DNA of 34,139 nt, from assembly GCA_009773765.1 (NCBI GenBank), contig WTWZ01000025.1, positions 1 to 34,139 of the forward strand, in the 5' to 3' direction. The notes beneath the pieces are model-generated. The model was not told where the DNA came from, did no database searches, and saw only the letters and a program-made list of their open reading frames with translations. Of this stretch, positions 1 through 34,139 are shown piece after piece. Within the stretch, counting starts at the first letter, position 1. Every line of letters starts with the position of its first letter. A program made the position numbers and the translations under genes. The DNA is from Prolixibacteraceae bacterium. Lineage in GTDB: Bacteria > Bacteroidota > Bacteroidia > Bacteroidales > Prolixibacteraceae.

Positions 1-1
1 T

Positions 2-3000
2 TTATTTATAAAGCCATATTTTCAATAACGATAATAATTTTTGCACATCCACCGGTTTCGGTATGTAATCGTTGGCCCCGCTGTCGATGGCTTTCTGATA
101 ATCCTCTTTCATTGCCTTGGCCGAAAGGGTAATGATAGGTATGTTTTTTGTTTCAGGCGTACTTCTTATTATTTTCATTGCCTCGTACCCATCCATAACA
201 GGCATCATAATATCCATTAAAACCAGATCGATAACTGAATTGTTTTTCAGCATGTCGATGGCTGCGGCTCCGTTTTCTGCTTCAAAAACTTCAATTTCCC
301 GTTCTTCAAGAATTTGTGCAATGGCAAACACATTACGGATGTCGTCGTCAACCACTAAAACTTTTTTGCCTTTAAAGGTAACGCTTTCAGTAATTTCCGG
401 CACAACCTTTTGTGATTTGTACGCTTTGTTGGCCACCTGGTGCAGGAAAAGGGTTACTTCGTCCATCAGCCTTTCGTCTGATTTCAAACCTTTTATCACG
501 ATGGAATCGGAAAATTTTTGCAGTTCGCGCAACTCTTTTCCCGAAAGTTCCCTTGCTGTATGAATGATTACATTGGGGATAGGCACATCCCCGGCTTTAA
601 GTTTTCGGAGGAGTTCGTTGCCGGAAAAATCGGGCAGTCCCAAATCGAGGATGATGCAATCGAAAGGCCTGGTGACAATCATTTCGTAGGCTTGCTGCCC
701 GGTTTTAGCTTCGTGTAAAACAAGGTCTTTATTTTGAAACAGCAAATGAATAGCTTCGCGGGTGGATGGATCGTCTTCTACCACAAGGATTTGCTTGTAA
801 TCTGACAATGTATTGTTTTCAATGTTTTTCGAAATATTCCTGAATTTTTCTGATTCCGGCGTGGTGAGCTCTTCAATTTCGTCGAGAATTGAGTCATCAA
901 TACGGGAAACAAGGTGCAGGGGGAGCCTGCTGGTGAATTTGTTTTCGCCCAGCTTTTGTAAATCGGCAGAATCGCTAAGGCTGTCAGAAATGATTATAGC
1001 CTCGGGTAAAAATTTTTCAGCTAGTTCAATTCCGTCGTTAACCCCCGCCGCCACCAGGCCATTGAAGTTGCGCTTATGGCAAAGCTCAAGTAGTTTTTGC
1101 GCTTTTTCTTTTTCGTTGTGAATAATTAAAACCATCAACCGTTGAACCGCCGAACTCCTGTCGTCTTCAATAAAAACCGGCAGTCCTTCACTTTTTTGCT
1201 TATGTTCAGCAATTACCTGGTTGCTTTGTATTTTGAATTTTATGTTGTATTCCAAAGCGGCTTTTTCGTCAGCCAGGTTTTTGTAGCCAATTCCAACCAG
1301 GTTGCTGTCGAGCGGCAGGTAAACAGTAAAAACCGAACCTTTCCCTTCAACGCTTTCAACATGAATTTCACCGCCTAAAACGCGGATAAGTTGTTTTGAA
1401 ATGGAAAGCCCCAAACCGGTGCCGCCATATTTTCTCGAAATGCTTCCATCGGCCTGCTGGAAGGCTTCGAAAATATCATCGATTTTGGATTGGGGAATTC
1501 CTACGCCAGTATCTTCAACGGCTATAAAAAATGTATTGTCAGGTTTTAAATTCGGATTTAACAGATTTACTCTTGACGTGGTTAGCCCTATGTTAACTTT
1601 TACCCCACCGTTGGTGGTAAATTTAAACGCATTTGACAGCAGGTTTTTAATAATCTGCATCAGCCGCTGTTTGTCTGAAAAAACAAAACCCGGAAAACCA
1701 ACTGTCATGTTTACCCCAAAGGATAATCCTTTATTATCGGCCACCGGTTTAAAGTTGTGCAATATTTCCGATTTTATTTCTTCTGTGTTCACCTGGTCGA
1801 AATTGTAAGTCATTTTTCCAGCTTCAATTTTCGATAAATCGAGGATTTCATTGATCAGTTCGACTAAATCCTTGCCGCTCTTGTAAATGATTTTTACAGA
1901 TTTCAGTTGTTCCTCGTTCAGGTTTCCTTTTTTGTTTTCACTTAATAATTTCGAAAGAATAAGTAAACTGTTGAGCGGTGTGCGCAGTTCATGCGACATA
2001 TTGGCCAGAAATTCCGATTTGTACTGGCTGGCCATTTTCAGTTCCCTGTTCATTTCGCGCAGTTTTTCCTGCTGGATATTGAGGTGTTTTTCGTTTTCGG
2101 ATAAAATTTTGGTTTGTTCGGCCAGTTCTTCGTTGGCTACCCTGAGTTCCTCTTCCTGTGATTTTAATTCCTCGTTTGCCACCCTTAATTCCTCTTCCTG
2201 AGCCCTTAGTTCTTCGTGCCGCGCCCTTAATTCTTCCTGCTGCTGTTTAAGCTGGTCGTTTATTGCCTGCAATTCTTCCTGCTGGGCGTTTAATTTCTCA
2301 TTTCTCAACCGAACTTCTATTTCCAGTTTTTTTATTGTTGTCACATCTTTTGAAATTCCGAATGTACCAATACATTTTCCAGTTTCGTCATACATTGGGA
2401 GTTTAGTAACCGATGTCCAAAGTTCATCACCGTTTTCATCAGTTCCCTGTCTGATTTCGTCAATGAAACCTTTCCCTTTTTTGATAATTTCCTGTTCTTC
2501 ATCGAAATATCTTTTGGCATCTTTTGGAGGATGGAAATCGAAATCGGACTTACCCAGTATATCGTCTGAAGATTTTGCTTCAAATAGTGGGACCATCGAC
2601 TCGCTAACGCGCAGAAATTTACTGTCTGTATTTTTAAAATAAACGTAATCGGGCAAAGTTTTCAGCATCGAATCAAGCAGGGCTTTTTCCCGAATCAGGT
2701 TTTCCTTGATAGTGATGTTTTCCTGCAGTTCTATTTTTAGTTTTTCATCGCGCAATTTTAACTCTTCCGACTGTTCCAGCGTTTTGTCGAGCAGCTCTTT
2801 ATGCCGGTAACGCGCAACCGCGGCGCCGAGGTTTACATTAATTTTTTCGGCAACCAGTTTCATAAATTCAATTTTCAGTTCCGAAAACCCGTTAACAGGG
2901 GCAAGTTCGATCACACCCTGTATCCGGCTATTGTAATGCATTGGCAGCAGGTAAATTTTTTCGGGTACAATTTCACCGCTTGCACTGTAAACTTTCAGGA

Positions 3001-4276
3001 ATTTTTCTTTTGTGTTAACAATTTGCAGTTCTTTATGCAGGGCGGCTCCCCCAACCAGGTTTTCACCGGGCCTGATAATTTTTTTCACTTCATCAATATC
3101 CAGTCCAACCGTTCCGGTAAGTTCCAGATGTTCAAGCACTTCATCAAAAACGTAAACTGCCCCCATTTCTGCTTCCAGAAAATGACTAAGCCACGTAATA
3201 ATCCTTCCCGACAATTCTCTTACTGTGAAGTTTCCGCGCATTTGGTCTTCCAGGCGGTTTAACCCGTTTTGCAGCCAGATTTCCCTGTCGTTTTTCAGTT
3301 TGATTTGCTCGAGCCGGGCGGCCATCATGTTGAGCGAAACCGTCAGTTTATCTTCATCCGATCTGGGTTTTAGTTTAATGCTGTAATCGCCGTTTGCCAC
3401 CTTGTCCGAATATGATACAATTTCCTGTAACCCCACCTGAATTTCTGAAAATGCCCTCGAAAGATCGCCGATTTCGTTTTCGGTGTCGAAATTTACCGAG
3501 GTGCTTAAATTCCCTTTTGCAATTTTTTTGAAATTGTCGGCCAAACGGTTTAACGGATTGGAGATGGAGCGCGAAATGTACAGGGCAATCAATGTTCCGG
3601 TTGAAATCAGGATAAAAACAATCAGCGCTAATGAAAACACAAGCAGCCTGTTGATAAACCCGGTTAAGGTGTAAACAGCTTTTGAAGATTCCTGGGAAAT
3701 TGTATTTACTTTTCGGAAATTATCATAGAGTTTAGTCAGTTTTTGATCGGTTTTATCCTGAAAATAATCCCCGATGCCAAAGGTTACCTCATCAACCAAA
3801 ACCGCAGCATCGTTAGCTGTGTGCTGGATATCCTTAATTCTTGACGGAATAAACCTGACAAAACTTTTAAACTGATTGCCAAATTGCTCTACTTTTTTGA
3901 TATCATAACCGGCGCCTTCCTTGAAAATGTCGTAAAACAACGGCAACCACTCTTCCCGGGGCATTGCCTGCATAAAACTGTCAATCTTCGAAAATGTAAA
4001 TGCAATGCTATGGGCTTTTTTAAAGTGACTGACAGAAGTCTCAAGGTCATTCATATTCCCCGAAATTTCGCACTTATAAAAATACATGGCGCCGGTTTGA
4101 AAATTTTCGACAAACTCAAGTTGTTTGTTTACCACAACAACAACTGACTGGCTTATTTTTAACAAATAGCTGGTAACCAGACCCATAACTATAAGGCTGG
4201 CGATAAACATATAAATAAGAACTGCCAGTTTTGATTTAACATTCAAATTCAAAAAACGTGTTTTAATACTGCCCAT
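2..4276 (-). CDS. Hybrid sensor histidine kinase with GAF, PAS and three receiver-like domains
   Basis: Membrane sensor kinase of 1424 residues, ligand unknown. Order seen: TM helix about 15-40, extracytoplasmic region about 41-207, TM helix about 210-234, HAMP 235-285 with a second HAMP-like stretch to about 325, GAF about 350-490, PAS about 530-645 (PDYVYFKN), a heptad coiled coil about 655-750, HisKA with FLANMSHELRTPLN (His762), HATPase (NLLSNAFKFT, EDTGVGIP, GGTGLGLS). Then come a degenerate receiver about 1045-1130 and two intact receivers with phospho-acceptors Asp1211 (LDLGLPD) and Asp1355 (MDIMMPVMDG). I start at the ATG at 4276; a TTG three codons upstream would also be open. The stop is at 2-4, so the gene is complete. 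Family role: multistep phosphorelay. No partner regulator is visible on this side. It is divergent from the gene at 4700. Confidence 0.95.
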   Translation of the reverse strand: MGSIKTRFLNLNVKSKLAVLIYMFIASLIVMGLVTSYLLKISQSVVVVVNKQLEFVENFQTGAMYFYKCEISGNMNDLETSVSHFKKAHSIAFTFSKIDSFMQAMPREEWLPLFYDIFKEGAGYDIKKVEQFGNQFKSFVRFIPSRIKDIQHTANDAAVLVDEVTFGIGDYFQDKTDQKLTKLYDNFRKVNTISQESSKAVYTLTGFINRLLVFSLALIVFILISTGTLIALYISRSISNPLNRLADNFKKIAKGNLSTSVNFDTENEIGDLSRAFSEIQVGLQEIVSYSDKVANGDYSIKLKPRSDEDKLTVSLNMMAARLEQIKLKNDREIWLQNGLNRLEDQMRGNFTVRELSGRIITWLSHFLEAEMGAVYVFDEVLEHLELTGTVGLDIDEVKKIIRPGENLVGGAALHKELQIVNTKEKFLKVYSASGEIVPEKIYLLPMHYNSRIQGVIELAPVNGFSELKIEFMKLVAEKINVNLGAAVARYRHKELLDKTLEQSEELKLRDEKLKIELQENITIKENLIREKALLDSMLKTLPDYVYFKNTDSKFLRVSESMVPLFEAKSSDDILGKSDFDFHPPKDAKRYFDEEQEIIKKGKGFIDEIRQGTDENGDELWTSVTKLPMYDETGKCIGTFGISKDVTTIKKLEIEVRLRNEKLNAQQEELQAINDQLKQQQEELRARHEELRAQEEELRVANEELKSQEEELRVANEELAEQTKILSENEKHLNIQQEKLREMNRELKMASQYKSEFLANMSHELRTPLNSLLILSKLLSENKKGNLNEEQLKSVKIIYKSGKDLVELINEILDLSKIEAGKMTYNFDQVNTEEIKSEILHNFKPVADNKGLSFGVNMTVGFPGFVFSDKQRLMQIIKNLLSNAFKFTTNGGVKVNIGLTTSRVNLLNPNLKPDNTFFIAVEDTGVGIPQSKIDDIFEAFQQADGSISRKYGGTGLGLSISKQLIRVLGGEIHVESVEGKGSVFTVYLPLDSNLVGIGYKNLADEKAALEYNIKFKIQSNQVIAEHKQKSEGLPVFIEDDRSSAVQRLMVLIIHNEKEKAQKLLELCHKRNFNGLVAAGVNDGIELAEKFLPEAIIISDSLSDSADLQKLGENKFTSRLPLHLVSRIDDSILDEIEELTTPESEKFRNISKNIENNTLSDYKQILVVEDDPSTREAIHLLFQNKDLVLHEAKTGQQAYEMIVTRPFDCIILDLGLPDFSGNELLRKLKAGDVPIPNVIIHTARELSGKELRELQKFSDSIVIKGLKSDERLMDEVTLFLHQVANKAYKSQKVVPEITESVTFKGKKVLVVDDDIRNVFAIAQILEEREIEVFEAENGAAAIDMLKNNSVIDLVLMDIMMPVMDGYEAMKIIRSTPETKNIPIITLSAKAMKEDYQKAIDSGANDYIPKPVDVQKLLSLLKIWLYK

Positions 4277-4627
4277 TTTTGTCAATTCTGAAGTGGTTTC
4301 GTAAAAAGTGCAAAATATACAAAATAAACAAAATCTTTTCTGTTTTGTAATTCCTTGTTTGTAACTTGTATCCGGTAATTTGAATAAAAAATTCCTGTAC
4401 GCCAGCTTTTATTTATTTCCCGGATTCTCGCTACCTATTTATGTCCCATCGTGTTCAAACCAACAAATTATACTTGAGTTACAATTTTTTTGAAATGACT
4501 GATAGTAAAAATCGAAAGTGAAAATATTCTTTCCAAAAAATTCTGGGCACCCATAAAAATGCAAAACCCGGAAATATGGCTGGAATTGACTGGTTATAAT
4601 TCACACCCAGTTGATTAATAAAAAATA
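4277..4627. other. Intergenic region between divergent genes
   Basis: AT-rich spacer between the minus-strand hybrid kinase and the plus-strand secreted-protein gene. No convincing ORF. On the minus strand, 4311-4319 reads TATATTTTG, one base longer than the Bacteroidota -7 consensus and about 35 nt before the kinase ATG; it could be the kinase promoter, but I find no matching -33 element. Nothing else recognised before the palindrome at 4628. Confidence 0.4.
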
Positions 4628-4672
4628 AAATACTATTTAGTATTGTAATTTAAATTATTTTTGTAAATTGTT
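4628..4672 (+). promoter_or_regulatory. Palindrome plus promoter module, copy 1
   Basis: AAATAC-N6-GTATT(G) (4628-4645) is an 18-bp imperfect palindrome. Exactly 15 nt later comes TTGTAAATTGTT (4661-4672). TAAATTGT (4664-4671) resembles the Bacteroidota -7 box, and the right arm of the palindrome (TATTG) lies 18 nt upstream, in the -33 position. A regulator bound to the palindrome would therefore overlap the -33 element. The same two blocks at the same spacing recur at 7502-7546. Between this module and the ATG, GATATTTA-N5-TAAATATC (4673-4693) could fold in the 5' leader. The binding protein is unknown; the AraC-type gene at 5571 is one candidate, though AraC sites are usually direct repeats. 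Confidence 0.6.
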
Positions 4673-4699
4673 GATATTTAATAAATAAATATCATCATT

Positions 4700-5530
4700 A
4701 TGAAAAAGAAGTACAATAATTACGGAAAAGCAATGGCTGCAACGATAATACTCGCTGTTGCATTTAGCGTATTCCCTATATTGGGAAATGCGCAGGAAAA
4801 CGAACCTCAGGCATTTGTCCTGGTAGATTGCCTTAAAATTCCCTTCGAAAATGAAGCAAAGTATCTCGATTTTGTAAAAAACACAGTAGTTCCGTTACAA
4901 AAGGAAAGGATTAAACAAGGTTCGATAGTTGTGTGGTATTTGTATAAAGTAAGGTTTACCGGCGCCGGCGACAATTATAACTATGTGGCTGTAACATTGT
5001 TTGATAAACCGGCAAATATCGAAAGCCCGTTTAGGGGTTTGGATGTTGGAAAAATTCTGCCAGGAAAGGATCTGAATAAAGTACTGCTGGAGGCAAATTC
5101 AATGCGTACGTTAGTTTCAAGCACGCTTCTTCAAAGACAATCGTTTGTTTATCCGCAGAGTGGCCCCGGTGACTTTAAATACCTTCAGATTGATTACATG
5201 AAGGTTCAGCAGGGAAAAGAAGGGGAATATTTTGATGTTGAAAATACTGTTTGGAAACCAATTCATAATGAATTTGTTAAAGCTGGTTCACGTGTTGGCT
5301 GGTCGCTTTGGGGAAGGGTTTTTCCAACAGGCTCAGGTCTTGATTTCCAGTATCTAACAGTAAATTATTTTGATGACTGGTCAAAAATAGGGACTGCTGA
5401 TTATAACGATGCATTTGGCAAAGCACATCCTGGTAAAGATATGAATGAATTGGGTGAAAAAACAAATGCCTCGCGAACACTCGTAAAATCGGAACTTTGG
5501 GAAGTGGTTGAAAGAGCTTTTCCACAGTAA
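4700..5530 (+). CDS. Secreted protein with two tandem repeats of an unrecognised domain
   Basis: 276 residues, function not recognised. A signal peptide (hydrophobic 11-28, cleavage likely after GNA at about 31) predicts periplasmic or outer-surface location. There is no lipobox cysteine. The mature protein contains two copies of one domain, about 38-150 and about 160-276. Both share a P(L/I)xxE...KxGSxVxW motif, a following xTGxGxxxxYxxV..FD stretch, and a closing GKxxPGKDxN......RTLVxS motif. The size and the alternating strand/helix look are like a dimeric alpha/beta-barrel (NIPSNAP/ABM-like) fold, which is only a guess. It starts at an ATG downstream of the palindrome module, and the AraC-type regulator begins 40 nt after its stop, so the two are probably co-transcribed. 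Confidence 0.85.
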   Translation: MKKKYNNYGKAMAATIILAVAFSVFPILGNAQENEPQAFVLVDCLKIPFENEAKYLDFVKNTVVPLQKERIKQGSIVVWYLYKVRFTGAGDNYNYVAVTLFDKPANIESPFRGLDVGKILPGKDLNKVLLEANSMRTLVSSTLLQRQSFVYPQSGPGDFKYLQIDYMKVQQGKEGEYFDVENTVWKPIHNEFVKAGSRVGWSLWGRVFPTGSGLDFQYLTVNYFDDWSKIGTADYNDAFGKAHPGKDMNELGEKTNASRTLVKSELWEVVERAFPQ

Positions 5531-5570
5531 TATCTGTCACAACTTATTTAATCCTATAAAATAAAACATC

Positions 5571-6455
5571 ATGATAAATAAGTACGATTTTACACTTTCA
5601 GATCCCGATACTTTTAAAGTATTTTCGGCAAAAGACCTCATTTTTCTGTATTGGATTTGCCCGCAGGTTGATAAACACCTGAAACTTTTTAACCACTACA
5701 ACGAGTTAGTTTTCACACTTACAGGCAAAAAAACAATGCATCACAATGGCAAAGCTTATCCGGTGACTGATGATACTTCGCTGTTTATTAAAAAAACAGC
5801 TTATACTACCGAAAAACATGAAATGGTGGGTTGGGAAACACTTGCATTTTTCTTTCAGGATGCGTTTTTACGCCAGGTGTACAATGAATACAGGCAATAT
5901 TTGCCGCTTAAAAATTTACCGCTGCCACCAAAGGAAATGTTTATTCCCATTAAAGTAAATGAAACAATGAAGGCTTTTTGTTACAGTATTGTTCCCTACT
6001 TTAAACAAAAAGTACCACCGTCAGAAAGCTTGCTCGAACTAAAATTTAAGGAAATCATTTTCGTCATACTTTCAGAGCCCGAGAATGCAGGACTACTATC
6101 GTTTGTAAATAGTATTGTCGATCAGCAGAAAACCCCGATTTGGGAGGTGATGGAAGCAAATTATATGTTTAACCTTACTATTGACGAATACGCCCGGATT
6201 GCAGGGCGAAGTACTGCATCATTTAAAAGGGAGTTTAACGAACATTATGGCACATCGCCAGGCAAATGGCTTACCAACCGAAGACTCGAGCGGACAAAAC
6301 TGCTATTGGAAACAAGTAAAAAAACAATCGGCGAAATTATTTACGATACCGGTTTTGAAAACATATCACATTTCAGCCGGATTTTTAAAGAGAATTACGG
6401 ATTGTCGCCGTTGCAATACCGGCAAAACAACCCGGTTGTTTCAATGGCACAGTAG
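5571..6455 (+). CDS. AraC-family transcriptional regulator
   Basis: 294-residue cytoplasmic DNA-binding regulator. The N-terminal about 170 residues are a beta-rich ligand-sensing-like region of the type that precedes AraC DNA-binding domains (FNHYNELVFTLTGKK at 40-54). The C-terminus carries the two helix-turn-helix units: the first about 202-223 (LTIDEYARIAGRSTASFKREF), the second about 251-274 ending in the family signature GFENISHFSRIFKENYGLSP with Tyr-Arg after it. The usual length for this family is 250-300. It sits 40 nt behind the secreted two-repeat gene and is followed by a strong terminator, so those two genes look like one unit. Its target may be the flanking promoters; that is inference. 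Confidence 0.9.
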   Translation: MINKYDFTLSDPDTFKVFSAKDLIFLYWICPQVDKHLKLFNHYNELVFTLTGKKTMHHNGKAYPVTDDTSLFIKKTAYTTEKHEMVGWETLAFFFQDAFLRQVYNEYRQYLPLKNLPLPPKEMFIPIKVNETMKAFCYSIVPYFKQKVPPSESLLELKFKEIIFVILSEPENAGLLSFVNSIVDQQKTPIWEVMEANYMFNLTIDEYARIAGRSTASFKREFNEHYGTSPGKWLTNRRLERTKLLLETSKKTIGEIIYDTGFENISHFSRIFKENYGLSPLQYRQNNPVVSMAQ

Positions 6456-6491
6456 TTTTTATCTGTAACTTTCAGTTTGCATTATTACATT

Positions 6492-6534
6492 CCTGTTTCT
6501 TCAGACGATGTCTGTTGAAACAGGATTTTTTATT
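6492..6534 (+). terminator. Rho-independent terminator after the AraC-type gene
   Basis: CCTGTTTC (6492-6499) pairs with GAAACAGG (6517-6524). Inside, CAGAC (6502-6506) pairs with GTCTG (6510-6514) around a GAT loop, with only a TT/TT mismatch between the two stems. A T-rich tract (ATTTTTTATTT) follows at once. It ends the unit 4700-6455. Confidence 0.88.
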
Positions 6535-6641
6535 TAAAATCCTTTGTACCAGAAGAATTGAATTTTCAGTTTTTATTTGGATTCAATCTAAAAAACAAAA
6601 AAATTGAACTTTTAAGAAAAACATAAATTTTCAGTTCACCT

Positions 6642-6649
6642 TAAATTTG
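6642..6649 (+). promoter_or_regulatory. -7 promoter element of the first TonB-domain paralogue
   Basis: TAAATTTG is an exact TAnnTTTG match, 37 nt before the ATG at 6687. It lies at nearly the same distance from the start as the -7-like box of the second paralogue (7538). No -33 TTTG is seen at the right spacing. Instead an inverted repeat TGAACT (6605-6610)...AGTTCA (6633-6638) lies upstream. The AAATAC-N6-GTATTT palindrome of the other copy is absent here. Confidence 0.45.
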
Positions 6650-6686
6650 ATACGACATTAACATTATAAATTTAAAAGTCAGTATC

Positions 6687-7388
6687 ATGAAAACAAATTT
6701 TTTCTTAGCAGCCGGTATGTTGATAGCAGCTATTGCAACCGGACAAAATCGGGAGTTAATTGAAATTGAAGTAAAGCCACCCGTATTTAAGGGTGATGAA
6801 CCAGGAACAATTAGCGATTTCCTTCAAAAATATGTTGAATATCCTGAAGAATCCCGCCAATGGAAACTTCAGGGGACTGAGGTAGTGCAGTTTGTAGTTA
6901 CCATACAGGGTGAGCTTTCCAACTTTAAGGTTATCAATAGCGTTTCTCCGGGAATAGACAGAGAGGTTATCAGGTTGCTTGAACTAACCAATGGAATATG
7001 GATTCCGGGAACTATCAACGGAGAACCGGCAGCCATGGAAAAAGAGGTATCGCTGGCATTTAAACTTAGTCCGGCAAGCGATTTTGTTGAAAAAGCAAAA
7101 TGGAACATGAAAAAGGGAAATGAGTTGCTTTTTTTGAAAGATCAACCAGGAAAAGCTTTGAAGTATTTCAATATGGCGGTCAATTTTTTACCTAACGATG
7201 ATGCAATTCATGGCATTCGCGGATTCTGTAAATACAGGATGGGAGATGAAAACGGTGCCAATCGCGATTGGGACAGAGCCAATATTCTGGCCGACAGAAA
7301 AGGCAATGTTATCGATTTTGAAAAACTTGCTAAATCGGCCGTTAAACAGCAAGAGCTTGAAAAAATATTGCTTTCCGTTGAAAAGTAA
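6687..7388 (+). CDS. Secreted TonB C-terminal-domain-like protein with TPR-like tail, paralogue 1
   Basis: 233 residues. A signal peptide (hydrophobic 5-18, ATGQ) sends it out of the cytoplasm. Residues about 45-130 match the C-terminal domain of TonB-type proteins (YPEE..., GTEVVQFVVT, ING EPAAMEKEVSLAF). Residues about 137-200 form a TPR-like segment (GKALKYFNMAVNFLPND, KYRMGDENGA). Unlike true energy transducers there is no proline-rich linker, and the only hydrophobic segment is the putative signal peptide. It may therefore bind a periplasmic partner rather than drive transport. The next gene is a gap-free paralogue (146 of 233 positions identical by hand count). What it does is unknown. 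Confidence 0.82.
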   Translation: MKTNFFLAAGMLIAAIATGQNRELIEIEVKPPVFKGDEPGTISDFLQKYVEYPEESRQWKLQGTEVVQFVVTIQGELSNFKVINSVSPGIDREVIRLLELTNGIWIPGTINGEPAAMEKEVSLAFKLSPASDFVEKAKWNMKKGNELLFLKDQPGKALKYFNMAVNFLPNDDAIHGIRGFCKYRMGDENGANRDWDRANILADRKGNVIDFEKLAKSAVKQQELEKILLSVEK

Positions 7389-7501
7389 AGTATAACAAAC
7401 TTGTAGTCGGTTCAAAGCATTACTGCCTTATCTTATATAAAAACAGGTTTTTTAAACAATTATATTACATAAATCAACAATTTGAAAATAATTTAAAACT
7501 A

Positions 7502-7546
7502 AAATACCTTTTAGTATTTATATTCAATTATTTGTTGTAAATTGTT
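7502..7546 (+). promoter_or_regulatory. Palindrome plus promoter module, copy 2
   Basis: AAATAC-N6-GTATTT (7502-7519) is a perfect 6+6 palindrome, and TTGTAAATTGTT (7535-7546) follows after exactly 15 nt, as in the copy at 4628-4672. The -7-like box is TAAATTGT (7538-7545), 36 nt before the ATG at 7582. The shared layout suggests that the gene at 4700 and this paralogue are co-regulated, while paralogue 1 is not. Confidence 0.6.
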
Positions 7547-7581
7547 CATACCTATTTTATAACATTTAAAAGTTCAGTATT

Positions 7582-8283
7582 ATGAAAACAAAACTATTTT
7601 TAGTAGCCGGAATGTTGATAGCAGCTATCGCAACCGGACAAAACAGGATGTTAAATGAAATTGTAGTTGTTTCACCTGCATTTAAAGGTGAAAATCAAAA
7701 ATCGATTAATGATTATTTGCAGAAAAAAGTGGATTATCCGGCTGAAGCAAGCATTTGGAAACACCAGGGAACCGAGGTTGTACAGTTTGTAGTTACGCCC
7801 GAAGGTGAACTTATAGATTTTAAGGTTATTAACAGTGTCTCTTATGAAATCGACAAGGAAGTAATCAGCACTTTGAAGTCAACCTCTGGTAAATGGATTC
7901 CGGGAACAAAAAACGGTGAACCGGTTGCAATGGAAACTGAGGTTTCTATGGCGTTTAAGCTTAACCCGAAAGATAATTTTGTACAAATGGCAAAATGGAA
8001 CTTTCAAACAGGGACTGAGTTGTTATTTACTAAAAACCAACCGAAGAAAGCATTAAAATATTTCGATTGGGCAATTAATTTTCTTCCAAATGATGAAACT
8101 TTGCTGGCAATGAGAGGAATATGTAAATACAAAATGGGCGATGAAAATGGTGCAACCATCGACTTGGATCGGTCTGATATTTTAGCGCAAAGAAAAGGTA
8201 CAACCGTCAATTTTGGAAGCTTCGCTAAAAATCCAGAGAATTTGCAGTATATCGAAAAGATGATGCTTTCAGTTGGTAAGTAA
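7582..8283 (+). CDS. Secreted TonB C-terminal-domain-like protein with TPR-like tail, paralogue 2
   Basis: 233 residues, same length and layout as the preceding gene: signal peptide 1-20, TonB C-terminal-like domain about 45-130 (GTEVVQFVVTPEGEL, WIPGTKNGEPVAMETEVSMAF), TPR-like segment about 137-200 (KKALKYFDWAINFLPNDE). The signal peptide and the core of the TonB-like domain are the best conserved parts between the copies; the far C-terminus is the least. Its own 194-nt upstream gap holds the palindrome module, so it is probably transcribed separately from copy 1. A terminator follows. It is a recent-looking tandem duplication; function unknown. Confidence 0.82.
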   Translation: MKTKLFLVAGMLIAAIATGQNRMLNEIVVVSPAFKGENQKSINDYLQKKVDYPAEASIWKHQGTEVVQFVVTPEGELIDFKVINSVSYEIDKEVISTLKSTSGKWIPGTKNGEPVAMETEVSMAFKLNPKDNFVQMAKWNFQTGTELLFTKNQPKKALKYFDWAINFLPNDETLLAMRGICKYKMGDENGATIDLDRSDILAQRKGTTVNFGSFAKNPENLQYIEKMMLSVGK

Positions 8284-8346
8284 GCATTTAACAATTTTAT
8301 TAATCAAAACCCGTAATGATATTCAGAAAACATATCAGTGTGCCCG

Positions 8347-8383
8347 AAGGATGACCTCGATTTTTTGGGGTCATTCCTTTTTT
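8347..8383 (+). terminator. Terminator between convergent genes
   Basis: AAGGATGACC (8347-8356) pairs with GGTCAT-T-CCTT (8369-8379) with a single bulged T, followed by six Ts. It ends the plus-strand paralogue just before the 3' end of the minus-strand PIG-L gene. Confidence 0.8.
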
Positions 8384-8385
8384 GA

Positions 8386-9264
8386 TCATTTGGTTGAAAA
8401 ACAAAACGGAAACAACTTACGAATCTCTTCATCCGAAGGGCGTCTGCCGTATTCGCAGATTTCAAAGGCTTCATAATAATTTACCGATGAAGCTTTTTCG
8501 GTTCCATACCATTTTACCAGCGACTGCATTACATTGTCGTTTATTTTGGATTTCCTCCATTCAGCAAGCCATTTCAAACGCTCAGCTTCAGTTGTAGGTA
8601 CCTGATCCAGTTTTCCTGAAGTCCATGGCAACCACTCAAAAAACTGAGATTCGTGAGCGGCCATGGCATAAATTTTCTGGTCGAAAACCGATGTAATATC
8701 AACAGCAATATCAGGTTCGAAAGGGGTTGGTTTCCGGAAACCATCTTCAGTATAAAGAAATACCGGGTTTCTTTTTAAGGGCGGAGTGTCTGGCGCAATG
8801 TTTGGAACAATCACCATATAAGCCGCATCCTGAATCAAAATAGCCGTATTCCGGTGGTCGGGGTGGTAATCGTTGGGCCGCGGCCCGATTACAACATCGG
8901 CATTCCACTGCCTGATTAACCTAATGATATTCAGCCGTATATCGAGTGTTGGCATCAATTCCCCATCGTGGTTGTCGAGAACCACATATTTTACCCCAAA
9001 CCGTTTTCCTGCTTCCTCTGATTCGGCCCGGCGTATTTTTGCAAGCGCCCCGCCACCCTTTTCATGATGGCCGGCATCGCCATTGGTTACCGATACAAAC
9101 ATCACGTTGTGCCCGGCTTTGGCAAATAAAATGGCAGTGCCGCCGGCATCGATATCGCAATCGTCGGGGTGGGCGCCAATTACCACAATGTTTACTTTTT
9201 CCTGTGCAAAACAGAAACTCGTCAGAAAAAACAGGGAAACAAACAAAAATGAAATTCTATTCAT
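8386..9264 (-). CDS. Secreted PIG-L (LmbE-like) deacetylase
   Basis: 292 residues. Zn-dependent N-acyl deacetylase fold, family active on N-acetylglucosamine-type amides. An N-terminal signal peptide (hydrophobic 4-18, FCFAQ) places it in the periplasm or on the surface. Metal and catalytic motifs are intact: AHPDD at 31-35 near the N-terminus and HPDH at 134-137. The C-terminal half holds the less conserved substrate region. It is divergent from the susC/susD pair across a 223-nt spacer, so it may act on a glycan taken up by that pair. That link rests only on position. Substrate specificity cannot be read from the sequence. Confidence 0.9.
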   Translation of the reverse strand: MNRISFLFVSLFFLTSFCFAQEKVNIVVIGAHPDDCDIDAGGTAILFAKAGHNVMFVSVTNGDAGHHEKGGGALAKIRRAESEEAGKRFGVKYVVLDNHDGELMPTLDIRLNIIRLIRQWNADVVIGPRPNDYHPDHRNTAILIQDAAYMVIVPNIAPDTPPLKRNPVFLYTEDGFRKPTPFEPDIAVDITSVFDQKIYAMAAHESQFFEWLPWTSGKLDQVPTTEAERLKWLAEWRKSKINDNVMQSLVKWYGTEKASSVNYYEAFEICEYGRRPSDEEIRKLFPFCFSTK

Positions 9265-9440
9265 CAGGTTTAATTTAATTTACCAAAACGCTAAAAATAA
9301 CAATTTGCGGCCAGCAAATTACATTTTACCAAATTATTTTTAATCTCCGGGTTTCCTGATTATCAACAGAATGATATTTAAAACCCGTGGTATTTTGAAA
9401 ACAGGAAAAACTTTGTGTGATTTGCTTTCAAAAAAATTAT

Positions 9441-9447
9441 TATTTTG
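9441..9447 (+). promoter_or_regulatory. Possible -7 element before susC
   Basis: TATTTTG, one base short of TAnnTTTG, lies 40 nt before the susC ATG. TTTG at 9421-9424 is 16 nt upstream, closer than the usual 19. Weak candidate within the 223-nt divergent spacer 9265-9487; no other signal seen there. Confidence 0.28.
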
Positions 9448-9487
9448 CGCTCATCCAAAAACTGACCATTAAACTTTAAATTAGTTT

Positions 9488-12400
9488 ATGAAATTTTTTT
9501 TTGTGCTGATTTTATTTTTTTTATTTCTCCAGAATCAACACGTCAATGCTCAGAATTTCATTATTACAGGTAAAGTAACCAATTCAGATGATGGCGCCGC
9601 AATTTCAGGCGTATCGGTGGTTGCAAAAGGTTCGGGATTAGGAACAACCACAAATTCCGAGGGAGAATATCAATTTGAGGTTCCTCAAAATACAAAATCA
9701 CTTGTTTTTTCGTTTGTGGGTATGAAAACTATGGAAATGCCCATTTCAACAAATACGATCAACGTTTCGCTTAAAACCGATTATGTTGGAATTGGTGAAA
9801 TTGTAGCGCTTGGTTATGCTGAAAAAGTGAAAAACGAGATTACCGGTTCTTCTTTTCAGGTGAAAGGCAGCCGGATTGCCAATGTGCCGGTTACTTCAAT
9901 AGATCAGGCATTGCAGGGAAAGGTACCCGGACTGGTTGTTTCAACGCCTTCGGGAACGCCCGGAACCATGCAGGATATCCGGATCAGGGGAGTAGGGTCT
10001 ATCACCTCTTCAAACAATCCACTTTTTATAATCGACGGAGTGCCGGTTATTAACGATAATTTTACCGGGGAGTTGGTAAGAAGTTCATTTGGCGCTTTGT
10101 CTGCTTTGAACAGCGATGACATAGAAAGCATTACCATACTGAAAGATGCCTCTGCAACTTCGGCTTACGGCGCACGCGGTTCAAATGGCGTAATTGTAAT
10201 TACAACAAAAAAGGGAAGCCCTGGAAAAACAAGGTTCAGCGCCATATCCTGGGTTGGGTTTCAAAACAATGCAACCGAAGGATATCAGGTGCTTAACGGC
10301 GTGCAACGTGAGGAGCTAATGCTCGAAGCAGTGCATAATACTTTTGGCGTTCCGGAAGATGAGGCTTACAATTTTATTATCGAAAAGAACCTGACAAACA
10401 GTCTGAAAACCTGGGTTGAAAAATACAACCGAAAAGAAGGAAACTGGAATAACCTGCTTCAAAATAAAAATGCACTGGCCCAAAACTACGATGTATCGGC
10501 TTCAGGCGGCGGTGCAGTTTCTTCATATTTCGCCTCGCTTGGATATAACAATACTGAAGCTACCGTTGCAGGAGGCGGGTTTCAGCGTATTTCGGGTAAA
10601 TTCAACTTTCAGCATGATTTTTCCCAAAAGGTGAAATTCTCGTCAAATATGATGGTTTCGAATACCCGCCAGGACGCATTTCTTGAACAAAGTATCTATT
10701 TTGGAAACCAAAATGCAACCCGGTACATGATGAGCCCGTGGGAGCAACCATTTCTGGCCGACGGGGCAACACTGAACACGGCAATTGCCTCGTCATTTTT
10801 TAATACCTTATACACGCTCGAAAATGATGTTTATGAAAACGATTTGACCCGCGGAATGCTCAATTCATACATCGAATGGGAAATAACCAGCAATCTGACG
10901 TTTAAAACAGTTTATGCGGGCGATTATAATGTAGCTGCTTTTCATACATATCAAAATCGCGTACACGGCGACGGCAAAGCCAAAGGAGGAACTGCAATAC
11001 AATCGGTTACGCGTAATTATAACCAGGTGTCCCAGAACTCGCTTAATTATAAATTCAGTGCCGTAAACCACAATCTGGCCTTCAAAGCCTTGATGGAATA
11101 TCAGGTTAACAATTACAATTTCTTGCAGGGCTCAGGAGAAAAATTTCCGGCCGACGGACTTTATTATTTGTCGGCGGCAAGCTCGAACCTCGATGCCAAT
11201 GCAGGTTTCAACGACTGGAAAAACATGTCGTACCTCGGTATGGTGAATTACAACTTTTCGGGAAAGTACATTGCTGACTTCACTTACCGGTATGAAGGTT
11301 CATCGTTGTTTGCCCCTGAAAACCGGTTTGGAAATTTTTGGTCGGCAGGCGTGGCATGGAATATCAGCGAAGAAGGTTTTCTTCAGGATCTGAACTTTAT
11401 CGATAATCTAAGGTTCCGGGCCTCTTACGGATTATCGGGCAGTTCGGCCCTCGGAATTAACCAGTACCAGGCTTTGCTGGGCTACGATAAAAGTTATGCC
11501 GGCGAAGGCGCTGTTTATCCGCGGCAAATCGGAAATCCGGGTTTAACCTGGGAGAAAAACAAAAACCTCGATGCCGGGGTTGATTATTCTTTCTTCGATG
11601 GAAGGCTGAAAGGATCATTTGCCTGGTACAGCAAAAAAACATTCGATTTGCTGCAACTTGTTCCAATATCGCGCACAATGGGCCACGAATCGATGATGAT
11701 GAACGTGGGCAGCATAATGAACAAAGGTTTCGAGGCTGTCGTGCAGGGGGACATTGTGCGTTCCGGTGACTTTAATATCAACATCGGGGCCAACATTGCA
11801 ACCGTAAACAACGAAGTTGCCGCACTTGCCAAAGATGCTGCCGGAAACGATATCAATATTGAAGACAGGTTAAGGAAAGTGGCTGTTGGACACCCGGTTT
11901 ACGGATGGTACATGCGCAAATGGGCAGGCGTTAATCCCGAAAACGGGAACGCGCAATGGTACATTAATGGCAAAGATGGAGAAGTTACCGCGAATTATAA
12001 CGCTGCAAAAAAAGAGTGGCAGGGCGAAAGCGCTATCCCAAAACTCACCGCCGGATTGCTGACGCACGTTGATTTCAAAGGATTTTTTGCCGATATTAAC
12101 CTGTACTATGCCGGCGGGCATAAAGTTTATGAGGACTTCTCGTTTTTAACACACCATACGGGATTCTTTTCATTCACTGTTTTTAACGGGGTTAATGAAC
12201 TGATGAAACGCTGGCAAAAACCAGGAGATATTACCAACGTCCCCAAAGTTTGGTATGGGGCCAGGGACGATTCGCGCGAATCGACACGATTTTTGTACAG
12301 GGGTGATTACGTGAGGATTAAAGATTTGGTTTTCGGCTACAGGTTACCGGTAATATGGACAGGCAAAATTGGCTGCGAAAATATCGCACTGTCGGTAAGG

Positions 12401-12532
12401 GGAACAAACCTGTTTGCCTTTGTTAAGGACAACGGGTTAAAGTTTGACCCTGAAGTTGGCGCCGACGGCCTTACCCGAATGACTACTCCGCCTGTAAAAT
12501 CAGTAGTTTTTGGGGTAAATCTGAATTTTTAG
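9488..12532 (+). CDS. SusC/RagA-family TonB-linked outer-membrane transporter
   Basis: 1014 residues. Outer-membrane channel that, with its SusD partner, imports oligosaccharides or peptides using TonB energy. Order seen: signal peptide (1-21), carboxypeptidase-regulatory-like domain about 26-105 (ITGKVTNSDDGAAISGVSVV), a TonB-box-like stretch (IVALGYAEK) about 117-125, plug domain with VPGLVVSTPSGTPGTMQDIRIRG and the SusC signature ATSAYGARGSNGVIVITTK. A long beta-barrel follows, ending in phenylalanine (GVNLNF), as outer-membrane barrels do. The length is typical. The SusD gene follows after 6 nt. No glycosidase, protease or ECF-sigma/anti-sigma gene is next to it, so the substrate is unknown; the divergent deacetylase is the only hint. 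Confidence 0.95.
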   Translation: MKFFFVLILFFLFLQNQHVNAQNFIITGKVTNSDDGAAISGVSVVAKGSGLGTTTNSEGEYQFEVPQNTKSLVFSFVGMKTMEMPISTNTINVSLKTDYVGIGEIVALGYAEKVKNEITGSSFQVKGSRIANVPVTSIDQALQGKVPGLVVSTPSGTPGTMQDIRIRGVGSITSSNNPLFIIDGVPVINDNFTGELVRSSFGALSALNSDDIESITILKDASATSAYGARGSNGVIVITTKKGSPGKTRFSAISWVGFQNNATEGYQVLNGVQREELMLEAVHNTFGVPEDEAYNFIIEKNLTNSLKTWVEKYNRKEGNWNNLLQNKNALAQNYDVSASGGGAVSSYFASLGYNNTEATVAGGGFQRISGKFNFQHDFSQKVKFSSNMMVSNTRQDAFLEQSIYFGNQNATRYMMSPWEQPFLADGATLNTAIASSFFNTLYTLENDVYENDLTRGMLNSYIEWEITSNLTFKTVYAGDYNVAAFHTYQNRVHGDGKAKGGTAIQSVTRNYNQVSQNSLNYKFSAVNHNLAFKALMEYQVNNYNFLQGSGEKFPADGLYYLSAASSNLDANAGFNDWKNMSYLGMVNYNFSGKYIADFTYRYEGSSLFAPENRFGNFWSAGVAWNISEEGFLQDLNFIDNLRFRASYGLSGSSALGINQYQALLGYDKSYAGEGAVYPRQIGNPGLTWEKNKNLDAGVDYSFFDGRLKGSFAWYSKKTFDLLQLVPISRTMGHESMMMNVGSIMNKGFEAVVQGDIVRSGDFNINIGANIATVNNEVAALAKDAAGNDINIEDRLRKVAVGHPVYGWYMRKWAGVNPENGNAQWYINGKDGEVTANYNAAKKEWQGESAIPKLTAGLLTHVDFKGFFADINLYYAGGHKVYEDFSFLTHHTGFFSFTVFNGVNELMKRWQKPGDITNVPKVWYGARDDSRESTRFLYRGDYVRIKDLVFGYRLPVIWTGKIGCENIALSVRGTNLFAFVKDNGLKFDPEVGADGLTRMTTPPVKSVVFGVNLNF

Positions 12533-12538
12533 GATAAA

Positions 12539-13915
12539 ATGAAGGAATTCTGTTTTTACATATTACTTGTTTTCGTTTTGCTGTTTACGGCCTGTACCGA
12601 CGGCGATTTGGAACCCGTACTATCGAACGATAAGGATATTGATATCGGAATTAACAAACTGGAAGATTTGCAGGGACTTGCAAACGGTATGCACGACAGG
12701 TTAACCGCTACCGCCTATTATGGCCGGAACATGCAGATTTATGGCGAAGTTCGTTCTGATAACTGTTTTGCCAACGGCAAAACAGGGAGGTTTGTACCCG
12801 AAGCCCAGATGACAGTCAACCCTGATAATTCAAACGGCCCCTGGGAAGCCATGTATGCTGTGATTGCCTCGGCAAATATTATTATTCAGCAGGATTTGAA
12901 CACTTTTTCAGGCGATTCTCAGAAATTAAAACAGATTGCCGGACAAGCTTATGTTGTGCGTGCGCTGGCCCATTTCGACCTTTTGCGCCTGTATGGCCAG
13001 CAACATGCCGGGGGAACCCTTGGCATTCCCTATGTTGTGCGATATAAATGCGATGAAAGGATGCCATTAAGGAGTACCGTTGAATTGAATAAAAAGGCAA
13101 TATTCGAAGATATTGAAACCGGATTGAACCTGATGACAGAAGCAAACAACCCAAATACAAAACAGTTTATTTCTACTTTTACCGCTCTTGCATTAAAGGC
13201 CCGGGTAGCACTTTATTTTAAGGAATGGGAAAAAGCTAAAACTGCGGCACAAACTATTGTAAATTCTGGTAAATTCGAAATTGTTGATGCTGCCGGTTTC
13301 GTGAATTCATGGAAAACAAAAAGCGGAATAAACTCAATTTTTGAGTTAGCTGCAAGTAGTACCGATAATTTGGGAATCAACGGTTTGCAATTCATTTACC
13401 GCGGCCCTTCGTATGGCGATATCGAGGTTTTGGATGACCTGAAAGCCATTTTCAGTGAAACCGATGTGAGAAATTCGCCGGCGATGATTGGCTATGAAAC
13501 CGTTACCGGAAAACAACGCTTGCGCAACATGGGCAAATTTCCGTCGGCCGATTTCTCAGATAATATCGCGCTGATGCGGTTTGAAGAAATGGTGCTTATT
13601 TTGGCAGAAGCAAAAATTGAACTGGAAGAACCGGATGCTTTGGAAGTATTAAACCGAATTCCTTCAAAACGCGGCGCGGCACTGTACAAGGAAGCCACAA
13701 AGGCAAATGTTCTTTTAGAACGCCGAAAGGAACTTTGTTTCGAAGGCTTCCGGTTCGACGATTTGGCACGCACCGGCAGCGATATACCACTGGTTGACCA
13801 GTTCCGGCAAACCCACGGCGGGCCAAAATACGCCAGTTTCAAATTTGCTTTCCCCATACCGGCTGTTGAAATGAACGCCAACTCGAATATGGTGCAAAAC
13901 GAAGGGTACAAATAA
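12539..13915 (+). CDS. SusD/RagB-family surface lipoprotein
   Basis: 458 residues. Nutrient-binding lid of the SusC transporter encoded just upstream (6-nt gap, same strand, certainly co-transcribed). The N-terminus is a lipoprotein signal peptide with lipobox LFTAC, lipidated Cys19. The typical SusD pattern is present: NIIIQQD, GQAYVVRALAHFDLLRLYGQ (about 134-153), LALKARVALYFKEWEKA, and the C-terminal half with LMRFEEMVLILAEAK, LLERRKELCFEGFRFDDLAR and FPIPAVEMNAN. It is somewhat shorter than the 500-600 residues common in carbohydrate systems, which suggests a small ligand-binding region. Confidence 0.94.
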   Translation: MKEFCFYILLVFVLLFTACTDGDLEPVLSNDKDIDIGINKLEDLQGLANGMHDRLTATAYYGRNMQIYGEVRSDNCFANGKTGRFVPEAQMTVNPDNSNGPWEAMYAVIASANIIIQQDLNTFSGDSQKLKQIAGQAYVVRALAHFDLLRLYGQQHAGGTLGIPYVVRYKCDERMPLRSTVELNKKAIFEDIETGLNLMTEANNPNTKQFISTFTALALKARVALYFKEWEKAKTAAQTIVNSGKFEIVDAAGFVNSWKTKSGINSIFELAASSTDNLGINGLQFIYRGPSYGDIEVLDDLKAIFSETDVRNSPAMIGYETVTGKQRLRNMGKFPSADFSDNIALMRFEEMVLILAEAKIELEEPDALEVLNRIPSKRGAALYKEATKANVLLERRKELCFEGFRFDDLARTGSDIPLVDQFRQTHGGPKYASFKFAFPIPAVEMNANSNMVQNEGYK

Positions 13916-13927
13916 AAAACAATTACA

Positions 13928-14275
13928 ATGAATAATACAAGAATCTTTAAAACCCCGTTTGCGGATATATATCCGTTTTACATTCAAAAAGCAGAAAAGA
14001 AGGGACGCACAAAAACAGAAGTGGATACCATTATTTGTTGGCTGACAGGATATGATGAACAATCATTGCAGCAGCAAATCGACAGGAACGTTGATTTTGA
14101 AACTTTTTTCTCCCGGGCGCCACAAATTAACCCAAATGTTTCAAAAATTACAGGTGTAATTTGTGGTTATCGCGTTGAAGAAATTGAGGACGAACTGATG
14201 CAAAAAATCCGTTACTTAGATAAGTTGGTTGATGAATTGGCCAAAGGAAAGGCAATGGCTACGATTTTAAGGTAG
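13928..14275 (+). CDS. DUF2200-family cytoplasmic protein
   Basis: 115 residues with the conserved DUF2200 stretches: FADIYPFYIQKAEKKGR near the N-terminus, then CWLTGYDE, FETFFSRAP, ITGVICGYRVEEIED and IRYLDKLVDELAKGKAM at the C-terminus. There is no signal peptide. The family is widespread in bacteria but its role is not established. It begins 12 nt after the SusD stop and could be read through from that operon, although a functional link is not evident. Full length for the family. Confidence 0.88.
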   Translation: MNNTRIFKTPFADIYPFYIQKAEKKGRTKTEVDTIICWLTGYDEQSLQQQIDRNVDFETFFSRAPQINPNVSKITGVICGYRVEEIEDELMQKIRYLDKLVDELAKGKAMATILR

Positions 14276-14434
14276 TAACACATAAAAAATCTTTTAACCG
14301 CTGTCCTTTGCGCCCAATCTATCGGGGCAGGCTGCCGTATATTTATCGTTAAAAGCGCTGCCGAAAAAATATTTTGTACTTAACTTTTTGTTGAAATTTA
14401 ACGGCAAAAGAAAAACGGTTTATCAGCCGGAAAG

Positions 14435-15028
14435 CTAAAATGATTTCAAAGGTTGCTGATTTCCCCATTTTTTCAACAGCTCCTCTTTCTCTTTTTGCTG
14501 TTTTTTCATCAATTCTTCCCATTCTTTGCGCTGCTCGGGCGAATTAAATTCAGGAACAATGAAATTCCGCTGATTGAACTGTTCCTGCAACTGTTTTTGT
14601 AACCTGTCAAGCTCGCCCAATCCAAAATTGCCCTGAAATGGTTGTCCGAAATGGTACCCGGATACGGAATCATTCTCGAATGGAAGCCCGGGAAATGAAT
14701 GTCCAAAATGCTGGAAGAAATCTTCGTTGTCAAAAGGTTGAATAGTGGGGTCGTTTAAAAATCCAAACTTTTTACGTATCGAATCGTTAAAAAACCCTCC
14801 AAACATCCCCGGAGTATTTTGGCCAAATGCCCAATCATCCCCAAATGAAAAATTAAAGGTCGAATCCGAACTCCATTGCCACACATAAGTTGAATCATAT
14901 TTGAGCAGGTTCCCGTTTTCGTCAAATTCTTTGTTAACGATTGATTTCTCTTCGGGTGTTTTTTTCTGTGCATTTACTGACAGGGTTACGACTGAAAAAA
15001 TGATTACAATTGCAGTTAACCGTTTCAT
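14435..15028 (-). CDS. Secreted hypothetical protein, Phe/Gly/Asn-rich with charged C-terminal helix
   Basis: 197 residues, not recognised. A signal peptide (1-20, ending VNAQ) predicts export. The middle, about 45-140, is rich in Phe, Gly, Asp and Asn with many short F-containing turns and no clear domain. Residues about 165-190 form a highly charged, probably helical segment (EWEELMKKQQKEKEELLKKW). It has no cysteines and no lipobox. It is downstream of fabI on the same strand, but a minus-strand terminator at 15112-15147 separates them, so it probably has its own promoter. The upstream 15029-15111 is AT-rich. Confidence 0.72.
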   Translation of the reverse strand: MKRLTAIVIIFSVVTLSVNAQKKTPEEKSIVNKEFDENGNLLKYDSTYVWQWSSDSTFNFSFGDDWAFGQNTPGMFGGFFNDSIRKKFGFLNDPTIQPFDNEDFFQHFGHSFPGLPFENDSVSGYHFGQPFQGNFGLGELDRLQKQLQEQFNQRNFIVPEFNSPEQRKEWEELMKKQQKEKEELLKKWGNQQPLKSF

Positions 15029-15111
15029 GTTTAAATTTTTAAACCAAAATTAAAAATTGATTTGGTAAACAAATTTTAAATTGTTTTAAAAAGCGTTAAT
15101 TGAGAAATGAC

Positions 15112-15147
15112 AAATAAAAAACCGTTCATATTTTTTCAGAACGGTTC
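15112..15147 (-). terminator. Terminator downstream of fabI
   Basis: Read on the minus strand, AACCGTTC (15146-15139) pairs with GAACGGTT (15127-15120) around an 11-nt loop, followed by TTTTTATTT. Eight perfect base pairs plus the T tract make a standard intrinsic terminator. A second small hairpin (AAAGCC/GGCTTT, 15213-15230) abuts the fabI stop codon. Confidence 0.8.
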
Positions 15148-15230
15148 TCAATCCCCTTATTTTCACAAAATAATCTATTTCAGGAGCTTTCTTTCTGCCA
15201 CCTCGCCACGGGAAAGCCTGGACGGGCTTT

Positions 15231-16097
15231 TTAATCGTATTTGTGCCCGTCTTCCGGATCATCGCAGTTGCAACTTTTATGTAATCCCTTTTCGTACTGC
15301 TGCAATGCTCGCAAACTCATTCCCATATTTGAGAATCCGCCGTCGTGGAAAAGGTTTTGCATGGTAACTTTTTTGGTAAGATCAGAGAAAAGCGTGATAC
15401 AGTAATCGGCACATTCTTCGGCAGTGGCATTTCCCAGCGGCGACATCCTTTCAGCAAAATCGAGTAGCCTGTCGAATCCTTTTACGCCACTTCCCGCTGT
15501 AGTAACAGTTGGCGACTGCGAAATGGTATTAATGCGTACATGTCGTTCCCTGCCGTAAATGTATCCGAAACTGCGGGCAATCGACTCCAGCAGCGCTTTT
15601 GCATCGGCCATGTCGTTGTACCCGAAAAATGTTCGCTGTGCCGCAACGTATGACAATGCAACCACCGAACCCCACTCGTTTATTGCATCCAGTTTTCTGG
15701 CAGTCTGCAAAACTTTATGAAATGACACAGCGGAAACATCGAGGGTTTTATCGAGATAATTGTAGTCCAAATCGCTGTAATGGCGCTCTTTTCTTACATT
15801 CGGCGACATACCGATGGAGTGGAGCACGAAATCGATTTTGCCACCCAGTAATTCCATCGATTTAATAAAGAGGTTATTCAAATCATCAACATTGGTTGCA
15901 TCGGCGCCAATAACCACTGTATTCAGCTTTTTAGCCAGCTCGTTTGTTTCGCCCATTCTAACAGCCACAGGCGTATTGGTAATGATTAACATAGCGCCTT
16001 CTTCGTATGCCCTTTCTGCAACTTTCCATGCTATCGAATCCGGGTTCAACGCCCCGAAAATGATGCCTCTTTTGCCTTTCAGCAGGTTATTACTCAT
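15231..16097 (-). CDS. fabI: Enoyl-[acyl-carrier-protein] reductase (NADH), FabI
   Basis: 288 residues. Catalyses the last, NAD(P)H-dependent reduction of each fatty-acid elongation cycle in the cytoplasm. The Rossmann entry reads FGALNPDSIAWKVAERA (14-30). The FabI catalytic pair is present: Tyr150 (SYVAAQRT) and Tyr160 of the Tyr-x6-Lys motif, with Lys167 (GYNDMADAK). HSIGMSPN (93-100) and INTISQSPTVTTAGSG, covering the substrate loop, also match. The protein resembles the long Bacteroidales form of FabI rather than the 262-residue E. coli form; the extra tail carries a short CNCDD segment of no known role. Its promoter region lies in the AT-rich sequence upstream of 16097, where I could not fix an element. 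Confidence 0.96.
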   Translation of the reverse strand: MSNNLLKGKRGIIFGALNPDSIAWKVAERAYEEGAMLIITNTPVAVRMGETNELAKKLNTVVIGADATNVDDLNNLFIKSMELLGGKIDFVLHSIGMSPNVRKERHYSDLDYNYLDKTLDVSAVSFHKVLQTARKLDAINEWGSVVALSYVAAQRTFFGYNDMADAKALLESIARSFGYIYGRERHVRINTISQSPTVTTAGSGVKGFDRLLDFAERMSPLGNATAEECADYCITLFSDLTKKVTMQNLFHDGGFSNMGMSLRALQQYEKGLHKSCNCDDPEDGHKYD

Positions 16098-16545
16098 GTT
16101 TTTTATTTATGAAAAATTCGACGTGCAAAGTTAATTGAGTTTAAATAAAACCTAAAAGGTTCAATTATTTTCCGTTATTTAATTGTCTAAGTTAACTTTT
16201 AATATCAAAAATTGTTCGCTTTGGTTCGAAAATTATAACACAACCGGTTCATATAAGCCTTGTTTGCATAAGATTCAGAAGTTTGTAAATTCGGGCGCTT
16301 ATTTAATTTACATTAAGAACTTTACTTTTAAAATTGGTAACGCCCGGAGCCAACAAACCGGTTGAACTTATTGAACAGGTTGAAATCAGGGAAAAAACTG
16401 CAAAAGAATTCCTGGGTGAGGGAAACATTCAGTACATCGGTTGTCAATGCCTGCTCCGAAAACATGAAATTCATAGGATAACTTTTAATTTAAACGTCGT
16501 CAACAAAAAATATTTTAAACGCTTTTGAACCACCTATGTTTTAAT
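16098..16545. other. Long intergenic region with a possible gene remnant
   Basis: Spacer between the divergent fabI and transporter genes. It holds no complete gene I can support. The plus-strand stretch 16334-16456 reads as plausible, charged coding sequence (NKPVELIEQVEIREKTAKEF, then LGEGNIQYIG) but lacks an ATG, is preceded by a stop and runs out into non-coding-like residues before its stop at 16528. The remainder is AT-rich with no recognised signal. TATGTTTT at 16535-16542 is a one-mismatch -7 box for the transporter gene. Confidence 0.4.
16334..16528 (+). pseudogene. Possible decayed gene fragment, unrecognised
   Basis: Open for 64 codons from a TTG. The first about 40 codons have protein-like composition (VTPGANKPVELIEQVEIR, EFLGEGNIQYIG) unlike the AT-rich surroundings. 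The last 20 codons look like random intergenic translation. No ATG, no ribosome binding site, no family recognised. It could be a remnant of a gene or a chance ORF. Confidence 0.25.
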
Positions 16546-16570
16546 TTATTAGTTTTCCCAAAACTAATAA
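16546..16570 (+). promoter_or_regulatory. Perfect 11+11-bp inverted repeat before the transporter gene
   Basis: TTATTAGTTTT (16546-16556), CCC, AAAACTAATAA (16560-16570): every base of the two arms pairs. It ends 10 nt before the ATG at 16581. It is either a dimeric-repressor operator at the start of transcription or a leader hairpin that could control translation; its A/T-rich stem and the lack of a T tract argue against a terminator. Confidence 0.55.
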
Positions 16571-16580
16571 CTTAAATTTT

Positions 16581-17438
16581 ATGGAATCAAGCTTACTAAA
16601 TGTGGTTTTGTTGCCCCTTGCTCTTGGTGTTATCATGCTTGGACTTGGCCTGTCGCTTACAACCGACGATTTTAAAAGGGTTGTTCAATATCCCAAAGCC
16701 ATATTAATCGGGCTTATCAGCCAAATGATCATACTGCCGATAATTTGTTTTTTTATTGTCAGGCTTTTTGGTTTATCGCCCGAACTTGCCGTGGGGCTTA
16801 TGTTACTGGCTGCATCGCCCGGTGGGCCAACCGCAAATCTGTACAGCCATCTTTACAAAGGAGATGTGGCTTTAAATATTTCACTTACAGCAGTAAATAG
16901 TTTAATTTCGCTGTTTACCCTGCCGTTTATTGTAAATTTTGCAATTGATTATTTTTTGAATTCAGGGCAGGTTATCCCGATGCAATTCAAAAAGGTAATG
17001 GAGGTATTTGCGATTGTTCTGATACCTGTAACATTTGGGATGCTACTGAAATCAAGGTTTCCGGCATTATCCGTCAAACTGAACAAACCAGTTAAGATAC
17101 TTTCGGCATTGTTTCTTGTTTTGATAATTGCAGGAGTGGTATATCAGGAAAGGGTGAACATAATATCCTACTTTAAAATGGTTGGCACTGCTGCCCTCAT
17201 TTTTAACATTCTGAGCATGGCTACCGGGTATTATTTGCCTAAGTTACTGAAAACCGGTGAACAGCAGGCTATTGCCATTGGTATGGAAATTGGTATACAC
17301 AATGGAACTCTTGCAATTTACATTGCGTTAAGTGTAATTGGAAACAGTATGATGAGCGTTCCTCCGGCCATTTATAGTTTGATAATGTTCTTCACTGCGG
17401 CAGCTTTTGGCTTTTTGGTGAATGTAAAACGGAAGTAG
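16581..17438 (+). CDS. Bile acid:sodium symporter (BASS)-family transporter
   Basis: 285 residues and about nine to ten hydrophobic segments, first at 7-27, last at about 258-281. Family signatures: MLGLGLSLTTDDFKRV at 19-34, the MLLAASPGGPTANLYSHL segment at about 74-91 typical of the sodium-binding core, and a second-half AIAIGMEIGIHNGTLAIYIA around 230-249 that forms the mirrored crossing helix. Known members carry bile acids, pyruvate, pantothenate or other organic anions with Na+; the substrate here cannot be told. It is transcribed alone, between a perfect inverted repeat and a strong terminator, which suggests individual regulation. Confidence 0.92.
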   Translation: MESSLLNVVLLPLALGVIMLGLGLSLTTDDFKRVVQYPKAILIGLISQMIILPIICFFIVRLFGLSPELAVGLMLLAASPGGPTANLYSHLYKGDVALNISLTAVNSLISLFTLPFIVNFAIDYFLNSGQVIPMQFKKVMEVFAIVLIPVTFGMLLKSRFPALSVKLNKPVKILSALFLVLIIAGVVYQERVNIISYFKMVGTAALIFNILSMATGYYLPKLLKTGEQQAIAIGMEIGIHNGTLAIYIALSVIGNSMMSVPPAIYSLIMFFTAAAFGFLVNVKRK

Positions 17439-17455
17439 AAAATTACATTAAATTT

Positions 17456-17487
17456 CATTGTTTAGCTAAAGCTGAAACAATGTTTTT
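17456..17487 (+). terminator. Terminator after the BASS transporter
   Basis: CATTGTTT (17456-17463) pairs with AAACAATG (17475-17482). Inside, AGCT (17464-17467) pairs with AGCT (17470-17473) around an AA loop, with one bulged G. Five Ts follow. Confidence 0.85.
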
Positions 17488-17528
17488 CTCAGTCAATATT
17501 ATTTTTATCTAACATCATTCCAAATAAG

Positions 17529-17559
17529 TTTGGAGTTTTAAAAAATCAATTTATATTTG
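17529..17559 (+). promoter_or_regulatory. Consensus Bacteroidota promoter of the methionine locus
   Basis: -33 TTTG (17529-17532), 19-nt spacer, -7 TATATTTG (17552-17559), an exact TAnnTTTG. Transcription should start near 17566, just ahead of the leader ORF at 17582. Confidence 0.75.
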
Positions 17560-17581
17560 TTCCATACAAAATCGGCACGAA

Positions 17582-17692
17582 ATGAATTTGATTTTAAAAC
17601 ATAGCAAACTTTCATCAGCTTTAAAAAGCAATTGCTTTGTATTCATGTTGCCGTTGGTTTCTATGTGTATGCGCCAGCCTTCTTTCTGTTGA
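17582..17692 (+). CDS. Putative Met/Cys-sensing leader peptide (36 codons)
   Basis: A short ORF placed between a consensus promoter and the aspartokinase-like gene, 71 nt before that gene. It starts at ATG 17582; an internal ATG at 17645 would give a 15-residue version. Its end reads LVSMCMRQPSFC, putting Met-Cys-Met codons at 17663-17671 and a Cys codon right before the stop. The locus downstream makes methionine from homoserine and sulfide, so stalling on scarce Met or Cys codons is a sensible control. GCCTTC (17677-17682) inside the ORF can pair with GAAGGC (17703-17708) beyond the stop, and CGCCAG (17672-17677) can pair with CTGaGCG (17720-17726), which is followed by five Ts. Translation of the peptide could thus affect a downstream hairpin. 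Expression is unproven. Confidence 0.5.
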   Translation: MNLILKHSKLSSALKSNCFVFMLPLVSMCMRQPSFC

Positions 17693-17763
17693 GATACGGA
17701 TTGAAGGCATAAAAAAAATCTGAGCGTTTTTACATTTCAACATTTCACTAAATACTTTTTATT

Positions 17764-19125
17764 ATGTATGATCGGATTATTCGGTTTGGGGGCAGTTACA
17801 TAGGTTACATAGACTCTGTCTGCAGCTTAATTGTTTATTTGCAAAAAAACCCTGGAAGAGCGTTTGTAGTTGTTTCTGCCATTCCCGAATTACTGGAGTG
17901 GATTGAGCAGAATCTGGAACAAATATTTCATTCTCAGCCAGCTACCGAAGAACTCAATGAAAAATTGGTTTCGTTTTTTACCGACAGGGTTGGTAAGAAG
18001 CAGACAACAAATTTTCAATACTTGTCGGAACAACTGGTGAATTTATTAAAAGGTATTGCTTTAATTGGCGATTTTTCGCCGGCTTTGAAGGATCAGGTTG
18101 TAACTTTTGCAGAGAAGCTTTCGATCGAGATTTTGCTGGCGCAACTGAAACGAACCGGCAGTGAACCGAGAGCAATTTCGCCGGAGGAACTTGGTTTAAT
18201 AGCCACCTCCGATTTTGGAAATGCGACTTTTGTATCTGTTAATAATGCATTTATTTCCTCGTTGCCTGAGTCGGTTTATTTAGTCCCGGGCTCGTATGGA
18301 ATTACTGAAAACGGAAAAGTAGTGCGTACCGGAAAAACTGCAGCCGACTATACTGCAGCATTTCTTACTGCTCAACTCAATACCCAAAAACTCGAACTTT
18401 GGGGACTAGACCTGGACTTTTATAAAGCAGACCCGAAAATTGTTAAAAATCCGCCTTTAATTGAACGGCTTACCTATTCTGAAGCAAGTGAACTGGCCTA
18501 TTTTGACCATTATTCGTTTCATCCGCGAACTGTTGAACCACTGGAACACAGGCATATTCCGATTCAGGTTTTGAATACCTTGGCCAACCCGGGCAAAGTG
18601 GATACAATAATCAATACCGAAACTTTTGTTGACGACAAAATTGTTAAAAGCGTGGCCTGTTCAGATGATATTTCGCTGTTGAAGCTCGACGGCCCGGGTG
18701 TTGGTTTGAAACCAGGAATCCTGGCAAGAGTAACTACGGCGTTAAACGATGCCGGAATAAACATCAAATCTGTGATTACATCACAAATTTCAATCAATTT
18801 AATACTGGAAAGAGCCACCGGCGAAAAGGCGTTAAAACTCATTCAAAAACTCGGTTTTTCTTCGGTAAAGGAAATTCATCTTGTTAAAGATGTTTCATTA
18901 ATCGGGGTTATTGGCCACGGAATGCAGCAGAATTACGGTGTTTCAGCAAAAATATTCACGGCAGTCGCACAAAATAAAATCAACGTTGTTTTAAGTGGAT
19001 CGGGAGCTTCCGATTTGGTGAGTTATCTTGTGGTAAAAAGTGATGATAAAGAAAAAAGTGTTCAGTCAATTTATAATGCGTTTTTTGAAGCCCCTTCCAG
19101 CCTCCCCAAAGTGGGAGGAGTATGA
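17764..19125 (+). CDS. Aspartokinase-like protein with altered catalytic motifs and two ACT domains
   Basis: 453 residues, the usual length for a monofunctional aspartate kinase, the first step towards Lys, Thr and Met. The fold is clear: amino-acid-kinase domain about 1-280, ACT about 300-362 (LDGPGVGLKPGILARVTTAL) and ACT about 375-440 (SLIGVIGHGM). Several catalytic motifs differ from the family, however. KFGGTS is RFGGSY (Arg7 for the catalytic Lys), GRGGSD is GKTAAD (190-195), and WTDVDG is WGLDLD (213-218). EKLS (117-120), VVVSA and YTAA are kept. It may be a low-activity enzyme or a regulatory pseudoenzyme. The last about 11 residues (APSSLPKVGGV) are encoded by a REP-like palindrome. 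metY follows after 48 nt. Confidence 0.85.
   Translation: MYDRIIRFGGSYIGYIDSVCSLIVYLQKNPGRAFVVVSAIPELLEWIEQNLEQIFHSQPATEELNEKLVSFFTDRVGKKQTTNFQYLSEQLVNLLKGIALIGDFSPALKDQVVTFAEKLSIEILLAQLKRTGSEPRAISPEELGLIATSDFGNATFVSVNNAFISSLPESVYLVPGSYGITENGKVVRTGKTAADYTAAFLTAQLNTQKLELWGLDLDFYKADPKIVKNPPLIERLTYSEASELAYFDHYSFHPRTVEPLEHRHIPIQVLNTLANPGKVDTIINTETFVDDKIVKSVACSDDISLLKLDGPGVGLKPGILARVTTALNDAGINIKSVITSQISINLILERATGEKALKLIQKLGFSSVKEIHLVKDVSLIGVIGHGMQQNYGVSAKIFTAVAQNKINVVLSGSGASDLVSYLVVKSDDKEKSVQSIYNAFFEAPSSLPKVGGV
19090..19121 (+). repeat. REP-like palindrome, copy 1 (inside a coding end)
   Basis: The core CCTCCC-CAAAGT-GGGAGG (19101-19118) has GCCCCTTCCAG before it and AGT after, matching copies 2 and 3. 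It lies in frame at the 3' end of the aspartokinase-like gene and supplies its last codons, including the stop shortly after. Confidence 0.65.
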
Positions 19126-19170
19126 AAAAAAGATTTAAATAAAATTAATACTTATCCAAAAAATTAATAA

Positions 19171-20475
<1,305 letters not shown>

Positions 20476-20480
20476 AGACT

Positions 20481-20512
20481 GCCCCTCCTGACCTCCCCGA
20501 AGGGGAGGAACT
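20481..20512 (+). repeat. REP-like palindrome, copy 2
   Basis: GCCCCTCCTGA followed by CCTCCCC-GAA-GGGGAGG (20492-20508) and AACT. Perfect 7-bp stem starting 6 nt after the metY stop. Same orientation as copy 1; inverted relative to copy 3, 92 nt away. Confidence 0.75.
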
Positions 20513-20561
20513 GGTAGAGCTTTATAATTTTTAGATTATGTAACTTTTGCCTTGATAAAAT

Positions 20562-20569
20562 TATCTTTG
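20562..20569 (+). promoter_or_regulatory. -7 element before metA
   Basis: TATCTTTG, an exact TAnnTTTG, between REP-like copies 2 and 3 and 78 nt before the metA ATG. No -33 TTTG at 19 nt; TTTG at 20546-20549 is only 12 nt away. metA may therefore have its own weak promoter besides read-through from metY. Confidence 0.4.
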
Positions 20570-20604
20570 TAAAGATTAAAAAACGTTTGTCCCGCGGTTT
20601 TCCC

Positions 20605-20639
20605 ACTCCTCCCCCTTGTGGGGGAGGCCGGGAGGGGGC
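20605..20639 (-). repeat. REP-like palindrome, copy 3 (inverted, in the metA leader)
   Basis: CCTCCCCC-TTGT-GGGGGAGG (20608-20627), a perfect 8-bp stem. Read on the minus strand its flanks (GCCCCCTCCCGG before, AGT after) match copies 1 and 2. On the plus strand its edge supplies GGAGGGGG at 20631-20638, nine nt before the metA ATG: a ribosome-binding-site-like sequence in a genome that mostly lacks them. Confidence 0.75.
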
Positions 20640-20647
20640 TATTGATT

Positions 20648-21565
20648 ATGCCACTAAAAATCCCGGATACCTTACCGGCCATAAAAATTCTGGAAGAGGA
20701 AAATATTTTTGTGATGAACGAAACGCGCGCAGCAAGCCAGGATATTCGTCCGCTAAAAATCATTGTACTCAATCTGATGCCCCTGAAAATTACCACTGAA
20801 ACCGATTTGCTGCGGTTGTTATCGAATTCGCCGCTTCAAATTGAAATCGATTTCATGAAAATTAAAGGCCATCAGCCTAAAAATACGCCATCGGAGCACA
20901 TGAAAATGTTTTACCTCGATTTTGACCAGTTAAGAAATAAAAAGTATGACGGAATGATTATTACCGGCGCCCCGGTTGAACATTTACCATTTGAGGCAGT
21001 AACATACTGGGATGAGATGAAACAGATTCTCGACTGGGCAGAACATCATGTTACTTCGTCGCTGTTTATTTGCTGGGCTGCTCAGGCTGCCCTGTTTCAT
21101 TACTACGGTATTCCAAAATATCCCCTTGCAAAAAAAATGTTTGGCGTTTTCGATCATATCCTGATAAATAACAGGCTTCCAATTTTAAGGGGTTTTGATG
21201 ATGTATTTTTTATTCCACATTCACGTCATACCGAAATCAGGGCTGAAGATATAGAACGGGTTGAAGCGCTTCAAATCATTGCCACCTCCGATGAGGCAGG
21301 AATTTCAATTGTAAAGGCAAAAAACGGGAAGCAGCTTTTTATTACCGGTCATGCAGAATACTCGCGCCACACACTCGATGCTGAATACCGCCGCGATAAA
21401 TCGCAAAATTTGCCCATAGAAATTCCCAGAAATTATTATCCGGATAACAATCCCGAAAATGTGGCCCAAATGAGATGGAAATCAACGGCTAACCTTTTAT
21501 TTTCAAACTGGCTGAACTACTACGTTTATCAGGAAACGCCCTATAACCTGGAAGAGATTCAGTAA
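20648..21565 (+). CDS. metA: Homoserine O-acetyltransferase (MetA family, Glu111 type)
   Basis: 305 residues, starting at MPLKIPDTLPA, which aligns with the E. coli MetA start; a GTG ten codons upstream lies inside a REP-like repeat and is unlikely. The class-I-glutamine-amidotransferase-like fold activates homoserine by acylation. The catalytic set is intact: Cys142 (FICWAAQAA), His235 and Glu237 (TGHAEY). Residue 111 is Glu (GAPVEHLPF), where E. coli MetA has Gly. In published work on this family Glu111 goes with acetyl-CoA and Gly with succinyl-CoA, so despite its usual succinyltransferase label this enzyme should make O-acetylhomoserine, the substrate of the neighbouring MetY. Confidence 0.93.
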   Translation: MPLKIPDTLPAIKILEEENIFVMNETRAASQDIRPLKIIVLNLMPLKITTETDLLRLLSNSPLQIEIDFMKIKGHQPKNTPSEHMKMFYLDFDQLRNKKYDGMIITGAPVEHLPFEAVTYWDEMKQILDWAEHHVTSSLFICWAAQAALFHYYGIPKYPLAKKMFGVFDHILINNRLPILRGFDDVFFIPHSRHTEIRAEDIERVEALQIIATSDEAGISIVKAKNGKQLFITGHAEYSRHTLDAEYRRDKSQNLPIEIPRNYYPDNNPENVAQMRWKSTANLLFSNWLNYYVYQETPYNLEEIQ

Positions 21566-21625
21566 AATTTTTTCAATTGCTTTCGAAAATTAACACTGTT
21601 GTTTTTTCTTTTCACCCTTAAACCG

Positions 21626-21633
21626 TAATTTTG
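21626..21633 (+). promoter_or_regulatory. -7 element before elbB
   Basis: TAATTTTG, an exact TAnnTTTG, 24 nt before the elbB ATG. TTGTTTT upstream (21599 on) is 24 nt away, longer than usual. Confidence 0.45.
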
Positions 21634-21657
21634 ATCGGAATTTAAAAATGTTCGGAA

Positions 21658-22305
21658 ATGAAAAAAATAGCAGTTGTTTTGGCAGGAAACGGAGTTTATG
21701 ATGGTGCAGAAATCCATGAAGCCACGTTGACTTTACTTGCCATTGCCCGTCATGGAGCACAGTACCAGTGTTTTGCCCCAGATATCAATCAGGCGCATGT
21801 GGTTAACCATTTAACCGGTGAGGAAATGCGCGAAACCCGCAATGTTTTGGTTGAAGCAGCACGCATAGCCCGTGGAAATATAAAGCCACTTTCAGGATAT
21901 AATGCACCTGATTTTGATGCAATCATCTTTCCGGGTGGATTTGGAGCGGCCAAAAATCTTTGCACGTTTGCCTTCGATGGTATCAACTGCAAGGTAAATG
22001 CTGATGTCGAAAAGGCAATCAGAACAACTGTAGTGGCAGAAAAACCTATTGGTGCATTGTGCATTTCTCCGGTTTTACTTGCAAAAATTTTAGTCGATGT
22101 TGAAGTTACCATCGGAAATGACAAGGGGACTGCAGGTGCAATTGAATCATTTGGCGCAACCCATGTAAAAACAACACATGGTGAGATAGTGGTCGATGAA
22201 AAATACAAACTGGTTACAACGCCATGTTACATGCTCGATGCAACAATCGACCAGATTGCTGACGGGGCCGACAATTTAGTCCGTAAAATTCTTGAATTGG
22301 CTTAA
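21658..22305 (+). CDS. elbB: ElbB-like DJ-1/PfpI-superfamily glyoxalase
   Basis: 215 residues, close to the 217 of E. coli ElbB, which has reported glyoxalase activity and a loose link to isoprenoid synthesis. Conserved stretches: VYDGAEIHEATLTLLAI (13-29), CFAPDINQ, NHLTGEEMRETRNVLVEAARI (50-70), FPGGFGAAKNL (91-101) and the nucleophile elbow ALCISP with Cys135. There is no signal peptide, so it is cytoplasmic. I chose ATG 21658; an ATG at 21648 is out of frame. The TatD-family gene follows after 17 nt, so they are likely co-transcribed. Confidence 0.92.
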   Translation: MKKIAVVLAGNGVYDGAEIHEATLTLLAIARHGAQYQCFAPDINQAHVVNHLTGEEMRETRNVLVEAARIARGNIKPLSGYNAPDFDAIIFPGGFGAAKNLCTFAFDGINCKVNADVEKAIRTTVVAEKPIGALCISPVLLAKILVDVEVTIGNDKGTAGAIESFGATHVKTTHGEIVVDEKYKLVTTPCYMLDATIDQIADGADNLVRKILELA

Positions 22306-22322
22306 TTTGATATTTCGAATAA

Positions 22323-23009
22323 ATGAATATTGTTCCTTTTATCAACATTCATACTCATCATGATCGGCTTGAAACTGAAACTATTATTGTTCAGAATATT
22401 TTTCCGGGCAATGGTTTTGCGGCTTTTACGGGGCGTAATTATTATTCTGTCGGGCTGCATCCCTGGTTTTTAAAATCACAGGAAGAGAATAATAAAATGT
22501 TGCACATGGTAAAAGATGCACTTAAATTCGACCATGTATGTTTTGTTGGTGAATGCGGGCTCGATAAAAAAGTGAATGTTGATTTTGAGGAACAAATGAG
22601 GGTTTTCAGGGTACAGGCTTTTATTGCCGAGGAGTATAAAAGGCCTATGATAATCCACTGTGTTAAAGCATACAACGAGGTTTTAGAATTGCACAGGAAA
22701 CTACATCCCGAAATGCCCTGGATTATGCATGGTTACCGTGGAAGTGTGCAAACCACGCAATTGTTGGGAAAACATGGAATATTTTTTTCGTTTGGCAAAA
22801 GTTTGTTCGATGAAAATTCGAAATCCATTGAATCGCTGAAATGCCTGCCCATGGAAAAGATTTTTTTTGAAACCGATGAATTTGAAGGGAGTGTTGAACA
22901 AATTTATGAAAGGGCGGCTTTTTTAAAAAATGTATCGCCCGGTATATTAAAAATTGAAGCCTGGAATAATTTCAACAGAATAGAAAGTTCACTAATCAGC
23001 CGGTTTTAA
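22323..23009 (+). CDS. TatD-family metal-dependent hydrolase (short form)
   Basis: 228 residues against the usual 255-265, so a compact member of the family. TIM-barrel amidohydrolase fold; characterised TatD proteins are Mg-dependent 3'-5' exonucleases. The metal ligands are all visible: His10 and His12 (NIHTHHD), Glu77 (VGECGLD), His112 (MIIHCVKA), His136 (IMHGYRGS) and Asp185 (FFETDE). SVGLHPWF (42-49) is the family's second signature. It starts 17 nt after elbB and ends 65 nt before the GldF-GldG gene. Its substrate here is not known. Confidence 0.9.
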   Translation: MNIVPFINIHTHHDRLETETIIVQNIFPGNGFAAFTGRNYYSVGLHPWFLKSQEENNKMLHMVKDALKFDHVCFVGECGLDKKVNVDFEEQMRVFRVQAFIAEEYKRPMIIHCVKAYNEVLELHRKLHPEMPWIMHGYRGSVQTTQLLGKHGIFFSFGKSLFDENSKSIESLKCLPMEKIFFETDEFEGSVEQIYERAAFLKNVSPGILKIEAWNNFNRIESSLISRF

Positions 23010-23074
23010 TAAGCGTAAATCAAAATAAAATAGTAAAATTGCCTTTTTACCCGGAGAATTAAACGCGTAAATCA

Positions 23075-25486
23075 ATGTACAGCCTGTTTATTAAGGAGAT
23101 AAAAACATTTTTGGGATCGCTTACCGGTTATCTCGTTATAGCAGTTTTTCTTTTGATTACCGGTTTGTTTCTTTGGGTTTTCCCAGGCATGTATAATATC
23201 CCCGACAATGGTTACGCAACACTGGATGGTTTGTTTTTACTGGCTCCCTGGGTATATTTGTTTTTAATACCGGCAATCACAATGCGCTCGTTTGCCGACG
23301 AAAAACGCACAGGTACCATCGAAATTTTACTCACTCATCCCATTACCGATTTTCAACTGGTGACAGCAAAATTTTTTGCCGGTTTAACCTTGGTTGCCTT
23401 TTCATTGTTTCCCACACTGCTATGGTTTTTATCGGTTTATCTTCTTGGTAATCCGGTTGGAAGCATTGATGTTGGAGCAACCTGGGGATCGTTCATTGGT
23501 TTGTTTTTTCTGGCTGCTATTTATGTGGCAATAGGTGTTTTTGCCTCTTCACAAACCGATAGCCAGATTGTTTCTTTCATACTCGCAATGGCGCTTTCGT
23601 TTGTTTTTTACATCGGGTTTGAATTTATTGCCTCGTCGGGGGTACCTTTCATAATTGAACAATTACTTACATGGTTGAGTATAAATACGCATTATTTGTC
23701 AGTTTCGAGGGGAGTTGTTGATATGCGCGATGTGATTTACTTTACAGGTATGGCGCTGTTTTTCCTCTTTCTTACATCGGTACTGCTTCGGAAAGGGAAC
23801 ATGAAGCTAAGGAAAACAAAAATTAAACCCGCCATTTTCATTATTTCCCTGTTCGCCATTTTTTTTGTATCAAATAAATTTCTCTTTCGCGCCGATTTAA
23901 CAGCAGATAAAAGATTTTCGCTTTCGGCCGTTAGTAAAGAAATTGCTGCAGAAATGAACGATATTGTGGATGTTGAGTTTTTTCTGACGGGCGAACTTGA
24001 ACCCGGGTTGCTGAAATTACAGCGCGAGGTTTTTGAAAAAATTGCGGTCCTGAATGTTTATTCAACAAAACCAATCCGCATTAAAACGGTTGATCCGTAT
24101 GGGTTTGGCAATTCTCAAAAACGCGAGGAATTTCAGAATCAATTGATTGAAAAAGGAATCAGGCCAATTAGCTTTAACCGCAAAACCGACCAGGGTGTTA
24201 GTACCAGGTTTATTTTTCCGGGAGCAATTATTCGTTCAGGAGGTAAAGAAATTGCCGTCAATTTTTTGCAAAACAATCCCGATTTTTCATACGAAGTAAA
24301 CTTTAACCATTCGGTTGAAGGAATTGAATTTGAGCTGGTTAATGCATTTCAAAACCTGTTGCGCCCAAAGAAATCAAAAGTTGCATTTCTCGAAGGCCAT
24401 TCAGAATTTAACCAGTTTGAAGTGCTGGATTTTACAAATTCATTAACGCCTGATTTCGAAGTCAAACGGATTACTACCCGGTTTTTGGAAAGTGGCGAGG
24501 ACAGAATTGATATTTTAATTGTTGCAGGCCCTGAGGAACCATTTTCTGAAAAAGACAAGTTTATTATCGACCAGTTCGTTATGAACGGAGGTAAAGTGGT
24601 TTGGCTGATTGATCCAGTACAGGTGAGCCTGGACAGCTTATCCGGCGGATTTCAGACTTTTTCTTTTCCGCGCACTTTAAATCTGGATGATATGCTTTTT
24701 AAATATGGCGCAAGGTTAAATTACGAACTTTTGCAGGATGTTGATTGTGCGCAGATTTTGGTGAATACGGCTCCTGCGGGCAGCCAGCCGCAATGGACTT
24801 TGCACCCGTGGTATTATTCGCCGCTGTTGACACCTGCTGATAATCACCCGCTTAGCCGCAACCTGAACCGGGTTTACACCGAATTTGTTTCATCGGTTGA
24901 TACAGTTTCAGGAAACAATAACCTTAAGAAGGCCGTAATTTTATCAACTTCGCCTTACGCTAGAAGAATAAAATCACCCTCTTCGGTGAGTCTCGAAAAC
25001 ATTAAAAATCCCCCTGCCAGGGAACTGTTCAACCAATCATTAATACCAGTGGGCGTGTTAGTTGAAGGTGAATTAACATCAGTATTTGAAAACCGGATGA
25101 TCGGAAATTTCGGAATGGCTGCGAACGATTTTAAGAATAAAAGCAAACCAACAAAAATGGTTGTAATCGCCGATGCCGGGTTGATTGCCAACAAAGTAAA
25201 TTACGAACAGCAGCCGCCAAAAATTCAGGAATTGGGTTACGACAGGGTTTCAAAACAAACTTTTGGCAACAAGGAATTTTTACTCAATACTATTTCCTAT
25301 TTAAACGACGAAACAGGTATAATGCAACTGCGAAGCCGCACAATGCAAATGCGGTTGCTCGATAAAGTGAAATTGCGCGAAGAGAAAAGCTACTGGCAGT
25401 GGGTAAACATTGTCGTTCCGCTGGTTGTGGTTTTATTGTTCGGAACGGGTTACAATATCATTCGCCGGTATCGGTATTCCCGTTAA
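23075..25486 (+). CDS. gldG: Fused GldF permease - GldG ABC-type component
   Basis: 803 residues combining two proteins that are separate in flavobacteria. Residues 1-240 are an ABC-2 permease with six hydrophobic segments and the conserved cytoplasmic loop MRSFADEKRTGTIEILLTHP (70-89). A TM helix at about 251-268 starts the GldG part, whose extracytoplasmic body spans about 275-770 (ADLTADKRFSLSAVSKEI, VAFLEGHSE, DILIVAGP). A final TM helix lies at about 779-797. GldA, GldF and GldG together form an ABC transporter needed for gliding in Flavobacterium; in non-gliders the role is unknown. The GldA ATPase is not in this window. No frameshift or stop marks the junction, so the fusion is genuine. 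Confidence 0.9.
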   Translation: MYSLFIKEIKTFLGSLTGYLVIAVFLLITGLFLWVFPGMYNIPDNGYATLDGLFLLAPWVYLFLIPAITMRSFADEKRTGTIEILLTHPITDFQLVTAKFFAGLTLVAFSLFPTLLWFLSVYLLGNPVGSIDVGATWGSFIGLFFLAAIYVAIGVFASSQTDSQIVSFILAMALSFVFYIGFEFIASSGVPFIIEQLLTWLSINTHYLSVSRGVVDMRDVIYFTGMALFFLFLTSVLLRKGNMKLRKTKIKPAIFIISLFAIFFVSNKFLFRADLTADKRFSLSAVSKEIAAEMNDIVDVEFFLTGELEPGLLKLQREVFEKIAVLNVYSTKPIRIKTVDPYGFGNSQKREEFQNQLIEKGIRPISFNRKTDQGVSTRFIFPGAIIRSGGKEIAVNFLQNNPDFSYEVNFNHSVEGIEFELVNAFQNLLRPKKSKVAFLEGHSEFNQFEVLDFTNSLTPDFEVKRITTRFLESGEDRIDILIVAGPEEPFSEKDKFIIDQFVMNGGKVVWLIDPVQVSLDSLSGGFQTFSFPRTLNLDDMLFKYGARLNYELLQDVDCAQILVNTAPAGSQPQWTLHPWYYSPLLTPADNHPLSRNLNRVYTEFVSSVDTVSGNNNLKKAVILSTSPYARRIKSPSSVSLENIKNPPARELFNQSLIPVGVLVEGELTSVFENRMIGNFGMAANDFKNKSKPTKMVVIADAGLIANKVNYEQQPPKIQELGYDRVSKQTFGNKEFLLNTISYLNDETGIMQLRSRTMQMRLLDKVKLREEKSYWQWVNIVVPLVVVLLFGTGYNIIRRYRYSR

Positions 25487-25510
25487 TAACTGGCTGAAAA
25501 AAATAGAACT

Positions 25511-25541
25511 TTTGTAAATACTGTTATATAATTAAAGTTTG
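25511..25541 (+). promoter_or_regulatory. Probable dnaN promoter
   Basis: TTTG (25511-25514), an 18-nt spacer, then TAAAGTTTG (25533-25541), the -7 consensus with one extra base. About 70 nt of leader precede the dnaN ATG. Confidence 0.42.
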
Positions 25542-25613
25542 TATATTCGTGTTCTCGTATTGAAAATTAAGCCATAACAAGAAGTTTGAAATTAAAAGTA
25601 AAAAATAGATAAT

Positions 25614-26744
25614 ATGAAATTTGTTGTATCAAGTACCGAATTACTTAGCCATTTGGCAGCATTAAGCAGGGTAATCAGCAGTAAAAGCACGATGCCGATC
25701 CTGGATAATTTTCTGTTTCAGCTTTCTGAAACAGCATTAACCATTACTGCTTCCGATTTGGAATCGACGTTAATAACCAGTCTGCAGCTCGATAATATTG
25801 AAGGGGAAGGTTCAATCGCGGTACCGGCAAAACTGTTTATCGACACACTGAAAGAATTTCCGGAGCAACCGCTGACATTTCAGATTGATGAAAATTCGTA
25901 CACTGTTGAAATATTTTCGGATAACGGAAAGTACAGTATTACTGGCCAGAACGCCGAAGATTTTCCTGAAATGCCGAAGATGGATGAGGAGTCGGTAGCT
26001 TCAATAAATGTAAATCACATTGCGCTAAAAAAGGGAATTGATAAAACACTTTTTGCAACTGCCGACGACGAACTCAGGCCGGTAATGAATGGTATTTTTA
26101 TTGAACTTAGGCCCAATTTCATGAGTTTTGTGGCTTCCGATGCCCACAAACTGGTACGTTACCGCCGCACCGATGTTAAAGCAGAATTTGAGTCCTCGTT
26201 CATACTCCCTAAAAAACCAGCTGGTTTGCTGAAAAATTTACTTCCAAAAGAAGAGTTTGACGTCAAAATTGAATTCGATAATAAAAACGCCTTTTTTACA
26301 CTCAGCAGCTATAAATTAATTTGTCGTTTGGTTGAAGGGAATTACCCAAGTTACAACTCGGTCATTCCTTCCAAAAATCCAAATGTGATGGTAATCGAAC
26401 GGCTTAATTTTTACAATACAGTTAAAAGGGTTTCGGTATTTTCGAACCAGGCAAGCAATTTAATTAAGCTGAATATTAAAGATAACCAACTGGTAGTTTC
26501 AGCGCAGGATATTGATTTTTCAATTTCGGCCGTAGAACGTTTGAATTGTGAATACGAAGGCGACGAAATGGAAATCGGGTTTAAATCAACATTCCTGCAG
26601 GAAATACTTACCAATATTTCAACAGGCGATGTACAGGTTGAACTGAGCGACCCAACACGGGCAGGGTTATTGTTGCCCGTTGACAGCGGCGATGAGTTTG
26701 AGGATATGCTTATGTTGCTGATGCCGATGATGATTAACGCATAA
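25614..26744 (+). CDS. dnaN: DNA polymerase III beta subunit (sliding clamp)
   Basis: 376 residues. Ring-forming dimeric clamp that tethers DNA polymerase III and repair proteins to DNA. Three clamp domains follow each other: about 1-118 (LSRVISSKSTMPILDNFLF, LESTLITSLQLD), about 128-245 (FATADDELRPVMNGIFIEL, SDAHKLVRYRR) and about 246-376 (EGNYPSYNSVIPSK). The C-terminus (MLLLMPMMINA) matches the usual MPM(R/M) ending near the partner-binding pocket. It is not next to dnaA or recF here, a common situation in Bacteroidota. A strong terminator follows, and the exonuclease gene is next. Confidence 0.96.
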   Translation: MKFVVSSTELLSHLAALSRVISSKSTMPILDNFLFQLSETALTITASDLESTLITSLQLDNIEGEGSIAVPAKLFIDTLKEFPEQPLTFQIDENSYTVEIFSDNGKYSITGQNAEDFPEMPKMDEESVASINVNHIALKKGIDKTLFATADDELRPVMNGIFIELRPNFMSFVASDAHKLVRYRRTDVKAEFESSFILPKKPAGLLKNLLPKEEFDVKIEFDNKNAFFTLSSYKLICRLVEGNYPSYNSVIPSKNPNVMVIERLNFYNTVKRVSVFSNQASNLIKLNIKDNQLVVSAQDIDFSISAVERLNCEYEGDEMEIGFKSTFLQEILTNISTGDVQVELSDPTRAGLLLPVDSGDEFEDMLMLLMPMMINA

Positions 26745-26763
26745 TTTTTTTTGGTTATAATTT

Positions 26764-26820
26764 AAAAGGTATCTTTGAAACCTAAACATCAAAAAATGGT
26801 TTCAGGATACCTTTTCTTTT
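26764..26820 (+). terminator. Long terminator hairpin after dnaN
   Basis: AAAAGGTATC (26764-26773) pairs perfectly with GATACCTTTT (26806-26815). Inside, GAAACC (26777-26782) pairs with GGTTTC (26798-26803). CTTTT follows. The stem includes TATCTTTG (26770-26777), an exact -7 box match 55 nt before the exonuclease gene, so it may do double duty; a -33 TTTG at 26750 is 16 nt upstream of it. Confidence 0.8.
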
Positions 26821-26831
26821 AAATATTACCT

Positions 26832-27638
26832 ATGCTGCTACAATTAAAAAATCCGGTGGTTTTTCTCGATCTGGAAACAACGGGGATGAATATCGCCACC
26901 GACCGCATTGTCGAAATAGCTTTGCTTAAAGTGAACATTGATGGAAGCGAGGAAGAAAAACAGATGAGGATCAACCCTGAAATGCCAATTCCGGCCGAGG
27001 TTTCGCAAATACACGGAATATACGACAAGGACGTTAAGGATGCGCTAACTTTCAGACAGGTGGCAAAAACACTTGCAAAATTTATTGAAGGTTGCGATTT
27101 AGGGGGGTTCAACTCGAACCGTTTCGATATTCCTTTGCTGGCAGAAGAGTTTTTGCGCGCCGATGTGGATATCGACCTGAAAAAACATAAATTTATTGAT
27201 GTGCAGGCCATTTTTCATAAAATGGAAAAACGGACGCTGGCAGCCGCCTATAAATTTTACTGTAACACTGATTTGGTTGATGCACACTCTGCAATGGCCG
27301 ATACACGGGCAACTTACAAAGTTTTAAAAGCTCAGCTTGATGTATATAAGGATGCCGTTTTTGAAGACGCCAAAGGTGTAAAAACAGTGCCGATTGTAAA
27401 TGATGTTGAAAAGTTAAGCGAATTCTCGTCATTTGACAGGAATGTGGATTTTGTTGGCCGTATAGTTTACGACGACAATGGTGTTGAGGTATTTAACTTT
27501 GGCAAAAACAAGGGAGTTCCGGTGGAAAAGGTTTTCAGGGAACAACCCGGATATTATGGATGGATGATGGAAAGCGAATTTCCGTTATATACCAAAAAAG
27601 TGCTTACAAAACTTCGTCTTAAAATGATGAACAAATAA
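26832..27638 (+). CDS. DnaQ-like 3'-5' exonuclease with ExoX-like C-terminal domain
   Basis: 268 residues. The N-terminal about 175 residues are a DEDDh exonuclease as in the proofreading subunit: Asp13 and Glu15 (FLDLETTG), Asp99 (SNRFDIPLL), His152 and Asp157 (DAHSAMADTRAT), all catalytic residues present. HGIYDKDV (61-68) is also typical. Residues about 215-262 (FNFGKNKGVPVEKVF, PGYYGWMM) match the small ExoX-like C-terminal domain. It could proofread for the replicative polymerase or act in repair; its place next to dnaN fits either. The terminator between them suggests separate transcription. Confidence 0.9.
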   Translation: MLLQLKNPVVFLDLETTGMNIATDRIVEIALLKVNIDGSEEEKQMRINPEMPIPAEVSQIHGIYDKDVKDALTFRQVAKTLAKFIEGCDLGGFNSNRFDIPLLAEEFLRADVDIDLKKHKFIDVQAIFHKMEKRTLAAAYKFYCNTDLVDAHSAMADTRATYKVLKAQLDVYKDAVFEDAKGVKTVPIVNDVEKLSEFSSFDRNVDFVGRIVYDDNGVEVFNFGKNKGVPVEKVFREQPGYYGWMMESEFPLYTKKVLTKLRLKMMNK

Positions 27639-27740
27639 TCGCTGATTTTTTTTTGACTATTTTCCGAATTGTCCTCAGTTTCATTTAAGTCACAGTTAAA
27701 TAAAATCATTCTTGATAATGTTTTCAATTCCGGGATATGG

Positions 27741-27771
27741 ATTGTTTTATGTAAAAAAAAGTATAATTTTG
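27741..27771 (+). promoter_or_regulatory. Promoter of the signalling operon
   Basis: -33 ATTG (27741-27744), 19-nt spacer, -7 TAATTTTG (27764-27771), an exact TAnnTTTG. It lies 73 nt before the histidine kinase ATG and is the only good promoter seen for the five overlapping genes that follow. The rest of the 206-nt gap 27639-27844 is featureless. Confidence 0.65.
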
Positions 27772-27844
27772 AGCTGTCTGGTTAAATAGAAACCCTGTTT
27801 TGTGACAGACGAAGGAAACATTAAATTTTACTTATAATTTGTGA

Positions 27845-29359
27845 ATGGTTTTCTGGACGGAACTTACAGATAAAATCAATGGGATAACCCTTAATTTTCC
27901 TGACGAAAGAGAAAAGGAATACAGGGAGTTTTATTTTGAACGCTCATATAAAACCACACGTTTTGCCTATCTGATTTTATCAATTATATATGCTTTTTTC
28001 GGATATCTCGACAGCGTGGTGGCAGGCCAGTATTTTGGCCTTTTTATTATAATCCGTTCAATTGTTGTAATACTACTTTTGTTTGTATTTTTCTATTCCT
28101 TTTCAAAAAATTTTAGGCATAACTGGCAAACCTTAATATTTATTACCTATTTCGCCGGCGCAGTTGGCATTATTTTAATGCTGGTTTTATTGCCTGTTGT
28201 AGTGGTGTATAGCAGCGGGTTAATCCTGGTTTTTCTTGCCGGTTCTGTATTAATAAAACTTCGTTTTCTTGCTTTTTCCATTGCCAGTTGGCTGGTAATT
28301 TTTTTATACATTGTTGCAGGCATTGTTTGGAAAGTTGATTACGCTATTGTATTGTCAAATACATTTTTCTTCTCCGGGGCTATTTTAATAGGGATGATTG
28401 CAGCCTACCGGACCGAAGTATTTAACCGGGACAACTTTAACCTCTATTTGCAAATTGCAAAAAAGAATGTTCTAATTGAACATGCAAACCGAAATTTAGA
28501 GGATAAAGTTGAACAAAGAACTAAACTTCTGAATCACAGCAATAAAGAACTTCGGGAAGAGGTCCGGCGAAGGGCAATTGTCGAAAAGGAATTAATTGCA
28601 GCAAAAGAAAGGGCCGAAGAATCAGATAAACTGAAATCGGCATTTCTTGCCAACATGAGCCACGAAATCCGCACGCCAATGAATGGTATTTTAGGGTTTG
28701 CCAACCTGTTGCACGAGGCTGAAAACGAAGAAGAATTCAATGAGTTTGTTGATGCAATTATAAAAAGTGGCGAACACCTGTTGAACTTAATAAACGATAT
28801 TATTGATTTATCGAAAATAGAAGCCGGTATTCTGAAAATAGAAAAAAGCAATTTCGAATTAAACCGGTTAACACGGGAGATTTATGACATTTTCAGTGTG
28901 GAAACAAACGTAGTAACTAAAAATATAGATTTCAGTTACAGAGATGGTTTACCTGACAACAATTGTATGATTTATACCGACAGGGTCAGGTTAAAACAGA
29001 TTATGATTAATCTGGTTAACAATGCCTGCAAATATACCGACAGGGGAAGTATAGAATTTTATTATAAAATAAAAGGAAGTTCGCTGCATTTTGTGGTAAA
29101 AGATACAGGCATCGGGATACCCGAGGAGTCGCAGAAAGTTATATTCGACCGTTTTATGCAGGCATCTAACGGAAGGACAACAGGCAGGGATAGCACAGGA
29201 TTAGGCCTTTCTATTACAAACACATACCTGAATTTAATGGGGGGCAACATTTCTGTAAAAAGCAAGTTGGATGTTGGTTCAGAATTTTCGTTCACTTTGC
29301 CTGATATTTTTGAAAACCATAAACCCGTAACAAATGATGCAAGTAAATTGGGAAAATAA
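27845..29359 (+). CDS. Multi-pass membrane sensor histidine kinase
   Basis: 504 residues. The N-terminal 190 residues hold about six hydrophobic helices (about 42-58, 65-84, 97-118, 122-138, 142-160, 167-187) with short loops and no large external domain, as expected for sensing a lipophilic or membrane signal. A coiled coil (about 212-262) leads to HisKA with FLANMSHEIRTPMNGILGF (His273), then HATPase with MINLVNNACKYT, KDTGIGIPE (419-427) and TGLGLS (451-456). There is no receiver of its own: a separate receiver gene overlaps its last 26 nt. It is the first gene of a five-gene overlapping operon and resembles PhcS in layout; that comparison is inference. Confidence 0.93.
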   Translation: MVFWTELTDKINGITLNFPDEREKEYREFYFERSYKTTRFAYLILSIIYAFFGYLDSVVAGQYFGLFIIIRSIVVILLLFVFFYSFSKNFRHNWQTLIFITYFAGAVGIILMLVLLPVVVVYSSGLILVFLAGSVLIKLRFLAFSIASWLVIFLYIVAGIVWKVDYAIVLSNTFFFSGAILIGMIAAYRTEVFNRDNFNLYLQIAKKNVLIEHANRNLEDKVEQRTKLLNHSNKELREEVRRRAIVEKELIAAKERAEESDKLKSAFLANMSHEIRTPMNGILGFANLLHEAENEEEFNEFVDAIIKSGEHLLNLINDIIDLSKIEAGILKIEKSNFELNRLTREIYDIFSVETNVVTKNIDFSYRDGLPDNNCMIYTDRVRLKQIMINLVNNACKYTDRGSIEFYYKIKGSSLHFVVKDTGIGIPEESQKVIFDRFMQASNGRTTGRDSTGLGLSITNTYLNLMGGNISVKSKLDVGSEFSFTLPDIFENHKPVTNDASKLGK

Positions 29360-29726
29360 AATAATTTTGGTAGTTGACGATACAAAAATGAATTTTGTAG
29401 TATTAAAGATTCAACTACGAAAAACCAATGCCATTGTTCTATGGTTCGAAAACGGCAATGATGTGGTTGAATATGTAAAAAACGGAAATAAGGCAGACCT
29501 AATACTTATGGATATCAGGATGCCGGTTATGGATGGCATTGAAGCTTCAAGAATAATTAAAGAGTTTAATCCCGGTATTCCAATTGTTATTCAAACCGCC
29601 AGTGTTATGGGCAGCGCTTTTAATGATATAGCTTTGTCGAAGTGTGATGATACAATTTTTAAACCCATAGACAGGAATAAACTAATTGAAACAATTGCTA
29701 ACCAGTTTGAAAAATATTCAAAATAA
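29334..29726 (+). CDS. Stand-alone receiver domain protein
   Basis: 130 residues, one CheY-like receiver and nothing else. Acidic pocket VVDD (13-16), phospho-acceptor Asp60 (LILMDIRMPVMDG), the switch Thr in IQTAS and the conserved Lys in FKPIDR near 113. It begins inside the 3' end of the kinase gene in another frame (ATG at 29334 or 29337), and its stop shares a base with the ATG of the next gene, so translation is probably coupled on both sides. With no output domain it most likely shuttles phosphate between the membrane kinase and another partner, or acts as a phosphate sink. Confidence 0.9.
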   Translation: MMQVNWENKIILVVDDTKMNFVVLKIQLRKTNAIVLWFENGNDVVEYVKNGNKADLILMDIRMPVMDGIEASRIIKEFNPGIPIVIQTASVMGSAFNDIALSKCDDTIFKPIDRNKLIETIANQFEKYSK

Positions 29727-30805
29727 TGATAAGAGTACAAAACCCGGGTCAACGATACAATATTTCTGTACTTTTTGTTGATGACAATGAAACCATAAGA
29801 CAGCTTTACCGAAGAATCCTGGAAAAGCATGTAAATCATTTATATATCGCTGAGAATGGTTCGCATGGGCTGGAACTTTACCTGAAACATAAACCCGACC
29901 TGGTTATTACCGATATGGTAATGCCAGTAATGAACGGGTTGGAAATGGTGAAGGAAATTAAAAAAATTGCCCCCGAGGCCAAATTCGTTGTAATGTCGGC
30001 CTACAGCGAGAAAGATAGTTTTATTGAATCTATCCATTTGGGGGTTGACGGGTATTTAATGAAGCCGGTCGAAGCCAAAAAACTATTGTCGCTGATTGAT
30101 GAATTTGCCGGAATTACCCTGATGAAATGGGAACTTGAAGCAAAGGAAAAAAAACGCCAGGAAGCCGAGGAAAATATGAAAAAATCGTTGGAAGAAAAGG
30201 ATGTCCTGCTTCGCGAAGTGCACCACAGGGTTAAGAACAATATGCAAATCATATCAAGCATTTTAAGCATGCAAAGCCGGAATATTGTTGAACCGCGGTT
30301 AAAGGAAGTCCTTCAGGAAAGCCAGAACAGGATCCACTCGATGGCGCTAATACATGAAAACCTGTACAACCATAAAAGCTTGGCCAATATCATGTTTTCG
30401 TCTTACATTAAAAGTTTAACCGGCAATATTGCCAGAACTTACTCCAGCCAGCAGGCAAATATCCAGTTCGACTATCAGATAGACGATGCTTATCTTCCGA
30501 TGGATTTGGCAATTCCATGTGGTTTAATAATAAACGAACTGATTTCAAATTCGTTTAAATATGCATTTGTAAACCGGCCTTCAGGCGTTATCAGCATTCA
30601 TTTTAAAAATATAAATAACAACGAATTTTTGCTTACTGTTGCTGATAACGGAGTTGGTATCCCTAAGGAAGTCAATATTTTAAAAACCAAATCATTAGGA
30701 ATGAAAATTCTGCACAAACTGGTACAACAAATCGAAGGGGAATTAAAATATGATTTTACAATCGGAACAAAATTTAACATTCAATTTAAATCAACCAATA
30801 AATGA
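29726..30805 (+). CDS. Receiver - histidine kinase fusion (HisKA_2 type)
   Basis: 359 residues. Receiver about 12-125 with phospho-acceptor Asp63 (VITDMVMPVMNG) and Lys113. Then a charged helix about 134-160, a HisKA_2 dimerisation domain LLREVHHRVKNNMQIISSIL (161-180, likely His167) and a HATPase with LIINELISNSFKYAF and VADNGVGIPKE. There is no transmembrane segment. The receiver thus precedes the kinase, the reverse of a hybrid kinase, so it should be a cytoplasmic kinase whose activity is set by phosphorylation. PhcR of Ralstonia has the same receiver-then-kinase plan. The gene overlaps its upstream neighbour by 1 nt and its downstream neighbour by 4 nt. Confidence 0.92.
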   Translation: MIRVQNPGQRYNISVLFVDDNETIRQLYRRILEKHVNHLYIAENGSHGLELYLKHKPDLVITDMVMPVMNGLEMVKEIKKIAPEAKFVVMSAYSEKDSFIESIHLGVDGYLMKPVEAKKLLSLIDEFAGITLMKWELEAKEKKRQEAEENMKKSLEEKDVLLREVHHRVKNNMQIISSILSMQSRNIVEPRLKEVLQESQNRIHSMALIHENLYNHKSLANIMFSSYIKSLTGNIARTYSSQQANIQFDYQIDDAYLPMDLAIPCGLIINELISNSFKYAFVNRPSGVISIHFKNINNNEFLLTVADNGVGIPKEVNILKTKSLGMKILHKLVQQIEGELKYDFTIGTKFNIQFKSTNK

Positions 30806-31581
30806 ATTCAAATTACAAAATTTTAATTGTCGAAGACGAAATTTTAGTCGCAACCGATATTCAGGAAAGTCTTGAAAGTTTGGGCTATAAAGTGCAGGGT
30901 ATTGCTGATACGGGTTTGAAAGCCATTGAAGCTGTTCAAAAGGAATTGCCCGATTTAATTTTGATGGATATCAATTTAAAAGGCGAAATGACAGGTATTG
31001 AAGCAGCCAAACTCATCTCAAAGGACAACGATGTTCCAATAATTTATTTAACTGCAAATGCTGATTTGGATACAGTAAATAAAGCAAAGGTAGCATTGCC
31101 ATATGGGTACATCATAAAACCGTTTAACGACAAAGATTTGCAAACCAACATCGAAATAGCCATTTTCAAGTTTACCAGCGATTTAAAAATGAAAATGGAA
31201 AGCGAACAGTTCAATACTTTTTTCGATTTAAAGGATCATGGTAAAAATCAAATCATCGTTCATGCTGATAAAGGGCTTGAAAAAATTAATATAAACGATG
31301 TATATTTTATCGAAAAAGACCATAATCAAACTATCATCCATTTATTTGAAGACGAAGTGGTTACGAAAAGAACTTTTTCTGAAATCACAGGGCTGTTCCC
31401 AAAAAAGAATTTTATACAGGTAAGTAAATACTTTGTTATTAATGCTTTAAAAGTTTATGCTGTAAAATATCCTGAAGTTATCATTGCCGATAAAATGACT
31501 GTAATTTCGGTTGATGAAGATTACAGGGAGATGATAAAAATGATTAATAGCGAACTTGGTGAAATTATTGACAATGAATAA
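30802..31581 (+). CDS. LytTR-family response regulator
   Basis: 259 residues. Receiver about 1-125 with EDE (11-13), phospho-acceptor Asp56 (LILMDINLKGEMTG) and Lys in YIIKPF. The C-terminal LytTR DNA-binding domain, about 155-250, reads DVYFIEKDHNQTIIHL and KRTFSEITGLFPKKNFIQV. The usual (R/H)(R/K)SY(L/I)VN segment is SKYFVIN here, a mild departure. It is the only DNA-binding protein of the operon and so its likely transcriptional output, with the ATGA overlap to the upstream kinase implying tight co-expression. LytTR regulators often bind paired direct repeats; I did not find such a pair in the operon promoter. Confidence 0.93.
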   Translation: MNSNYKILIVEDEILVATDIQESLESLGYKVQGIADTGLKAIEAVQKELPDLILMDINLKGEMTGIEAAKLISKDNDVPIIYLTANADLDTVNKAKVALPYGYIIKPFNDKDLQTNIEIAIFKFTSDLKMKMESEQFNTFFDLKDHGKNQIIVHADKGLEKININDVYFIEKDHNQTIIHLFEDEVVTKRTFSEITGLFPKKNFIQVSKYFVINALKVYAVKYPEVIIADKMTVISVDEDYREMIKMINSELGEIIDNE

Positions 31582-32485
31582 TTCTGACTACAAAGATGAA
31601 GTGTTGTTAATGGACATTGAACAAATAGACATTGACAACTACATCAAAGAAATTTTTGCCAAAAACGGGCCAGACCAGGAAGATTATCATACATTTTATA
31701 GTTTGGTAAACCAGATTAATGCGGAAGATGTAGAAAATTTTCGTCAAAAAGTTGTGCCAATTTTAAATCCTGATTCACTGTTTGGATTCTCCTATACCAA
31801 ACCGTTTGGTTATAGCGGCGACTTTTTTATTATAGAAAAAATATACCAGTATTACATAAGCCCCGATGAACGTTACCGGAAATGGGATGAATTTTTACAT
31901 TCGGCAGGGGCCGTTATCGCAGTTAGAAACAGGAAAACACTGGCTATCGAAATTTTTGAGGAGTTAAATAATAAAGCGGCGGGATTGCGCCAGGACGTTT
32001 TGATTTTGGGAAGCGGCCCTGTTAGCGAAACTTACGAGTTTTTTGAAAGAAATCCCAATAGCCCGCTGATTTTTGAAATGCTTGATTTAGATAAAAGAGC
32101 AATTTCATACGCAAAAAGCAAAAACCGGAAATACCTGAATGCAATGACATTTCACAATGCCAACGTAATTCGGTTTATCCCCGGCAGAAAATTCGATTTA
32201 ATTTGGAGCGCAGGTTTGTTCGATTATTTTAAAAGCAAGCATTTTGTGTATTTGCTTAAAAGATATTACGAATACCTGAAAGATGACGGTGAAATGATAA
32301 TCGGTAATTTCAATGTCGAAAACCCCTCGCGGAGAAGTATGGAAATACTGGGCGATTGGTTTTTGTATCATCGTTCGCCTGAAGAACTTAAAGGTTTTGC
32401 TATACAGGCCGGAATTGAAGATTCGAAAATTGCAGTTATTCAGGAACCATTGGGAATAAACCTTTTCTTGAGAGTTAAAAAGTAG
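31574..32485 (+). CDS. PhcB-like SAM-dependent methyltransferase
   Basis: 303 residues from the ATG at 31574, which overlaps the LytTR gene by 8 nt; an upstream TTG is less likely. A helical N-terminal region about 1-135 contains YTKPFGYSGDFFIIEKIY (74-91), the mark of the methyltransferases annotated as 3-hydroxypalmitate methyl ester synthases (PhcB group). Then comes a class I SAM-binding core: motif I VLILGSGPVSE (142-152), an acidic motif-II end FEMLDLD (167-173), and IWSAGLFDYF (210-219). In Ralstonia PhcB methylates a 3-hydroxy fatty acid to make a diffusible signal. Its place at the end of a two-component operon suggests that it makes the signal sensed by the membrane kinase. Substrate unproven. 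Confidence 0.82.
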   Translation: MNNSDYKDEVLLMDIEQIDIDNYIKEIFAKNGPDQEDYHTFYSLVNQINAEDVENFRQKVVPILNPDSLFGFSYTKPFGYSGDFFIIEKIYQYYISPDERYRKWDEFLHSAGAVIAVRNRKTLAIEIFEELNNKAAGLRQDVLILGSGPVSETYEFFERNPNSPLIFEMLDLDKRAISYAKSKNRKYLNAMTFHNANVIRFIPGRKFDLIWSAGLFDYFKSKHFVYLLKRYYEYLKDDGEMIIGNFNVENPSRRSMEILGDWFLYHRSPEELKGFAIQAGIEDSKIAVIQEPLGINLFLRVKK

Positions 32486-32601
32486 GATTTTAAAGTTATA
32501 AAATTTCAGATGAAACGAGCATGACAAAATTTTGCCACACAGATGGAACATTATAAAGCGAGTTACATCGAATACCTTTAAAAATCAACAATTATAATGA
32601 G

Positions 32602-33216
32602 ATGAAAATAATTTGCATTGGCCGCAATTACGTTGCACATGCCCATGAGCTGAACAATGAAATTCCTCAGGAACCGGTTTTTTTTATGAAGCCCGATTCA
32701 TCGTTACTGAGAAACAACGACCCATTTTATATTCCGGAATGGTCGAAGGAAATTCATCATGAAATTGAACTTGTGATTAAAATTAACCGAATTGGCAAAA
32801 ACATTGAAAAACGTTTTGCCCATCGTTATTTCGATGAAATTGGACTGGGAATTGATTTTACAGCCCGCGACATTCAAAATAAACTGAAAGAGAAAGGCCT
32901 GCCCTGGGAAAAAGCCAAGGCATTTGACCAATCGGCTGTTTTGGGCGAAGTTTTTATTGATAAAACCGCTTTCCCCGACCAACAGAATATTTCGTTTAAA
33001 TTAAAAATAAACGGTAATTTGGTGCAGGACGGAAACTCAAAATTAATGATTTTTAGTTTCGGGGATATTATCTCTCATGTATCAAAATATGTAACCTTGA
33101 AAATTGGCGATTTAATTTATACCGGAACCCCGGCAGGAGTTGGCCCTGTTAAAATTGGCGACCATCTGGAAGGGTTTCTGGAAGATAAAAAACTATTGGA
33201 TTTTATGATCAAATAA
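32602..33216 (+). CDS. Fumarylacetoacetate hydrolase (FAH)-family protein
   Basis: 204 residues, the single-domain form of the family, which cleaves C-C bonds or decarboxylates/hydrates acyl-pyruvate-type compounds with Mg2+. Seen: GRNYVAHAHE (7-16), PVFFMKPDSSL (25-35), metal ligands Glu54 and Glu56 (HHEIELVI) and Asp85 (GIDFTARD), the second-half QDGNSKLMIFSFGDIIS and the closing TGTPAGVGPVKIGD. I start at ATG 32602. A gap of 116 nt separates it from the methyltransferase, and no promoter or terminator is clear, so it might be read from the signalling operon. Likely acylpyruvase or oxaloacetate-related housekeeping activity. Confidence 0.92.
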   Translation: MKIICIGRNYVAHAHELNNEIPQEPVFFMKPDSSLLRNNDPFYIPEWSKEIHHEIELVIKINRIGKNIEKRFAHRYFDEIGLGIDFTARDIQNKLKEKGLPWEKAKAFDQSAVLGEVFIDKTAFPDQQNISFKLKINGNLVQDGNSKLMIFSFGDIISHVSKYVTLKIGDLIYTGTPAGVGPVKIGDHLEGFLEDKKLLDFMIK

Positions 33217-33509
33217 CAATTGACAACAATTCGGCGTAAAAAAATATTGTTGAAAACTAATAAGTTATTATAGGTCGATAAAAATATTTTTCCGGCAAAT
33301 TATGTTGCGGTGGGCAAATACAGGGGCCTGAGCCCTAACTTACTGATTTTCAGTATAGCGTTCTTTCCTTTCGTTTTTGAAAATGTTGGTAAAACTTGCC
33401 AACAGATACTATATTGCCCTAAAGTAAGACCCGTAAACAAACTAACAGAAAATATTTTTTCCCTGAATTGTTGCAAAAATCATCAAGTCCTGTATCGGAA
33501 AAAATGATT
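33217..33509. other. Spacer between convergent genes, nothing recognised
   Basis: 293 nt between the 3' ends of the FAH-family gene and the DUF1186 gene. It has a CAACAAT...ATTGTTG pair (33224-33252) with no T tract on either strand, and an ORF at 33310-33507 without protein-like features. No RNA gene or repeat seen. Confidence 0.5.
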
Positions 33510-34139
33510 TTATTTACCACAACATTTTTTATACTTCAAGCCGCTGCCACACAGGCACGGGTCATTTCTGCCAATTTTATTTGAAACTGCCGGTTGTAAT
33601 GGTGGTTGAATGTCTCGCCCGGGTAGTTGATTAATTGTGTTTTTATCTTCCTTGAATCCGGCCCAGGTGGTTAATAATTCATCATATAACCCGAAAATGT
33701 TATGGATTTTATGCTTTGTATTATGTTTAAGCGGATTTCGAAAATACTCCTCAACATCTTCAAAACTGCCGTTAATGGATGTATCTACCAAATCTTTTTC
33801 GTGCAGTATTCTGATTAAAGGCAATAAATTTTTCAACCTGCAATCAATACAATCACCTACTGCAAGGCCAAGAAACTCGTAGTCAACAAAGTTTTTGTCT
33901 AAATCATCACTGGCATAAAAGCTAAAAACATCAACGTAAACTGCTTCAACTTCTTTCTTCTTTTCAGGATGGTGAAGGGCAATCTGGCACAAAGCCTCAG
34001 AAACTGCGCATTTGCTAAATGTATAAACAGAATGTTTCTTCAAAAAATCAGCCAAAAGCCGGATTTGACCAATCGCAAGTTCATAAATTGCCCGCCAAAC
34101 AGTTGAAGTAAGATGATCCCACAACCAAATTTCAAGAAA
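33510..34139 (-). CDS. DUF1186-family protein with C-terminal SEC-C motif (5' end outside window)
   Basis: At least 209 codons; the frame stays open to the right edge (a TTG at 34124 is only an internal codon), so the N-terminus is missing. The body is helical with a DUF1186-type pattern ([45 protein letters not shown]). The last 20 residues are the zinc-binding SEC-C motif, [18 protein letters not shown], also found at the end of SecA. Family function is not established. It is convergent with the FAH-family gene and has no visible partner here. Confidence 0.85.

Follow-up and report, generated by a model that had tools for sequence, protein, structure and literature searches.

The closest described counterpart of the operon studied here is the Phc system of Ralstonia, in which, according to the accessible text of PMC8578825, the signal is made by PhcB and sensed by PhcS, the PhcB product being a fatty acid methyl ester. 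The same text calls the system genus-specific, and homologous Phc proteins in Cupriavidus and Paraburkholderia are already published (PMC6989110, accessible part). The loci used as reference are phc operons: phcB, phcS, phcR and phcQ stand in a row at L120 (Ralstonia sp. SET104) and a His occupies PhcS position 230, a residue named in PMC11960443, in both L117 and L120. A six-transmembrane (6-TM) domain feeding a kinase or a cyclase, as in PhcS, is likewise described for CqsS/LqsS-type quorum sensors (the likeness drawn here being one of description) and for adenylyl cyclases; the accessible parts of PMC4821796 and PMC11606603 give lipophilic ligands for these sensors, the latter reporting the cyclase 6-TM domains as lipid receptors. 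For Bacteroidetes, the accessible parts of PMC9540692 and PMC10945367 discuss quorum signals with no PhcB among them, and the matches listed from a search of the open-access literature did not include any study of PhcB/PhcS-like pairs from Bacteroidota.

The window, i.e. the whole 34,139-nucleotide stretch of DNA analysed, carries five plus-strand genes, which we call A (27845-29359), B (29334-29726), C (29726-30805), D (30802-31581) and E (31574-32485). The initial annotation had read them as an overlapping run of membrane kinase, lone receiver, receiver-kinase fusion, LytTR regulator and methyltransferase, and both the overlaps (26, 1, 4 and 8 nt) and the set of gene types were confirmed by ORF coordinates, Pfam and the six hydrophobic segments counted in the sensor region of A. 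Gene A encodes a sensor histidine kinase of 504 aa (HisKA 5e-22, HATPase_c 3e-25) with SHEIRTP at residue 272, NLVNNACKY at 389 and DTGIGIP at 420. It is followed by a stand-alone receiver of 130 aa (B; Response_reg 3e-22), a soluble receiver - HisKA_2 - HATPase_c kinase of 359 aa (C; Response_reg 8e-26, HisKA_2 6e-28), a receiver - LytTR DNA-binding regulator of 259 aa (D; Response_reg 4e-23, LytTR 2e-9) and a SAM-dependent methyltransferase of 303 aa (E). All five genes are real and intact: the kinase, receiver and SAM motifs are all present, and pN values of 0.05-0.17 against pS values of 0.65-0.81 in comparisons with two close relatives (for A, with L036 only) reveal constraint. The assignment of the genome to Bacteroidota also holds, with 74 Por_Secre_tail matches at E ≤ 0.001, while only one of 14 control genomes, a Bacteroides, gave any match, and that below the cut-off.

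The consensus promoter that had been placed before the operon did not fare as well. A promoter-like match, TTG-N19-TAATTTTG, does exist at 27742-27771 on the plus strand, but at chance frequency (4 matches in the window for 5.3 expected), and in L036, the only relative searched for it, the pattern does not occur before the operon. A general sigma-70 scan was equally at chance level (21 found, 19.5 expected), and the upstream regions of four relatives gave no convincing common block and no conserved site suggesting autoregulation.

Gene E starts with an ATG, with an in-frame TTG at 31556, and Pfam recognises in its product generic class I SAM methyltransferase domains. The protein carries KPFGYSGD at residue 76, VLILGSGP at 142, WSAGLFDY at 211 and WFLYHR at 262, and matches PhcB of R. 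pickettii with 27% identity over 248 aa (BLASTP, E 6e-23). Full-length profile comparison with PhcB gave an hhalign probability of 99.9 over 245 columns, and the N-terminal KPxGYxGD cap taken alone still gave 96.5 (30 shuffles ≤ 1.7; reversed alignment 0.5). By these comparisons E is a member of the methyltransferase family of PhcB, and the likeness reaches beyond the generic SAM fold; the cap motif is present in all 57 rows of the family tree (as KRxGYxGD in one). The proposal of a PhcB-type methyltransferase stands at this level of family, but not at that of clade or architecture. PhcB sequences (16 rows) form one group at 100/99 with E outside it, 35 of the 38 rows from the phylum of the window group apart from them at 97/95, and both groups sit on long branches. 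Identity between E and PhcB is only 21-28%, and the long N-terminal region is missing: KPxGYxGD begins at residue 76 in E and at residue 219 in a PhcB-like protein of P. graminis, so that the region before the shared motif is about 140 residues shorter in E. The best hits of Foldseek were all generic SAM methyltransferases, as were those of a sequence search of solved structures (best E 2e-4), and neither search gave a clue to the substrate.

Residues 1-232 of A (27845-28540, plus strand) form a PhcS-type 6-TM sensor domain. A profile of 25 Bacteroidota sensors aligned to one of 29 PhcS sensors with an hhalign probability of 97.8 (score 86.9, 191 columns), and the membrane part alone gave 93.5. 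Thirty column shuffles reached at most a probability of 1.7 and a score of 21.0, reversed alignments 0.4 and 0.1, and none of three further multi-TM families exceeded 0.3; a fourth control family was found to be the PhcS family itself. At the level of profiles, then, the 6-TM sensors of A and PhcS are homologous. Pairwise BLASTP of the sensor alone against PhcS gave nothing significant (best E 0.055), no Pfam family matched it at E ≤ 1, and a search of the whole genome with the PhcS-sensor profile, run without a positive control, returned zero matches. Adenylyl cyclases make up seven of the eight top solved matches to an AF2 model of the domain (pLDDT 83.6) in Foldseek, with weak E-values of at least 0.16; what this shows is a weak resemblance of fold, not a sequence homology.

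The other genes are less Phc-like. C matches PhcR with 18% identity over 372 residues (BLASTP, E 1e-9), as expected of any two receiver-kinase proteins, and carries HisKA_2 where PhcR of L120 carries HisKA; D gave no significant BLASTP match to PhcQ (E 0.07), and has a LytTR domain where PhcQ of L120 shows Response_reg only. An identity of C and D with PhcR and PhcQ is not supported. What the operon shares with Phc of Ralstonia, and with the similar Cupriavidus and Paraburkholderia loci, is a same-family methyltransferase and a 6-TM kinase from the same sensor family, encoded together with a receiver-kinase and one more receiver protein. The differing gene order (methyltransferase first in phcB-phcS-phcR-phcQ, last in A-B-C-D-E), the extra lone receiver and the LytTR output were all correctly noted in the initial annotation. 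Its statement that the parts are those of phcBSRQ is right for E and for the sensor of A, but not for C, by kinase type, nor for D, by its LytTR domain, and the operon is better described as a "PhcBS-like synthase-sensor pair with a different output" than as "PhcBSRQ-like".

A gene-neighbourhood survey across Bacteroidota had been suggested, and it showed the set to be kept across families. The identical five-gene order is present in L036, L037 (with A cut by a contig end), L038 and L039, and the arrangement A(-B)-C-D-E, hereafter layout I, in five families; in L184, L187, L188, L190 and L192 the lone receiver B is replaced by a receiver at the end of the kinase ORF. C itself was found at E ≤ 1e-80 in only four of 24 congeners (G012, G016, G019 and G022). 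Three further families have layout II, methyltransferase-kinase-receiver (L041, L042, L183, L185, L186, L191 and L193), with the same methyltransferase and sensor families and methyltransferases close in the tree, but with the methyltransferase first, a terminal receiver on the kinase and no C or D; the downstream receiver is present in six of these seven loci, none being seen in L193. Among the 25 methyltransferase-bearing genomes of our order survey, 17 have the 6-TM kinase and the methyltransferase within one gene run (nine with layout I, one with a degenerate copy of it, seven with layout II). A 6-TM kinase also lies beside such a methyltransferase on a cyanobacterial (Pseudanabaena) plasmid, and the sensor of A matches it at E 2e-15 in pairwise BLASTP without the low-complexity filter. 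This filter is the likely reason why a tblastn search of plasmids with the sensor of A missed that kinase, giving one weak match (E 0.02) elsewhere on the same plasmid; tblastn with the Pseudanabaena sensor matched only its own record. The variation of gene order between cases of the pair argues for a functional link. Distances between sensors and between methyltransferases are also correlated (r 0.79 across 18 Bacteroidota loci and 0.94 across 34 loci, values that none of 2000 permutations reached), although species kinship inflates this correlation.

From these data we favour, with moderate confidence, a self-made methylated signal, probably of acyl type, which the cell would detect in its membrane and respond to through LytTR. 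The operon would then be a self-contained chemical signalling unit: E would methylate a small carboxylate or acyl-type metabolite, and its product would be released and then detected within the membrane, where the 6-TM domain of A would play the part that PhcS plays for the ester made by PhcB, possibly as a measure of cell density. A would phosphorylate B, C and/or D; D would change transcription of its putative target genes, and B and C would tune the relay or split it. Among the candidate products of E is a 3-hydroxy fatty acid methyl ester, on balance a rather unlikely one, and other methylated acyl or polyketide-like compounds are further candidates.

An unlikely alternative, and the one to be taken most seriously, is that E serves output or feedback rather than signal synthesis: A would sense an environmental lipophile, and the methyltransferase would modify or detoxify that compound or a membrane lipid. 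An enzyme of this type can work in the absence of the sensor, as four of the 25 surveyed genomes have no kinase adjacent to it (G498, G570, G703 and G769), nor do G011, G330, G807 and G1002 (both methyltransferases); kinases with no methyltransferase nearby likewise carry sensors of this type, and E stands last in layout I. However, both layout II and phc begin with the methyltransferase, the pair recurs with differing output proteins, and PhcB, a relative that has been characterised, produces what PhcS senses (PMC8578825, accessible text).

Methylation of a protein by E, for instance of sensor A in a CheR-like adaptation, is improbable. E is tightly linked to a receptor and has a CheR match in Pfam, but this match is below the cut-off (E 6e-4) and does not extend over the whole of the shared SAM fold; besides, methyltransferases of this family also form the C-terminal domains of polyketide synthases or stand in places with no receptor, and PhcB yields a fatty acid methyl ester (PMC8578825, as above). 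Slightly less probable still, and already disfavoured, is a plain two-component operon that a generic methyltransferase adjoins by accident, its Phc likeness being that of common SAM and kinase folds. Low pairwise identity and the negative profile search of the genome would agree with such an accident, but it is the non-generic parts, cap and sensor, that match in profile comparison where shuffled, reversed and other multi-TM controls fail, and the linkage recurs in the order survey. A true Phc system acquired horizontally from Betaproteobacteria and making 3-hydroxypalmitate or 3-hydroxymyristate methyl ester would share the synthase and sensor families too, but is very improbable given the separate, long-branched groups of the tree and the Pfam mismatch of C and D to PhcR and PhcQ.

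Returning to the self-made signal, a methylated, lipid-like compound may be in use among these bacteria, and since enzyme, receptor and output can be named, its existence in Bacteroidota becomes a directly testable question. In eight Bacteroidota families the Phc synthase and sensor families occur as a pair, which in five of them is joined to a different regulator, and the pairs offer comparative material on the ligand site of PhcS-type 6-TM receptors. More speculatively, and less likely than not, PhcB/PhcS signalling could be one branch of an old and widespread class of systems: methyltransferases with the KPxGYxGD motif would supply methylated, lipid-like signals to 6-TM kinases whose membrane domain is adenylyl-cyclase-like. 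The Bacteroidota branch, with its built-in LytTR output, would then be a small-molecule quorum system of this phylum. In distant members of the phylum, a third layout (family f197) places a same-family methyltransferase beside a multi-TM hybrid kinase whose sensor matches neither that of A (hhalign 0.7) nor that of PhcS (0.2), and whose kinase part is LuxN-like in both loci tested (L202 and L207).

The five forward-strand genes are A (27845-29359; Pfam HisKA and HATPase_c), B (29334-29726; a single receiver), C (29726-30805; receiver, HisKA_2 and HATPase_c), D (30802-31581; receiver and LytTR) and E (31574-32485; generic SAM methyltransferase domains). ORF coordinates bore out the overlaps of 26, 1, 4 and 8 nt between successive genes described in the initial annotation, and the consensus promoter it placed before the operon proved to match no better than chance. 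Phosphorylation and SAM motifs were found in the operon proteins by sequence inspection. The flanks are ordinary (DnaN and exonuclease genes upstream, a FAA hydrolase gene downstream), and 74 Por_Secre_tail matches mark the genome as Bacteroidota. Well away from the operon (2-4285, reverse strand) lies a further HAMP-PAS-HisKA hybrid kinase, which bears two receivers.

The operon was initially likened to the whole PhcBSRQ system of Ralstonia. The B part (gene E, 99.9% in profile comparison) and the S part (the sensor of A, 97.8%) of that likeness stand, while the R and Q parts do not, and in our reading the operon probably couples a PhcB/PhcS-like pair of synthase and sensor to an output through LytTR. 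Among the matches listed in the open-access literature, none described pairs of this kind from Bacteroidota.

Gene E is present once in its own genome and, at 72-80% identity with neighbour genes visible, in 4/24 congeners (G012, G016, G019 and G022). It stands at a contig end in G018, as a mere 23-residue tail at a contig end in G021, and as a distant copy (41%) without other operon genes in G011. Gene C was found (E-value ≤ 1e-80) in 5/25 genomes, the own genome and the same four congeners, so that C and E co-occur wherever assemblies permit testing. The order A-B-C-D-E is kept in these four relatives, with A cut in one (L037), and coding changes are constrained (pN 0.05-0.17 vs pS 0.65-0.81).

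A search of order and phylum samples with an 11-row methyltransferase (MT) alignment (E-value ≤ 1e-10) found the MT in 25/393 and 13/395 genomes, respectively. In the class sample a single-protein search reported 21/395; besides the own genome, only G330 matches most of the protein's length, and the remaining matches, short and weak, are left uncounted. Layout I, [6-TM kinase with or without receiver]-[receiver-HisKA_2]-[receiver-LytTR]-MT, occurs in 10 of the 25 order genomes (in G464 with the kinase off the contig), and its recurrence across families f1, f108, f125, f147 and f159 agrees with the proposed conservation of the neighbourhood. G790 holds an additional, degenerate layout I copy (L201), in which the MT and LytTR genes are broken or fragmentary. 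Layout II, MT-[6-TM hybrid kinase]-receiver, occurs in seven (families f8, f15 and f183), with the downstream receiver not seen at L193 and the kinase frame split at L186. Four genomes (G498, G570, G703 and G769) have the MT without an adjacent kinase, and in G582 a polyketide synthase carries two C-terminal MT-family domains; these layouts cover all but G796 (contig end) and G636. The 6-TM kinase itself is visible in one gene run with the MT in 17/25.

The 13 phylum-sample genomes are the own genome, eight of f197, G330, G807, G1002 (two copies) and G1027 (weak). In 7/8 f197 genomes the MT adjoins a hybrid kinase that has two receivers and a different type of sensor; the kinase part is LuxN-like in both cases tested, and the eighth genome is represented by a contig fragment. 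These f197 loci (layout III; L202-L207, L212), with their other multi-TM sensor, possibly represent a second signal-receptor pairing. No kinase is adjacent to the MT in G330, G807 or G1002. In G330 (L046:7682-11184) the MT lies between globin-like and flavohaemoprotein-like ORFs, judged by eye, and an ORF resembling gene D (24%, E-value 9e-6) is immediately upstream on the opposite strand.

For Phc itself, a profile search of genome contigs, its alignment led by the MT from the P. graminis plasmid, confirmed at least 583 stretches, and the best 80, which we used, are nearly all from Burkholderiales. In Ralstonia sp. SET104 (L120) the MT is followed in turn by a 6-TM kinase, a receiver-kinase and a receiver protein, the phc order given in a Ralstonia report (PMC8578825). 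In R. pickettii (L117) B, S and Q are seen, the R frame being masked by an overlapping reverse ORF in ORF calling. Both kinases have His at position 230, as reported for PhcS (PMC11960443).

Gene E matched R. pickettii PhcB over 248 residues (E-value 6e-23). The profile match of the 31574-32485 product to PhcB extends beyond the SAM fold: the N-terminal cap alone gave 96.5% between the E family and PhcB, with 30 column shuffles reaching at most 1.7%. The cap motif KPxGYxGD is present in 57/57 rows of the family tree (once as KRxGYxGD), which drew on 16 of the best 80 PhcB loci, with L201, L211 and L212 omitted. Layouts I, II, III and PhcB each form a single group, and 35/38 rows of the window's phylum cluster; the exceptions are G807 and both polyketide synthase domains of G582. 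This tree speaks against E as a PhcB ortholog: it sits within layout I, far from PhcB, and is therefore a member of the PhcB family and, by this test, no ortholog.

In pairwise BLASTP the sensor of A and that of PhcS alone gave no significant match (best E-value 0.055), and a search of the own genome with a profile of PhcS sensors gave no hit, which counts against their homology. A cyanobacterial kinase adjoining an MT of the PhcB-like family forms a bridge (E-value 2e-15 with A, 2.7e-5 with PhcS). When profiles were compared, 25 Bacteroidota sensors (19 of them at loci with a linked MT, G790 included, and 6 from kinases without MT) against 29 PhcS sensors (<80% alike, picked from the 77 of the best 80 loci with a PhcS hit) gave the 97.8% match (score 86.9; 93.5% when trimmed to the membrane part), which supports homology of A's membrane sensor with that of PhcS. 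Controls lay far lower: scores were 12-16 for reversed alignments and did not exceed 21.0 for shuffles, while layout III sensors reached 0.7%. Of the other multi-TM families compared, three stayed at or below 0.3%, and the fourth proved to be the PhcS family itself and hence no control. Kinases at L213-L218 carry the PhcS-type 6-TM sensor although their neighbourhoods lack a methyltransferase, so use of this sensor extends beyond the pair.

The remaining parts differ from Phc. C matched PhcR at 18% over 372 residues (BLASTP E-value 1e-9), but its kinase is HisKA_2 whereas that of PhcR is HisKA; D carries LytTR whereas PhcQ shows a receiver only. C and D are layout counterparts of PhcR and PhcQ, their status as the same proteins being unsupported.

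MT and kinase remain paired while gene order and partner proteins vary: the MT opens the gene order in phc and layout II, closes it in layout I and is convergent with the kinase in Pseudanabaena. Sensor distances rise with MT distances (r 0.79 across 18 Bacteroidota loci, 0.94 across 34, shared species history contributing), and 0/2000 permutations reached the observed correlation. The Pseudanabaena plasmid locus (L013) has the MT convergent with the 6-TM kinase, plus a response regulator; a second weak sensor-like stretch lies in a hypothetical protein (NC_019690.1, 160511-160798).

For the signal chemistry, a Phc-like signal is one candidate. When the sensor was modelled with AF2 (pLDDT 83.6; alignment of A and 24 PhcS-type sensors), membrane adenylyl cyclases made up 7/8 top solved matches (query TM-score 0.48-0.63, E-values 0.16 to 0.74). 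The 6-TM domains of such cyclases are described as lipid receptors (PMC11606603), and according to PMC4821796 a bacterial cyclase could have its 6-TM anchor replaced by the CqsS quorum sensor. This likeness hints at what the sensor binds without proving it. The MT model (pLDDT 73.4, the first 94 residues mostly low) matched many class I methyltransferases and gave no substrate clue. The polyketide synthase C-terminal members of the MT family would be compatible with an acyl-type substrate. One, in G582 (L200:1639-9975), is a 2778-residue polyketide synthase-like ORF with Pfam ketosynthase, acyltransferase, KR and DH domains, ending in two tandem PhcB-like methyltransferase-family domains; the other, on Enterobacter ludwigii plasmid NZ_CP134637.1 (L127:655-3792), is a type I polyketide synthase with one such terminal domain.
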